This document shows, in pieces, positions 1 to 64,000 of a DNA stretch of 64,000 nt. The notes beneath the pieces are model-generated. The model was not told the origin of the DNA. It ran no database searches and saw only the letters and a list, made by a program, of their open reading frames with translations. The position numbers and the translations under genes are program-made. Location of the stretch: positions 7,260-71,259 of the forward strand of contig JAVHYF010000005.1 of NCBI GenBank assembly GCA_031119205.1, in the 5' to 3' direction. Source of the stretch: Moraxellaceae bacterium (lineage in GTDB: Bacteria; Pseudomonadota; Gammaproteobacteria; Burkholderiales; Rhodocyclaceae). The number at the start of each line of letters is the position of its first letter. Within the stretch, counting starts at the first letter, position 1.

Positions 1-927
1 CCAATCGTAGTCAAACGCATCAAGAAGGGCGGCGGTGGCGCCCACGGTGGTGCGTGGAAGATTGCCTATGCCGACTTCGTGACGGCGATGATGGCCTTCT
101 TCCTGCTCATGTGGCTGCTGGGCTCGACCACCAAGGGCGATCTCAAGGGCATCCAGGACTACTTCCAGAATCCGCTGAAGCTCTCGCTGGAAGGCGGCCC
201 GGGTTCCGGCTCGGCTACGTCTGCGGTGGAGGGTGGAGGCAAGGACCTCACCCGTTCGGTGGGCGAGGTGGCCAACAGCACCTTCCAGGAGGCGCGCAAG
301 CTCACCAAGGTGCATACCGCGCCCCAGCAGACCGAGGAAGAGCGCCAGAAGGAACGCGCGATGCTGCAGGACCTGAAGGGCAAGATCGAAGCGCTGATCG
401 AGGCCAACCCGAACCTGCGCCAGTTCAAGAACCAGCTGCTCATCGATCTGACGTCTGACGGTCTGCGCCTGCAGATCGTCGATGAACAGAACCGGCCGAT
501 GTTCGACACCGCGAGTGCCACGCTCAAGCCCTACACGAGCGAAATCCTGCGCGCCATCGGTGCGGTACTGAACCAGGTGGAAAACCGCCTCAGCATCACC
601 GGTCACACCGATGCCTCGCGATACTCCGGCGATGGCAGCGGGTTCACCAACTGGGAGCTGTCTGCCAACCGGGCCAATGCCTGCCGACGCGAGCTGGTGG
701 TCGGTGGCATCGGTGACACCAAGGTGATGCGCGTCGTGGGGCTGGCCTCCACGATCCCGCTGGATCGCAACGATCCATATAGCGCCATCAACCGCCGCAT
801 CAGCATCATCGTGCTGAATCGCAAGGCGGAAGAAAACCTGCTGAATGAAGGGCAGGAGCTGGATGTCGGCACCGGCCAGCCTCTCCAGGCTGAAGAACTG
901 CGCGAAGCTGCGCCAGTTCCCCGCTGA
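1..927 (+). CDS. motB: Flagellar motor stator protein MotB (5' end outside window)
   Basis: MotB anchors the stator to peptidoglycan and forms the proton channel with MotA. Frame 1 is open from the first base, so the ORF-track start at 79 is internal and the true start lies upstream. The visible N-terminus has a basic, glycine-rich segment, then the plug/TM motif 'YADFVTAMMAFFLLMWLLGS', whose Asp matches the proton-carrying Asp of the family. An OmpA-like peptidoglycan-binding domain follows at about residues 140-270, with 'SITGHTDA' and 'NRRISIIVL'. motA would be expected just upstream. Next come an inverted repeat and then the chemotaxis genes. Family assignment is secure; only the extreme N-terminus is missing. 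Confidence 0.96.
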   Translation, partial: PIVVKRIKKGGGGAHGGAWKIAYADFVTAMMAFFLLMWLLGSTTKGDLKGIQDYFQNPLKLSLEGGPGSGSATSAVEGGGKDLTRSVGEVANSTFQEARKLTKVHTAPQQTEEERQKERAMLQDLKGKIEALIEANPNLRQFKNQLLIDLTSDGLRLQIVDEQNRPMFDTASATLKPYTSEILRAIGAVLNQVENRLSITGHTDASRYSGDGSGFTNWELSANRANACRRELVVGGIGDTKVMRVVGLASTIPLDRNDPYSAINRRISIIVLNRKAEENLLNEGQELDVGTGQPLQAEELREAAPVPR

Positions 928-953
928 CCCTCACCGTCTTTCACGCAATCTCC

Positions 954-999
954 ACGGGACTGGCTGGCGATTGGCCACTGCTGGTCATACCAGTCCCGT
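954..999 (+). repeat. Inverted repeat (10-bp perfect stem) downstream of motB
   Basis: The arms 'acgggactgg' and 'ccagtcccgt' are perfectly complementary and enclose a 26-nt loop. The stem lies 26 bases after the motB stop. No T-run follows, so it is not a canonical intrinsic terminator; it could be an mRNA 3'-end stabiliser or part of a Rho-dependent end. The rest of the 276-base gap contains only the promoter listed next and no convincing ORF. Confidence 0.4.
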
Positions 1000-1130
1000 A
1001 AGCACATCTGTCCCGGTCGCCTGCGCGATCTAGTCCTTTCGTCATACGCTCTTCTGGGCAGGTTCCGCCGGTCCGCCATATTCCATGCGGGTCTTCGGAG
1101 GCGTCCTTCTGCGCATTCCATGTTGCCTGT

Positions 1131-1157
1131 TCAAGTTGAAATGGTGATCGACGATAT
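1131..1157 (+). promoter_or_regulatory. Sigma-28 (FliA)-like promoter
   Basis: TCAAGTTG, an 11-base spacer, then GACGATAT. Compared with the enterobacterial FliA consensus TAAAGTTT-N11-GCCGATAA, the -10 half matches at 6 of 8 positions and the spacing is exact. It ends 46 bases upstream of the first chemoreceptor gene, so flagellar-class transcription of the che operon from here is a reasonable inference. Confidence 0.5.
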
Positions 1158-1203
1158 CCCTATTGCATCAGGTGGGGAGGCATTCGAGGCAGGAGGTTAG
1201 GCA

Positions 1204-2400
1204 ATGCAGACGTGGGCGACGGGTTGGAAGAGTCTGGTCCTGGCAGCGGGATGGAGCGTAGTGCTTCCGCTCGTGCTGTTGTCCTTCGCTGCGATACGCG
1301 CCTCGCTGCCCGCCAGCTGGCTGGTCGCGCTGGCAGCCGCCGCGCCATGGGTGTGGCTGGCGCTGCGCACTGACCGTGGGACAAGCGCTTCTGTCCCAGC
1401 GGGCACGCCGGATGACGTCGGGATTCAGGCGGGGCTCTCCGATTTCCTCAGCCATTGCACGCGCGAATTCGGCCGATTGCTCACGGCCAACCGCGAGGAC
1501 ACCGTGCGCGTCCAGACCTTGCTGACCCAGGCCATCGCCCAGCTCACGACCAGCTTCAGCGGCATGAACGAACAGACCCGTGCGCAGCAGCGCCTCGCGG
1601 TCGATATGGCGAGCGGGCAAGGTGATGGGGCGACCGTTCAGATCGACGTATTCATGTCGCATGCGTCTGAAGCCATGCAACGGATCGTCGATAGCGTCGT
1701 CGAGAACAGCCGCCTCGGACAAAGCCTGGTGGGCTTGACCGAGAACATCGCGGAGCGCGCCCGCCAGGTGGAATCGATCCTCGGTGAGATCGGTGCCATC
1801 TCCAAGCAGACCAATCTGCTTGCGCTCAATGCCGCCATCGAGGCCGCCCGCGCCGGTGAGACCGGGCGGGGATTTGCCGTCGTGGCCGACGAGGTGCGCG
1901 AGCTGTCGAACCGTACTACCCAATTCTCGCAGCAGATCTCGAATGTCATGGGGCAGATGCGCGCCGTGGTGGGCGAGACCGAGACCGCCATCCGGCGGAT
2001 GGCCTCGCAGGACATGAGTTTTGCCGTGGAGTCCAAGACGCGGGTGGAAAGCGTGCTGGGCGAGATCGAGCATATCCACCAGCAGCGCAATGCAGGGCTG
2101 GAGCGAATGGGCGAAGCCGCCAATGCGCTGGATGGCGAGGTTGGCCGCGCCATAACGGCCCTGCAGTTCCAGGACATGGTGTCGCAACTGCTGACCCACA
2201 TGGACAAGCGCGTGGTCTTGCTGGATGGCGCCCTGCAGGACATGCAGCGCCTGGCGGGCCAGCTTGGCGGCGTCGAGGCGGCAGTTGTGCAGAAGGAACT
2301 GGCGCAACTCGCGCAGTCCCTGTCCGGCCTGTCGTCCCGCGAGACGGCGACGCCCGTGTTGCAGACCGCGATGGCACGCGGCGACGTCGAACTTTTCTAG
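1204..2400 (+). CDS. Small membrane-anchored methyl-accepting chemotaxis protein with CheZ-like C-terminal motif
   Basis: A 398-residue chemoreceptor. Two hydrophobic segments (about residues 8-28 and 33-52) are separated by only a few residues, so there is no periplasmic ligand domain and any sensing is probably intracellular. The signalling hairpin is clear ('[18 protein letters not shown]', '[14 protein letters not shown]') at about residues 195-235. Beyond it a helical tail holds 'FQDMVSQ' (residues 322-328), which resembles the CheZ catalytic signature FQDLTGQ, and the protein ends in VELF. The ATG follows 'aggaggttaggc'. It is the first gene after the FliA-like promoter and lies 11 bases before cheY, implying a shared operon. 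Receptor class is certain; the phosphatase-like reading of the tail is inference. Confidence 0.9.
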
Positions 2401-2411
2401 GAGAGAACGAG

Positions 2412-2777
2412 ATGGCGAAGACCGTACTGACTGTCGATGACTCCGCCTCCATCCGCCAGATGGTGTCCTTCACCCTCAAGGGTGCTGGCTACGACGTGGT
2501 CGAAGCGGTGGACGGCATGGACGGCGTGGAGAAGGCCAAGGGCCGTCCGGTCGATCTGGTGCTGACCGACCAGAACATGCCACGCCTGGATGGCATCTCG
2601 CTGATCAAGACGCTGCGTGGCCTGCCGCAGTACAAGAGCACGCCGATCCTGATGCTGACCACCGAGTCGTCCGACATCATGAAGACGCAAGGCCGCAACG
2701 CCGGTGCGACCGGCTGGTTGGTCAAGCCCTTCGATCCGCAGAAGCTGATCGAAGTCGTCAAGAAAGTCATCGGCTGA
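2412..2777 (+). CDS. cheY: Chemotaxis response regulator CheY (first copy)
   Basis: A 121-residue single receiver domain. The acidic pair D9-D10, phospho-acceptor D53, switch Thr83 and Lys105 are all in the expected places. There is no output domain, so it acts by protein contact, either at the flagellar switch or as a phosphate sink. It sits between a receptor gene and cheA with short gaps. It differs clearly from the second CheY downstream: this one has 'TTESSD' and 'GATGWLVKPF' where the second has the more enterobacterial 'TAEAKK' and '[10 protein letters not shown]'. The two probably have separate partners; which one binds FliM cannot be read from sequence alone. Confidence 0.95.
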   Translation: MAKTVLTVDDSASIRQMVSFTLKGAGYDVVEAVDGMDGVEKAKGRPVDLVLTDQNMPRLDGISLIKTLRGLPQYKSTPILMLTTESSDIMKTQGRNAGATGWLVKPFDPQKLIEVVKKVIG

Positions 2778-2795
2778 CACCCGGGAGGCGCGCCA

Positions 2796-4946
2796 ATGTC
2801 CATCGACATGAGCCGCTTCCACGCCACCTTTTTCGAGGAGGCGCAGGAGCACCTGGGCAGCATGGAGTCCCTCCTGCTGGAGATCGATCTGTCTGCGCCG
2901 GACGCGGAGGCCGTCAACGCCATCTTCCGTGCCGCGCATTCCATCAAGGGATCGGCCGGCACGTTCGGCTTCAATGATCTTGCCGAAGTCACCCACGATC
3001 TTGAGACCCTTCTGGACCTTGTGCGCAAGGGCGAGCGGGCGCTGACCGAGGACATCGTCGACGCTTCGCTGGTGGCCGGCGACGTGCTCAAGAACCTGCT
3101 GGCAGCCCACCAGGGGCAAGGCGAAGCCGACCACGATGCGGCGGAACAGATCCGTGCGCGGCTGGTGCAGCTTGCCGCCAACCCGGGTGCGGGGGCGGAC
3201 ACCAATCCGGTACCCGCCACGACGGCATTGGTGGCCTATCGTCTGCATGCCCACATCAGTGGCGGTGACGCTGCCCGGCTTGCCGAGAACCTGCGCCAGG
3301 AGTTGCTGGCAGTCGGCAGCGTGGAGGAGTTTTCGCTGGATGCCGAAGGCACGCTCACCGTGCTGATCCAGGGAACATCCAGCGCCGAGGAGCTGACGGG
3401 CATTCTCGATTACGTAGCGGATACTGGTAGCGTGCGCGTGTCCGCGATAGCGACAGCGAGCATGCCGACGGCCGTGGCCGAGACGGCCGCCGGTGATGAC
3501 GACCCGGATGGTGCTTTCGGTTTCTTCGCGCCGCTGGACGACGCGAACGACGTTGCTACGGGTGAGCCGGTGGTTGCCACCCAGTCGTCCGGATTCGAAG
3601 CCGACGATGGCTCGTTCGGGCTTTTCGATGTCAGCAGCTTGCCGGCCCAACAGGCGATGGCGCAGCCTGCGGGCGTCGCGACGACCAGCGCCCGGCCGGT
3701 TGCCGATGCCGCACCTGCTGCCAGGGCAGAACAGAAGGGCGCCGGCGCGGCCGCGAAGGCAGCACCCGACAGCTCGATCCGCGTCAGCGTCGAGAAGGTG
3801 GACCAGATGATCAATCTGGTGGGGGAGCTGGTCATCACGCAGGCGATGCTGGCCCAGGCTGCGGCCGATGTGGACCCGCAGTTGCACGAGCGCCTGCTCA
3901 ACGGCATCGGTCAGCTTGCACGCAACACGCGCGACCTGCAGGAGTCGGTGATGTCGGTGCGCATGTTGCCGATCTCCACCGTGTTCTCGCGCTTCCCGCG
4001 ACTGGTGCGCGACCTGTCGCAGAAGCTCGGCAAGAAGGTGCAGCTCATCATGACCGGCGAGCACACCGAATTGGACAAAACCCTGGTCGAGCGCATCACC
4101 GATCCGCTGACCCATCTGGTGCGCAACAGCCTGGACCACGGCATCGAGTCGCCCGAGGCGCGCGCGGCAGCGCAGAAGACCGAGATGGGCACGCTCATGC
4201 TGCGGGCCTATCACCAGAGCGGCAACATCGTCATCGAGGTGTCCGACGACGGTGGTGGCCTGCATCGCGAGCGCATCCTTGCCAAGGCGCGTGAGCGCGG
4301 CCTGCCGGTGCACGACAACATGAGCGACCAGGATGTCTGGATGCTCATCTTCGAGCCCGGCTTCTCCACCGCCGCGGCAGTCACCGATGTGTCCGGTCGT
4401 GGTGTCGGCATGGACGTGGTGAAACGCAACATCGCTGCCATGAACGGGCGCGTCGAGCTGGACTCTGTCGCTGGCGTAGGCACGCGCGTCACCGTTCGCC
4501 TGCCGCTGACGCTCGCGATTCTCGATGGCATGTCGGTGGCCGTGGGTGACGAGACTTACATCATTCCGCTGGACTACGTCGTCGAGTCGCTGCAGGCCAC
4601 ACCGACGATGGTCAAGAGCGTGTCCGGTCGCGAGTGCCTGATCCAGATCCGCGGCGAGTACCTGCCTGTCATCGGTCTGCGCGAGCAGTTCCGGGTGCCC
4701 GGCGAAGGGCCCGGATTCAGCGAGGGGATCATGGTCGTTCTGGAGAGCGATGGCACCAAGGCCGCGCTGTTCGTCGACGCGCTGATCGGCCAGCACCAGG
4801 TGGTGATCAAGAGCCTGGAGGCGAACTACCACCGGGTCCTCGGCGTGGCCGGCGCGACCATCATGGGTGATGGTCGCGTGGCACTGATCGTGGACGCCGC
4901 GGCGATGGTCAACCTGGTGCGGCGCAGCCTGCCGGTGGCGGCCTGA
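2796..4946 (+). CDS. cheA: Chemotaxis histidine kinase CheA (first copy)
   Basis: A 716-residue CheA. The P1 HPt domain holds the phosphorylated His48 in 'AAHSIKGSAG'. Residues about 145-220 ('VAYRLHAHI' onward) look like a P2-type domain. A long acidic/alanine linker (about 225-325) contains two similar motifs, DGAFGFF (238-244) and DGSFGLF (271-277). Dimerisation P3 begins near residue 327. The P4 ATPase has an N box 'LVRNSLDHGIE', a G1 box 'VSDDGGG' and a G2 region 'GRGVGMDVV'. The P5 CheW-like domain closes the protein. The ATG at 2796 has 'gggaggcg' upstream. It transfers phosphate to CheY and CheB and couples to receptors through CheW, encoded next. Confidence 0.96.
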   Translation: MSIDMSRFHATFFEEAQEHLGSMESLLLEIDLSAPDAEAVNAIFRAAHSIKGSAGTFGFNDLAEVTHDLETLLDLVRKGERALTEDIVDASLVAGDVLKNLLAAHQGQGEADHDAAEQIRARLVQLAANPGAGADTNPVPATTALVAYRLHAHISGGDAARLAENLRQELLAVGSVEEFSLDAEGTLTVLIQGTSSAEELTGILDYVADTGSVRVSAIATASMPTAVAETAAGDDDPDGAFGFFAPLDDANDVATGEPVVATQSSGFEADDGSFGLFDVSSLPAQQAMAQPAGVATTSARPVADAAPAARAEQKGAGAAAKAAPDSSIRVSVEKVDQMINLVGELVITQAMLAQAAADVDPQLHERLLNGIGQLARNTRDLQESVMSVRMLPISTVFSRFPRLVRDLSQKLGKKVQLIMTGEHTELDKTLVERITDPLTHLVRNSLDHGIESPEARAAAQKTEMGTLMLRAYHQSGNIVIEVSDDGGGLHRERILAKARERGLPVHDNMSDQDVWMLIFEPGFSTAAAVTDVSGRGVGMDVVKRNIAAMNGRVELDSVAGVGTRVTVRLPLTLAILDGMSVAVGDETYIIPLDYVVESLQATPTMVKSVSGRECLIQIRGEYLPVIGLREQFRVPGEGPGFSEGIMVVLESDGTKAALFVDALIGQHQVVIKSLEANYHRVLGVAGATIMGDGRVALIVDAAAMVNLVRRSLPVAA

Positions 4947-4990
4947 TCAGGTGGTGGACGATACAGCGGACAGGACAGGAGGAACGCAGG

Positions 4991-5494
4991 ATGCTGCAGC
5001 TGCATGAAACGGGACAGGCGACGAGCACCGGCGACAGCGCGGGCGGGAGCGACTACCTGACCTTCTCGCTGGGTGAGGAGGAGTACGCCATCGACATCCT
5101 GAAGGTGCAGGAGATCCGCGGTTACGACGCGGTGACGCGGATCGCCAATGCGCCGGAGTTCATAAAGGGTGTCATCAACCTGCGCGGCATCATCGTGCCC
5201 ATCGTCGACCTGCGCATCAAGTTCGGTGTCGGCAAGGTGGAATACACGCCTTTCACCGTGGTGATCATCCTCAACGTGGGGACCCGCGTGGTCGGTATGG
5301 TGGTGGACGGCGTGTCCGACGTGCTCACCTTGCCGGACGGCGAGGTACGACCGGTGCCGGAGTTCTCGTCGTCGGTCGGCGCGGAATACATAGCCGGGCT
5401 GGCTTCACTGGAGTCCCGCATGCTGATCGTGCTGGACATCGCCCGGATGATGAGTTCGGCCGAGATGTGTCTGATCGACCAGTCGGTGCACTAG
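4991..5494 (+). CDS. cheW: Chemotaxis adaptor protein CheW
   Basis: A 167-residue CheW, the same length as the E. coli protein. A single CheW domain spans nearly the whole chain, with typical motifs 'YAIDILKVQEIRGY', 'GVINLRGIIVPIVDLR' and a conserved 'VVDGVSDVL'. It bridges chemoreceptor hairpins and the CheA P5 domain in the membrane array. The start is well supported: 'aggagg' lies 8 bases upstream of the ATG. It is the only stand-alone CheW in the window, although the two CheV proteins also carry CheW domains. It lies between cheA and the PAS receptor gene, consistent with one operon. Confidence 0.95.
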   Translation: MLQLHETGQATSTGDSAGGSDYLTFSLGEEEYAIDILKVQEIRGYDAVTRIANAPEFIKGVINLRGIIVPIVDLRIKFGVGKVEYTPFTVVIILNVGTRVVGMVVDGVSDVLTLPDGEVRPVPEFSSSVGAEYIAGLASLESRMLIVLDIARMMSSAEMCLIDQSVH

Positions 5495-5596
5495 GCCATA
5501 GGCCCTGGGCCCGGCATACCGCAACAGCAAGCAACAAGCAGCGAACGAACAGCGTCAGTACGAACCACGCAGTCATCGAAAAGCCGGGAGGCAAGC

Positions 5597-8461
5597 ATGC
5601 GTACCAATCTGCCCGTGACCCAACGCGAGTATCCGCTCACCGCGGACACGATGATCGTCTCCAAGACCGACACCAAGGGACGCATCACCTACGTCAACCG
5701 CGACTTCATCGATGTCAGCGGCTTCACCGAGGCCGAGTTGATCGGCCAGCCGCACAACATCGTGCGGCACCCCGACATGCCACCCGCGGCGTTCGAGGAC
5801 TTGTGGAACACCCTGAAGGACGGCAAGCCGTGGATCGGTCTCGTCAAGAACCGTTGCAAGAACGGCGACCACTACTGGGTGGAAGCGCACGCCACGCCGA
5901 TCTGGGAAGGTGGCGTGGTCAGTGGCTACATGTCAGTGCGCCGTACCGCGACGCGCGAACAGGTGGAGTACGGCGAACGCATCTACCGGGAGATCCGCGA
6001 AGGTCAGGCCAAGGGCGTGGCGGTGTCGCAAGGTGCGGTGGTGAACGCCCGCCGCCACTGGTGGCAAAAACAGGCAGGCCGCTTTGGCCTGCGTGCCCAG
6101 TTCGGCATCGGCTTCGGCTTGCTGGCCGCGGTGGCGCTGGTGGTAGCCGGCCTGGCGATCCGTCAGGTCAGCCAGCTTGGCGAGGCAGGAGGGGCCTTTG
6201 TTCCGCAGCACTTCTCACCGATGGTGCATGTCGTCGCGGCGCATGGCGAGCTGATCCACGCGCGTGACGAGATCGTGCAGGGTTTGCAGCATGCACCGCG
6301 TGTCCAGTCCGCGAGCCATGCCCACCCGCTGGCCGACCACCTTGCGGCGTTTGACCGGGCCATGGCGACCGCCGACATCCGTTGGGGAGAGTACCTGAAG
6401 AGACCGGGCGGCGTTCCTGCAGAGCTCCAGTCCGTTCAGACCGCCTACGAGCAACGGCGCCAGCAACTGCGTACGCTCCTGAAGCAGGGGCGTGACGCCC
6501 TGGAGGCTGGCCGCTTCGATGATGCGCAGCGTGTATGGCAGGGCAGCATCGTGCCGGCCGCGGCGGCTTTCGACGTGTCGGTCGGACGACTGATCGATGG
6601 CGAGCGCGTGGTGGCCAATGCCCATGCGATCGCCATTTCCGATGGGCTTGCGGGTACGCGCAATGGTTTGCTGCTTGGAGGCGTGATCGCGATAGCGCTC
6701 GCCGCGGGGCTGACCTTGCTGTTCGCCCGTCGCTTCGTGCCGCCGCTGAAGAAGGCGATCACCATCTTCCGCAACATCGCGCAGGGCAACTATGACGGTC
6801 GGGTGCAGATCAATCGGGGCGACGAGGTGGGTGACGTGCTGCGCGCGCTGGAGTCCATGCAGATCAAGCTGGGCTTCGACGTGGCCGAAGCCGACCGTCA
6901 GGCCGAGGAGACACAGCGCATCAAGATCGGTCTGGACAACGTGGCCACCAACGTGATGATTGCGGATCGTGACCTCAACATCATCTATATGAACCGTGCC
7001 ATCGGCCAGATGTTTGCCGATGCCGAGTCGGACATCCGTCGCGATCTGCCCAACTTCTCGGTGGCGACGCTGCAAGGTGCCAACATCGACGTCTTCCACA
7101 AGAACCCGGCCCACCAGCGCCGCATGCTGGCGGACCTGAAGGCCACCCACAAGGCGCAGATCGTCATGGGAGGCCGCACTTTCTCGCTCACCGTGACGCC
7201 CGCTTTCACCGACAAGCAGGAGCGCATCGGCACGGCGGTGGAATGGGTGGACCGCACTGCCGAGGTGGCGGCCGAGCGCGAGATCGCAGCGCTGATCGCC
7301 GCCGCGGCTGACGGTGACTTCAGCCAGCGACTGGGCGTCGAGGGGCGCAGCGGCTTCTTCCTGCAACTGGCCGAGGGCATGAACCGCCTGGTCGAGAGCG
7401 TCGCGGCGAGCCTGGAGGATCTGGGCCGTGTGCTGAATGCGATTGCCCAGGGCGACCTCACCAAGCAGATCACCGCTGAGTACGGTGGCACGCTGGGACA
7501 GATCAAGCAGGACACCAATGCGACGGTGGGGCGCCTGCGCGAAGTGGTTGCCAGCATCCAGGAGGCGGTTGCCGCGGTGGGTACGGCTTCCGGCGAGATC
7601 GCTTCAGGCAATGCGGACCTGTCCTCCCGTACCGAGGCACAGGCCAGCAGCCTGGAAGAAACTGCCTCCAGCATGGAGGAACTGAATGCCACGGTGCGGC
7701 AGAACGCCACCAACGCCAGCGAGGCGCAGCAACTCGCGACCAGTTCCAACGCGGTGGCGCAGCAGGGCGGCGAGATGGTGCGGCAGGTGGTGGAGACCAT
7801 CCAGTCCATCCAGCAGTCCAGCAAGAAGATCGCCGACATCATCGGCGTCATCGACTCGATTGCCTTCCAGACCAACATCCTGGCCCTGAACGCCGCGGTG
7901 GAGGCTGCCCGTGCCGGTGAGCAAGGCCGCGGTTTCGCGGTGGTGGCGACCGAAGTGCGCAGCCTGGCCCAGCGCAGTGCCCAGGCCGCACGCGAGATCA
8001 AGACCCTGATTGCGGAGAGTGTGACCCGTGTCGATGACGGCGTAGCCCTGGTGCAGGAGGCCGGCGGCACCATCGGTGGCCTGGTCGAGCGCTTCCAGTC
8101 GCTGTCATCCCTGGTTTCAGAAATTGCCCAGGCGAGCCGTGAACAAGCTGCAGGCATCGAGCAGGTGACCCAGGCGGTCAGCCAGATGGAGGGCGTGACG
8201 CAGCAGAACGCGGCACTGGTGGAGCAGGCGGCGGCCTCGGCCGGCAGCTTAAGCGAGCAATCGCAGACCTTGGCCTCCACGGTTGCGGTGTTCCGGCTGG
8301 AAGCGCCCGCCCAGGGGGCTGAAGTCCGCGAACTGAAGCCACGCGCCGGCAGCCGTCCGGCTACGCGTCGCGAAGCGGCGCCGCGGCCGCCGGTTCGTGC
8401 AGCGGCGCCAGCCCGCAAGGAGCGGGCAGAGGTTGATGAGGATGGCTGGTCGGAGTTCTAG
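5597..8461 (+). CDS. Large PAS-containing methyl-accepting chemotaxis protein (Aer-like) with GWSEF tail
   Basis: A 954-residue receptor. An N-terminal Aer-type PAS (about 10-125) carries the 'NIVRHPDMP' signature, suggesting redox or energy sensing through a bound cofactor. TM1 (about 166-188), a ~168-residue periplasmic region and TM2 (about 357-377) follow, then HAMP, a second PAS (about 445-550), a second HAMP-like stretch (about 565-650) and the signalling domain with hairpin '[18 protein letters not shown]' near 758-775. The C-terminus is a basic/proline linker ending GWSEF, matching the xWxxF tether used by CheR and CheB in other bacteria. ATG with 'gggaggc' upstream. cheR is the next gene, which strengthens the tether reading. 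The ligand is unknown. Confidence 0.93.
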
Positions 8462-8541
8462 GACACGACTGGCATGGATGACAGGCGTACCGGGAGCGGA
8501 TTTCCCGCCAACGGACGTATTGAGCAAGGAGCAGGCAGGGC

Positions 8542-9567
8542 ATGGCATTCGACAAACCGGTGACGTCTTCGGGCAAGCTTCCGCCCGGCACGGGCAGCTC
8601 GACGGCAGCGGGTAGCGCCGCACGCAGTCCAGCCACGGCTACGCCGCCGCGTCCGGACCGGCCGCGCCTGAGTCCGGACGATCTGCGCCGTGCGCAACAA
8701 GGCGCGATGGATTCGTTGCGCAAGATCGACACCGGTACGCGGGAGTTCGCTTTCACTGCGGCGGACTTCGAACGCGTCCGTGCGCTCATCTACAAGCAGG
8801 CCGGCATTTCGCTGTCACCCGTCAAGCAGGACATGGTCTACAGCCGCCTGGCGCGACGCCTGCGCGGCAAGGGCATGAAGACCTTTTCGGAGTACCTGGA
8901 CGCGCTGGAGAAGGGCGGTGATCCGGCCGAGCGGGAGGCCTTCGTCAACGCCCTGACTACCAACCTCACGTCCTTCTTCCGCGAGGCGCATCACTTCGAC
9001 ATCCTCAACAACCACCTGCGCGGCATCGCTGAAAAGCGGCCGATCAAGATCTGGTGTTGCGCAGCATCGACCGGTGAAGAGCCGTACTCACTGGCGATCA
9101 CTGCCTGTGAAGCCTTCGGCGGGCTGACCCCGCCGGTGCAGATCACCGCGTCGGACCTGGACACCAATGTGCTGGCCCACGGGCAACGTGCCGTCTACGG
9201 CATGGACCGCGTGGAGCGGCTGGAGCAGGACCGCCTGCAGCGCTACTTCCTGCGCGGTACGGGTGACCAGGACGGCTTCGTGCGCGTGCGGCCCGAGCTG
9301 CAGCGCCTGATCAACTTCCGGCAGATCAACCTGCTGGACAAGAGCTACCCGGTGCAAGGCCCGTTCGATGCGATCTTCTGCCGCAACGTGATGATCTACT
9401 TCGACAAACCGACGCAGTACCAGATCCTCGAAAAGTTCGTCCCCCTGCTGCGGCCCGAAGGCCTGCTGTTCGCAGGGCACTCCGAGAACTTCATCCACGC
9501 CGCCAATCTGTTCCGCTCGATGGGAAGAACGGTCTATGCACGCGCGGACGCCGCCGCCCGGAAGTAG
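8542..9567 (+). CDS. cheR: Chemotaxis protein methyltransferase CheR
   Basis: A 341-residue SAM-dependent methyltransferase that methylates glutamates on chemoreceptors. An N-terminal helical domain ('LIYKQAGISLSPVKQDMVYSRL', about 88-109, quoted in part) precedes the catalytic domain with 'WCCAASTGEEPYS' and 'FDAIFCRNVMIYF'. The first ~60 residues are a low-complexity Ser/Pro/Ala extension not normally present. An internal Met at residue 56 could be an alternative start, but 'aaggag' upstream of 8542 supports the long form. Its 3' end overlaps cheD by 32 bases, indicating translational coupling. Confidence 0.94.
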   Translation: MAFDKPVTSSGKLPPGTGSSTAAGSAARSPATATPPRPDRPRLSPDDLRRAQQGAMDSLRKIDTGTREFAFTAADFERVRALIYKQAGISLSPVKQDMVYSRLARRLRGKGMKTFSEYLDALEKGGDPAEREAFVNALTTNLTSFFREAHHFDILNNHLRGIAEKRPIKIWCCAASTGEEPYSLAITACEAFGGLTPPVQITASDLDTNVLAHGQRAVYGMDRVERLEQDRLQRYFLRGTGDQDGFVRVRPELQRLINFRQINLLDKSYPVQGPFDAIFCRNVMIYFDKPTQYQILEKFVPLLRPEGLLFAGHSENFIHAANLFRSMGRTVYARADAAARK

Positions 9568-10234
9568 CGTCGCAGGGGCCACGGCGCTTGCAGCATCTCC
9601 AAAGGCTGCGCTCACGTCGGGAAGCGTCCTGGGTATTCGCGATCAGCTTGCCAGCAACCGCTACTTCGACCGTGGCTTCGGCTGCGAAGCCGTCAAGGTG
9701 CTGCCGGGCGAATACTTCGTGACCAGCGAGCAGATGGCGATCGTCACCGTGCTGGGCTCTTGCGTCTCCGCCTGCGTGCGCGACCGTATGCTCGGCGTCG
9801 GTGGCCTCAACCATTTCATGCTGCCGGACGGCACCGTCGGCTGCGACGCCCGGCCGCTGTCCGGCTCGGCGCGCTATGGCGTATTCGCGATGGAGATCCT
9901 CATCAATCACCTCTTGAAGCTCGGAGCACGGCGCGAGCATCTGGAGGCCAAGGTCTTCGGCGGTGGCCATGTCATGGCCAAGCTGGCAGGGTCACAGGTG
10001 GGCGAGCGCAACGCCGAGTTCGTGCTCGACTATCTGCACACCGAGAGGATTCCTCTCGTGGCCGAGGACCTCGGCGACATTTACCCCCGCAAGGTCTATT
10101 TCTTTCCTGCAAGCGGGCGGGTCATGGTCAAGAGGTTGATCGAATTGAAGAACGGCACCGTCATGGATCGCGAGCGTGAGTACGCGCATCGCCTGCACAC
10201 CCAACCCCTGGCAGGGGCGGTGGAACTGTTCTGA
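9536..10234 (+). CDS. cheD: Chemoreceptor glutamine deamidase CheD
   Basis: A 232-residue CheD, which deamidates specific glutamines on receptors and in some bacteria partners CheC. The core shows the family's catalytic Cys and His: 'TVLGSCVSACVRD' and 'GGLNHFMLP', followed by 'KVFGGGHVM'. It starts inside the last codons of cheR in another frame. The first ~40 residues are variable, so a slightly later start is possible. The last residues, VELF, repeat those of the small receptor encoded at 1204-2400. No CheC gene is in the window; CheZ supplies phosphatase activity instead. It lies between cheR and cheB as in many proteobacterial clusters. Confidence 0.93.
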   Translation: MHARTPPPGSSVAGATALAASPKAALTSGSVLGIRDQLASNRYFDRGFGCEAVKVLPGEYFVTSEQMAIVTVLGSCVSACVRDRMLGVGGLNHFMLPDGTVGCDARPLSGSARYGVFAMEILINHLLKLGARREHLEAKVFGGGHVMAKLAGSQVGERNAEFVLDYLHTERIPLVAEDLGDIYPRKVYFFPASGRVMVKRLIELKNGTVMDREREYAHRLHTQPLAGAVELF

Positions 10235-10243
10235 GGAAGCCTG

Positions 10244-11353
10244 ATGAAGACCCGGGTGCTCGTGGTGGATGACTCTGCACTGATGCGCGGCATCCTCAGT
10301 GAGTTAATCAATGCTGCGCCCGACCTGGAGGTCGTGGGTACGGCGGGCAGCGCACAGACTGCGCGCGAGGCCATCAAGCAACTGTCGCCGGACGTCCTGA
10401 CCCTGGACGTGGAGATGCCCGGCATGGACGGGCTGGAGTTCCTGGACAAGTTGATGCGGCTGCGCCCGATGCCGGTGATCATGATTTCCGCGCTGACCGA
10501 GCGTGGATCGGAAACCAGCCTGCGCGCCCTTGAGCTGGGAGCGGTGGATGTCATCTCCAAACCACGCTCTGAACCCGTGGCGGGCATGCAGCGTTATGCT
10601 GACGAGATCTGCGACAAGATCCGGGCGGCGCGCCAGTCCCGCCCGCGTGCCACGCCGCGTGTGGAGACCACGGTGGCGCGTGGAGCAACGTCGCCTGCTG
10701 CAGGTGGTGTTGCAGCAAACGGAGGTGCTGCGAATCTCCCCCAGCTGGATGCCCGGACGCTGAACGACAAATATATATATATAGGAGCATCGACCGGCGG
10801 CACCGAGGCCATCAAGGAAGTGCTGACCCAGCTGCCGGCCAGCATGCCGCCCATCCTGATCGTGCAGCACATGCCCGAGATGTTCACCGGCTCCTTTGCA
10901 CGCCGCCTCGACAGCCTGTGCAGGATCCGCGTGAAAGAGGCCGAGGATGGCGAGCGCATCCAGCCCGGCACGGCCTACCTTGCGCCTGGCCACTCCCACT
11001 TGCGGCTGCGACGCACGGGCGCAGGGGCCGTCTGCGAGCTGTCGCGCGACGAACCGGTGAACCGGCACCGTCCTTCTGTCGACGTCTTGTTCGAATCGGC
11101 TGCGCGCTGGAGTGGCAGTCAGGCCTTGGGGGTAATCCTTACCGGCATGGGCAAGGATGGCGCCCGCGGTATGCTCGCCATGCGTCAGGCCGGCGCCTGG
11201 AACATTGCGCAGGACGAGGAAAGCTGTGTAGTCTGGGGCATGCCGCGGGAGGCGACGCTGATTGGTGCAGCGCAGGAGGTCGCCGCCCTGCGGGATATCC
11301 CCACCCGTCTGCTTGCTCGCCTCAAGGGAGAAGGGCGCGGGAGCAACATGTAA
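10244..11353 (+). CDS. cheB: Chemotaxis methylesterase/deamidase CheB
   Basis: A 369-residue CheB with an N-terminal receiver (D9-D10, phospho-acceptor D55 in '[12 protein letters not shown]'), a linker of about residues 120-175 and a C-terminal esterase domain. The catalytic triad is visible: Ser in 'GASTGG', His in 'IVQHMPE', Asp in '[10 protein letters not shown]'. It removes methyl groups from receptors and counteracts CheR after phosphorylation by CheA. Just before the active-site Ser the gene carries a 13-base alternating AT run that encodes Tyr-Ile-Tyr-Ile with two rare ATA codons, very unlike the surrounding GC-rich codons. The ATG has 'gagga' upstream, 9 bases after cheD. Confidence 0.95.
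10771..10783 (+). repeat. Dinucleotide (AT)6A repeat inside cheB
   Basis: 'atatatatatata' lies in frame within cheB, immediately upstream of the codons for the active-site GASTGG motif. Gain or loss of one AT unit would frameshift the esterase domain. It is the only such simple repeat I noticed in coding sequence here, and it uses ATA isoleucine codons otherwise scarce in the window. Confidence 0.85.
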
Positions 11354-11443
11354 AATGCTGACTCACGCAGAAGGCCATTCAAGACTTGGCGCCTTCTGAC
11401 GATAGAATCGGATAATAGCTACAAGAACACTGGAGTCGCACCT

Positions 11444-11749
11444 ATGGAAGCAAACGTGACGGTCAATGAGGGGCAGGCAACCCTGCACCTGTCGGGCCGC
11501 TTCGATTTCAAGGCGCATCGTGAATTTCGCGAGGCCGTCGAAAAGCTGCTGTCTCAGTCCCCGGGCCGTTCAGTCAGCGTCGATCTGGCCAGTGTTTCCT
11601 ACCTCGACAGTTCCGCACTCGGCATGCTCCTCATGCTGCGCGACAAGGCCAAGGCTGCCAGCCGCGAAGTGCATCTCACCGGTGTCAAAGGTAACGTCCG
11701 CCAGGTGCTGGACATCGCCAACTTCTCCAAGCTCTTCACGATCAACTGA
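11444..11749 (+). CDS. STAS-domain protein (anti-sigma factor antagonist-like)
   Basis: A 101-residue single STAS domain. The conserved 'YLDSSALGML' carries the serine pair that is phosphorylated in SpoIIAA-type antagonists, and 'VKGNVRQVLDIANFSKLF' is a typical C-terminal half. Known relatives control anti-sigma kinases by partner switching. No HATPase anti-sigma factor or PP2C phosphatase is encoded in the window, so its partner is unseen. It lies alone between cheB and the terminator at 11775, on the same strand. The upstream gap (11354-11443) has an 8-bp hairpin (11368-11375 with 11391-11398) and a GATAAT near 11412 that might be a -10 box. Confidence 0.9.
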   Translation: MEANVTVNEGQATLHLSGRFDFKAHREFREAVEKLLSQSPGRSVSVDLASVSYLDSSALGMLLMLRDKAKAASREVHLTGVKGNVRQVLDIANFSKLFTIN

Positions 11750-11774
11750 TTGCGGAAGTGCTGCGCAGCATCTG

Positions 11775-11806
11775 AAAAGGCCGGGGTTATCCCGGCCTTT
11801 TCTTTT
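11775..11806 (+). terminator. Rho-independent terminator after the STAS gene
   Basis: An 11-bp perfect stem ('aaaaggccggg' with 'cccggcctttt'), a 5-nt loop and a following T-rich tract. It closes the motB-to-STAS transcription block. Confidence 0.9.
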
Positions 11807-11896
11807 CCGGAAGCCTTCAGGGTGCTCGCGCCTGGAGCTGGTTGCTCCTGTTCTGTGACGGTGTGTTTCCCGGCTCGTGGCGAGGCTTCCGTTCCC

Positions 11897-11924
11897 TAAA
11901 GTCATTGAGCGCCCGGACCGATAT
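11897..11924 (+). promoter_or_regulatory. Sigma-28 (FliA)-like promoter for the third chemoreceptor
   Basis: TAAAGTCA, 12 bases, then ACCGATAT. The upstream half matches the FliA consensus at 6 of 8 positions and the core CCGATA is exact; the spacing is one base longer than the usual 11. It lies between the STAS terminator and the receptor start at 11959, which is where an independent promoter is needed. Confidence 0.55.
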
Positions 11925-11958
11925 CCGGCCTTAGTCGCCAGTGGTCAAGGGAGCAGCA

Positions 11959-13632
11959 ATGAGAATCAGCACCGCCGAAGCCGGTCTTGCCCTGTTTACG
12001 GGCATGTCCTGCGCCGGCGTGGCCATTGCATCGCGAGCCTGGCCGTGGTGGGCGCTGGTGCTGGCGTGTGGCGTGGTAGCGGTTCTGACAGCCTTGTGGT
12101 GGAGACGGGCTGGTGGCGGCGCGGCGCAGACCGGAACGCTGGTCGATCTTCTGGAGCAGACGGTGCTGGATGGCGATCTGAGCCGCCGCGCCCAGGAGGG
12201 GCATTCCCCGGCCGGGCGGCTGGGTGCTGCCCTGAACCGTTTCGTTTCCAGCGTGGAGAGCCTGGTCGGCAAGGCCGTTCAGGACGCCCGGCGACTTGCC
12301 GAAGGCTCGGCCGAAGTCCGTAGCCAGGCCGAAGGTGTCGAGCATGGGTCCCGCGAGCAGTCGGATACGGCAGCCCGGGCTGCGGATGCCATTGGCCGCC
12401 TGGGGGGCGAGATGCGCCAGATGATGGATGCTGCGCGCAGTGCAGCCGGCATGGCAGACCAGTCACGCAGCCTGGCGGTGGAGGGTGATCGAGTCGTCAG
12501 CGAAGCGGCCTCGGAGATCGAGCGCATTGCCTCCAGCGTGCGCGATTCGGCTGCCATCGTGGTGGGGCTCAACCAGCGGACCCTCGACATCGCCCGCATG
12601 GTGGGTGAAATCCGCGAGATTGCCGACCAGACCAATCTGTTGGCTCTGAATGCGGCCATCGAAGCGGCAAGGGCGGGTGAGCAGGGGCGCGGTTTCGCAG
12701 TGGTGGCGGACGAGGTGCGCAAGCTGGCCGAGCGGACGACGCGGGTGACCACTGAAATCAGCAACGTCACCGATCTGATCCAGACCGAGACCCGCGGCGC
12801 GATTGCCAGTATCGAAGGTGGCAGTCGTCAGGCCGGTGAGGGGGCCGCCCTGGCGCGCAACGCCGCGCAGACCCTGCAGGCCATTCATGCCGGAGCGGAG
12901 GAAACCAGGGCACGCGTGGTCGCGATGGTTACCGCGCTGGAGTCTCACCTCAGCGAGAGCGAAGTGATCCAGCGTCATGTGGACGCCATCGTCGGCGTAG
13001 CCCAGGCCAATGCCCGGCGCGTCAGCGGCACCATTGAGCTGGCGATCCTGCTGGGGCAGCAGGCCGAAAACATGCAGGAAATCAGCCGCGTCTACCGCAT
13101 TGGCGCAGCCGGTGAGGCAGCTATGCGGGCGCATGCGACGGTTCCGCAGGTGGCGCAGGAGGCCGCGCGGGCCATTGGCCGCCTTCTGGATGAGGCGGTG
13201 GCGGCCGGCACGATCAGCGAGGCGGACCTGTTCGACCAGCACTACCAGCCGATCCCGGACACGCAGCCACAGAAGTACCACACCCGCTTTGACCGGCTGA
13301 CCGACAAGCTCTTTCCCGCCGTCCAGGAACCGATCCTGGACAGGCACCCGGAGTGCGTGTTCGCCGGGGCGGTCGACCGCAAGGGCTACTTCCCGACCCA
13401 CAACAAGCGTTATTGCCAGCCCCTGACCGGTGACCCCAGGAAGGATGTGGCCGGCAACCGGACCAAGCGGATTTTCGATGACCCGGTGGGGCGTCGCTGC
13501 GGCGCCCATGAACTGCCCTGGCTGGTGCAGACCTACCGGCGTGACACCGGCGAAGTGTTGCACGATGTGTCGGCGCCGATTTATGTCCGAGGACGCCACT
13601 GGGGCGGCTTCCGCATTGGGTTTCGGGCCTGA
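11959..13632 (+). CDS. Methyl-accepting chemotaxis protein with a C-terminal domain after the signalling hairpin
   Basis: About 557 residues. I prefer the ATG at 11959 (with 'aagggag' 5 bases upstream) to the GTG at 11941 used by the ORF track. Two close hydrophobic segments near the N-terminus give membrane anchoring without a periplasmic domain. A HAMP-like stretch and the signalling domain follow ('[18 protein letters not shown]', then '[18 protein letters not shown]'). Unusually, about 155 residues follow the signalling domain, rich in aromatic and Cys/His residues ('[13 protein letters not shown]', '[12 protein letters not shown]'). They look like a folded sensory module, probably Cache/PAS-like and cytoplasmic. 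No GWSEF-type tail is present. The receptor call is sure; the ligand and fold of the tail are not. Confidence 0.9.
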
Positions 13633-13651
13633 TGCAGTGCAGCTTTGCGGC

Positions 13652-13678
13652 TTAAGTTTGCCTGAAAGGCGTCGTAAA
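13652..13678 (+). promoter_or_regulatory. Possible sigma-28-like promoter upstream of cheV
   Basis: TTAAGTTT (7 of 8 to the FliA -35 half), an 11-base spacer and GTCGTAAA (5 of 8 to GCCGATAA). It lies about 60 bases before the first cheV start. The weak -10 half keeps this tentative. Confidence 0.3.
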
Positions 13679-13739
13679 CCCTGTTGCAGTGGTGCACCTG
13701 CGAGAAAGCAGGTGCGGAACGAAACAACGGAGCACCCAA

Positions 13740-14699
13740 ATGTCCGAATTGCTCAAGGCAGTTGATGCACGAACCCGGTTGGCGGGAACCAACAAACTGG
13801 AGATCCTGCTGTTCTCGCTGGGCGTCGATGGACGTACCGGCCGGCGCGAGAGCTTCGGCATCAACGTCTTCAAGGTGCGCGAGGTGATGCGCACGCCCGC
13901 AATCACGGCTGCGCCGGACATGCAGACAGGTGTTGAAGGCATGGTGTCGCTGCGTGGCCAGCTCGTGCCGGTGGTGGATCTCGCCAAGTACTGCGGCATC
14001 GATCGCGAGGGCAAGCGCGAGATCATGATCGTCACCGAGTACAACGGTCACACACAAGGCTTCCTGGTCGAGGGCGTGGACACCATCCTGCGCCTGGACT
14101 GGTCGAACATGCGGGTGCCGCCGGACATGCTGACCAACCGCCTGGGCGGCATGGTCACCGCGGTGAGCGAGCTCGAAGACGGCCGCCTCATCATGATGCT
14201 GGACGTCGAGAAGGTGCTCTCCGAGACCACCAAGTACGACGACGAATTCATGTTCCGCGACATCAAGCCGATCGGTCGCGACATGATGGTGTTCTATGCG
14301 GATGACTCCTCCGTCGCTCGCAAGCAGATCGAACGCACGCTGAACGTCCTGGGCTTGCGCCACAGCGGCGCCATCAACGGACGTATCGCCTGGGAAGAGC
14401 TCGACAAGATCGCCACCCATGCCGAGATGACCGGCCGGAAAGTGTGGGAGCTGGTGCACCTGATCCTCACCGACGTCGAGATGCCCGAAATGGATGGCTA
14501 CATCCTGACCCGCAAGATCAAGTCCGACCCGCGTTTTGACGGGGTCCCGGTGCTGATGCATTCCTCCCTGTCTTCCATGTCCAACCAGACGCTGGGCAAG
14601 TCGGTAGGCGTGGATGGTTACGTGCCCAAATTCGAACCGCACAAGCTGTCCGACGCGATCCGCGCCATGCTGGCGCCGGAACAACTGGTCGCGGCCTGA
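13740..14699 (+). CDS. cheV: Chemotaxis coupling protein CheV (first of two)
   Basis: A 319-residue CheW-receiver fusion. The CheW domain occupies about residues 1-165 ('[14 protein letters not shown]', 'MVSLRGQLVPVVDL'). The C-terminal receiver has 'YADDSS' and the phospho-acceptor Asp in '[14 protein letters not shown]'. CheV couples receptors to CheA in a phosphorylation-dependent way, or acts as a phosphate sink. The ORF track starts 17 codons early at 13689; the ATG at 13740 is preceded by 'ggag' and matches the start of the paralogue next door ('LLxxxDxRTRLAG'). Confidence 0.94.
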   Translation: MSELLKAVDARTRLAGTNKLEILLFSLGVDGRTGRRESFGINVFKVREVMRTPAITAAPDMQTGVEGMVSLRGQLVPVVDLAKYCGIDREGKREIMIVTEYNGHTQGFLVEGVDTILRLDWSNMRVPPDMLTNRLGGMVTAVSELEDGRLIMMLDVEKVLSETTKYDDEFMFRDIKPIGRDMMVFYADDSSVARKQIERTLNVLGLRHSGAINGRIAWEELDKIATHAEMTGRKVWELVHLILTDVEMPEMDGYILTRKIKSDPRFDGVPVLMHSSLSSMSNQTLGKSVGVDGYVPKFEPHKLSDAIRAMLAPEQLVAA

Positions 14700-14735
14700 G
14701 CGCCGCAGCGAGCATCAACCTGGCGATCGAGAAAC

Positions 14736-15671
14736 ATGGATACGCAAAACTCCAACCTGCTTGAATCGATAGACGGCCGTACCCGGCTGGCGGGCTCCAA
14801 TCGCATGGAGATCCTGCTGTTCAGCCTGGGTACCAGCGAGATTTTCGGCATCAACGTGTTCAAGGTGCGTGAAGTCTCTAAGACGCCCTTCATCACCAAG
14901 TCGCCGAACATGCCGCACGGTGTGGAAGGGCTCATTTCCCTGCGTGGCAATGTCATTCCGGTGCTGTCGCTGGCCAAGGTCATCGGCCTGGCGAAGCCGG
15001 GCGCACCGCTCGGTGGCTCGATGATGGTCACCGAGTACAGCAAGCGCACGCTGGGTTTCCTCGTCAATGATGTCGATCGCATCATCCGCGTGGAATGGGG
15101 CAAGGTCCGCCAGCCGGAGAACATGGCGGCACAGAATTTCATCACCGCCATCACCGACCTGCCTGACGGCAAGCTGGTGTCGATCCTGGATGTCGAAACC
15201 ATCATGGCGCAAACCTTCGGTGAGCCGGCGATCGGCAGCATCGAGGCCATCGATCAGGATGGCGAACGCAATATCTTCTTCGTGGATGACTCCAGCGTGG
15301 CCCGCCGCAAGATCGCGGAAGTGCTCGACAAGCTGGGTATCCGCCACAAGCATGCCCTCAACGGCATGGAAGCGTGGACCCGCCTGGAGGGTCTGGCCAC
15401 GCATGCGCAACAACAGAAGCGGCGTCTCGCCGAAGAGCTCGACCTGATCCTGGTCGACGCCGAGATGCCCGAGATGGACGGCTATGTGCTCACTCGCCAC
15501 ATCAAGAGTGACAGCCGTTTCGACGGAATCCCCGTTGTGATGCATTCGTCGCTGTCATCGGAGGCGAATCGTTCGATGGGCAAATCGGTGGGCGTGGATG
15601 CCTACGTAGCGAAGTTCGATGCAGAAATTCTCGCCGATACGTTGCGCCCGTATCTCATGAAAGCAAAGTAA
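14736..15671 (+). CDS. cheV: Chemotaxis coupling protein CheV (second of two)
   Basis: A 311-residue CheV, paralogous to the upstream one across its whole length. The CheW domain shows '[15 protein letters not shown]' and '[16 protein letters not shown]'. The receiver has '[12 protein letters not shown]', a phospho-acceptor Asp in '[14 protein letters not shown]' and the same '[13 protein letters not shown]' loop as its neighbour. It starts 36 bases after the first cheV stop. Tandem divergence suggests that each CheV serves a different receptor set or CheA, but that is inference. Confidence 0.94.
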
Positions 15672-15697
15672 GCCAAGGACAGAGCCGGAGAAAAACC

Positions 15698-16093
15698 ATG
15701 TCGGATCCCAAAATGAAATTCCTGGTTGTTGACGATTTTTCGACCATGCGCCGGATTGTCCGCAACCTGCTGAAGGAACTCGGATACACCAACGTCGATG
15801 AGGCGGAAGACGGTGTTGCGGCCATGCAGAAGCTGACCGCAGGCGGCTTCGACTTCGTCGTGACGGACTGGAACATGCCGAACATGACCGGCATCGAGCT
15901 GCTGCGCGCGATCCGTGCCAATGCGCAGCTCCAGCACCTGCCGGTGCTGATGATCACCGCCGAGGCCAAGAAGGAAAACATCATCGAGGCAGCGCAGGCA
16001 GGTGCCAGCGGCTACATCGTGAAGCCCTTCACCGCCGCGACCTTGTCCGAGAAGCTGGGCAAGATCTTTGAAAAGATGCAGGCAGCAGCCTGA
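15698..16093 (+). CDS. cheY: Chemotaxis response regulator CheY (second copy, flagellar-type)
   Basis: A 131-residue receiver close to the classical enterobacterial CheY: D12-D13, phospho-acceptor D57 in '[12 protein letters not shown]', '[15 protein letters not shown]' and Lys in 'YIVKPF'. It is followed 25 bases later by cheZ, the usual cheY-cheZ pair. This copy is therefore the likeliest flagellar-switch CheY and CheZ substrate. 'ccggag' precedes the ATG. Confidence 0.96.
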
Positions 16094-16118
16094 TCTGCAC
16101 CGACAAGGAGCCCATGAC

Positions 16119-17078
16119 ATGGCCAAGCGGCAAAAAGCAGACGAGACTGGTGACAACGCCGAATTGCAGGCGTTGTTCGACAACATCGCCGGTGAGGCAG
16201 GTGCGCCCAAGCTGGCAGTGGTAGCGGGTGGGGCCGCGTCCGAAGAAGCAGGCGATTCGGCTGACCTGCAGACTCTCTTCGATTCCGTTGCCAGCAGCGC
16301 AGCTGCCGTGGCGGCAGCGCCGGCGGTTGTACCGGCATCCCCGGACACCAGCGACTCGGCTGACCTGCAGGCGCTGTTCGACAACGTGGCGGCGGGTGGC
16401 GCTGCGCCCGCGGCATCCAAGGCGGCCAGCGAACCCATCGTCGTCCACATTCCCCAGACAGCGGAAGAGCGCCAGGAGTCGGTGTTCAACAAGCTGGGCA
16501 ATCTGACCCGGTTGCTGCACGACACGCTGTGCGAACTGGGCTACGACAAGAAGCTGGAAGAGACCGCGCAGAAATTGCCGGACGCCCGTCAGCGCCTGAC
16601 CTACATCTCGCAGATGACGGAGCAGGCCGCCAGTCGCGTGCTGAACGCGACCGATGTCGCCAAGCCGATCCAGGATCGTGTCGAGGAAGACGCCAGCATG
16701 CTGTCGTCCCGCTGGGACAAGCTCTACGGCCGCGAACTGTCGGTCGACGAGTTCAAACAACTGGCTGGCGACACGCGCGCCTTCATGAACCAGGTGAAGG
16801 AAGACAGCAAGGTCGTCAATGCGCAGCTGCTGGAAATCATGATGGCGCAGGACTTCCAGGATCTGACCGGCCAGGTCATCAAGCGCGTGGTCGACATGGC
16901 CCAGACGCTCGAGACCGAGTTGCTGGGCGTGCTGATCCAGTCGGCGCCTGAAGGCAAGCTGAACCTGGCTGCCGACGAAGGCCTGCTGAACGGCCCGGTC
17001 GTCAATGCGGCGGGTCGCGACGATGTGGTGACCAACCAGGAGCAGGTCGACGATCTGCTCGAAAGCCTGGGCTTCTGA
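16119..17078 (+). CDS. cheZ: CheY-P phosphatase CheZ with a repeat-bearing N-terminal extension
   Basis: The ATG at 16119 has 'aaggag' 8 bases upstream; the track start at 16068 lies inside cheY. The protein is 319 residues, about 100 longer than the 200-215 usual for CheZ. The catalytic signature 'FQDLTGQ' is at 246-252 and the CheY-binding C-terminal helix 'QVDDLLESLGF' ends the chain, so the enzyme looks active. The extra N-terminus holds three spaced copies of a 14-residue motif of the form (G/S)D(S/N)A(D/E)LQxLFDxxA (residues 11-24, 45-58, 78-91) in Ala/Pro-rich linkers. Their role is unknown; they look like helix-forming docking motifs. Confidence 0.95.
   Translation: MAKRQKADETGDNAELQALFDNIAGEAGAPKLAVVAGGAASEEAGDSADLQTLFDSVASSAAAVAAAPAVVPASPDTSDSADLQALFDNVAAGGAAPAASKAASEPIVVHIPQTAEERQESVFNKLGNLTRLLHDTLCELGYDKKLEETAQKLPDARQRLTYISQMTEQAASRVLNATDVAKPIQDRVEEDASMLSSRWDKLYGRELSVDEFKQLAGDTRAFMNQVKEDSKVVNAQLLEIMMAQDFQDLTGQVIKRVVDMAQTLETELLGVLIQSAPEGKLNLAADEGLLNGPVVNAAGRDDVVTNQEQVDDLLESLGF
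16149..16391 (+). repeat. Three-copy degenerate repeat in the cheZ 5' region
   Basis: Copies at 16149-16190, 16251-16292 and 16350-16391, 42 bases each, at periods of 102 and 99 bases. Translations: GDNAELQALFDNIA, GDSADLQTLFDSVA, SDSADLQALFDNVA. The protein motif is better conserved than the linkers between the copies, implying selection on the peptide. Confidence 0.85.
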
Positions 17079-17120
17079 GCCAACTGAGCAAACCTGAGCG
17101 CGTTCTGAGCGGAGTACGAG

Positions 17121-19049
17121 ATGAGTGACTTTGGGGGCATGGAAGACCTGTTGCAGGATTTCCTGATCGAGGCGGGCGACTTGCTGTCCGGTGTGGACAA
17201 CAAGCTGGTCGATCTCGAACGGGCGCCGAATGACAAGGGCTTGCTCAACGACATTTTCCGGGGGTTCCACACCATCAAGGGTGGCGCCGGCTTCCTCAAC
17301 GCGACCGAACTGGTGACCTTGTGTCATCTCACCGAGAATCTGTTCGACAAGCTTCGCAACGGCGAACTGTCGATCACGCCGGAGGCGATGGACGTGATCC
17401 TCGCCGCTACCGGCGCGGTGCGCGACATGTTCGGTTACCTCGAACGTGGCATCCAGCCAGCGCCCGCGGATCACCAGATCATTGCCCAGCTCAAGCTGGC
17501 ACTGGCTGGCGAGCTGAAGGCCGGCGCCGTGCCGGTGGCTGCTCCGGCGCCTGTTGCGGCCAAGCCAGCCGCTGCGCCTGCGCCCCAGGTCGCGCCGGTG
17601 GCAGCCAGCGCAGTCGGTGAAGACGGGATCGACTGGAACGCCTACTACTTTGCCGTGACTGGCGTGCAGCCGGGCGCGGTGGTGTCCGTGGTTCCGGGCG
17701 AACCCGAGGTGCATCTCGAAGACGCCAAGGCGCAGGAAATCATCCAGGCTGCGATCGGCCGCCGCGCGACCGACAAACCCGGCTACAGCGGCCCGACCGG
17801 CCGACGTACCGAAGAGCGCCAGCGCGACAACTCGATCCGCGTCGATACCTCGCGTCTCGACCAGGTGCTGAACCTGTCGGGCGAAATCGGCCTGACCAAG
17901 AACCGCCTGAACGCGCTTCGCAGCGACATCCTGAACGGCAAGAACGATACGGACACGCTGCATGCGCTGGACGTGGCGGTCAGCCAGCTCGACCTGCTGG
18001 TGTCGGATCTGCAGAACGCCGTCATGAAGACGCGCATGCAGCCGATCGGTCGCCTGTTCCAGAAGTACCCGCGCATCGCACGCGACCTGGCCCGTTCGCT
18101 GGGCAAGGACGTGGAGCTGGTGCTCGAAGGCGAAGAGACCGAGATCGACAAGACGATGATCGAGGATCTGTCCGATCCGATCATCCACTTGATCCGCAAT
18201 GCGGTCGATCACGGTGTCGAACTGCCGCACGAGCGCCTTGCTGCCGGCAAACCGGACAAATCCTTCGTGCGCCTGGAAGCGCGCCAGGAAGGCGACCACA
18301 TCCTCATCCTCGTGGCCGAAGACGGCCGCGGCATGAATGCAGAGAAGCTGCGCGCACGCGCCGTGGAGAAGGGCCTCATCTCGGATGAGGAAGCCAACAC
18401 CATGGATGAGCGCCAGAGCTTCAACCTCATCTTCCTGCCGGGTTTCTCCACGGCGGCGCAGGTGTCCGACGTGTCCGGCCGTGGCGTGGGCATGGATGTG
18501 GTGCGTACCAACATCCAGAAGCTCAACGGCACCATCGACATCAAGTCGGAGCTGGGCAAGGGCACGACCTTCATCATCTCGCTGCCGCTGACCCTGGCAA
18601 TCCTGCCGGTGCTGCTGGTGTGCCTGGAAGACCAACCCTTCGCGGTGCCGCTGTCCATGGTCCGCGAGATCCTGCCGATCGTGCCGAACGAGGTGCAGGA
18701 GCTGGGCGGCCGTGCCACCCTGGTGGTACGTGGCGAAGTCCTGCCGATCGTGTCGCTGGCAAGCCTGCTGGGCTGGCCGCAGAACCAGGTGCCCGAGTAC
18801 GGTGTGTTGATGCAGACGGCCGAACAGAGCTTCGTGCTGGCCATCGACAGCTTCGCCGGTCGCGAGGACGCGGTGATCAAGTCGCTGGATGACTTCCGTC
18901 CCAAGGGTGTCGCGGGCGTCACCACGCTGTCGAACGGCCAGATCGTGCTGATTCTGGACATGAAGGAACTGCTCGCAGCCATGGGCGACCAGAAGGTGGC
19001 CACCCGTTCTGCACTGCTGCTCGAGGACCGCGTCGCCCAGGCAGCCTGA
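17121..19049 (+). CDS. cheA: Chemotaxis histidine kinase CheA (second copy)
   Basis: A 642-residue CheA paralogue. P1 carries the phosphorylated His50 in 'GFHTIKGGAGF'. No P2 domain is evident: an Ala/Pro linker (about 130-165) leads to a short conserved-looking block ('DGIDWNAYYFAVTG') and then P3 near residue 237. P4 has 'LIRNAVDHGVELP', 'VAEDGRGM' and 'GRGVGMDVVRTNI'; P5 follows. All catalytic motifs seem intact. It sits after cheY-cheZ, so the second half of the cluster encodes its own kinase, regulator, phosphatase and coupling proteins (CheV). Whether both CheAs share one array is unknown. Confidence 0.95.
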   Translation: MSDFGGMEDLLQDFLIEAGDLLSGVDNKLVDLERAPNDKGLLNDIFRGFHTIKGGAGFLNATELVTLCHLTENLFDKLRNGELSITPEAMDVILAATGAVRDMFGYLERGIQPAPADHQIIAQLKLALAGELKAGAVPVAAPAPVAAKPAAAPAPQVAPVAASAVGEDGIDWNAYYFAVTGVQPGAVVSVVPGEPEVHLEDAKAQEIIQAAIGRRATDKPGYSGPTGRRTEERQRDNSIRVDTSRLDQVLNLSGEIGLTKNRLNALRSDILNGKNDTDTLHALDVAVSQLDLLVSDLQNAVMKTRMQPIGRLFQKYPRIARDLARSLGKDVELVLEGEETEIDKTMIEDLSDPIIHLIRNAVDHGVELPHERLAAGKPDKSFVRLEARQEGDHILILVAEDGRGMNAEKLRARAVEKGLISDEEANTMDERQSFNLIFLPGFSTAAQVSDVSGRGVGMDVVRTNIQKLNGTIDIKSELGKGTTFIISLPLTLAILPVLLVCLEDQPFAVPLSMVREILPIVPNEVQELGGRATLVVRGEVLPIVSLASLLGWPQNQVPEYGVLMQTAEQSFVLAIDSFAGREDAVIKSLDDFRPKGVAGVTTLSNGQIVLILDMKELLAAMGDQKVATRSALLLEDRVAQAA

Positions 19050-19178
19050 ATGCTGCGCTGCACAGGCGTTGCGGCCGATTTGCGACTTACTGCCGCCTAG
19101 AAAGCTATCGTCGGCTTGAATGCCGTCAGTACCCCGGCGTAGGATGGGGTCACTGGCGGCATTTTCATTGGAGCGGCG

Positions 19179-19502
19179 GTGGCCCATCCCTCGCACGAGA
19201 ACTTCGATTTCGACTACTGGAGCGCGCTCGCCAGGCGTGATCCGGCGGCGTTCTTCGCGGAACGTGCGCAGATGATCGAAGCCTTCATCGCCTCGGTGCC
19301 TCCCCAGCACCGCGACAACATGCGCAATCTGCAGCAGCTCATCGACGCCACCCGCCTGGAAGCGGGCACCCCGATGCAGGCAGTGCGCAAGATGATGGGC
19401 ATGCTGGGCGACCAGCTCGGTGCCTTGCAGGGCCAGCTCGTCGAGCTGCGCAAGGAGTCCGACAGACTGGTCGAGGTGGCCGACCGGCTCAATACCCGCT
19501 GA
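19179..19502 (+). CDS. DUF3135-like small protein downstream of cheA
   Basis: A 107-residue protein with a GTG start (TTGGAG just upstream). The N-terminus 'FDFDYWSALARRDPAAFFAER' begins a mostly helical, charged chain ending in a probable coiled coil. I recognise the pattern as that of the DUF3135 family, of unknown function. It follows cheA by 129 bases, in which I see no clear terminator, and precedes cysM by 49. It could belong to either transcript. Function is not inferred. Confidence 0.75.
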   Translation: MAHPSHENFDFDYWSALARRDPAAFFAERAQMIEAFIASVPPQHRDNMRNLQQLIDATRLEAGTPMQAVRKMMGMLGDQLGALQGQLVELRKESDRLVEVADRLNTR

Positions 19503-19551
19503 TGGGCTGAAGTATCATTCGCCGTGTTCAATGCCCATAACAACACGGCTC

Positions 19552-20466
19552 ATGTCCACATCCAGGCAGTTCCCCACACTCGAAGACTACGTCGGCAACA
19601 CGCCCCTGGTGCGCCTGAAGCGTCTGCCCGGCGATGCCATCGCGGCGCGCAACAACGTCATCCTCGCCAAGCTTGAAGGCAACAACCCGGCCGGTTCGGT
19701 GAAGGACCGTCCCGCGCTGTCGATGATCCAGCGCGCCGAGAAGCGCGGCGACATCAAGCCCGGCGACACCCTGATCGAGGCTACCAGTGGCAACACCGGC
19801 ATCGCACTGGCGATGGCCGCTGCCATGGGCGGCTACAAGATGATCCTGGTGATGCCTGAAAACCAGAGCGTCGAGCGTCGCCAGACCATGCGGGCTTTCG
19901 GCGCCGAGCTGGTGCTGACCCCACGTGAGGGCGGCATGGAACTGGCGCGCGATGTGGCCGAGCGCATGCGCAACGAAGGGCAGGGCATCATCCTCGACCA
20001 GTTCGGCAACCCGGACAATCCGCAGGCGCACTACGAGGGCACCGGCCCGGAGCTCTGGCGCCAGACCGATGGCCGCATCACCCACTTCGTCAGCAGCATG
20101 GGCACCACCGGCACCATCATGGGCTGCTCGCGTTACCTCAAGGAAGTGAACCCGGCGATCCGCATCATCGGCTGCCAGCCGGAAGACGGCTCGCAGATTC
20201 CCGGCATCCGCAAATGGCCAGAGGCCTATCTGCCGTCGATCTTCGATCGCAGTCGCGTCGACCAAGTGGAGAACATCAGCCAGGCCGAGGCCGAGGAGAT
20301 CACGCGTCGCCTGGCGCGTGAGGAAGGTATCTTCGCCGGCATCTCGTCCGGCGGCGCGATGGCCGTCGCGCTGCGTATTGCGGCCCAGGTCGAGAATGCG
20401 GTGATCGTCTCCATCGTCTGCGACCGCGGCGACCGCTACCTGTCTACCGGTGTGTTCCCCGCCTGA
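19552..20466 (+). CDS. cysM: Cysteine synthase B (O-acetylserine sulfhydrylase)
   Basis: A 304-residue PLP enzyme making cysteine from O-acetylserine and sulfide or thiosulfate. The PLP lysine lies in 'NNPAGSVKDRPALSM' and the phosphate loop in 'EATSGNTGIALAMAA'. The length equals the E. coli CysM (303), which favours the ATG at 19552 over earlier in-frame starts at 19531 or 19420. 'MSTTG'-type motif 'SSMGTTGTIMG' is as in CysM. cysE, which supplies O-acetylserine, is 2.5 kb away. Its stop overlaps the next start (TGATG). Confidence 0.94.
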   Translation: MSTSRQFPTLEDYVGNTPLVRLKRLPGDAIAARNNVILAKLEGNNPAGSVKDRPALSMIQRAEKRGDIKPGDTLIEATSGNTGIALAMAAAMGGYKMILVMPENQSVERRQTMRAFGAELVLTPREGGMELARDVAERMRNEGQGIILDQFGNPDNPQAHYEGTGPELWRQTDGRITHFVSSMGTTGTIMGCSRYLKEVNPAIRIIGCQPEDGSQIPGIRKWPEAYLPSIFDRSRVDQVENISQAEAEEITRRLAREEGIFAGISSGGAMAVALRIAAQVENAVIVSIVCDRGDRYLSTGVFPA

Positions 20467-21254
20467 TGGCTGCGACGCTCGTCTTCGACATCGAATCGAT
20501 TCCGGACGTCGCTGGCATCCGCAAGCTGGAGAACCTGCCCGACGACCTCGCCGACAGCGAGGTGGCGGAGTGGATGTTCCAGAAGCGTCGCGCCGCAACC
20601 GGATCAGACTTCCTGCCGCATTTCCTGCAGCGCATCGTCACCATCAGCTGCGCCCTGCGCGACGGCAACAGCTTCCGTGTGTTCTCGCTGTCGGAGCCGG
20701 ATACTGACGAAGCAGGCATCATCCAGCGCTTCTTCGACGGCATCGAGAAATACACGCCGCAGGTGGTGTCCTGGAACGGCGGAGGCTTCGACCTGCCGGT
20801 GCTTCACTACCGCGGTCTGCAACACGGCATCGTCGCACCGCGTTACTGGGACATGGGCGACGGCGACTATGCCGACAGCCGCGAATTCAAGTGGAACAAC
20901 TACATCAGTCGCTACCACACGCGCCATCTGGACCTGATGGATCTGCTGGCGATGTACCAACCGCGCGCCAGTGCTCCGCTGGATGACCTTGCCAAGCTGT
21001 GTGGTTTCCCCGGCAAGCTGGGCATGGACGGCAGCGCGGTGTGGGGGGCTTACCAGGACGGCAAGATCGCCGAGATCCGCAACTACTGCGAGACGGACGT
21101 TGTGAACACCTATCTCGTTTTCCTGCGTTTCCAGCTGATGCGTGGTGCGCTGGATGGGGATGCCTACGCCCGTGAGGCCGAGCTGGTGCGCGATACCTTG
21201 TCTCGCAGCGAGGCCGGGCACTGGAAGGAATTCCTGGCCGCCTGGAAGTCCTGA
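20466..21254 (+). CDS. Predicted 3'-5' exonuclease related to the PolB exonuclease domain
   Basis: A 262-residue protein with DEDD-type exonuclease motifs: 'VFDIESIPD' (Exo I), 'VVSWNGGGFDLPVL' (Exo II) and 'YCETDVVNTYLVFLRF' (Exo III). It matches the stand-alone PolB-exonuclease-like family (PF10108 in my recollection). The biological role is not established; nucleic acid proofreading or RNA trimming are possibilities. It is translationally coupled to cysM by a one-base overlap and followed by a terminator. Confidence 0.88.
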   Translation: MAATLVFDIESIPDVAGIRKLENLPDDLADSEVAEWMFQKRRAATGSDFLPHFLQRIVTISCALRDGNSFRVFSLSEPDTDEAGIIQRFFDGIEKYTPQVVSWNGGGFDLPVLHYRGLQHGIVAPRYWDMGDGDYADSREFKWNNYISRYHTRHLDLMDLLAMYQPRASAPLDDLAKLCGFPGKLGMDGSAVWGAYQDGKIAEIRNYCETDVVNTYLVFLRFQLMRGALDGDAYAREAELVRDTLSRSEAGHWKEFLAAWKS

Positions 21255-21276
21255 ACCTTGCAGGTGACGACATGAA

Positions 21277-21303
21277 AAAGGCAGCCCGAGGGCTGCCTTT
21301 CTT
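21277..21303. terminator. Bidirectional rho-independent terminator
   Basis: 'aaaggcagccc' pairs with 'ggctgccttt' around a short loop, with A- and T-rich flanks on both sides. It separates the convergent exonuclease gene (plus) and suhB (minus). Confidence 0.85.
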
Positions 21304-21320
21304 ATCTTGCGTTCTGCGGC

Positions 21321-22118
21321 TCAGGCCGGCAGGTCGATACCCTTGTGCGCCTGCACGATCTGCAGCAACGGCGCAAAGATCTTCGGCGAGCCGGCAACCA
21401 GGTTGCCGGTCTTCAGATAGTCGGCTTCGCCACCGAAGTCGCTGACCAGGCCACCGGCTTCGCTGACCAGCAGCGCGCCAGCTGCCATGTCCCACGGCGA
21501 CAGGCCGATCTCGAAGAAGCCGTCGAAGCGACCGCAGGCGACGTACGCCAGGTCCAGCGAGGCAGCACCCGGGCGGCGCAGGCCGGCGGTCTTCTCGGTC
21601 AGCTCGCGGAACATGCCGAGGTAGGCGTCGACGTGCTGCAGCTGCTTGAAGGGGAAGCCGGTGCCGAGCAGGGCCTCGTTCATGCGCGCGCGCTTGGAGA
21701 CACGGATGCGGCGGTCATTCAGGAAAGCGCCGCGGCCGCGGGTGGCGGTGAACAGCTCGTTGCGGCTGGTGTCGTAGATGACGGCCTGTTGCAGCACGCC
21801 TTTCTGGGCCAGCGCGATCGACACCGCGTACTGCGGCATGCCGTGGATGAAGTTGGTCGTGCCATCGAGCGGATCGATGATCCACTGGAACTCGCTCTGG
21901 CCGTCTTCGCCCGATTCCTCCGCGAGGATCGCGTGGTCGGGGTAAGCTTCACGGATGACCTCGATGATCGCCTCTTCTGCTGCGCGGTCGACCTCGGTCA
22001 CGAAGTCGTTCTGCGTTTTCGCGCGTACTTCAAGCAGGTCAAGATCCAGCGCGGCGCGGTTGATGATCGTGCCCGCGCGGCGTGCGGCCTTGACGGCGAT
22101 GTTGAGCGTGGGATGCAT
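21321..22118 (-). CDS. suhB: Inositol-1-monophosphatase SuhB
   Basis: A 265-residue inositol monophosphatase-family protein. Metal-binding motifs: 'EESGE' and '[15 protein letters not shown]', plus '[12 protein letters not shown]'. In E. coli SuhB also acts with the rRNA transcription antitermination complex. I chose the Met in '[16 protein letters not shown]', which matches the E. coli N-terminus; the track start at 22187 lies upstream of the -10 box on this strand and is untenable. It is divergent from trmJ, a pairing common in proteobacteria. Confidence 0.95.
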
Positions 22119-22178
22119 GGATGCGAATCTCGTCGTGAGCGCCACGGACATCATTGTTCCGGACGCGTAAAACTCTCG

Positions 22179-22184
22179 ATTATA
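22179..22184 (-). promoter_or_regulatory. Perfect -10 box (TATAAT) for suhB
   Basis: Read on the minus strand the sequence is 'ttgTATAATcgag'. No convincing -35 hexamer is seen at 16-18 bases. Transcription would begin near 22172, giving a leader of about 54 bases before the suhB ATG. Confidence 0.5.
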
Positions 22185-22230
22185 CAACGTGGATCATCAA
22201 ACTCCCGAGGCGCCGTCGTCTGCGAGCGCC

Positions 22231-22956
22231 ATGCTGTCCCGCGTGCGCGTCGTGCTGACACGGCCCAGCCATCCCGGCAATATCGGTTCCGCTGCGCGCG
22301 CCATGAAGACGATGGGGCTGACGCGGCTCTATCTCGTGCAGCCGCGGGCATTTCCTCACCCGGAAGCCGAAACACTCGCTTCAGGCGCTACCGACGTACT
22401 TGCGGCAGCGACCGTCTGCGAATCGCTGTCAGACGCCCTGGCCGGCGTGACGATTGCTGCGGCCACGACTTCGCGCCGTCGCGAACTGGCCCTGCCGATG
22501 CAATGGTCGCGGGATGCTGCACGCACCCTTGCCTCGGCAGCGCAGCAGGGCGAGGTAGCGCTGGTCTTCGGTAACGAGACCTACGGCCTGTCCAACGAAG
22601 AACTGGCGCAATGCCAGTTGCCGGTGATGATCCCGGCCAATCCCGAATACGCCTCCCTGAATCTGGCCGCCGCCGTGCAGTTGCTGAGCTACGAATTGCG
22701 CATGGCCATCGTCGATACAGGCGAGGCGCCTTACATCGAAGGCGAGCTGGCGACCGTGGATGAAGTGGAGCAGATGTTCGGCCACTTCGAGCGCGCGATG
22801 ACCACCAGCGGTTTCTTCAATCCCGACAACCCGAAGCGCCTGCTACCGCGGCTGCGCCGCATGTTCGGCCGTATCCGGCTGGAGAAGGACGAGGTCAATA
22901 TCCTTCGCGGCATGCTGGGGGCATTCGAGGCGCCCTGGCGCAAGCCCAAAAGTTGA
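22231..22956 (+). CDS. trmJ: tRNA (cytidine/uridine-2'-O-)-methyltransferase TrmJ
   Basis: A SPOUT-family enzyme that 2'-O-methylates position 32 of tRNAs. Motifs: 'VVLTRPSHPGNIGSAARAMK', 'VFGNETYGLSNEEL' and 'YASLNLAAAVQLLSYEL', the knotted SAM-binding region. The start is uncertain. The ATG at 22231 gives 241 residues and begins 'MLSRVRVVL', aligning with E. coli TrmJ. The track uses a GTG at 22189 that adds 14 residues but overlaps the divergent promoter and lacks a ribosome-binding site. Family assignment is firm. Confidence 0.92.
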   Translation: MLSRVRVVLTRPSHPGNIGSAARAMKTMGLTRLYLVQPRAFPHPEAETLASGATDVLAAATVCESLSDALAGVTIAAATTSRRRELALPMQWSRDAARTLASAAQQGEVALVFGNETYGLSNEELAQCQLPVMIPANPEYASLNLAAAVQLLSYELRMAIVDTGEAPYIEGELATVDEVEQMFGHFERAMTTSGFFNPDNPKRLLPRLRRMFGRIRLEKDEVNILRGMLGAFEAPWRKPKS

Positions 22957-22981
22957 TCGTTTTAGTCGGATAATCTAGAAT
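22953..22981 (+). promoter_or_regulatory. Sigma-70 promoter of cysE
   Basis: TTGATC, a 17-base spacer and TAGAAT (5 of 6 to TATAAT). The -35 overlaps the trmJ stop codon and the -10 ends 29 bases before the cysE ATG. Confidence 0.55.
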
Positions 22982-23010
22982 CCGACGCTTTCCTCATAAG
23001 AAACAACATC

Positions 23011-23748
23011 ATGTTCGCCCATCTCCGCGAAGACGTCGCCAGCGTTCTGCAACGCGACCCGGCCGCAAGGTCGAAGCTGGAGGTGGTGACCTGTTACCCG
23101 GGTATCCATGCCCTGTTGTTTCATCGCCTGGCTCACGCGCTGTGGCTGCGTCAATGGCGCTGGCTGGCCCGCTTCGTTTCGCAGTTTTCGCGCTGGCTCA
23201 CCGGTATCGAGATCCATCCCGGCGCCGTCATTGGTCGGCGGGTGTTCATTGACCATGGCTACGGCGTGGTCATAGGCGAAACGGCCGAGATCGGGGACGA
23301 CTGCACGATCTACCAGGGCGTGACACTTGGTGGTACTTCCCTGTACCGCGGCCAGAAGCGCCATCCGACGCTGGAGAGCGGTGTCGTGGTCGGGGCCGGC
23401 GCGAAGGTGCTGGGCGGTTTCACGGTCGGCGCCGGCTCCAAGATCGGCTCCAATGCGGTGGTGGTCAAACCTGTTCCTCCCGGCGCGACAGCGGTCGGGA
23501 ATCCGGCCAGGATCATCGAGGCTGGCAGTAGCGGGCAGGAGTCCCCGTTCTCTGCCTACGGCGTGACCCGCAACATGGATGATCCGCTCTCCAAAGCCCT
23601 GCATGCCTTGCTTGACCATGCCACCGAGCAGGACCGGCGTATTGATGCGCTGGCTGCACGCTTGAAGGCAGCAGGTCTGTGTGCAGAAGGCGAAATCGAT
23701 AGCCAGCAGCAGTTCGACCACGATTACCTGAGCAAGATAGTCGATTGA
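23011..23748 (+). CDS. cysE: Serine O-acetyltransferase
   Basis: A 245-residue hexapeptide-repeat acetyltransferase that makes O-acetylserine from serine and acetyl-CoA for cysteine synthesis. The left-handed beta-helix motifs run from '[19 protein letters not shown]' to '[14 protein letters not shown]', with the catalytic His in '[14 protein letters not shown]'. The N-terminal region is short, as in the EpsC/CysE type of non-enteric bacteria. After the catalytic part there is a ~60-residue tail. It immediately precedes the IscR-regulated promoter, placing cysteine supply beside Fe-S assembly, which uses cysteine as sulfur donor. Confidence 0.94.
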
Positions 23749-23773
23749 AATCTTGACTGAAACTGTCGGGTAT
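23749..23773 (+). promoter_or_regulatory. IscR type 1 operator-like site A
   Basis: The 25-mer contains 'GACTGAAACTGTCGGGTAT'. By my hand count it agrees with the E. coli type 1 consensus ATASYYGACTRWWWYAGTCRRSTAT at 22 of 25 positions. It begins at the cysE stop and overlaps a TTGACT hexamer that could be a -35, so [2Fe-2S]-IscR bound here would repress the isc operon. Confidence 0.7.
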
Positions 23774-23776
23774 TTT

Positions 23777-23801
23777 AATCTTGACTAAATTCATCGGGAA
23801 T
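23777..23801 (+). promoter_or_regulatory. IscR type 1 operator-like site B
   Basis: A second 25-mer containing 'GACTAAATTCATCGGGAAT' agrees with the type 1 consensus at about 20 of 25 positions. Site starts are 28 bases apart, so both would lie on nearly the same DNA face. Paired sites in front of iscR are also known in E. coli. Confidence 0.6.
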
Positions 23802-23839
23802 TAACCGGACTTCCTCGCCAGCTCTCTGAGGCCCACGCC

Positions 23840-24343
23840 ATGCGGCTTACCACCAAAGGACGCTTCGCTGTCACCGCCATGATCGATCTTGCCCTGCGGC
23901 AAGGCGAGGGGCCCGTGACGCTGGCAGGCATCAGCGAACGGCAGAGCATTTCGCTGTCCTATCTCGAACAGTTATTCGGCAAGCTGCGCCGCCACGAACT
24001 GGTGGCGAGCGTGCGCGGCCCGGGCGGCGGTTACACGCTGGCGCGTGACATGTCCGGCATCTCGGTGGCCGACATCATCATCGCGGTGGATGAGCCACTC
24101 GACGCCACCCAATGCGGTGGACGCGAGAACTGCCACGACGATGGCCGCTGCATGACCCATGAGCTGTGGAGCAACCTCAACCGCACGATGTACGCCTACC
24201 TGGAATCGGTCACGCTGGCGGCGCTGGTTGACCAGCAGCGCAAGCGGAAGAGCGCGGCAGCGCCCGGTTCGGAATGTGTTGCGGTGCTGCACGACGAACG
24301 CATGCGTGCGGCGCTGGGCTCTGCGTCGATGCTTGCCGACTGA
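23840..24343 (+). CDS. iscR: Fe-S cluster-sensing transcriptional regulator IscR
   Basis: A 167-residue Rrf2-family regulator. The winged helix is at the N-terminus ('[18 protein letters not shown]', '[10 protein letters not shown]'). The cluster ligands C92, C98, C104 and His107 sit exactly at the E. coli IscR positions. Holo-IscR represses isc when clusters are plentiful; apo-IscR acts at other sites. It is first gene of the operon, 39 bases after operator B. Confidence 0.96.
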
Positions 24344-24356
24344 AACAGGACCCATC

Positions 24357-25508
24357 ATGTTCGCGCCGGTATACCTCGATCACAACGCCACCACGCCGCT
24401 TGATGAGCGCGTGTTCGCGGTGATGGAGCCGTTCTTGCGCGATCGTTTCGGCAACGCGTCCAGTCGCCATGAGTATGGCCGACATGCTCGCGCAGCAATC
24501 GATACCGCGCGTGCGCAGGTGGCCGATGCCGTTGGCGCGCATCCCAGCGAAGTCGTATTCACCAGCGGTGGTTCGGAAGCGAACAACCTGTTCGTGAAGG
24601 GCGCTGCGGGAAGCCAGCGTGGTGGCGTGATCGCCATCGGCGCGAGCGAACATCCCTGCGTGCGTGAGCCGGCCCGTCAGTTGGTGGGGCAGGGCTGGCG
24701 CATGCTTGAACTGCCGGTCATGGCCACTGGCCACCTTAATACGACTGCTTCGGCTGCGCTGATTGCCCAGCACCGCCCGCGTCTGGTGTCGGCGATGCTG
24801 GCCAACAACGAAACCGGTGCCTTGTCGAACGTGATGGCGCTGGTGGAGCCGATGCGTCAGGCCGGCGGCTGGTTGCATACGGATGCTGTGCAGGCCCTGG
24901 GCAAGATCACCCTCGATTTCCGCGCTCTGGGCGTGCAGGCCATGACGCTGTCCTCGCACAAGATCGGCGGCCCGATCGGCGCTGGCGCGCTGGTGGTGGC
25001 GAAGCGGGTCGATATCGCTGCGCAGATCGCCGGTGGTGGTCACGAGCGTGGCCTGCGATCCGGTACGGAAAACGTCGCCGCGATTGCGGGGTTCGGCCGT
25101 GCTTGCGAGCTGGCCTCCCAGGAACTGGAGGCGCGTGCAACCCGAATGCAGGCAGCACGTGACCGCCTTGAAGAGCGACTGCTTGGCCTTGGTGCGCGCC
25201 CCTTCGGTGGCGTGGAGCCGCGCCTGCCGAATACGAGCTACTTCGGCTTCGACAACATCGATGGCGAAACCCTTGTGGCGAAGATGGATCGCGCCGGTTT
25301 TGCGATCGCCAGTGGTGCCGCGTGTTCCAGCGCGAACCCCGAACCTTCGCGCACCTTGCTTGCCATGGGCGTGGAGCCGGATGTGGCGCGCACGGCAGTG
25401 CGCGTCAGCATGGGGCCGCACACCTCGCTCGAAGATGTCGACCGATTCGCCGAGACTATCGGCGCGATGCTGATTGAGTTGAAACGCATGGCTGCAGTGG
25501 CAGTCTGA
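24357..25508 (+). CDS. Cysteine desulfurase (NifS/IscS family, first of two)
   Basis: A 383-residue PLP enzyme that removes sulfur from cysteine. The PLP lysine is in 'LSSHKIGGPIGAG' and the persulfide cysteine in 'ASGAACSSANPEPS'. It is a group I-type protein but clearly diverged from the canonical IscS encoded next (for example 'HNATTP' against 'YSATTP'), and it lacks the conserved C-terminal IscU-docking tail seen there. The track start at 24159 lies inside iscR; the ATG at 24357 follows 13 bases after iscR. It may supply another acceptor or be a backup; I leave the symbol blank. Confidence 0.9.
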   Translation: MFAPVYLDHNATTPLDERVFAVMEPFLRDRFGNASSRHEYGRHARAAIDTARAQVADAVGAHPSEVVFTSGGSEANNLFVKGAAGSQRGGVIAIGASEHPCVREPARQLVGQGWRMLELPVMATGHLNTTASAALIAQHRPRLVSAMLANNETGALSNVMALVEPMRQAGGWLHTDAVQALGKITLDFRALGVQAMTLSSHKIGGPIGAGALVVAKRVDIAAQIAGGGHERGLRSGTENVAAIAGFGRACELASQELEARATRMQAARDRLEERLLGLGARPFGGVEPRLPNTSYFGFDNIDGETLVAKMDRAGFAIASGAACSSANPEPSRTLLAMGVEPDVARTAVRVSMGPHTSLEDVDRFAETIGAMLIELKRMAAVAV

Positions 25509-25537
25509 CCAGATAAGTACAACAGGGAGTGGTAGTG

Positions 25538-26746
25538 ATGAAGTTCCCCATCTATCTCGATTACTCGGCGACCACGCCGGTGGACCCGCGCGTGGCGCAG
25601 GCGATGATCCCGTGGCTGACCGAGAATTTCGGCAACCCGGCGAGCCGCTCGCACGCTTATGGCTGGACCGCTGAAGAAGCAGTCGAGACTTCGCGCGAGC
25701 ATGTCGCAGCGCTGGTCGGCGCGGACCCGAAAGAGATCGTGTGGACTTCCGGCGCGACGGAATCGAACAACCTTGCCATCAAGGGCGCCGCGCACTTCTA
25801 CGCCAGCAAGGGCAAGCACCTCATCACCCTGAAGACCGAGCACAAGGCCGTGCTGGACACCATGCGCGAACTGGAGCGCACCGGCTTCGAAGTGACGTAT
25901 ATGGACGTGCAGGAAAACGGCCTGATCGACCTTGAAGCATTCAAGGCCGCGCTGCGCCCGGACACCACCGTCGTGTCGGTGATGTTCGTAAATAACGAGA
26001 TCGGCGTCATCCAGCCGATCGCCGAACTGGGCGAGATCTGCCGCGCGCGCGGCATCATCTTTCACGTCGATGCAGCGCAGGCGACCGGCAAGGTCGATAT
26101 CGATCTGGGCGCGCTGAAGGTGGACCTGATGTCCTTCTCGGCGCACAAGACCTACGGCCCGAAAGGTATCGGAGCCCTGTACGTGCGCCGCAAGCCGCGC
26201 GTGCGTCTGGAAGCCCAGATGCACGGTGGTGGTCATGAGCGCGGCATGCGTTCCGGTACGCTGGCGACGCACCAGATCGTCGGCATGGGCGAAGCCTTCC
26301 GCCTGGCGAAGCTGGAAATGGGCGCTGAGCGCGAGCGCATCCGTGCCCTGCGCGACAGGCTGCTGGCCGGCCTGACGACGATGGAAGAGACCTTCGTCAA
26401 TGGCGACATGGAAGCCCGCGTGCCGCACAACCTGAACATCAGCTTCGCTTACGTCGAAGGTGAGTCGCTGATCATGGCGATCAAGGACGTGGCCGTGTCT
26501 TCCGGCTCCGCCTGCACCTCGGCATCGCTGGAGCCGTCCTACGTGTTGCGTGCGCTCGGCCGCAACGATGAACTGGCGCACAGCTCGATCCGTTTCTCCA
26601 TCGGCCGTTTCACGACCGAGGAAGAAGTGAATTACACGATCGAACTGCTGCACAACAAGATCGGCAAGCTGCGCGAACTGTCTCCGCTGTGGGAGATGGT
26701 GAAGGAAGGCGTTGATCTGAACACCGTGCAATGGGCTGCTCACTGA
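25538..26746 (+). CDS. iscS: Cysteine desulfurase IscS
   Basis: A 402-residue canonical IscS, close in length to the E. coli enzyme (404). The PLP lysine lies in '[19 protein letters not shown]', the catalytic cysteine in '[20 protein letters not shown]', and the C-terminal '[14 protein letters not shown]' tail is the region that docks IscU. The ATG at 25538 has 'agggag' 8 bases upstream, better than the GTG at 25529. It delivers sulfur to IscU and also to tRNA-thiolation pathways in other bacteria. iscU follows after 34 bases. Confidence 0.97.
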
Positions 26747-26780
26747 GCGCCGCGCACTGAAGGAATACTGGAGTACTGAA

Positions 26781-27167
26781 ATGGCATATAGCGAAAAGGT
26801 CCTCGACCACTACGAAAACCCCCGCAACGTTGGCTCCTTCGCCAAGGAAGACGGCGAGGTCGGCACCGGCATGGTCGGCGCGCCGGCCTGCGGTGACGTG
26901 ATGAAGCTGCAGATCAAGGTGGACCCGTCCACCGGTGTCATCCAGGACGCCAAGTTCAAGACCTACGGCTGCGGCTCGGCCATTGCTTCCAGCTCGCTGG
27001 TGACCGAATGGGTCAAGGGCAAGACGCTGGACGAAGCGATGAACATCAAGAACACCGCGATCGCCGAAGAGCTGGCGCTGCCGCCGGTGAAGATCCACTG
27101 TTCCATCCTGGCCGAAGACGCCATCAAGGCAGCGGTCGAGGATTACAAGAAGAAGCACGGAGCCTGA
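26781..27167 (+). CDS. iscU: Fe-S cluster assembly scaffold IscU
   Basis: A 128-residue scaffold on which the [2Fe-2S] cluster is built. Cluster ligands are the three conserved Cys in '[11 protein letters not shown]' (C37 with the regulatory D39), '[11 protein letters not shown]' and '[13 protein letters not shown]'. The LPPVK motif that HscA recognises is present. 'actggag' precedes the ATG. It is flanked by iscS and iscA. Confidence 0.97.
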
Positions 27168-27169
27168 TC

Positions 27170-27493
27170 ATGGCTGTCACGTTGTCCGCATCGGCGGCAC
27201 GCCACGTCGCCAACTTCATGACGAAGCGGGGCAAGGGCGTCGGTATCCGCCTGGGCGTCAAGACTTCCGGCTGCTCGGGCATGGCCTACAAGCTGGAGTA
27301 CGCAGACGAGCAGGCCGGTGACGATCTGGTGTTCGAAAGCCACGGCGTGAAGGTGCTGGTCGATCCGAAGAGCCTGCCCTACATCGATGGCACCGAACTG
27401 GACTTCGTGAAGGAAGGCCTGAACGAGGGCTTCAAGTTCAACAACCCGAACGTCAAGGACGCATGCGGTTGCGGCGAAAGCTTCAACGTCTGA
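27170..27493 (+). CDS. iscA: A-type Fe-S carrier IscA
   Basis: A 107-residue A-type carrier with the three conserved cysteines: '[12 protein letters not shown]' and the C-terminal 'CGCGESF'. It passes clusters from IscU to target apoproteins. The track ORF starts inside iscU; the true ATG at 27170 lies two bases after the iscU stop. A terminator-like hairpin follows it before hscB. Confidence 0.96.
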
Positions 27494-27501
27494 GCTTGCG
27501 T

Positions 27502-27548
27502 CGGGCCCCCGCATCAGTGGCTCGTCGCAAGACGGGCCCGTTTTCTTT
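27502..27548 (+). terminator. Terminator or attenuator hairpin inside the isc operon
   Basis: 'cgggccc' (27502-27508) pairs with 'gggcccg' (27534-27540), followed directly by 'ttttcttt'. The hairpin ends only 14 bases before the hscB start, so partial termination would set iscRSUA expression above hscBA-fdx-iscX. Confidence 0.65.
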
Positions 27549-27554
27549 GTAGCC

Positions 27555-28070
27555 GTGATCCAGGACTATTTCTCTCTGTTCCAGTTGCCGGAAAGATTCG
27601 CGCTCGATCTGGGCGCGCTGGAAGGCGCATACCGGCACGTCCAGGCGCAGGTTCACCCTGACCGTTTTGCCCATCGCTCGGAAGTGGAGCGACGCGTGGC
27701 AATGCAGTGGGCAACGCATGCCAACGAGGCGTATCGCGCGTTGCGCAACCCGGTGGAGCGTGCACGTTACCTGCTGGAGCGGCGTGGCACGACTATCGAC
27801 GCCGAACGCAACACCGGTATGTCGCACGCCTTCCTGATGCAGCAGATGGCGTGGCGCGAGGCGGTGGAAGAGGCTGCAGGCGACGTTGCTGCGCTAAGAA
27901 GGCTGGAGAAGGATTTGCTGCGCGACGAAGGCGTCATGCTTGACGATCTTCAACATGCGCTGGACGACGCCAGCGACAATACCCAGGCGGCCGAGCTGGT
28001 GCGCCGCCTGATGTTCATGGAAAAGCTGCGTAGCGAGATCGACGATGCGATCGCGCAGCTCGAAGACTGA
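27555..28070 (+). CDS. hscB: Fe-S cluster co-chaperone HscB
   Basis: A 171-residue J-domain protein that brings IscU to HscA and stimulates its ATPase. The J-domain HPD motif is in 'QVHPDRFAHRS'; the C-terminal three-helix domain that binds IscU follows. The start is a GTG at 27555. There is no strong ribosome-binding site, and a terminator hairpin lies just upstream, so its translation is probably weak. hscA follows after 50 bases. Confidence 0.95.
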   Translation: MIQDYFSLFQLPERFALDLGALEGAYRHVQAQVHPDRFAHRSEVERRVAMQWATHANEAYRALRNPVERARYLLERRGTTIDAERNTGMSHAFLMQQMAWREAVEEAAGDVAALRRLEKDLLRDEGVMLDDLQHALDDASDNTQAAELVRRLMFMEKLRSEIDDAIAQLED

Positions 28071-28120
28071 TCTGCCTGCTACATGCTTGATGTAACTGGA
28101 CTGCCGAGAGCGGAACGCTG

Positions 28121-29986
<1,866 letters not shown>

Positions 29987-30000
29987 AAGCACGAGAACCC

Positions 30001-30348
30001 ATGACCCAAGTCGTTGTACTTCCCCACGTCGAACTGTGTCCCGAAGGCGCAGTGCTCGAGATCGCGCCCGGCGAGTCCATCTGTGATGGCCTGCTGGAGA
30101 ACGGCATCGATATCGAACACGCCTGCGAGAAATCCTGTGCCTGTACCACCTGTCACGTCATCGTGCGTGAAGGTTTTCGCTCTCTGGAGAGCGCCGAGGA
30201 TCTGGAAGAGGACATGCTCGACAAGGCCTGGGGCCTCGAGCCGAATTCCCGCCTGTCCTGTCAGGCCATCGTGACGGAAACGCCGCTTGTGGTGGAGATT
30301 CCGCGCTACACGATCAACATGGTGTCCGAGGGAGGCAAGCGCTCATGA
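30001..30348 (+). CDS. fdx: [2Fe-2S] ferredoxin of the ISC system
   Basis: A 115-residue adrenodoxin-type ferredoxin. Ligands C42, C48 and C51 lie in 'HACEKSCACTTCH', and C87 in 'RLSCQAIV'. It supplies electrons for cluster assembly on IscU. Its stop overlaps the iscX start (ATGA), so the two are translationally coupled. Confidence 0.96.
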   Translation: MTQVVVLPHVELCPEGAVLEIAPGESICDGLLENGIDIEHACEKSCACTTCHVIVREGFRSLESAEDLEEDMLDKAWGLEPNSRLSCQAIVTETPLVVEIPRYTINMVSEGGKRS

Positions 30349-30539
30349 AGTGGACCGACACGCTGGACATCGCCATCGAGCTGGCCGAGACCCATCCCGA
30401 TGTGGACCCCACGCGCGTGAATTTCGTGGACCTGATGAACTGGGTGATGGCGCTACCCGGTTTCGACGACGACCCCAATCGATGTGGAGAGCGCATTCTG
30501 GAGGCGATCCAGGCAGCGTGGATCGAAGAGCGCGACTGA
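30345..30539 (+). CDS. iscX: IscX (Fe-S assembly regulator)
   Basis: A 64-residue acidic protein that starts 'MKWTDTLDIAIELAETHPD' and has 'WVMALPGFDDDPNRC', both typical of IscX. IscX binds IscS and iron in E. coli and tunes desulfurase activity. It is the last gene of the isc operon and is followed by a strong terminator. Confidence 0.95.
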   Translation: MKWTDTLDIAIELAETHPDVDPTRVNFVDLMNWVMALPGFDDDPNRCGERILEAIQAAWIEERD

Positions 30540-30556
30540 GGCAGAGGTCGCTCAAC

Positions 30557-30600
30557 CGACAAACAAAAAAGCGAGGCAAGCCTCGCTTTTTTGTTTGTCG
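30557..30600. terminator. Bidirectional terminator with a perfect 21-bp stem
   Basis: 'cgacaaacaaaaaagcgagg' and its exact reverse complement form a 21-bp stem with a two-base loop. The A-tract and T-tract lie within the stem, so it can terminate both isc (plus) and the response regulator gene (minus). Confidence 0.9.
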
Positions 30601-30613
30601 CTTCCGGCGACGC

Positions 30614-31063
30614 CTACTCGAACCGCGACTCCGGCACCTCGTTGAGGCTCAACCAGTACTGACCCAGCTGGCCAACGGTCTGCAGAAATTTCTCGAAGTC
30701 CACCGGCTTGCGCACATAGCTGTTGGCACCCAGGCTGTAGGCCTCGTGGATGTCCTGTTGTTCGCGCGAAGTCGTCAGCACGACCACCGGCAGGAGGGCC
30801 GTGCGCGAGTCGGCGCGGATGCGGCGCAGCACTTCCAGGCCGTCGATGCGCGGCAGCTTTAGGTCCAGCAGCACCACGGCCGGCATGATGCCCATGTCGC
30901 GGCCTGCATGCCGCCCGGTGCCGAACAGATAGTCCAGTGCGTCCACGCCGTCCCGCGCCACCACGATCTCGTTGGGGATGCGGTTCTTGCCGAAGGCGCG
31001 CAGGGTCAGCGCTTCGTCATCGGGGTTGTCTTCGACGAGAAGGATCGGTCGGTCGGAGGACAT
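30614..31063 (-). CDS. Single-domain response regulator (Rcp1-like)
   Basis: A 149-residue receiver. It has the acidic patch in 'ILLVEDNPDDEAL', the phospho-acceptor Asp in 'VLLDLKLPRIDGLEVL', Thr in 'VVLTTS' and Lys in 'YVRKPVDFEKF'. The spacing with 'NPDDEAL' and a long insertion ('DYLFGTGRHAGRDMG') is typical of Rcp1-type regulators that pair with phytochrome or hybrid kinases. No kinase is adjacent. I start at the Met of 'MSSDRPILLVEDN', 14 codons inside the track ORF. It is transcribed away from the HD-GYP gene across a 188-base divergent gap in which no confident promoter was recognised. Confidence 0.9.
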   Translation of the reverse strand: MSSDRPILLVEDNPDDEALTLRAFGKNRIPNEIVVARDGVDALDYLFGTGRHAGRDMGIMPAVVLLDLKLPRIDGLEVLRRIRADSRTALLPVVVLTTSREQQDIHEAYSLGANSYVRKPVDFEKFLQTVGQLGQYWLSLNEVPESRFE

Positions 31064-31251
31064 CTTGGATTCCAGTACGCGGTGTCGCCGGTGATGGTCT
31101 GCCATGCCGATTCTAAACGAAGCCTGCGGCCGGCATATACGGCGACGCGCATGCCGTCTGCCATGCCGACGGGCGGGTGGCCCTCAATGTCCGCATGCCT
31201 GCGCCGATATGGGACAGGTTGCCGTCGTGTCCGCCCGGAGAGCCGACCCCC

Positions 31252-32589
31252 ATGCCCGATCTGTCGCTGCCAGCGCATTCCAACAAATATTTCCTGCACG
31301 GCCTGATCCAGCTTGCGCGTCATCGTGACGTCGAGGTGGTCGAGGACATTTGCGCGCAAAACGGCACGAAGCTGGTGGCGCGTGGCAGTCGCGTCGACGC
31401 CGGTTTCTACGAGCGGGTGGCCAACCACAAGCTGGCGCGGCCGATCGAGACATCGGTGGTCGCAGCCGATCTGCCGGGGCCGGAAATCTACCGGCGTGAG
31501 GCAGAGCGACTGCTCGACACGTTTCCCTTTGTGCGCTGCATTTGCGACTGGTCACATGGACGCGTCAGTCCTGTCGACATGCTGGCAGAGATGCGTTTCT
31601 CGCCGCAGGCCGCGACCTTGCTGGCCGTGGCCGAGCAACGCATGCCTGGCATGCGCAGTCATGACGTGCTGGTGTCACTGCTGGGGATGGGCCTGGCCAA
31701 TGTATACCGCTACAACGACGCGGAGTTGCTGGCCGCGGTCGGCATCGCCGGCATGTTCCATGACGTCGGTGAGGCTTATGTCGACCCGGCATTGTTGCGG
31801 GCGGAGCGACCGCTGAGCCCGCGCGAGTGGATGTCCTATACCGCGCATCCCATCATCGGCGCGGCGCTGGCGCGCGAGGTGGGTGGCTTCGACAGCCTGG
31901 TGCAGCGCGGCATCCTGGAGCATCACGAGCGCCTGGACGGCTTCGGCTATCCGCGCAGCCTGCGTGAAGACGGCTTTTCGATTGCCGGGCGCCTGGTCGC
32001 GCTGGCCGAGACGCTGTCGGCGCTGGTGCAGAAACAGGCGCCGTGCCGGCGTATCGATATCGCCCTGAAGATCATGCCCGGGGAGTACGAGCCCGAACTG
32101 GTCAGCCTGGTGTCGGATCTCATCGACGAGGTGGGCATCGAGGGGCGTGACAGGCTGGAGACGCTGGGCGACATCCAGGCATCCATTCACGATGTGTTCA
32201 TGCGGATAGCCCGGGTGCTGGCCGCTCATGACATGGTGCAGGTGCAGGGGCGCGGCATGTCGGCGCGCGCGCGCGGCTTCCTGGATGACGTCTTTGAACG
32301 CTTCGTGCGGGTCCAGCGGGCATTTGCCAGCACGGGCGTGGCTGGTCTGGCCGAGCTGGGTATGGCGATGAGCGACGAGGAGTTCATCGAGTTCCAGTTC
32401 GAAGCCGGCTGCGTGCTGGACGAGATCGCCTGGCGGCTCATGAAACTGTCGCGTGAGCTGGTGCTGCAGAGCGCGACGCTGGATGAGGGGGATCGCCGCC
32501 TCCTGATGCAGTTGGCCGAAGCCATGGCAGGCGGACAGGGCGGCGCCGGCACGGGCGCAGCGCAGGATTCCGCCCTGGCTACGCTGTAG
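31252..32589 (+). CDS. HD-GYP domain protein (putative c-di-GMP phosphodiesterase)
   Basis: A 445-residue soluble protein. The ATG at 31252 has 'cggaga' upstream; the track start at 31177 is less likely. An HD motif 'FHDVGE' (H170, D171) and a complete 'HHERLDGFGYP' (224-234) identify an HD-GYP domain, a family that hydrolyses c-di-GMP. The lysine usual after HDxG is Glu here. The N-terminal ~130 residues show no recognisable sensor; the C-terminal ~150 are helical. It lies opposite the Rcp1-like regulator, which could be functionally related, but nothing proves it. Confidence 0.85.
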   Translation: MPDLSLPAHSNKYFLHGLIQLARHRDVEVVEDICAQNGTKLVARGSRVDAGFYERVANHKLARPIETSVVAADLPGPEIYRREAERLLDTFPFVRCICDWSHGRVSPVDMLAEMRFSPQAATLLAVAEQRMPGMRSHDVLVSLLGMGLANVYRYNDAELLAAVGIAGMFHDVGEAYVDPALLRAERPLSPREWMSYTAHPIIGAALAREVGGFDSLVQRGILEHHERLDGFGYPRSLREDGFSIAGRLVALAETLSALVQKQAPCRRIDIALKIMPGEYEPELVSLVSDLIDEVGIEGRDRLETLGDIQASIHDVFMRIARVLAAHDMVQVQGRGMSARARGFLDDVFERFVRVQRAFASTGVAGLAELGMAMSDEEFIEFQFEAGCVLDEIAWRLMKLSRELVLQSATLDEGDRRLLMQLAEAMAGGQGGAGTGAAQDSALATL

Positions 32590-32610
32590 CCGCTCTTCTG
32601 GTGCTTCCTC

Positions 32611-33381
32611 TCAGGGGCGTTTCAGCCAGCCGATCTCGGCCGCACTCTCGGGGCCGATCAACACCTGGTTCAGCGAGCGCGGGATATCCGATTCGGACTC
32701 GCTGCGCGGAATGCGACCGGCCATCAGCTCGGCCATCCGTTGCGGATAACGCGGCTGCGCCTGCGGGTCCGCGAAGCCGTCCGGCCAGCGCGGCTGCAGG
32801 TCCGGGCCGTACTTGTCGGTAGCGCCCAGCGTGTGCAGGAACTCGTGGGCGATCACCATCGCGTTGCTGCCGCGCATGGCGCGTGAGGCAAAGGCATTGA
32901 TGACGCCGATCTGGCCTTTCTGCAAACCGTGCGAATGCAGCGATCCCGCGTGGCTCTGCGGGTCGTAGTACTGCACGTAGAGCCGCACGTCCGGCTTCAG
33001 CGACGTCGCCGGCGTGTTGCGCCAGGCCCACCAGCGCAACTTGAGGCTCCACATGATGGCCGACAAGGCGCTGGCCAGGGTCGGCGCAGGCGGTGGCTTC
33101 ACCGTGGTGGCGGGTCCGAGTGCGACATCGATCGGACGCAGCACCTCCACGCCGTGCCGCTTTGCCTCCTCGGCAATGAAATCGGTGATGTCCGCAAAAC
33201 TATCCGGCTGCAGGCTGCGGATGTAGGTTTCGCTCGCCGCGCTGCCGTCGCCATTGATGGGATACACCGCGACATGCAGGGTGTGTTCCCAGGACGTGGC
33301 GCGCTGTTGCGCGCGCCAGCTGCCCAGGGCGACGGTGGCGAGGACGATCAGCAGGATCGCGATGCGGAACTTGCGGAACAC
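32611..33381 (-). CDS. Uncharacterised membrane-anchored protein with HExxH zinc motif
   Basis: 256 residues with a GTG start. The N-terminus is a single TM or uncleaved signal (about 6-22, 'IAILLIVLATVALG'), so the rest is probably periplasmic. 'AHEFLHTLGATDKYG' at 178-192 carries an HExxH zinc-protease motif followed by TLGxxD, as in some zincins. I do not recognise a named family. It starts 9 bases after the fumarase stop, so it is probably co-transcribed with it. Catalysis is inferred from the motif alone. Confidence 0.75.
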   Translation of the reverse strand: MFRKFRIAILLIVLATVALGSWRAQQRATSWEHTLHVAVYPINGDGSAASETYIRSLQPDSFADITDFIAEEAKRHGVEVLRPIDVALGPATTVKPPPAPTLASALSAIMWSLKLRWWAWRNTPATSLKPDVRLYVQYYDPQSHAGSLHSHGLQKGQIGVINAFASRAMRGSNAMVIAHEFLHTLGATDKYGPDLQPRWPDGFADPQAQPRYPQRMAELMAGRIPRSESESDIPRSLNQVLIGPESAAEIGWLKRP

Positions 33382-33390
33382 GCGAGCCGG

Positions 33391-34908
33391 TCAGGCGACA
33401 GTGACGGGGATCTTGCCGATCTTCGCCTGCCATTCCTTCGGTCCGGTGTTGTGCACCGAGGTCCCGGCAGAGTCGACCGCCACGGTCACCGGCATGTCCT
33501 CCACGGTGAATTCGTAGATGGCTTCCATGCCCAGGTCGGCGAAGGCGACGGTGCGCGAGGCCTTGATGGCTTTTGACACCAGGTAGGCGGCACCGCCTAC
33601 GGCCATCAGGTACACCGACTGGTGCTTCTTGATGGCTTCGATGGCGGTGGGGCCACGCTCCGACTTGCCGATCATGCCCAGCAGGCCGGTCTGCGCCAGC
33701 ACCTGTTCGGTGAACTTGTCCATGCGCGTCGCGGTGGTGGGGCCGGCGGGGCCGACGACTTCGTTGCGTACCGGGTCGACCGGGCCCACGTAGTAGATGA
33801 AGCGGCCAGCCAGATCGACCGGCAGCTGCTCGCCCTTGTTGAGCATGTCGACGATGCGCTTGTGCGCCGCGTCGCGGCCGGTGAGCATCTTGCCGTTGAG
33901 CAGCAGCACTTCGCCCGGTTTCCAGGAGGCGACTTCCTCGCGGGTAACCGTGTCGAGGTTCACGCGACGGCCCTTGGAGGTGTCGTAGGTGATCGACGGC
34001 CAGTCGTCCAGCGACGGCGGATCCAGATAGACCGGGCCGGAACCGTCCAGCGTGAAGTGGGCGTGACGGGTCGCCGCGCAGTTCGGGATCATGCAGATCG
34101 GCAGGCTGGCGGCGTGGGTCGGGTAGTCGAGGATCTTCACGTCCAGCACGGTGGTCAGGCCGCCGAGGCCCTGCGCGCCGATGCCCAGTGCGTTGACCTT
34201 CTCCCACAGCTCGATGCGCAGTTCCTCGATGCGGTTCTGCGGGCCGCGGGCGATCAGCTCCGGCATGTCGATCGGGTCCATGAGGGACTCCTTGGCCAGC
34301 AGCGCGGCCTTTTCCGCCGTGCCGCCGATGCCGATCCCCAGCATGCCCGGCGGGCACCAGCCGGCGCCCATGGTCGGCACCGTCTTCAGCACCCAGTCGA
34401 CGATGGAATCCGACGGGTTGAGCATGACCATCTTGCTCTTGTTTTCCGAGCCGCCGCCCTTGGCCGCCACGGTGATATCCACCTTGTCGCCGGGGACGAT
34501 CTCGTAGTGGATCACCGCCGGTGTGTTGTCTTTGGTGTTCTTGCGGCCGCCAGCCGGGTCGGCCAGGATCGATGCGCGCAGCTTGTTGTCCGGGTCGTTG
34601 TAGGCGCGGCGAACGCCTTCGTTGATGGCGTCATCCAGTGAGCCGGGGAAGCCTTCCCAGCGCACCTCCATGCCCACCTTCACGAAGATCGTCACGATCC
34701 CCGTGTCCTGGCAGATCGGGCGATGGCCCTCGGCGCACAGGCGGGAGTTGATCAGGATCTGCGCCATGGCGTCCTTGGCGGCCGGACTCTGTTCCAGCTC
34801 GTAGGCTCTGGCGAGGTTCGTGATGTAGTCGACCGGGTGGTAGTAGCTGATGTACTGCAGTGCAGCGGCCACGCTGTCGATCAGGTCTTTCTGGCGGATG
34901 GTGCTCAT
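33391..34908 (-). CDS. Class I (Fe-S) fumarate hydratase
   Basis: A 505-residue iron-sulfur fumarase converting fumarate and malate in the TCA cycle. Cluster-type cysteines appear in 'GHRPICQDTGIV', 'GAGWCPPGMLG' and 'MIPNCAATRH', and the C-terminal half has 'TTATRMDKFTEQVL' and 'GKSERGPTAIEAIKKH' as in FumA/FumB. It is a single-chain enzyme. No fumC is in the window. It depends on a [4Fe-4S] cluster, for which the isc operon lies 3 kb away. It is the middle gene of a minus-strand group. Confidence 0.94.
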   Translation of the reverse strand: MSTIRQKDLIDSVAAALQYISYYHPVDYITNLARAYELEQSPAAKDAMAQILINSRLCAEGHRPICQDTGIVTIFVKVGMEVRWEGFPGSLDDAINEGVRRAYNDPDNKLRASILADPAGGRKNTKDNTPAVIHYEIVPGDKVDITVAAKGGGSENKSKMVMLNPSDSIVDWVLKTVPTMGAGWCPPGMLGIGIGGTAEKAALLAKESLMDPIDMPELIARGPQNRIEELRIELWEKVNALGIGAQGLGGLTTVLDVKILDYPTHAASLPICMIPNCAATRHAHFTLDGSGPVYLDPPSLDDWPSITYDTSKGRRVNLDTVTREEVASWKPGEVLLLNGKMLTGRDAAHKRIVDMLNKGEQLPVDLAGRFIYYVGPVDPVRNEVVGPAGPTTATRMDKFTEQVLAQTGLLGMIGKSERGPTAIEAIKKHQSVYLMAVGGAAYLVSKAIKASRTVAFADLGMEAIYEFTVEDMPVTVAVDSAGTSVHNTGPKEWQAKIGKIPVTVA

Positions 34909-34965
34909 GGCGAAGTCCTTCTGGGAATGATGCGCGCGCCCGGTGACTGTCTGGGCGCGCGTCGG

Positions 34966-35562
34966 TCAGTGTGCGTCTTTGTCGTGCTTGATGGCCGGCG
35001 TCATGAGGCGATCGCAGGCAGCGATCGCCATGGCCGACAGCAGGAAGGCCAGGTGGATGCCGGTCTGTGCCCACAGCACCTTCTCCGAGTAGGCCTCGGC
35101 GTTGATGAAGGTCTTGAGCAGGTGGATCGAGGAGATGCCGATGATTGCCGTCGCCAGCTTCACCTTCAGCACCGAGGCGTTCACATGCGACAGCCACTCC
35201 GGCTGGTCCGGGTGGTCTTCCAGGTGCATGCGCGACACGAAGGTCTCGTAGCCGCCGACGATGACCATGATCAGCAGGTTGGAGATCATCACCACGTCGA
35301 TCAGGCCCAGCACCACCAGCATGATGGTGGTTTCGGTCAGCTTGCCCTTGTCGGCGCCGTAGCCGACCGACTGCGTGATGTGCGCCAGGGCGTCGGCGTT
35401 ACCGAAGGCGGCGCCGATCAGGTCGACCAGCTCCACCCAGAAATGCACGACATAGACGGCCTGGGCCAGGATCAGGCCCACATACAGGGGCAATTGCAGC
35501 CAGCGGCTGGCAAAGATGAGGCTGGGGACGGGCGGGAGCTTTTTGTAGGGCGACGGCGACAT
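34966..35562 (-). CDS. UPF0114 / YqhA-family inner-membrane protein
   Basis: A 198-residue protein with four predicted TM segments ('SRWLQLPLYVGLILAQAVYV', 'IMLVVLGLIDVVMISNLLIM' and two later). The central 'NLLIMVIVGGYETFVSR' is diagnostic of the YqhA/UPF0114 family (TIGR00645). Function is not established. I start at 'MSPSPYKKLPP', 119 codons inside the track ORF; the region upstream of it is non-coding in character. It lies 57 bases before fumarase on the same strand. The 263-base gap to the pseudopilin gene contains only the possible promoter listed next. Confidence 0.88.
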   Translation of the reverse strand: MSPSPYKKLPPVPSLIFASRWLQLPLYVGLILAQAVYVVHFWVELVDLIGAAFGNADALAHITQSVGYGADKGKLTETTIMLVVLGLIDVVMISNLLIMVIVGGYETFVSRMHLEDHPDQPEWLSHVNASVLKVKLATAIIGISSIHLLKTFINAEAYSEKVLWAQTGIHLAFLLSAMAIAACDRLMTPAIKHDKDAH

Positions 35563-35725
35563 GGTCTTTGTGGGGAACGATATTTGTACAGGGGAGGCCG
35601 AAGGAGCGGGGCGGTGCGTTCCGGCGGCGCTCATTTTACCTGCGCGGAGCTTTGCTGCGGGCGCGAAGGTGGCGCGCAGTGATTCGTGATGTAATGCACC
35701 CCCTTGCGTTGGCCCACAGATAACC

Positions 35726-35752
35726 TTGTGGCAATCTCGGCCCGCACATAAT
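35726..35752 (+). promoter_or_regulatory. Possible sigma-70 promoter of the secretion operon
   Basis: TTGTGG, a 15-base spacer and CATAAT (5 of 6) in an AT-rich pocket ('ataataaata'). It lies 73 bases before the first pseudopilin start. The spacer is short, so this is tentative. Confidence 0.35.
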
Positions 35753-35825
35753 AAATACGGCGCGCTCATCAATTGAGACACACCGGCGCCGATATAGAGA
35801 CACGGATGGTAGGCAGGAGGAGCTT

Positions 35826-36320
35826 GTGGCAATGAAGAAGCAGTCGGCGGGCCGGACGTCGGGCCTGGGTCATCGCTGCGCCGTGCGCGCAGGTCGTGCA
35901 ACGCGTGCAGTTCGTGCAACTCGTGGCTTCACGCTGCTGGAGCTGCTGGTGGTCGTGGCCATCATCGGCATGCTGGCCGCCTACGTGGGCCCCAAGTACT
36001 TCGGCGTGCTGGGCAATACCGAGCAGAAGTCGGCCAAGGCGCAGATCAAGCTGCTGACGGATGCGGTCAAGCTCTACCGCCTCGATGTCGGCACCTATCC
36101 CACCACCCAGCAGGGCCTCAACGCGCTGCTGCAGCAGCCGGGTGGTGTCAGCGGCTGGAAGGGCCCGTACCTGGAAAAGAAGGGCGTGCCGCTGGATCCG
36201 TGGAAGAAGGTGTACATGTACCGCTTCCCCGGCACCGAGGGTCGTGACTTCGATGTCTATTCCTACGGTAGCGACGGTCAGCCCGGTGGCGCTGACACCG
36301 CTGCCGACGTGATGGACTGA
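35826..36320 (+). CDS. Major pseudopilin, GspG-like, with a long basic leader
   Basis: 164 residues. The class III leader motif 'RG|FTLLELLVVVAIIGML' has the invariant Gly at -1 and Glu at +5, so prepilin peptidase would cleave after residue 34. The body has the GspG hallmarks 'KLYRLDVGTYPTTQQGLNALL' and 'GPYLEKKGVPLDPW'. The leader is unusually long, arginine-rich and partly repetitive ('RATRAVRATR'). 'aggagg' lies 5 bases before the GTG at 35826, with an ATG two codons later. First gene of a nine-gene operon. Confidence 0.9.
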   Translation: MAMKKQSAGRTSGLGHRCAVRAGRATRAVRATRGFTLLELLVVVAIIGMLAAYVGPKYFGVLGNTEQKSAKAQIKLLTDAVKLYRLDVGTYPTTQQGLNALLQQPGGVSGWKGPYLEKKGVPLDPWKKVYMYRFPGTEGRDFDVYSYGSDGQPGGADTAADVMD

Positions 36321-36342
36321 GCGACTTACTCGGAGACGCGTC

Positions 36343-37530
36343 ATGCGTTTCGAAGTCCGGGCCCTGTCGGCCGCCAACCAGTTGCAGACGGTCCTGCTCG
36401 ATGCGGAAGACGAGCAGTCGGCCCGTCGTGCCGCCGAGGCGCAGAAACTGCGCCCGGTGACCGTTCGTCGTGTCCAGGCCAAGGGCGGGGCACGCGGACG
36501 GAGCAAGGCATTCTCGCTGGTGCTGTTCAGCCAGGAATTGCTGGCGCTGCTGGAGGCCGGCCTCACGCTGGTGGAAGGCATCGAGGCGCTGGTCGAGAAG
36601 GAAAGCTCGCCGGTGGCGCGCGGCATCATGGAGTCCCTGCTCAGCCGCATGCGGGAGGGTCTGCGCTTCTCCGATGCCATCGCCCTGCAGCCCGAATACT
36701 TCCCGCCGCTGTATATCGGCATCGTCAAGGCGGCCGAAAAGACCAGCGACCTGCCGCGGGCGCTGACCCGCTTCATCGACTACCAGATCCGCCTGGACGC
36801 GGTGCGCAGCAAGATCGTCGGCGCGATGATCTATCCGTCCATCCTGTTCTCGGTCGGTGGGCTGGTGGGCCTCTTCCTCATGGGCTTCGTGGTGCCCAAG
36901 TTCGCCGAGGTGTACAAGGACAGCGGTCGCGACCTGCCGTGGGCGTCGCAGATCCTGCTGTCCTGGGGCAATTTCCTGTCCGAGCACGTCACCATCGTGC
37001 TGGGCCTGGTGGCGGTGCTGATCGTCGGCATCGTGCTGGGCATCCAGAAGATGAACCGGGAAGGTCGCTGGGGGCAGCTGTTCTCCAAGCTGCCGGGTAT
37101 CGCCGAGCGCGTGCGCATCATCGAGCTGTCGCGCCTCTACCTCACCATGGGCATGCTGCTGGAAGGCGGTATCCCCATCGTCGGTACGCTGGAGATGGTC
37201 AGTGGCACGGTATCGGCCAATACGCGCAAGAGCCTCGCGCTGGCGCGGGCCGACATCTCGCATGGCGATCCGGTGTCGAAGGCCTTCGAGGTAAACGGCC
37301 TGGTGACTCCGATCGCGCTGCGCATGCTGCGTGTCGGAGAGCGCTCCGGCCAGCTCGGCACCATGCTGATGCGCTCGGCGCTGTTCTACGAAGGCGAGAG
37401 CGCGCGCTGGATCGACCGCTTCAGCAAGACATTCGAGCCCGCGCTGATGGCCCTGATCGGCCTCGTCGTGGGCCTCATCGTGGTACTCCTGTACATGCCG
37501 ATCTTCGATCTGGCGGGGTCGCTGCAATGA
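36343..37530 (+). CDS. GspF/PilC-like inner-membrane platform protein
   Basis: A 395-residue protein with the duplicated T2SF domain: 'FSQELLALLEAGLTLVEGIEAL' (quoted in part) and 'LYLTMGMLLEGGIPIVGTLE', each followed by TM segments, including a final 'LMALIGLVVGLIVVLLYMPI'. GspF/PilC forms the cytoplasmic-membrane platform that couples the ATPase to pseudopilus growth. Its stop overlaps the next start (ATGA). Confidence 0.93.
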   Translation: MRFEVRALSAANQLQTVLLDAEDEQSARRAAEAQKLRPVTVRRVQAKGGARGRSKAFSLVLFSQELLALLEAGLTLVEGIEALVEKESSPVARGIMESLLSRMREGLRFSDAIALQPEYFPPLYIGIVKAAEKTSDLPRALTRFIDYQIRLDAVRSKIVGAMIYPSILFSVGGLVGLFLMGFVVPKFAEVYKDSGRDLPWASQILLSWGNFLSEHVTIVLGLVAVLIVGIVLGIQKMNREGRWGQLFSKLPGIAERVRIIELSRLYLTMGMLLEGGIPIVGTLEMVSGTVSANTRKSLALARADISHGDPVSKAFEVNGLVTPIALRMLRVGERSGQLGTMLMRSALFYEGESARWIDRFSKTFEPALMALIGLVVGLIVVLLYMPIFDLAGSLQ

Positions 37531-39215
37531 ACGCGCGCGACACCCGCATCACGCCCGAACAACTGACTGCCGCACGCAAGGCAGCAGGCATGTCCGGCCG
37601 CAGTGTCATGACCGAGCTGGAGCTGGCCACGGGGCTGGATTCGCGCGAGCTGCTGCATGCACTCGCGGCCAGCCTGCGTTACGCGGTCATGGAAACGGCC
37701 GAGATGCTCGATTCCCTGCCGGCTTTCGACATGCTGCCGCTGGCACGTGCGCAACAGCGCAACTGCCTGCTGTTGCGTCTGCCGGATGGTGCCGCCGGTC
37801 GACTGACAGGCGTCGTGTCCGACCCCTTCGATAGCGACCTGCAGGTCTGGCTGGACAACCTGACCGGCCGCTCGCTGGAATACCGCCTCGCACTGCCGGC
37901 CGACATCCAGGCCTACCTGTCGAAGCAGGAAGAGAACGTCAGCGCGCTGGATTCCCTGACCTCGGGTTCCGGTGAGTCGACCGCTGAAGGCAAGGTGCTG
38001 GAAAGTCTGACCTTCGCGTCGGTCAGCGACGCCGCCAGCCCGGCGGTGAAGCTGGTGAACTCCACCCTGTACGAGGCCTTGAAGCTGGGTGTCTCCGACA
38101 TCCACCTTGAGAGCACGCCCAGCGGCATGGTGTCCAAGTACCGTATCGACGGCGTACTGGACCAGGTGGCGACCATCAACGGCATCGCACTGGCCGAGCA
38201 GGTCATTTCGCGCATCAAGGTGCTGGCCGAACTGGATATCGCCGAACGTCGCATCCCGCAGGACGGCAGCTTCCGCGTCGAGGCGCGTGGCCGCGAGATC
38301 GACTTGCGGGTCTCCATCATGCCCAGCATCCACGGCGAGGACGCGGTGATCCGTATCCTCGACAAGCGGGCGATGGTGGAGCAGCACGGTTCGCTGACGC
38401 TGGATGCAGTGGGCCTCGACGGCCAGACGCTGCAGATCATGCGCCGCCTGGTGAACGAACCTTACGGCATGGTGCTGGTGACCGGTCCGACCGGTTCCGG
38501 CAAGACCACCACGCTGTACGGCGCGATCTCCGAGATCAATTCCGGTCGCGACAAGATCATCACCATCGAGGATCCGGTCGAGTACCAGCTCCCCGGCATC
38601 CTGCAGATTCCGGTGAACGACAAGAAAGGCCTCACCTTCGCTCGTGGCCTGCGCTCCATCCTGCGTCACGACCCGGACAAGATCATGGTCGGCGAAATCC
38701 GCGACAAGGAGACTGCCGAGATCGCGGTGCAGTCCGCGCTGACGGGCCACCTTGTGTTGTCCACGGTGCACGCGAACAGCGTGTACGACGTGTTCCAGCG
38801 TTTCACGCACATCGGCGTGGACCTGTATTCCTTCGTGTCTGCCTTGAATGGTGTGACCGCCCAGCGCTTGGTGCGTGTCAATTGCAAGCATTGCAGCGCA
38901 CCCTATGAGCCGAGTGACGAGGAACTGACGCTCACCAACCTGACGCGCGATCAGGTCGAGGGCTTCCGCTTCGTGAAGGGACGCGGCTGTGGTGATTGCC
39001 GTGGCACTGGCTACCGTGGCCGCAAGGCGGTGGCGGAAGTCCTGACGATGAACCCGGAGCTGGCGGAGCTGATCGTCGAGCGCCGCTCGGTGCGCCAGAT
39101 CATGGAAGCTGCGCGCCGCAACGGCACGCGCAGTCTGTACGAAGACGCCCTGCGCCTGGTGGCGCGCGGCGAAACAACCCTGGAGGAGGTAAGGCGTGTC
39201 ACGCTGGCTACGTAA
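37527..39215 (+). CDS. GspE/PilB-like assembly ATPase
   Basis: 562 residues. An N-terminal GspE-N1-like region precedes the ATPase core with Walker A 'GPTGSGKTTTLYG', Asp box 'TIEDPVEYQ' and Walker B 'MVGEIRDKETAE'. A zinc-binding tetracysteine is present ('CKHC' and 'CGDC'), as in secretion ATPases. It powers pseudopilus extension. The ATG at 37527 overlaps gspF by 4 bases; the track ORF begins far upstream in gspF. Its 3' end overlaps the PilM-like gene by 20 bases. Confidence 0.94.
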   Translation: MNARDTRITPEQLTAARKAAGMSGRSVMTELELATGLDSRELLHALAASLRYAVMETAEMLDSLPAFDMLPLARAQQRNCLLLRLPDGAAGRLTGVVSDPFDSDLQVWLDNLTGRSLEYRLALPADIQAYLSKQEENVSALDSLTSGSGESTAEGKVLESLTFASVSDAASPAVKLVNSTLYEALKLGVSDIHLESTPSGMVSKYRIDGVLDQVATINGIALAEQVISRIKVLAELDIAERRIPQDGSFRVEARGREIDLRVSIMPSIHGEDAVIRILDKRAMVEQHGSLTLDAVGLDGQTLQIMRRLVNEPYGMVLVTGPTGSGKTTTLYGAISEINSGRDKIITIEDPVEYQLPGILQIPVNDKKGLTFARGLRSILRHDPDKIMVGEIRDKETAEIAVQSALTGHLVLSTVHANSVYDVFQRFTHIGVDLYSFVSALNGVTAQRLVRVNCKHCSAPYEPSDEELTLTNLTRDQVEGFRFVKGRGCGDCRGTGYRGRKAVAEVLTMNPELAELIVERRSVRQIMEAARRNGTRSLYEDALRLVARGETTLEEVRRVTLAT

Positions 39216-40044
39216 TGCCTGTCTGGTCGGCGTGGGGCTGCGCGAAGTGGTGGGCATCGAGCCCCGCCACGGCGGCAAGCCTGCCGACGTGCTGGCCGTG
39301 GCACCGCTGGATCCGTCCATCACGGGCGGCATGCCGGAGGTGCGCAACTGGGGTGCGCCGCTCGCGACCGTGATGGCGGACGTCGCCCGCAAGGTCAAGA
39401 CCGTCGATGTCAGCGTCGCCGACGACTGGGTGCGTTACTGGCGTGTGCAGGCCCCCGAAGGGCTGGGCAGCCTTGGCGAACTGCGTGCGCTTGCGCAATC
39501 GCGTTTCGAAGAACTGTTCGGTGTGACGACGACCGACTGGGTGGTGGAAGCCGACTGGCGTGCCAGCGGCAGCATGCTGGCCAGCGCCATGCCGCGCGAG
39601 CTGGTGGATGCGCTGAGGTCTTCCGCCGAAGCTTCCGGACTCACCTTGCGCACGGTCGCCCCGGCTGCCGTACGCTGGTTCAACCGCCATGCAGACGGCA
39701 TGGCAGGGGATTGCTGGTTCTGCAGCTTCGGTGAGCGCAGTGTCTGTGCGGTGCTGTACGAAGGCGGGCAGGTCGTGCACGTGCGCCAGTTCCGCTTCGA
39801 CCAGAAGCCGGACACCACTGAAATGCTGGCCCGCCTGGAGTCCGAATCCCTCCGCGTAGGCCTGCCGCAACCACGCCAGGCCTATTTTGCGGGGCAGACC
39901 CAGATGAAGGGTGAGGGTGAAGTCGGCAGCTTCAAGCTGAAGGTGCTGGGCCGCTTCGACGCCATGCCGGAACTGCGTCCGCGCTCGGGTCAGGGCGTGA
40001 CGGCAGAGGCCAGCCTGCTGGCGTTCTCGGGGTGGGTCAAATGA
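39196..40044 (+). CDS. PilM/GspL-N-like cytoplasmic assembly protein
   Basis: 282 residues with no clear membrane segment. The GTG start has a strong 'ggaggaggt' inside the gspE 3' end. The fold appears actin-like and degenerate ('TLRTVAPAAVRWFNRH', 'CWFCSFGERSVCAVLYEGGQ'), as in PilM or the GspL cytoplasmic half. In relatives this protein links the ATPase to the inner-membrane PilN/PilO pair, encoded next. Assignment rests on position and general pattern more than on a diagnostic motif. Confidence 0.7.
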   Translation: MSRWLRNACLVGVGLREVVGIEPRHGGKPADVLAVAPLDPSITGGMPEVRNWGAPLATVMADVARKVKTVDVSVADDWVRYWRVQAPEGLGSLGELRALAQSRFEELFGVTTTDWVVEADWRASGSMLASAMPRELVDALRSSAEASGLTLRTVAPAAVRWFNRHADGMAGDCWFCSFGERSVCAVLYEGGQVVHVRQFRFDQKPDTTEMLARLESESLRVGLPQPRQAYFAGQTQMKGEGEVGSFKLKVLGRFDAMPELRPRSGQGVTAEASLLAFSGWVK

Positions 40045-40616
40045 AACCGATGCGCATCGATTTTTCCGGCCGTTCGCCGCTGCGCACGCTGCCCAGCGGG
40101 TCGCCGCGCGACTTCGCGATGCTGGGCGTGTTGCTGCTGGCCTTGCTGGCAGTGCTGGCAGGTGTGGCGACCTGGTCGCACCTGCAGGCGAAGACCTCCG
40201 CGGCCCGGCAGTCGCTGGCCGAGGTGGAGGACCAGCAGGTCCGGCTGGCCCAGGTGCCGAGCGATGCCGGTCTGTCGGCGGAAGGTGTCGCAGCGGTCAA
40301 TCTGGCCGTACGCCATCTCAACTATCCCTGGGGAATGGTTTTCGAGGCACTCGAAAAGAGCCTGCAGCCTGACGTGGTGATCAGCTCGGTGGAGGTCGGC
40401 ATGGCGCGGCAGGGCGCCAAGATCATCATCGACGCGCCCAGTGTCGAACATGCACTCAATTACGTGGAAGGCCTGCGCGGCCAGCCGGAAGTCGGCGGCG
40501 TGGTGCTGATGCGCCAGGAGGTGGTATCCACCGACACCAACCTGCTGCGCTTCACGCTGGATGTCCAGAGCAGTGATGTCGTGCGTCGTGAAGGCGCGCC
40601 GGGGGCTCGGCCATGA
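40041..40616 (+). CDS. PilN-like inner-membrane assembly protein
   Basis: 191 residues with one TM segment near the N-terminus ('MLGVLLLALLAVLAGVATW'), a coiled-coil stretch and a small C-terminal periplasmic domain. The size and layout match PilN. The ATG at 40041 overlaps the preceding stop (ATGA), so I discard the track's GTG nine bases earlier. It is expected to pair with the PilO-like protein encoded next. Confidence 0.72.
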   Translation: MKPMRIDFSGRSPLRTLPSGSPRDFAMLGVLLLALLAVLAGVATWSHLQAKTSAARQSLAEVEDQQVRLAQVPSDAGLSAEGVAAVNLAVRHLNYPWGMVFEALEKSLQPDVVISSVEVGMARQGAKIIIDAPSVEHALNYVEGLRGQPEVGGVVLMRQEVVSTDTNLLRFTLDVQSSDVVRREGAPGARP

Positions 40617-41224
40617 CCGCGTTGCGTGATCGCTCGGCGGCCTACTGGCGTACCGCTGCGGAAATCTGGTTCTGGCGCCAGGGTCTGGCGCCGGTATTGC
40701 TCGTGGGCTTGTCGCTGCTGGCGGTGGTCGTCTGGGCCGTGCTGGTCCCGGCCGAAAACCGACGTCTTGAAGAAGTGGAAGAGCGCCAGGCGGCTGCCGA
40801 ACGCCTTGCCGAAAGCGGTGCCAACGCCGCCGCAGCGGCGGCCAGCCGGCCGTCTGCACTGGCTGCATTCCGCCAGCTGCTGGGCGATCCTGAAGACGGA
40901 AACGTCACTATCCGGCAGATCTTCAACATTGCGCAGGAAGCCGGTGTGCGGCTCGCCCAGGCGGAATATCGTCGCCTGGGTGACACAAGCGGGGCCTACT
41001 CGCAGATGCAGGTGGCGCTGCCGGTGAGGGGGAGCTACTCCTCGATCCGTCGTTTCTCGCTGTTGCTGCTCGCGCGCCAACCGTCGATCTCGATCGACCA
41101 GATCAACCTTCGGCGTGAAAACTCCGGCGGTCCCGAGGTGGAAGGCCAGTTCATCCTGTCCGTCTGGCAGCAGCCGGTGCCGGGGGCCGCGGTGGCGCAA
41201 GCACCGCAAGGAGCTGCGCGATGA
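40613..41224 (+). CDS. PilO/GspM-like inner-membrane assembly protein
   Basis: 203 residues: a short cytoplasmic start, a TM ('LAPVLLVGLSLLAVVVWAVL'), a coiled-coil rich in Glu and Ala, and a ferredoxin-like periplasmic domain ('VALPVRGSYSSIRRFSLLLL'). This is the PilO/GspM layout. It overlaps its neighbours on both sides by ATGA. Function by analogy: heterodimer with the PilN-like protein in the alignment subcomplex. Confidence 0.72.
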   Translation: MTALRDRSAAYWRTAAEIWFWRQGLAPVLLVGLSLLAVVVWAVLVPAENRRLEEVEERQAAAERLAESGANAAAAAASRPSALAAFRQLLGDPEDGNVTIRQIFNIAQEAGVRLAQAEYRRLGDTSGAYSQMQVALPVRGSYSSIRRFSLLLLARQPSISIDQINLRRENSGGPEVEGQFILSVWQQPVPGAAVAQAPQGAAR

Positions 41225-41793
41225 GGAACCAGCGCATCCTCTTCATGCTGCCCTTGCTGCTGATCGCAGCCTACCTGGCGTTCTTCGCCGACAAGACGCC
41301 GGAGGAGGAGCTCGTTGCGCCAGTCGCGCGGACCACGCCGATCGAGCCGGTAGGCCAGGGGCAACCAGCCTCTACTGCGTCCCAACCGGTCGCCGCGCCC
41401 CGCTTCTCGCAGGAGCCGGACGCGTCGGGCGTGATCCCGCCGGCACCGCGTGCGCAGCTGGCAGAGCTCGCCACGGCCGGTGGCCCCGATCTGTTCGCCC
41501 ACGGCGTCGGCCCTTCGCCGGAGGAGCGGGCCGCTCAGGAGGCACAGCAGCAACAGGAGCAGCAGCAAGCCGTTCAACCGCCGCCGCAGTTCCCGTACGC
41601 CTTCATCGGCAAGCAGTACGACGGCCAGGACTGGCAGGCCTTCTTCGAGAAGGGTGACTCCACCCTGATCGTCAGCACCGGTGCGGTGGTGGATAACGAC
41701 TTCCGCGTGCAATCGATCAAACCGCCGCAGATGCTGGTACTCCACGTGCCCAGCAAGCAGATCATCAACATCGACATCGACAATGCGCAGTGA
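41221..41793 (+). CDS. PilP/GspC-like periplasmic linker protein
   Basis: 190 residues: an N-terminal TM or signal anchor ('ILFMLPLLLIAAYLAFFA'), a long Pro/Ala/Gln-rich spacer ('EAQQQQEQQQAVQPPPQF') and a compact C-terminal beta domain ('PYAFIGKQYDGQDWQAFF', 'DNDFRVQSIKPPQM') like the homology region of PilP/GspC. In related machines this domain contacts the secretin N-domains. The secretin gene follows one base later. Confidence 0.7.
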   Translation: MRNQRILFMLPLLLIAAYLAFFADKTPEEELVAPVARTTPIEPVGQGQPASTASQPVAAPRFSQEPDASGVIPPAPRAQLAELATAGGPDLFAHGVGPSPEERAAQEAQQQQEQQQAVQPPPQFPYAFIGKQYDGQDWQAFFEKGDSTLIVSTGAVVDNDFRVQSIKPPQMLVLHVPSKQIINIDIDNAQ

Positions 41794-41794
41794 C

Positions 41795-43774
41795 ATGAAA
41801 ACGACAACTCTGACTGCTGCGATGCGAAGGGCCGGCATGCTCGTGCTGACGGCCGGCATGCTCGCTGCATGTGCCACCGCACCCATGCAGGGCGAACTGG
41901 ACCACGCCCGTGCCTTGATGAACACCGGCCGCGTCAAGGAAGCCTATACGCGCCTGGCCGATCTGCATTCCCAGTACCCGGGAAGCGTGGAAACGAGTGC
42001 CGCATACAAGGTGGCGCTCGAACGCTACTCGGGTCTGCTGAGCAGCGCCGCCAGCGAGGCGACGACGCAAAAGCGCTACGACGATGCCGAGGCGCTGTAC
42101 AACGTCCTGGCCGGCCTGCCAGGCCAGACTGCGCGTGCGCAGTCCGGGCTCTCCAGTGTGCAGACCGCGCGCGGCCACGCCGCTTCGGTGGCGGTGAGTG
42201 AGCCGGTTGCCAAGGCGCCTGCGACTGCAGCGGCGCCCTTGCCGCCGACCACCACCACGCCTGTCGCTCCCGCTGCCACCGCACCCGCTGCAGCGCCTGC
42301 CGTTGCCGCGGCTCCTGCCGCTACGGCTGTGCGTCCCCCTGCAACTGCGGCAGCACCCGCGCCCAAGCCCGCCGCGCTGGCAACGGCCGGTGGCATGGCC
42401 AACAACGTGGAAGAAGGTCTCAACCGCCGCATCTCCATGCAGTTCAAGGATGCGTCGGTGCGCTCGCTGTTCGACGTCATCAGCAAGACGGCCGGTCTGA
42501 ATGTCATCATCGACAAGGACGTACCGCAGGACCTGAAGACCTCGATCTTCCTGAAGAACACCACGGTGGCTGCGGCCATCGAGAAGATCCTGATCACCAC
42601 CCAGCTCAACAAGCGCAATCTCGACGACAACACCCTGCTGATCTTCCCGGATGACCCGGCCAAGCAGCATGACCACCGCGAGATGCTGGTGCGCGCCTTC
42701 CACCTTGGCAACGCTGACGCGAAGGCGGTGGCGAACAGCCTGAAGACTGTTCTCAAGGCCAACAACATGGTGGTCGACGAAAAGCTCAACATGATCATGT
42801 TGCGCGATACCGTCGAAGTCATCCGCATGGCAGAGAAGATCGTGGCATTGCAGGACGTGCCGGAACCCGAAGTCATGCTCGAGGTAGAAATCCTCGAAGT
42901 GAACGTCGACTACCTGCGCAACCTCGGCGTGAGCTGGCCCTCCGGCGTCTCGTTCTCGGTGCCGACCGCGGAGAATGCCGGCAAGCTGACCCTGAACGAC
43001 CTGATGAAGCTCAATTCCAGCGGCATCGGCGTGTCCGATCTCAAGCTGGGCATCAACGCCCAGGACAAGAACGGCAACCTCAACCTGCTGGCCAATCCGC
43101 GCATCCGCGCCAAGAACCGCGAGAAGGCACGCATCCTGATCGGCGAGCGCTTGCCCAACATCACGACCACCTTGAACAACACCGGTTTTGCAGCGGAGAG
43201 CATCAACTACATCGAAGTCGGTCTGAAGCTGGAGTTCGAGCCGCAGGTTTATGCCGGCAACGAAGTGGTCATCCGCATCGGCCTGGAAGTCAGCTCGGCA
43301 CAGCCGGCAACAGTCAGCACTTCGAACGGTTCCACTGCCTACCAGATCAGCACCCGCAATGCGAACACCGCGTTGCGCCTGAAGGATGGCGAGAACCAGA
43401 TCCTCGCCGGCCTGATCCAGGACCAGGATGTGAAGCAGACGACGGGCCTGCCCTGGCTGTCCAGCGTGCCGGTCCTCGGCCGCCTGTTCGGCACCAACAG
43501 CGATCAGAAGAACAAGAAGGAAATCGTGCTGTCGATCACGCCGCGTCTGGTGCGTGGCATCACGCGTCCGGACAACGCCGAGTATTCCGCCGGCACGGGC
43601 TCCAGCCTGCGTGGTCGTCGCCCGGGTGGTGGTGAGTTCGGCGCCAGTGCAGACTCCGCCGGAACCGGGGCATTCGGTGCGGACAATGGCAACTTCCAGC
43701 AGGGTGGCGCGCAGATCGAGGCGATCCGCATCCCGCTGCAGTCCAGCCCGCGTCGCGAGCGTGACGAAGACTGA
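41795..43774 (+). CDS. Secretin (GspD/PilQ/MshL-like) with lipoprotein signal and TPR-like N-terminus
   Basis: 659 residues from the ATG at 41795. A lipobox 'LAAC' puts the lipidated Cys at residue 26. An ~110-residue helical region that looks TPR-like follows, then a long Ala/Pro/Thr linker (about 125-200), N-domains ('MQFKDASVRSLFDVISKTAG') and the secretin core ('LNLLANPRIRAKNREKARIL', 'VPVLGRLFGTNSDQKNKKEI'). It forms the outer-membrane exit pore. Its N-terminal part is unlike GspD and may replace a pilotin, which is inference. Confidence 0.92.
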   Translation: MKTTTLTAAMRRAGMLVLTAGMLAACATAPMQGELDHARALMNTGRVKEAYTRLADLHSQYPGSVETSAAYKVALERYSGLLSSAASEATTQKRYDDAEALYNVLAGLPGQTARAQSGLSSVQTARGHAASVAVSEPVAKAPATAAAPLPPTTTTPVAPAATAPAAAPAVAAAPAATAVRPPATAAAPAPKPAALATAGGMANNVEEGLNRRISMQFKDASVRSLFDVISKTAGLNVIIDKDVPQDLKTSIFLKNTTVAAAIEKILITTQLNKRNLDDNTLLIFPDDPAKQHDHREMLVRAFHLGNADAKAVANSLKTVLKANNMVVDEKLNMIMLRDTVEVIRMAEKIVALQDVPEPEVMLEVEILEVNVDYLRNLGVSWPSGVSFSVPTAENAGKLTLNDLMKLNSSGIGVSDLKLGINAQDKNGNLNLLANPRIRAKNREKARILIGERLPNITTTLNNTGFAAESINYIEVGLKLEFEPQVYAGNEVVIRIGLEVSSAQPATVSTSNGSTAYQISTRNANTALRLKDGENQILAGLIQDQDVKQTTGLPWLSSVPVLGRLFGTNSDQKNKKEIVLSITPRLVRGITRPDNAEYSAGTGSSLRGRRPGGGEFGASADSAGTGAFGADNGNFQQGGAQIEAIRIPLQSSPRRERDED

Positions 43775-43787
43775 TCCGGTGTCGGGG

Positions 43788-44216
43788 ATGCAATTGCTGG
43801 CACTGAGGCGGGCCCCGGGCGTGCGCCCGGGGGCGACAGCCCCCGGCTGGCAGCGCGCCTTCACGCTCGTCGAGTTGCTGGTGGTGATGGCCATCGTTGC
43901 CATGCTGCTGACGCTGGCGGTGCCCAAGTACTTCCAGGGGCTGGATCGTTCGAAGGACGCGGTGCTTATGGAGAACCTGCGCATCACCCGCGAGGTGATC
44001 GACAAGTTCTACGGCGACAACGGCCGCTATCCGGAGAGTCTGGGCGAGCTGGTGCAGCGGCAGTACCTGCGTAATGTGCCGCTGGATCCGATCACCGCCA
44101 GCACGCGCAGCTGGATCATCGTGCCGCCGCAGCCACCGTACAAAGGCAATGTGTACGACATCCGCAGTGGTGCACGCGGTTTTACGCGGGACGGGCGACC
44201 TTACTCATCGCTCTAG
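43788..44216 (+). CDS. Second pseudopilin, GspG-like, with Ala at the cleavage -1 position
   Basis: 142 residues from the ATG at 43788; the track start lies inside the secretin gene. The leader is 24 residues ('GWQRA|FTLVELLVVMAIVAML'), with Ala where prepilin peptidase normally needs Gly, though Glu+5 is present. The body carries 'KYFQGLDRSKDAVLMENL', 'NGRYPESLGELV' and a C-terminal 'YKGNVYDIRSG', as in GspG-type pilins. It ends the operon before a terminator. Whether it is processed is uncertain. Confidence 0.85.
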   Translation: MQLLALRRAPGVRPGATAPGWQRAFTLVELLVVMAIVAMLLTLAVPKYFQGLDRSKDAVLMENLRITREVIDKFYGDNGRYPESLGELVQRQYLRNVPLDPITASTRSWIIVPPQPPYKGNVYDIRSGARGFTRDGRPYSSL

Positions 44217-44246
44217 GTTGTCGTTGCGCACGCGCAGCGGAAACAG

Positions 44247-44280
44247 AAAAGGCCTCGCAATCGCGAGGCCTTTTCGTTTT
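44247..44280. terminator. Bidirectional rho-independent terminator
   Basis: 'aaaaggcctcgc' pairs with 'gcgaggcctttt' around a 4-nt loop, with a following T-rich tract. It separates the secretion operon from the convergent H+-pyrophosphatase gene. Confidence 0.9.
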
Positions 44281-44289
44281 TGGGTGTGC

Positions 44290-46341
<2,052 letters not shown>

Positions 46342-46516
46342 CGGCATATCTCCTTGAACGACATGACACGAACGGCAGTGGTCCGGGCCAGGAGGCGATG
46401 CGCAGGATGGCCCGACGGGTTGCGGGCAGGGTAGCACTGCCACGGCGACGAACCATGGCGGGTGCACCCTGACTTGACGCCAGTGGGCGCAATGAGGCGC
46501 GGTATAGTTCGGCCCC

Positions 46517-48151
46517 ATGAACACCGCAACATCGAACACGGCAACACTCAAGATCGCGCTGGCGCAGATCAACTGCGTGGTCGGCGATATTTCCGGCAAC
46601 GCGCAACGCATCCGCCAGGCGGCCGAAGAGGCGAAGGCGCGTGGCGCCCATCTCCTGCTGACGCCTGAGCTGGCCCTGTGCGGCTATCCGCCAGAGGATC
46701 TGCTGCTGCGCGACGACTTCTTCCGCGCCTGCGACCGCGAACTGGGGGCGCTGGCCGCAGCGACCGCCGGCATCGACGTGCTGGTGGGGCATCCCGACGA
46801 ATGCGGCGGTCGCCGCTTCAATGCGGCCTCGCTGCTGCGCGATGGCCGTGTCGTGGCGACTTACCACAAGCACCGTCTGCCGAATTACGAGGTTTTCGAC
46901 GAACTGCGCTACTTCGATTCCGGTACGGCGCCTTGCGTGCTGGACATCCGGGGCGTCAAGGTCGGTATCAATATCTGCGCCGATGTCTGGGAGGAGGGGG
47001 CTGCAGAGGCGGCAGCGGCCAGCGGCGCCGAACTGTTGCTGGTGCTGAACGCCTCGCCGTATCACATGCACAAGCAGGCCAGCCGCTACGAGGTGCTGCG
47101 CGACCGCATATCGCACGCGCGCATGGCGGCAATCTACTGCAACCTCGTGGGTGGCCAGGACGAGCTGGTGTTCGACGGCGCCAGCTTCGCCCTGGATGCT
47201 GGCGGTGGGCTGGCCTACCAGGCGCCGCTCTTCGTCGAGCGCCTGGATGTGCTGGAGTACGCCCACGGCCGCATCCGCGGCGGCGAAGTGACGTCGCCGC
47301 AATCCATCGAGGCCGAGGTGTACGAAGCGCTGAAGGTCGGCGTGCGCGACTATCTGGGCAAGAACGGCTTTCCGGGTGCGCTGCTCGGCTTGTCCGGTGG
47401 CGTGGACTCGGCGCTGGTGCTGTGTATCGCCGCCGATGCGCTGGGCGCGGACAAGGTGCGCGCGGTGATGATGCCGTCGCCCTACACCGCGCAGATGAGC
47501 CTGGATGACTCCCGCGCACTGATTGCCGCGCTGGGTGTGCGCTACGACGAACTGGCCATCCAGCCGGCGATGGATGTCTTCGAGAACATGCTGACACCAC
47601 TGTTCGAGGGCCGGGCGGCAGATGCCACCGAGGAAAACCTGCAAGCGCGCATCCGCGGTATGAGCCTGATGGCGCTGTCCAACAAGTTCGGCGTCATCGT
47701 GCTGACGACCGGCAACAAGAGCGAGATGGCGGTTGGCTATGCCACCCTTTATGGCGACATGGCTGGCGGTTTTGCGGTCATCAAGGACATCTTCAAGACC
47801 TTCGTCTACCGCCTGTGCCGCTATCGCAACAGCCTGTCGCCGGTCATTCCGGAGAACATCCTGACCCGCGCACCGTCGGCCGAACTCAAGCCGGATCAGA
47901 CCGACCAGGACACCTTGCCGCCCTACGAGGTGCTGGACGCGATCATCGAGGCCTACATGGAGCGCAACGAAAGTCCGCGTGAAATCGTGGCCCGTGGCTA
48001 TCCGGAGCACGACGTCCGTCGGGTCGTGGGCATGCTCCGGCGCAACGAATACAAGCGCCGCCAGTCCCCGGTCGGCATCCGTGTCACCCCCCGTGGATTC
48101 GGCAAAGACTGGCGCCAGCCGATCACCAATCGCTACGTCGACGAGATTTAA
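46517..48151 (+). CDS. nadE: Glutamine-dependent NAD+ synthetase
   Basis: A 544-residue two-domain enzyme that makes NAD+ from deamido-NAD+. The N-terminal nitrilase-type glutaminase has Glu in '[15 protein letters not shown]', Lys in '[12 protein letters not shown]' and Cys in '[12 protein letters not shown]'. The C-terminal synthetase has the PP-loop '[10 protein letters not shown]' and '[18 protein letters not shown]'. The glutaminase domain means it does not depend on free ammonia. It lies upstream of leuC with a 95-base gap that holds an 8-bp hairpin (gccaccgg / ccggtggc). Confidence 0.96.
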
Positions 48152-48246
48152 TTGTTGCAATAGCCACCGGAATGCCCGGTGGCGGCTGGCAATGCGGCCC
48201 TTCCCTGTGAAATAATTGAGGTTTTCCTCCGGTTTCGGGAATTGCA

Positions 48247-49653
48247 ATGCCGCAGACCCTGTACGACAAGCTCTGGTCCAGTCACGTTGTCCATGAAGAA
48301 TCGGATGGCACGGCGCTGATTTACATCGACCGCCACCTCATCCACGAGGTGACCAGCCCGCAAGCCTTCGAAGGCCTGCGCATCTCCGGCCGCAAGGCTT
48401 GGCGCTCGAATTCGATCGTGGCCGTGCCCGATCACAACACGCCGACGAAGAACTGGGATCAGGGCATCACCGACCCGATCTCCCGTCAGCAGGTCGAGAC
48501 CCTGGACAGCAACATCCGCCAGACCGGCGCGCTGGCCTACTTCCCGTTCAAGGACCGCAAGCAGGGCATCGTGCACGTCATCGGCCCGGAAAACGGCGTG
48601 ACCCTGCCGGGCATGACCGTCGTCTGCGGTGACTCGCACACCTCCACGCATGGCGCCTTCGCCGCGCTGGCGCACGGTATCGGCACCTCGGAAGTCGAGC
48701 ACGTGCTGGCTACCCAGACGCTGCTGCAGAAGAAGAGCAAGACCATGCTGATCCAGATCGATGGTCAGCCTGGCAAGGGCGTCACGCCCAAGGACGTGGT
48801 GCTATACGTCATCGGCCAGATCGGTACCGCCGGCGGCACCGGTTACGCCATCGAGTTCGGCGGCAGCGTCATCCGCAACATGAGCATCGAAGGCCGCATG
48901 ACCGTCTGCAACATGGCGATCGAGGCCGGTGCCCGCGCCGGCATCATCGCGGCGGACGACAACACCATCAATTACCTGAAGGGCCGTCCCTACGCCCCGA
49001 GCGGTGACGACTGGGACAAGGCTGTTGCCTACTGGCGCACCCTGCACTCCGATGAAGGCGCGCAGTTCGACAAGGTCATCAAGATCGACGCTGCGAAGAT
49101 CATCCCGCAGGTGACCTGGGGGACTTCGCCCGAGATGGTGCTGAGCATCGACGGCATCGTGCCGGACCCGGCCAAGATCGAAGACCCGGTCAAGCGTACC
49201 GGCGTCGAACGCGCGCTGGAGTACATGGGCCTGAACCCCAACACCCCGATCAACACCGTGAAGATCGACAAGGTGTTCATCGGCTCCTGCACCAACTCGC
49301 GCATCGAAGATCTGCGTGCAGCAGCAGCGGTGGTCAAGGGGCGTCACGTGTCGGCCAGCCTCAAGCTGGCGATGGTCGTGCCGGGCTCCGGTCTGGTGAA
49401 GGAGCAAGCCGAGCGCGAAGGCCTGCATGAAGTGTTCAAGGCCGCAGGCTTCGAGTGGCGCGAGCCGGGTTGCTCGATGTGCCTGGCAATGAACGACGAC
49501 CGCCTGTCCCCGGGCGAACGTTGCGCTTCCACCTCGAACCGCAACTTCGAAGGCCGTCAGGGCCCGGGCGGACGCACCCACCTCGTCAGTCCGCAGATGG
49601 CCGCAGCAGCAGCCATCGCCGGTCGTTTTGCCGACGTACGCGAAATCCTCTGA
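48247..49653 (+). CDS. leuC: 3-isopropylmalate dehydratase large subunit
   Basis: A 468-residue aconitase-family subunit that isomerises isopropylmalate in leucine synthesis. The [4Fe-4S] ligands are in '[12 protein letters not shown]' and '[10 protein letters not shown]'. Further motifs are '[20 protein letters not shown]' and '[12 protein letters not shown]'. It pairs with LeuD, encoded after a small lipoprotein gene. The ATG at 48247 follows 'gggaattgca', a modest ribosome-binding site. Confidence 0.97.
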
Positions 49654-49682
49654 TCCGTTCAACCCTGACTGGAGACATCGTC

Positions 49683-49814
49683 ATGAAGACTTTCGTCAAG
49701 TTTGTCGCCCTGTTCGTTATGGCCAGTGGTCTGAGCGCCTGCAACACCTGGCACGGCTTCGGCAAGGACGTCGAAAAGGTCGGCGACTCCATCCAGCGTA
49801 GTGGAAGCAAGTAA
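49683..49814 (+). CDS. Entericidin-like small lipoprotein
   Basis: 43 residues, too short for its own entry in the ORF track. The signal peptide ends in a lipobox 'LSAC' (lipidated C20), and the mature part 'CNTWHGFGKDVEKVGDSIQ' follows the entericidin A/B pattern (CNTxxGxGxDxxxxG). Entericidins in E. coli form a small toxin/antidote lipoprotein pair. Only one copy is present here, inserted between leuC and leuD and co-directional with both (29- and 3-base gaps). The role is unknown. 'tggaga' precedes the ATG. Confidence 0.85.
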   Translation: MKTFVKFVALFVMASGLSACNTWHGFGKDVEKVGDSIQRSGSK

Positions 49815-49817
49815 ACA

Positions 49818-50459
49818 ATGAACAAGTTCACCGTTCTCGATGGCCTGGCCGCACCGCTGGATCGCGCCAACGTCGACACCGACGCCATCATCCCCAAGCA
49901 ATTCCTGAAGTCGATCAAGCGTTCGGGCTTCGGCCCCTACCTGTTCGACGAGTGGCGCTACATGGACCACGGCGAGCCGGGTATGGATTGCACCAACCGC
50001 CCGCGCAATCCGAATTTCGTGCTGAACCAGGATCGTTATCAAGGCGCCAGCATCCTGCTGACCCGTGACAACTTCGGCTGCGGCTCGTCCCGCGAACACG
50101 CGCCCTGGGCCATCGAAGACTATGGTTTCCGTGCGCTGATCGGCACCAGCTTCGCCGACATCTTCTTCAACAACTGCTTCAAGAACGGCGTGCTGCCGAT
50201 CGTGTTGCCGAAGGAAGAAGTCGATGCGCTGTTCGCCATGACCGAAGCGACGCCGGGCTTCAAGCTGCACATCGACCTGGATGCGCAGACCGTGAGCCGT
50301 CCGGACGGCAAGGTCATTCATTTCGAGGTCGACCAGTTCCGCAAGTACTGCCTGCTCAATGGGCTGGACGACATCGGCCTGACCCTGCGTCACGCCGACA
50401 AGATCCGCGCCTTCGAAGACAAGCGTCGTACCGAGCAGCCCTGGCTGTTCGCGTCCTGA
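49818..50459 (+). CDS. leuD: 3-isopropylmalate dehydratase small subunit
   Basis: A 213-residue swivel-domain subunit of isopropylmalate isomerase. Typical motifs are '[17 protein letters not shown]', '[20 protein letters not shown]' and '[13 protein letters not shown]'. It starts three bases after the entericidin-like stop. It works as a LeuC-LeuD heterodimer. Confidence 0.97.
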
Positions 50460-50496
50460 TCTGTTTCTGATTCCCGAACGAACAAAGAAAACAAGC

Positions 50497-51558
50497 ATGA
50501 AGATCTGTGTGTTGCCCGGCGACGGGATCGGTATCGAAATCACCGCCGAAGCCGTGCGCGTGCTGGAAGCCCTGCGTAGCGACGGTCTCAAGGTCGAGAT
50601 GGAAAACGCCCTGCTGGGTGGCTGCGCGGTGGATGCCACCGGCGAGCCCTACCCGGAAGAGACGAAGAAGCTGGCGCGCGCTTCTGACGCCGTGCTGCTG
50701 GGCGCCGTCGGCGGCCCGAAGTGGGACGTGCTGCCGCGTCCTCAGCGTCCGGAGCGTGGCCTGCTGGGTATCCGCAAGGATCTGAACCTGTTCGCCAACC
50801 TGCGTCCGGCCATGCTGTACCCGGAACTGGCCAATGCTTCGTCGCTGAAGCCGGAAGTCGTGTCCGGTCTGGATATCCTGATCGTGCGTGAGCTGACCGG
50901 TGACATCTACTTCGGCGAGCCGCGCGGTATCACGACCGAAGACGGCAAGCGCGTCGGCCGTAACACCATGATCTACAACGAAGACGAAATCCGCCGCATC
51001 GGTCACGTCGCCTTCAAGTCTGCCCAGAAGCGCAACAAGAAGGTGTGCTCGGTCGACAAGATGAACGTGCTGGAAACCACCCAGTTGTGGCGCGACGTGA
51101 TGATCGAAGTCGCCAAGGAATATCCGGACGTCGAGCTGTCGCACATGCTGGTCGACAACGCCGCCATGCAGCTCGTGCGCGCACCGAAGCAGTTCGACGT
51201 GATGGTCACCGGCAACATGTTCGGCGACATCCTGTCGGACGAAGCCTCGATGCTCACCGGCTCCATCGGCATGCTGCCGTCCGCGTCGCTGGACCAGAAC
51301 AACAAGGGCATGTACGAGCCTTGCCACGGTTCTGCTCCGGACATCGCCGGCAAGGGCGTGGCCAATCCGCTGGCGACCATCCTTTCCGTGGCGATGCTGC
51401 TGCGCTACAGTGGCGCTAATGAAGCGGCCGCAGTCCGCGTCGAAGATGCCGTCAAGAAGGTGCTGGCCCAAGGCCTGCGCACCGGCGACATCTGGGAAGA
51501 GGGTTGCAAGCGCGTTGGTACGCGCGAAATGGGCGACGCGGTCATCGCGGCGCTGTAA
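50497..51558 (+). CDS. leuB: 3-isopropylmalate dehydrogenase
   Basis: A 353-residue NAD+-dependent decarboxylating dehydrogenase, the third leucine-pathway step. Motifs: '[18 protein letters not shown]', '[15 protein letters not shown]', '[15 protein letters not shown]' and '[19 protein letters not shown]'. It follows leuD by 37 bases. The 43-codon threonine-rich ORF begins 18 bases after its stop. Confidence 0.97.
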
Positions 51559-51576
51559 GACGGGAAACGGGGTCAC

Positions 51577-51708
51577 ATGAACAAGCTCGCACAGGCCTTT
51601 GAAAACAGCATCCGCGCCGCGGATGCTGTGGCCTGCACGCGCGGTGTGACCACCGTCATTACCCTGTCCACCAAGAAAACGACTACCAAAACCACCTTTG
51701 GGGTCTAG
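51577..51708 (+). CDS. Threonine-rich 43-residue ORF upstream of asd (candidate leader peptide)
   Basis: Too short for the ORF track. An ATG at 51577 opens 43 codons ending TAG. Residues 21-40 contain ten Thr and three Lys, culminating in 'STKKTTTKTTFGV'. The codons are mostly acc, with acg and act. A run of threonine codons just before competing hairpins and then asd, whose product leads to threonine, lysine and methionine, is the layout of an attenuation leader such as E. coli thrL. 'acgggg' upstream could be a weak ribosome-binding site. No homologue is known to me. Regulation is inference; the ORF and its composition are direct. Confidence 0.6.
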   Translation: MNKLAQAFENSIRAADAVACTRGVTTVITLSTKKTTTKTTFGV

Positions 51709-51724
51709 TCCTGTCGCCACTGCG

Positions 51725-51772
51725 CCTGTCTCCGCCGCAGCGGAGATGGGGCCAAGACAAGGCGGGGACAGG
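51725..51772 (+). promoter_or_regulatory. asd: Competing RNA hairpins between the Thr-rich ORF and asd
   Basis: 'cctgtctccgcc' (51725-51736) can pair over 12 positions with 'ggcggggacagg' (51761-51772), with one U-G wobble. Alternatively 'tctccgc' (51729-51735) pairs perfectly with 'gcggaga' (51740-51746). The two folds are mutually exclusive. A further copy, 'cctgtc' at 51710-51715, could also compete for 'gacagg'. No U-tract follows the long stem; it ends 7 bases before the asd 'aaggaa' site, so an effect on translation or on Rho is as plausible as intrinsic termination. Confidence 0.5.
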
Positions 51773-51792
51773 TTCATTCAAGGAAATTCATC

Positions 51793-52920
51793 ATGAAGCG
51801 AGTAGGTATCGTCGGCTGGCGCGGCATGGTCGGCTCTGTGCTGATGCAACGCATGCGCGAAGAGAACGACTTTGCGCTGATCGATCCGGTGTTCTTCACG
51901 ACCTCGAATGTCGGTGGCAAAGGTCCCGACATCGGCCGCGACGTGCCGGCACTGCAGGACGCGAAGAGTATCGAGGCGCTCAAGCAGATGGAAGTCATCA
52001 TCACCTGCCAGGGTGGTGACTACACGAACGAGATCTACCCGCAACTGCGCGCTGCCGGCTGGACGGGCTACTGGATCGATGCGGCGTCCGCGCTGCGCAT
52101 GAAGGATCACGCGATCATCATCCTCGATCCGGTCAACCAGAACGTCATCAAGGACGGCCTGGTGCGCGGGGTGAAGGATTATGTAGGCGGCAATTGCACG
52201 GTCAGCCTGATGCTGATGGCGCTGGGTGGCCTGTTCCAGAATGATCTGGTCGAATGGGCGACATCCATGACCTATCAGGCGGCTTCCGGCGCGGGTGCCC
52301 AGAACATGCGCGAGCTGATCGCGCAGATGGGCAAGATACATGGTTCGGTCGCGCATCTGCTGGAAGACCCGGCATCGGCCATTCTGGATATCGACCGCAA
52401 GGTCGCGGAAACCATCCGTTCGGCGGAAATGCCGGTGCAGAATTTCCGCGGTGTTCCGCTCGCCGGCAGCCTGATTCCATGGATCGACGTGGCCTACGAA
52501 AATGGCCAGAGCAAGGAAGAATGGAAGGGCGGTGCCGAGTGCAACAAGATTCTCGGCAAGCCTGCTTTCCGTACGCCGGGCAGCATTCCCATCGATGGTC
52601 TGTGCGTGCGCATCGGCGCCATGCGCTGCCATAGCCAGGCGCTGACCATCAAGCTCAAGCGCGATGTGCCGTTGGATGAAGTCAATGACATCCTGGCGGG
52701 CGCCAATGACTGGGTGCGCGTCGTGCCGAACGAGCGCGAGCGCTCGGAACGCGAGTTGACGCCTGCTGCAGTGACCGGCCATCTGCACGTACCGGTTGGT
52801 CGTCTGCACAAGATGGCGATGGGCCCTGAGTATCTGGCAGCCTTTACCGTTGGCGACCAGCTCTTGTGGGGAGCAGCGGAGCCTTTGCGGCGCATGTTGC
52901 GGATCCTGCTTGATGCATAA
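51793..52920 (+). CDS. asd: Aspartate-semialdehyde dehydrogenase
   Basis: A 375-residue NADP-dependent enzyme that reduces aspartyl phosphate, the branch point to lysine, methionine and threonine. '[18 protein letters not shown]' is the nucleotide-binding N-terminus, the catalytic Cys is in '[16 protein letters not shown]', and '[16 protein letters not shown]' holds the active-site His region. It resembles the Gram-negative E. coli type. 'aagga' precedes the ATG. The Thr-rich ORF and hairpins upstream suggest amino-acid-dependent control. A terminator follows. Confidence 0.96.
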
Positions 52921-52924
52921 AAGC

Positions 52925-52957
52925 AACGGGGCAGCCAAAGCTGCCCCGTTTTGTTTT
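52925..52957 (+). terminator. Rho-independent terminator after asd
   Basis: 'aacggggcagc' pairs with 'gctgccccgtt' around 'caaa', followed by 'ttgttttt'. Confidence 0.92.
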
Positions 52958-52993
52958 TGCATTTAGCGTCGATAACTCAGGGAATAGATTAGC

Positions 52994-53022
52994 TTGCAGG
53001 CATAACTTGTTGATGTTATTTT
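52994..53022 (+). promoter_or_regulatory. fimV: Possible sigma-70 promoter of fimV
   Basis: TTGCAG, a 17-base spacer and TATTTT lie in an AT-rich gap between the asd terminator and fimV. The -10 matches only 4 of 6. Confidence 0.35.
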
Positions 53023-53074
53023 GATCTAGGGACTATTCACTAAGATCGCCATCAGAGCGCCTCAGATACTCAAG

Positions 53075-56000
53075 ATGAAAAAACCGATTCTTCGTAGCAC
53101 CCTGATCGCAGCGCTGATTGCTGCTGCCGGCCATGCAAACGCAGCCGGCCTCGGCCGAATCACCGTTCTTTCATCACTGGGGCAACCCCTGAGGGCAGAG
53201 GTGGAAGTTGCAGCCTCGCCCGAGGAGCTTGAAACCCTGTCGGCGCGGCTTGCGTCGCCGGATTCATTCAAGCGCGCGAATATCGAGTACGCGGGATCGC
53301 TTACCGGAATCCGTATGGCGGTGGAGCGCCGCGGTGCCAGCGCGATCGTCCGTGTGACGTCGGATCGGCCTTTCAACGAGCCGTTCGTCGACATGCTGAT
53401 CGAGCTGAACTGGGCTGGTGGCCGTCTGCTGCGTGAATACACATTCCTGCTGGATCCGTCCGAAAACGCCGTACGTCCCTTGGCTGGCGAGCCCGGCCCC
53501 GCAGTGGCTGCGCCGGTAGCGCCTGCGCCCAGCGTGTCGGCCCCGCGGAGTACGACGACTGCTCCCGCTGCAGCACCGGCGCGCCGTGCCGCTGCCACGC
53601 CAGCGCCGGCCGCGTCCACCGAGTCGCGCAAGATCGCGACCGATGGCGAATATGAAGTGCAGAAGGGTGATTCGCTGTCGTCCATCGCGACCGATCTGAG
53701 GGGTGACGGCGTTACGCAGGACCAGATGCTGGCCGCGCTCTATCAGGCAAATACCCAGGCTTTCACCAACGGCAATATCAACCGCCTGCGCGCTGGACGG
53801 ATTCTCAGCGTGCCGACGGCCGAGGACGCGAAGGCTATTGCGCCGCGTGAAGCTCGTCAGATCGTGTTGAAGGCCTCGAACTTCGATGCCTACCGCAATC
53901 AGGTTGCCGCCGCTGCAGAGGTCGGCCCGGCTCGCGAAGCATCCGGTAGCCAGTCTTCGTCCGGCCAGATTGCGCCGCGCGTGCAGGAAACCGCACCCGC
54001 TCAAGCCAGCACGCAAGACAAGCTGAAGATCGCCAAGACGCAAGTCGCCGCCGCAGGTGCCGCTGGCGCTGCAGACGGCAAGGCTGCTGCAGGTCGCATC
54101 CAGGCGCTGGAAGAAGATATTGCCAGCCGTGACAAGGCCCTGAAGGAAGCGCGTAGCCGCGTCGCCGAGCTGGAAAAGAATATCAAGGGCCTGCAGGACC
54201 TCGTCAAGATGAAGGACGAGAATCTGGCCAATCTCCAGAAGCAGTCTGCCGCTGCTGAAAAGGCCGCGCAGGAAGCCCAGAAGAAGGCGGATGCGCTGGC
54301 CAAGTCTGCTGATTCGCAGAAGGCGGCAGAGGCCAGGAAGGCTGCTGACGACGCCAAGAAGGCTGCCGAAGACGCAAAGAAGGCCGCTGACGACGCCAAG
54401 AAGGCCGAGACGGCTCGCCTGGCTGAAGAACAGAGGGCTGAGGAAGCGCGTAAGGCCGCAGAAGCCCAGCGCCTTGCCGACGAACAGAAGGCTGCGGAAG
54501 AGGCCAAGGCCGCCGCGGAACTGGCTGCTGCGCAATCTGCCGCTGCAGCGGTGGCCGCTCCGGCTGCGTCGGAACCGGTTGTCGAAACTCCGCCGGTTGA
54601 AGAGGTGGCCTCTGCACCGGCACCTGCTCCCCAGGTTGCTGCCCAGCAACCGGCTCCGCCGCCCGCCCCGCAACCTGTGGTCGAGGAAGAGTCGAGCTTC
54701 CCGGGTGGCACCTTGGGTATGTTGCTCGCTGCGGCCGCCCTGCTGGGTGGGGGCCTGCTGTGGCGCAAGAAGCAGCAGCAGAACAAGAACTCGTCGCTGA
54801 ATACCACTGCGCTGACCGAGGCTTCGACCAGTCCGAATTCGGTGTTCGGTAATGCAGGTGGGCAGACTGTAGATACCGGCACCAGCGTGCTGCACACCGA
54901 CTTCAGCCAGTCCGGCCTGTCGGCAATCGATACCGATGAAGGTGTCGATCCGGTGGCTGAAGCTGATGTTTATATGGCCTACGGTCGTGATGCTCAGGCT
55001 GAGGAAATCCTCCTCGACGCACTGAAGAATGACCCCAGCCGTACTGCCATCTACGTGAAGTTGCTGGAAATCTATTCGCAACGTCGCAGCGTCAAGCAGT
55101 TCGAGAACATTGCTACCGATCTGTTTACGCAGACCGGTGGTGCTGGCGATGACTGGGCCAAGGCTGCGGCGCTGGGTGTCGCGCTGGATCCCGAGAACGG
55201 GCTGTACCGTAACGGAGCCCCCGTTGCTGCCGCGCCGGTGGCTGCTCCCAGTGTGCCGACGCCGGTAGCTGCAGCAGCAGCTGCTGCTGCCGTCGCGCCG
55301 CTGACCATTCCCGATCCGCTTGAAGAAGAAGCCACGCCTGCGGTGACCTTCGGCACTAACAATGTGTCGCAGATGCGCGCGACCTGGACGGTGCCGGGTG
55401 AGATCAATCAATTCACCAACGACGCCGATGGCGTGCCGCAGATTTCGCCTGAGCCGGTCGCAACTGCCCAGTCTCCTGAGCCGCTGAATCTGGATTTCAA
55501 CCTCGATCTCGAGTTGCCGAACGAGGATGAACCGGAAACCCGGATGGAGGCGCGCGACGCCGATGAGGACATCCTGCGCCCGCTCGACGAGCAGACCGTC
55601 GAAGTCGCAGCCGACGAGTCGGCCCCGCTGGAATTCGACATCGGTGACCTGGGCAGCAAGTCCCTGTCGTCCGATGCAGCCATGAGCCGCACCCTGCCCG
55701 AGGGTATCGGCGCCTTGAATGCGGAATCCCTGCCGACCTCGCTGACTGATGCCGATCTGGGTATCGAACGCAATCTAGAGGATGACGGTCTGGCCGTGGT
55801 CGATCTGGAAAAGACCAACTTCGAGGGCAATCTGCTGGACTTCGACTTCGAACTGGGCGACGAGGCCAAGCGTGGCACGGCGATGCCGGATCGCAGTGTT
55901 GATCTCAGCAACATCGGTCTGCGTACTGACGGAAACATGCAGAGCACCGGCGGCATCGCTGTGCCGCCGTCGGTAACGGTCGCGACGTCGGAAGACGTTC

Positions 56001-56170
56001 CGGACAGCATCGATCTCAACGAAGAAGTGAGCACCAAGCTGGAACTGGCGCGTGCTTACGAAGAGATGGGTGATCTGGAAGGTGCGCGCGAGTTGCTGGA
56101 GGAAGTGGTAAGCGACGGTGCTTCCCAACAGAAGGACCAGGCTCGCCAGATTCTTGCGCGCCTGGGCTGA
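53075..56170 (+). CDS. fimV: FimV-family peptidoglycan-binding motility hub protein
   Basis: A 1031-residue protein. Signal peptide (about 1-23, ending 'HANA'), a FimV N-terminal domain ('LGRITVLSSLGQPLRAEVEV'), a LysM domain (about 192-247, 'YEVQKGDSLSSIA'), then a long Ala/Lys/Glu coiled-coil of near-repeats ('KKAAEDAKKAADDAKKAE'), a TM (about 545-562), an acidic cytoplasmic region and a C-terminal TPR-like FimV domain ('KLELARAYEEMGDLEGAREL'). In Pseudomonas FimV supports type IV pili and polar cAMP signalling. Here it could tie the cell pole to motility. The next gene is truA, as in many proteobacteria. Confidence 0.93.
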   Translation: MKKPILRSTLIAALIAAAGHANAAGLGRITVLSSLGQPLRAEVEVAASPEELETLSARLASPDSFKRANIEYAGSLTGIRMAVERRGASAIVRVTSDRPFNEPFVDMLIELNWAGGRLLREYTFLLDPSENAVRPLAGEPGPAVAAPVAPAPSVSAPRSTTTAPAAAPARRAAATPAPAASTESRKIATDGEYEVQKGDSLSSIATDLRGDGVTQDQMLAALYQANTQAFTNGNINRLRAGRILSVPTAEDAKAIAPREARQIVLKASNFDAYRNQVAAAAEVGPAREASGSQSSSGQIAPRVQETAPAQASTQDKLKIAKTQVAAAGAAGAADGKAAAGRIQALEEDIASRDKALKEARSRVAELEKNIKGLQDLVKMKDENLANLQKQSAAAEKAAQEAQKKADALAKSADSQKAAEARKAADDAKKAAEDAKKAADDAKKAETARLAEEQRAEEARKAAEAQRLADEQKAAEEAKAAAELAAAQSAAAAVAAPAASEPVVETPPVEEVASAPAPAPQVAAQQPAPPPAPQPVVEEESSFPGGTLGMLLAAAALLGGGLLWRKKQQQNKNSSLNTTALTEASTSPNSVFGNAGGQTVDTGTSVLHTDFSQSGLSAIDTDEGVDPVAEADVYMAYGRDAQAEEILLDALKNDPSRTAIYVKLLEIYSQRRSVKQFENIATDLFTQTGGAGDDWAKAAALGVALDPENGLYRNGAPVAAAPVAAPSVPTPVAAAAAAAAVAPLTIPDPLEEEATPAVTFGTNNVSQMRATWTVPGEINQFTNDADGVPQISPEPVATAQSPEPLNLDFNLDLELPNEDEPETRMEARDADEDILRPLDEQTVEVAADESAPLEFDIGDLGSKSLSSDAAMSRTLPEGIGALNAESLPTSLTDADLGIERNLEDDGLAVVDLEKTNFEGNLLDFDFELGDEAKRGTAMPDRSVDLSNIGLRTDGNMQSTGGIAVPPSVTVATSEDVPDSIDLNEEVSTKLELARAYEEMGDLEGARELLEEVVSDGASQQKDQARQILARLG

Positions 56171-56192
56171 TCCGGTCGATCCTGCCTTGTTG

Positions 56193-56224
56193 CCGGCCGC
56201 CCTGTGGGGCGGCCGGTTGTCTTT
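56193..56224 (+). terminator. Rho-independent terminator after fimV
   Basis: 'ccggccgccc' pairs with 'gggcggccgg' around 'tgtg', followed by 'ttgtcttt'. The track's truA start at 56204 lies within this hairpin, which argues for the later GTG. Confidence 0.85.
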
Positions 56225-56293
56225 CATGCAGCCACTTTTCCTTTCATCCGCTCCCTGGTTTTCCTGCCGGTGCCTGATTCGCGAGGTGCAGGC

Positions 56294-57088
56294 GTGAGGC
56301 TCGCGTTAGGTGTGGAATACGACGGGCGCGCATTCAGTGGCTGGCAGACCCAGCCGGGTGGCACAGGCATACAGGACGCGCTGGAGCGGGCGCTGACCGT
56401 CATTGCGGATGCGCCGGTCAGTACCCTGTGCGCCGGGCGCACGGACGCAGGCGTGCATGCCACGGCGCAAGTCGTGCATTTTGACACCACGGCAGAACGG
56501 CCCCTGAGCGCGTGGGTACGTGGCGTGAATGCGCATCTACCGGATAGCGTTGCCGTGACTTGGGCAGTTCCCGTTGCGGACGATTTCCATGCGCGCTTTT
56601 CTGCGACCGGCAGGCGCTATCGCTATCTGCTGCTCAACCGCCCGGTGCGCCCGGCTTTGCAGGCGGGCAGGGCGGGCTGGTTTCATACACCGCTTGACGC
56701 AACGGCCATGACAGCGGCGGCTGCGATGCTGGTCGGGACGCATGATTTCTCGGCCTTTCGCGCCGCGGAGTGCCAGGCCAGATCGCCGGTCCGCGACATG
56801 CGGGAGGTGTCGGTGCAGCGCCAGGGGGACTGGATCAGCTTTGACTTCGAGGCCAATGCCTTCCTGCATCACATGATCCGCAACCTGGTCGGCGCACTGG
56901 TCTATGTCGGCAAGGGCGCGCTGGACAAGGATGGTTTTGCCGAGCTGCTCGCCCGTCGCGACCGGCGCCTTTCCCCGCCCACCTTTTCGCCTGCAGGGCT
57001 ATACCTTTGCGGCGTGACCTACCCGGATCACTGGTCTCTGCCGGGCGGTGGGCGCATCATCGCGCCTGTCCATCTTCCTCTTTCCTGA
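56294..57088 (+). CDS. truA: tRNA pseudouridine synthase A (positions 38-40)
   Basis: A 264-residue pseudouridine synthase acting on the tRNA anticodon arm. The catalytic Asp lies in '[18 protein letters not shown]'; '[18 protein letters not shown]' and '[17 protein letters not shown]' are family motifs. I use the GTG at 56294 ('[15 protein letters not shown]'), which gives a length near E. coli TruA (270); earlier in-frame starts overlap the fimV terminator. trpF follows 8 bases after the stop. Confidence 0.94.
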
Positions 57089-57096
57089 GAGTCACC

Positions 57097-57717
57097 TTGA
57101 GAACCCGTATCAAGATCTGCGGCCTGACGCGTGTCGAGGACGTGAAGGCTGTCGTGGAGGCCGGGGCTGACGCCATCGGTTTCGTGTTCTATCCGCCCAG
57201 CCCGCGCGCCGTGACGATCGAGCAGGCGGCCGAGCTTTGCCGTCACGTGCCGCCCTTCGTGAGTACGGTGGGGCTCTTCGTGAACGAGGAGCGGCAACGG
57301 ATACGGGCCGTGCTGGATGCGGTGCCGCTGTCCCTGCTCCAGTTCCACGGCGATGAAACAGCAGCCGATTGCGAGGGCTTCGGCCGCCCTTACCTCAAGG
57401 CCGCGCGGATGCGGCCGGGGCTCGATCTGGTAGACTACGCCGCCCAATTCAGCGCTGCGGCCGGGTTGTTGCTGGATGCCTTCGCGGAAGGCTACGGCGG
57501 CAGTGGTCGCGTGTTTGACTGGTCCCTGATCCCCTCCGCGTTGCCGTTGCCGATCGTGTTGTCTGGCGGTCTGGGCCCGGCGAACGTGGAGGAGGCGGTG
57601 CGCCGCGTCCGGCCTTTCGCGGTGGATGTCAGCAGCGGCGTGGAAGCCGCCAAAGGCATCAAGGATGCCGCGCTGATCCGGGACTTTGTCGCAGGAGTTC
57701 GCCATGCAGATGCCTGA
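57097..57717 (+). CDS. trpF: Phosphoribosylanthranilate isomerase
   Basis: A 206-residue (beta-alpha)8 enzyme of tryptophan synthesis. Motifs: '[12 protein letters not shown]' with the catalytic Cys, 'LQFHGDE' and '[16 protein letters not shown]', and 'AVDVSSGVE'. No ATG or GTG fits; the likeliest start is the TTG at 57097, 6 bases after 'gagag' and 8 bases after truA. The track's start at 57007 is inside truA. It overlaps trpB by 14 bases. Confidence 0.93.
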
Positions 57718-58915
57718 TATTCCCTACCAGTACCCTGACGCTGTCGGCCATTTCGGCCCTTATGGCGGCGTGTTCGTTGCCGAAACCCTGATTCCTGCGC
57801 TCGAAGAGCTGCGCGAGGCCTACGAGGCCTGCCAGAAGGATCCGGCTTTCATCGCCGAGTACGAATACGAACTGAAGCACTTCGTCGGCCGTCCCAGCCC
57901 GATTTATCACGCCCGTCGCTGGTCCGCCGAGCTGGGTGGGGCACAGATCTACCTGAAGCGCGAAGACCTGAACCACACCGGCGCGCACAAGGTGAACAAC
58001 TGCATCGGCCAGGCGCTGCTGGCGCGTCGCATGGGCAAGCCGCGTGTGATCGCCGAGACCGGCGCCGGCCAGCACGGCGTGGCCACTGCCACCGTCGCCG
58101 CCCGCTACGGCATGGAATGCGTGGTCTACATGGGTTCGGAAGACGTCAAGCGCCAGGCCGCCAACGTCTACCGCATGAAGCTGCTGGGTGCGACCGTTGT
58201 GCCGGTGGAGAGTGGCTCCAAGACCCTGAAGGATGCGCTCAACGAAGCGATGCGCGACTGGGTCACCAATGTCGGCAACACCTTCTACATCATCGGTACC
58301 GTGGCGGGCCCGCACCCGTACCCGATGCTGGTGCGTGACTTCCAGACCGTGATCGGCCGCGAATGCATCGAGCAGATGCCGGAGCTGGTAGAACGCCAGC
58401 CGGACTACGTGATCGCCTGCGTGGGCGGTGGCTCCAATGCCATGGGCATCTTCCATCCCTACATTCCGTTCGAGGACGTGAAGCTGATCGGTGTCGAAGC
58501 CTCGGGCCATGGCATCGACAGCGGGCTGCATGCCGCGACGCTGACGGCGGGTCGCCCCGGCGTGCTGCATGGCAACCGCACCTATCTGCTGCAGGACGAG
58601 AACGGCCAGATCATCGAGACGCATTCGATCTCTGCCGGCTTGGACTATCCGGGCGTCGGCCCCGAGCACGCCTGGCTGAAGGACATCGAGCGCGCGCAGT
58701 ACGTCAGCATCACCGACGACGAAGCGCTGGCCGCGTTCCACACGCTGTGCCGTACCGAAGGCATCATCCCGGCCCTGGAGTCGTCCCACGCGCTGGCCTA
58801 TGCGGCCAAACTGGCGCCGACCCTGCCGAAGGACAAGGTATTGCTGGTGAACCTGTCCGGTCGTGGCGACAAGGACATGCACACCGTCGCCGAGAAATCC
58901 GGCATCCGTTTCTGA
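57704..58915 (+). CDS. trpB: Tryptophan synthase beta subunit
   Basis: A 403-residue PLP enzyme joining indole and serine. The PLP lysine is in '[16 protein letters not shown]' and the phosphate loop in '[15 protein letters not shown]'; '[11 protein letters not shown]' is at the N-terminus. The ATG at 57704 has 'aggag' 6 bases upstream. trpA follows after 52 bases that hold a strong hairpin. Confidence 0.97.
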
Positions 58916-58922
58916 ACCGACA

Positions 58923-58951
58923 GCGGGGCTGCCTCCATGACGCAGCCCCGC
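58923..58951 (+). repeat. Intercistronic hairpin between trpB and trpA
   Basis: 'gcggggctgc' pairs perfectly with 'gcagccccgc' over 10 bp with a 9-nt loop. No T-run follows, so it is more likely an mRNA-processing or stability element than a terminator. Confidence 0.6.
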
Positions 58952-58967
58952 GTCTCGTGGTGAATCT

Positions 58968-59786
58968 ATGTCTCGTATTGCCGCTGTATTCGAGCGACTG
59001 ATTGCCGAGGGCCGCAAGGCGCTCATTCCCTACATTACCGCCGGTGATCCGGATGCCGAGGCGACGCTGCCGCTGATGCACGGCCTGGTTGCCGCTGGCT
59101 CCGACATCATCGAGCTGGGCGTGCCGTTCTCCGACCCGATGGCTGATGGCCCGACCATCCAGCGTGCGTCGGAACGCGCCCTGGCGAACGGCATGTCGCT
59201 CAAGGGCGTGCTGGACATCGTGCGCCGCTTCCGCGAAACCGATAACGCCACCGCCGTGGTGCTGATGGGCTATGCCAATCCGGTGGAGGCCATGGGCGTC
59301 GACAACTTCGTCGCGCAGGCCAAGGCCGCCGGCGTGGATGGTGTCCTGATCGTCGACTACCCGCCGCAGGAATGCCGCGAGCTGTCGGCAAAGTTGAAGG
59401 CTGTGTCCATCGACCCGATCTTCCTGCTGGCGCCGACCTCGGTCGACGCACGTTTCGCCGAAGTGGCCGAGGCGGGCAGTGGCTACATCTACTACGTGTC
59501 GCTGAAGGGCGTGACCGGCGCCGGTCACCTCGATCTGCAGGAAGTGTCGCGCCGCATTCCGGTGATCCGCCAGAAGGTGGGCATGCCGGTCGGCGTTGGT
59601 TTCGGCATTCGTGATGCGGCCACCGCTGCAGGCGTCGCCGGCTTTGCGGATGCTGTTGTGGTCGGCAGCCGCATCATCGAAGAGATCGAACAATCCCCGC
59701 GCGGCGAAGTCGTTGCGCGTGTCCAGAATCTCGTGGCCGGCTTGCGCCAGGCCATCGACCAGGTGAAAGAGGGAGTGCAGGCATGA
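58968..59786 (+). CDS. trpA: Tryptophan synthase alpha subunit
   Basis: A 272-residue TIM-barrel subunit that cleaves indole-glycerol phosphate. The catalytic Glu and Asp lie in '[19 protein letters not shown]'; '[15 protein letters not shown]' and '[12 protein letters not shown]' bind phosphate. It channels indole to TrpB. Its stop overlaps accD by ATGA. Confidence 0.97.
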
Positions 59787-60649
59787 GCTGGCTTACCAAA
59801 CTGCTGCCGCCCAAGATCAAGCGCGATGCGCCGGTCCGCAAATCCATTCCGGAAGGCCTGTGGATCAAGTGCGAGGCCTGCGAGGCCGTGCTGTACCGCT
59901 CCGATCTGGATGCGAGCCAGTACGTGTGCCCGAAGTGTGGCCACCACAAGCGTATCCGTGCGCGTCAGCGTCTGGACATGCTGCTGGATGCTGAGGGCCG
60001 TTTCGAGATCGGTGCCGAAGTCGTGCCGGTCGATCCGTTGAAGTTCAAGGACAGCAAGAAATACCCGGAACGCCTGGCAGCCTCCAATGAAGATACGGGT
60101 GAGGCCGATGCGCTGGTCGTCATGCAGGGTGCGGTCAAGACCGTACCGGTGGTGATCGCGGTATTCGAATTCGACTTCATGGGTGGCTCCATGGGCTCGG
60201 TGGTCGGGGAGCGCTTCGTGCGCGGCGTCACCTCTGCGCTGGAGCAGAACCTGCCCTTCGTGTGCTTCACCGCGACCGGTGGCGCACGCATGCAGGAAGG
60301 CCTGTTCTCGCTGATGCAGATGGCCAAAACCACTGCGGCCATTACGCGCCTGTCCGCCAAGCGTCTGCCCTTCGTCACGGTGTTGACCGACCCCACGATG
60401 GGCGGTGTGTCGGCCAGCTTCGCCTTCATGGGTGACGTGGTGATGGCGGAACCCGGTGCTCTGATCGGTTTTGCCGGTCCGCGCGTCATCGAACAGACCG
60501 TGCGCGAGAAACTGCCGGAAGGCTTCCAGCGTTCCGAGTTCCTGCTCGAGAAGGGTGCCATCGACATGATCGTCGACCGCCGTCAGTTGCCGGACAAGCT
60601 GGCCCAGGTGCTCACCCTGCTGTCGCGTCAGCCCTCTGTCGCCGCCTGA
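59783..60649 (+). CDS. accD: Acetyl-CoA carboxylase carboxyltransferase subunit beta
   Basis: A 288-residue subunit for malonyl-CoA formation. The N-terminal zinc ribbon is '[12 protein letters not shown]' and '[12 protein letters not shown]', four cysteines. The carboxyltransferase core shows '[15 protein letters not shown]', '[10 protein letters not shown]' and '[16 protein letters not shown]'. AccA is elsewhere. It is coupled to trpA by a four-base overlap. Confidence 0.97.
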
Positions 60650-60718
60650 CAGGCTGAACCACTGCGCTGAATCTCTCGCGCCGACACCCCCGCGCCGAAC
60701 CCCCACCAGACACTCCTG

Positions 60719-61996
60719 ATGGCTCTACCTGACACCCTGGCCGGCTGGCTGGCCTGGGTCGAGCAACAGCATGCCCGCCCTATCGACCTGGGGCTGGAGC
60801 GCGTCGCGCGCGTGCGCGATGCGCTGGCTGCGCACAGCGACGCCGTGGTCATCACGGTCGCCGGTACCAATGGCAAGGGTTCCACCTGCGCCATGCTGGA
60901 GGCGATGCTGCGCTCCGCCGGCTACCGCGTCGGCCTGTACACCTCGCCGCATCTGCTCGACTACAACGAACGCGTGCGCATCGATGGCGACAACGCCAGT
61001 GATGCCGCCCTGTGCGAAGCCTTCGCGGCTGTCGAAACCGCGCGCGCTTCTCTGTCGCCGGCTGTGCCGCTGACCTATTTCGAGTACGGCACGCTGGTGG
61101 GCTGGTGGCTGTTCTGTCGCGCGAAGCTGGACGTGGTGATCCTGGAGGTCGGCATGGGCGGCAGGCTGGACGCCGTGAATGTCTTCGAGCCGGACTGTGC
61201 CATCGTCACCGGCGTCGCGATGGATCACATGGAGTTCCTCGGCGACACGCGTGAAGCCATCGGTTTCGAAAAGGCCGGCATCTATCGCGCCGGCAAGCCG
61301 GCCATCTGCGCCGATCCGCAACCGCCGAAGAGTCTGCTCGACCACGCTGCTGACATCGGCGCGGACCTGTGGCTGCAGGGCCGTGATTTCCGCTTCGCTG
61401 GCGATCGCCAGCAGTGGCAGTACGTCGGCCGCACCCAGAAGCGCAACAGTCTGGCGTACCCCGCACTGCGTGGCGCCAACCAGTTGCTGAATGCTGCCGG
61501 TGCACTGGCCGCGCTCGAAGCGCTGGGCAGCCGTCTGCCGGTGCCGATGCAGGCGGTGCGCCAGGGCTTGATGCTCGTGGAGTGGCCGGGCCGCTTCCAG
61601 GTATTGCCGGGGCGTCCTTCCATCGTGCTGGACGTTGCCCACAACCCGCAGTCGGTGGCCGTGCTGGCCGAGAATCTCGCCAACATGGGTTTCTTCCCGG
61701 AGACCTGGGCGGTGTGCGGCATGCTCGCCGACAAGGATGTGGAAGGCAGCCTGCGGCACATGATTTCACGCGTCGACAAATGGCTGGTGTGCGCGCTCCC
61801 GGGGCCACGTGGCCTGAGCGCGCAGGCCTTGGCCGAGCGCCTGCAGGCCATGGGTGCCGCGTCGGTCGAGTGTTTCGCAAGTCCTGCAGAAGCGATGAGT
61901 GCCGCACGGAAGAGGGCAGGCGAGGGTGATAGAATCGTCGCCTTCGGTTCCTTCCTGACAGTCGCCGACGTGATGCGCAACGCCCTGCGCAACTAG
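60719..61996 (+). CDS. folC: Bifunctional dihydrofolate/folylpolyglutamate synthase
   Basis: 425 residues. The Mur-ligase P-loop 'VAGTNGKGSTCAMLEAML' binds ATP; 'GLYTSPHLLDYNERVRID' and 'EVGMGGRLDAVNVFEPD' are FolC signatures; a C-terminal domain starts near 'PGRFQVLPGRPSIVLDVAHN'. It adds glutamates to folates. It follows accD by 69 bases, the usual accD-folC order. Confidence 0.96.
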   Translation: MALPDTLAGWLAWVEQQHARPIDLGLERVARVRDALAAHSDAVVITVAGTNGKGSTCAMLEAMLRSAGYRVGLYTSPHLLDYNERVRIDGDNASDAALCEAFAAVETARASLSPAVPLTYFEYGTLVGWWLFCRAKLDVVILEVGMGGRLDAVNVFEPDCAIVTGVAMDHMEFLGDTREAIGFEKAGIYRAGKPAICADPQPPKSLLDHAADIGADLWLQGRDFRFAGDRQQWQYVGRTQKRNSLAYPALRGANQLLNAAGALAALEALGSRLPVPMQAVRQGLMLVEWPGRFQVLPGRPSIVLDVAHNPQSVAVLAENLANMGFFPETWAVCGMLADKDVEGSLRHMISRVDKWLVCALPGPRGLSAQALAERLQAMGAASVECFASPAEAMSAARKRAGEGDRIVAFGSFLTVADVMRNALRN

Positions 61997-62024
61997 TGTC
62001 CAGCGCCTGATTTGCGCCTGATCC

Positions 62025-62717
62025 ATGCCGGAAAACGACGCCCAGCTCGAACTCAAGAAACGCGCCCGCCGCCGCCTGGTGGGTGCCGCAGCACTCGCGA
62101 TGGCTGCCGCCATCATCCTGCCCGTAGTGATGGACAAGGAACCGCGTCCCAGCGGCAACGAGTTGCAGATCCGCATTCCGAGCCAGGAGGGCGGTAATTA
62201 CGCCTCGCGCCTGATCACGGCGCGTCCTGATTCCGCGACGACCACACAGGCGCCGCTTGCGCCTGTCGAGCCGCCTGCGCCTCCTGCGGTGACTGCGCCG
62301 CAAGCCCCCGCACAAGCAGAGCCGGCCGCTGCCGCTCCTGTTGCGCCGGTACCGCCCCCGGCGCCTGTTGCCCAGGACAAACCTGTCGTTGAAAAGCCTG
62401 TGGTTGAAAAGCCGGCGCCGGCCGCGAAGCCTGTCGAGCCGGATCGCGCACTCGCCATTCTTGAAGGCAAGGAAACGCAAACGCATGCGGCATCCGCCAG
62501 CAGCTTCTACGTGCAACTGGGTGTCTATCGCGAGCAGGACAACGTGCGCAGCGTGCAGGCCAAGGCGAAGGATGTCGGCTACAGCGCCAGCACTGAAAAA
62601 GTGGGTGATCGCACGCGTGTGCGTATCGGCCCCTTCAAGACGCGTGCCGCCGCAGATGCCGCGGTGGCGAAACTGAAGAAGGCCGGATTGGCGGCTGTGG
62701 TGGCACCGGTACGTTGA
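62025..62717 (+). CDS. SPOR-domain protein (DedD-like)
   Basis: 230 residues: a cytoplasmic basic start, one TM ('LVGAAALAMAAAIILPVVM'), a long Pro/Ala linker with a small repeat ('KPVVEKPVVEKP') and a C-terminal SPOR domain ('SFYVQLGVYREQDNVRSVQA', 'RVRIGPFKTRAAADAAV'). SPOR domains bind denuded septal peptidoglycan and DedD works in cell division. The position between folC and cvpA matches dedD. Confidence 0.9.
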   Translation: MPENDAQLELKKRARRRLVGAAALAMAAAIILPVVMDKEPRPSGNELQIRIPSQEGGNYASRLITARPDSATTTQAPLAPVEPPAPPAVTAPQAPAQAEPAAAAPVAPVPPPAPVAQDKPVVEKPVVEKPAPAAKPVEPDRALAILEGKETQTHAASASSFYVQLGVYREQDNVRSVQAKAKDVGYSASTEKVGDRTRVRIGPFKTRAAADAAVAKLKKAGLAAVVAPVR

Positions 62718-62739
62718 ATCCGGCCGCGGCCGCCCCCAC

Positions 62740-63231
62740 ATGACTGTTTTCGACTATGTATTCCTCGCCATTCTTGGCCTGAGCACGCTGCTGGGCCTGT
62801 GGCGCGGACTGGTGTCCGAAGTACTGTCGCTGGCCGGCTGGGTGCTGGCGCTGGTGCTGGCCTGGAAAGGTGCGCCGCTGGCCGTGCCTTACCTGGCTGG
62901 CGTCGCGGAGAACGAATGGGCTCGCTGGGCCTTGGGTTTCATCGCCATCTTCGTGCTGTGCCTGATCCTCATGGCACTGGTGCGGTGGTTGATGAAGGAA
63001 CTGTTGAAGTCGGCCGGACTCAGCGCCAGTGACCGTTTGCTGGGTTCGATCTTCGGTGCCGTGCGAGGTGTGTTGATCGCGCTGGTGCTGGTTCTGCTGG
63101 CAGGGCTGACCGCACTGCCGAAGGAGCCCTGGTGGCGCGACGCAGTATTCGCTCCACCGCTGGAAACGATGGTGATCGCGCTCAAGCCGCGTTTGCCGGA
63201 TGACTTGGCCAAACGCTTGAAGTATCGGTAA
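62740..63231 (+). CDS. cvpA: CvpA family inner-membrane protein
   Basis: 163 residues, mostly hydrophobic, with four predicted TM segments. 'FDYVFLAILGLSTLLGLWRG' at the start and 'GLSASDRLLGSIFGAVRGVL' are CvpA motifs. The family is linked to colicin V export and envelope stress, with no defined activity. It precedes purF by 11 bases, the classical cvpA-purF pair. Confidence 0.94.
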   Translation: MTVFDYVFLAILGLSTLLGLWRGLVSEVLSLAGWVLALVLAWKGAPLAVPYLAGVAENEWARWALGFIAIFVLCLILMALVRWLMKELLKSAGLSASDRLLGSIFGAVRGVLIALVLVLLAGLTALPKEPWWRDAVFAPPLETMVIALKPRLPDDLAKRLKYR

Positions 63232-63242
63232 CGGGTGAAGGT

Positions 63243-64000
63243 ATGTGCGGAATCATCGGAGTCGTGGCGAAATCGCCGGTCAATCAACTTCTGTACGACG
63301 GCCTGCAGGTCCTGCAGCACCGTGGTCAGGACGCGGCGGGAATCTGCACGGCAGACGCCGGGCGTTTCCATATGCACAAGGGGCCGGGCCTCGTGCGCGA
63401 CGTGTTCCGCACGCGCAACATGCGCAACCTGGAAGGCAACTGGGGCATCGGTCACTGCCGTTACCCGACTGCCGGCTCGGCCTACAACCCGGCCGAAGCA
63501 CAACCGTTCTACGTGAATTCGCCGTTCGGCCTGATGCTGGCCCACAACGGCAACCTGACGAACGCCGAGGCGCTGAAGCGCGAGATGTATCTCGCCGACC
63601 TGCGCCACATGAACACCAACTCGGACTCCGAGGTGCTGCTCAACGTGCTGGCCCACGAGCTGCAGGAGGCTTCGCAGGGTTCGTTCCGCCTCGATCCGGA
63701 CACCATCTTCCGCGCCGTGGCGGGCGTGCATCGTCGTGCTAAGGGCGCCTATGCGGCGATGGTGATGATTGCCGGCTATGGCCTGCTGGCTTTCCGTGAT
63801 CCCTATGGCATCCGTCCGCTGGTGATGGGCGTGAATGAAACGCCGGAGGGCAATGAGTACATCGTGGCCTCCGAGAGCGTCGCCATCGACGTGCTGGGCT
63901 TCAGGATGTTGCGCGACATCGCGCCGGGTGAGGCTGTGCTGTTCGACACCAATGGCAACATGGTGGCGCGCCAGTGCGCCGAGCCCAAGCCGCATGCACC
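63243..64000 (+). CDS. purF: Amidophosphoribosyltransferase (3' end outside window)
   Basis: First step of purine synthesis. No ORF-track entry covers it because the frame runs off the window. The ATG at 63243 opens 'MCGIIGVVAKSPVNQLLYDG', where Cys2 is the N-terminal nucleophile of class II glutaminases. 'LQHRGQDAAGI', 'GHCRYPTAGS' and 'AHNGNLTN' are PurF motifs. About 252 of ~500 residues are visible; the phosphoribosyltransferase half is missing. Confidence 0.96.
   Translation, partial: MCGIIGVVAKSPVNQLLYDGLQVLQHRGQDAAGICTADAGRFHMHKGPGLVRDVFRTRNMRNLEGNWGIGHCRYPTAGSAYNPAEAQPFYVNSPFGLMLAHNGNLTNAEALKREMYLADLRHMNTNSDSEVLLNVLAHELQEASQGSFRLDPDTIFRAVAGVHRRAKGAYAAMVMIAGYGLLAFRDPYGIRPLVMGVNETPEGNEYIVASESVAIDVLGFRMLRDIAPGEAVLFDTNGNMVARQCAEPKPHA

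Follow-up and report, generated by a model that had tools for sequence, protein, structure and literature searches.

The CheZ protein encoded in the window (the whole 64,000-nt stretch of DNA analysed here) carries an N-terminal extension of ~110 residues with three copies of a 14-residue motif, and our searches showed that, in the samples covered, this motif is restricted to betaproteobacterial CheZ. The motif array is a newly recognised variant of CheZ: no repeated N-terminal motif was found described for CheZ in the open-access literature. Tentatively, we infer that the repeats are docking helices like that of FliM, most likely for CheY, with CheZ holding several CheY molecules by avidity, a reading that we place somewhat short of an even chance.

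The cheZ gene and its N-terminal repeats

The gene (319 aa, 16119..17078, + strand) encodes, according to Pfam and its sequence, an N-terminal extension (residues 1 to ~115) followed by the CheZ core (residues 121-319). Membership of the CheZ family is certain: the Pfam CheZ model (PF04344) matches residues 121-319 with an E-value of 7e-76, chain Z of 1KMI matches the protein with an E-value of 5e-53, and the phosphatase segment D-x-x-x-Q (DFQDLTGQ), here MMAQDFQDLTGQ, can be read directly in the sequence. The canonical C-terminal CheY-binding helix QVDDLLESLGF (17043..17075, + strand) is also retained and is conserved in relatives. The protein therefore shares with E. coli CheZ (PF04344, PDB 1KMI) the core domain, the DFQDLTGQ segment and the C-terminal QVDDLL-SLGF helix, whereas the canonical N-terminal helix of the E. 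coli protein is replaced here by a flexible extension with the repeated motif.

The three copies, GDNAELQALFDNIA (residues 11-24, 16149..16190), GDSADLQTLFDSVA (residues 45-58, 16251..16292) and SDSADLQALFDNVA (residues 78-91, 16350..16391), all on the + strand, were seen in the sequence and in a profile search of the genome, at exactly the residues given in the preliminary description. The spelling given there, D-A-x-L-Q-x-L-F-D, is one residue short and should read D-x-A-x-L-Q-x-L-F-D; the best spelling of the CheZ motif is D-x-x-[DE]-L-[QE]-A-L-F-D-x-[IV]-A. When the 120-residue extension was shuffled 400 times, with copies counted as 12-mers at least 8/12 identical, three copies never appeared (one in 396 shuffles, two in 4). 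The DNA of the three copies is only 60-76% identical, and a fresh duplication of DNA can thus be dismissed; considering that they differ at 24-40% of DNA positions, it is selection at the protein level, rather than copying in the recent past, that keeps the motif copies alike. Across 156 aligned copies from relatives and the window, D, L, L and F are invariant and the following D is present in 98%, while the linkers vary freely, in agreement with the earlier remark that the motif is far better conserved than the Ala/Pro stretches between its copies. The same description had raised the possibility that translation begins downstream of the repeats. This is unlikely, since a Shine-Dalgarno sequence AAGGAG (16105..16110, + strand) lies 8 bases ahead of the ATG at 16119 and the CheZ proteins of relatives start at the same residue (MAKR.K.DE.GD).

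The chemotaxis genes of the window comprise a motB-like gene, cheY, cheA1, cheW, mcp, cheR, cheD and cheB, and then genes for a STAS protein and an MCP-like protein, cheV1, cheV2, cheY, cheZ, cheA2 and a DUF3135 gene (for genes with no Pfam match, the names are our own reading). In the same cluster as cheZ lie cheV1 (13689..14699, + strand) and cheV2 (14736..15671, + strand), each with a CheW and a receiver domain by Pfam, and, immediately upstream of cheZ, an E. coli-like cheY (15698..16093, + strand; Pfam, and E. coli CheY chains with a best E-value of 2e-61). Downstream is cheA2 (17121..19049, + strand), whose 642-aa product has the order Hpt-linker-dimerisation-kinase-CheW by Pfam. The DUF3135 gene 3' of cheA2 (window 19179-19502) is found in the same place in some relatives, and an antisense open frame of 1093 codons (window 16029-19310, - strand) runs over cheZ-cheA2; in coding sequence as GC-rich as this, a shadow ORF is the most likely explanation.

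Distribution of the motif and its linkage to CheA2

A scan of GTDB genomes added 80 relatives to the window's own protein, for a total of 81 CheZ; most of the relatives belong to Rhodocyclales or other betaproteobacteria. Of the six search words, some came from the motif and its surroundings and the rest were taken from the core or tail of CheZ; selection of the sample was therefore not on the motif alone. The motif was present in 81/81 of these closest CheZ, in 1-3 copies each (one protein has it in a form outside the search pattern and is counted as motif-bearing), and the absence from orthologues that had been named as an objection was thus not encountered. Copy number, which the preliminary description proposed to compare, does vary, from 1-3 in close relatives to 0-4 order-wide. 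Seven genomes placed in the window's genus have two copies in CheZ, suggesting that one of the three window copies was probably gained recently. In an order-wide draw, CheZ mostly had one copy near its start, some had two, one had three and one (L122) had four; 16 lacked the motif, although two of those counted as motif-less (L200 and L202) retain degenerate forms, DMDALFEAA and DIDSLFDAV.

The motif's reach outside this group was followed by profile search. In the window's own genome it was found in CheZ only, with one chance match at an E-value of 7. The wider searches were draws of genomes in which the first filter was lossy: in the class (369 genomes) the real matches were in the own genome only, and in the phylum (399 genomes) the motif was found in five, all of this order. 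Two further matches in the class draw were rejected on reading their translations, as argC-like and transglutaminase-like proteins. In the true gammaproteobacterial CheZ that we compared, the motif is absent and the N-terminus is different and helix-like.

Presence of the motif follows the neighbouring kinase gene strictly. Among 143 betaproteobacterial loci, which are non-independent cases, 127 had both the motif and an adjacent downstream CheA2, 16 had neither and 0 were discordant; in the order-wide draw the corresponding counts of motif and CheA2 adjacency were 45/0/0/16. About six changes on the CheZ tree are needed to account for motif-less CheZ; only two are forced by branches with good support. 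Moreover, in three genomes with two CheZ (G457, G406, G481) the motif is only on the copy beside CheA2. Two loci (L207, L208) represent a second, divergent CheZ with neither motif nor adjoining CheA2, in genomes that also hold a motif-bearing CheZ.

In CheA2 a P2 domain was not found, either by Pfam or by hhalign of the single sequence to E. coli P2 (probability 0.2%). The CheA1 family has P2 (hhalign to E. coli P2, E-value 1e-5, probability 83%); a PDB search with the CheA1 P2 region gave no match. A CheA1-type kinase was present in all motif-less genomes examined. At the same time, the cheV genes are usually in the same cluster as the motif-bearing cheZ, and because they are linked to the same operon the linkage does not single out CheY: alone, it cannot separate docking to CheY from a tether to a CheW-like domain.

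Resemblance to known CheY-binding helices

When the betaproteobacterial CheZ motif is aligned with the FliM N-terminus, the CheZ C-terminus (CheZ-C) and a gammaproteobacterial CheA repeat (see below), all four share, from the capping residue, the pattern N-cap-x-x-acid-hydrophobic-[DEQ]-[AD]-L-[LF]-x-x-hydrophobic. The aligned columns read D-S-D-D-L-Q-A-L-F-D-S-I for the motif, N-Q-E-Q-V-D-D-L-L-E-S-L for CheZ-C and S-Q-E-E-V-D-A-L-L-K-G-V for FliM, and the motif copies have the capping residue, an acid at +3 and hydrophobics at +4, +7, +8 and +11. Like the FliM N-terminal CheY-P-binding peptide (here MAQDFLSQEEVDALLKGV), the motif is a short N-cap-x-x-acid-hydrophobic-x-x-L-hydrophobic helix in a flexible terminus; unlike that peptide, it is repeated, belongs to the phosphatase, has LF for LL and keeps its capping Asp without exception.

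The gammaproteobacterial repeat comes from the orthologous operon, with the order cheY-cheZ-cheA-cheB-...-parC-parP-cheW. There the P1-P3 linker of the P2-less CheA contains the related sequence T-D-x-E-F-E-A-L-L-D-x-L-H-G, mostly in 3 copies (28 loci, L148-L176; as a pattern, [ST]-[DE]-[DE]-E-F-E-A-L-L-D-x-L). It has in common with the CheZ motif the multiple [DE]-[FL]-[EQ]-A-L-[LF]-D-x-[LI] core, the operon and the P2-less kinase, but it is carried by CheA, its first hydrophobic residue is Phe, and it often ends in HG. The gamma repeat on CheA and the beta motif on CheZ would therefore be one structural type on different proteins of one operon. No repeat of the gamma type was found in the betaproteobacterial CheA2 linkers (0/127). 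These have instead one P-D-W-x-x-L-[YH]-x-A-[VL]-T-G element each (105/106 by pattern, the 106th being a near match), which in the window is GIDWNAYYFAVTG (17625..17663, + strand, by pattern match) and around which the linker is otherwise variable; its W-x-x-L-[YH]-x-A-[VL] part was seen in 0/24 gammaproteobacterial CheA linkers. The element may be a partner of the CheZ motif or its equivalent.

Profile scores rank these resemblances. Against 383,050 background 12-mers, the gamma CheA repeat profile places FliM above all (<3e-6) and CheZ-C at 5e-5, the beta CheZ motif and the gamma repeat score each other at 1.3-1.6e-4, and the beta motif profile gives modest values of 1e-3 for FliM and 2-3e-3 for CheZ-C, in a register set by eye and not blind. 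With that register, and with a background drawn from forward-frame ORFs of the loci, the cross-scores express rank and not formal significance, and general helix-capping preferences contribute to the likeness of the motif to FliM and CheZ-C.

The earlier proposal that the LFD in the CheA1 linker is akin to the motif did not hold up: the CheZ motif profile gives the sequence in question, DGSFGLFD, a score of -6.4 bits, and this sequence belongs to a D-x-[GS]-[FYW]-G-[FL]-F motif of P2-containing CheAs, which resembles the CheZ motif in being short, repeated and placed in a disordered chemotaxis linker but differs in its pattern. The window's CheA1 has two copies of it after P2 (window 3507-3527 and 3603-3626), and CheA1 of relatives have up to four or, in some, none. 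In the CheA1-type gene of G380 (L230) the matched region contains a TGA in frame, or else a frameshift, and the gene is possibly broken in that genome.

Structure prediction added little on the ligand. We ran AF2 on read-through translations of CheY and CheZ from one relative (L006), artificial constructs in which the natural stop is read as a residue. With CheY and the CheZ extension, helices were predicted at the three repeats (pLDDT about 57-67), with no confident docking; in the full-length construct, where docking was likewise not confident, the repeats were again helical and reached 46-50, and the known C-terminal CheY helix, our positive control, only about 61-67. Since the known helix did no better, the docking result counts neither way.

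Candidate ligands of the repeats

Conservation, helicity in AF2, variable copy number, non-conserved Ala/Pro linkers and the type of the motif are all consistent with the amphipathic docking helices of the preliminary description. Of the partners suggested there, all of them candidates, CheY best fits the motif pattern and CheA fits the operon linkage. We favour CheY, which is a partner common to the beta and gamma operon types. The extension would then be a flexible chain bearing between one and four short amphipathic helices, docking sites of the kind seen in the N-terminal peptide of FliM and the C-terminal helix of CheZ. Their most likely target would be the alpha4-beta5-alpha5 face of the CheY encoded alongside, probably as CheY-P, and CheZ would gather several CheY by avidity where the kinase, CheA2, has no P2 to hold CheY. 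Against the CheY reading, CheZ already has a CheY site, and the motif, with its invariant D..L..LF, would seem stricter than CheY binding alone needs.

The strongest rival to CheY docking is that the repeats bind a CheW-like domain (of CheV1 or CheV2, CheW, or the CheA2 P5) or the CheA2 linker, tethering CheZ to the array of the CheA2 pathway. We regard this as a real possibility, with the balance tilted against it. In E. coli, CheZ is recruited by CheA-short. The motif occurs only beside CheA2, with CheV1 and CheV2, both bearing CheW domains, in the same gene cluster, and the beta CheA2 linkers have their conserved PDWxxLYxAVTG where gamma CheA has repeats. What makes this rival strong is a precedent in Vibrio, where the AIF domain of ParP binds the CheA LID (PMC5706961, PMC7534058). 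The related gamma repeat lies in the CheA linker, in the region for which the ParP-binding LID was reported (PMC7534058) and with which it might coincide. Unlike the LID, the motif here is on CheZ, and ParP had no match in the own genome, which makes it unlikely as the ligand here; we therefore set it aside. CheA itself could hardly be the common ligand, as the gamma repeat sits on CheA. Also counting against the tether, the motif resembles known CheY ligands.

A tether to a pole or motor protein encoded outside the operon is very unlikely in our judgement. In Azorhizobium, polar localisation of CheZ does not depend on CheA, and the N-terminal helix alone or the four-helix bundle alone is considered enough for it (PMC7750401), but the betaproteobacterial motif is absent wherever CheA2 is not adjacent, though CheZ remains. 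Self-interaction, in which the repeats pack on CheZ to form oligomers or act as an autoinhibitory pseudo-ligand competing with the C-terminal helix, is slimmer still in our estimate: the repeats imitate the pattern of that helix and the extension occupies the place of the canonical N-terminal helix of gammaproteobacterial CheZ, but in the AF2 model of the full-length fusion none of the repeats rose above low confidence (weak evidence), and the linkage to CheA2 and the related gamma CheA repeat would go unexplained.

Returning to CheY docking, the gamma CheA linker repeat may likewise, from its sequence, be a CheY site in a P2-less CheA. A broader and rather doubtful extension is that a mobile docking motif replaces P2, with FliM-like CheY repeats on CheA in gammaproteobacteria and on CheZ in betaproteobacteria, the CheY-gathering site having been relocated within the operon. 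In a published survey, nearly 52% of CheA sequences lacked the P2/CheY-binding domain (PMC10782961). A conserved motif array confined to P2-less pathways, carried by CheA in one class and by CheZ in another, offers a concrete candidate, cheap to test, for the way in which CheY may be gathered, or CheZ brought to arrays, where neither P2 nor CheA-short is available.
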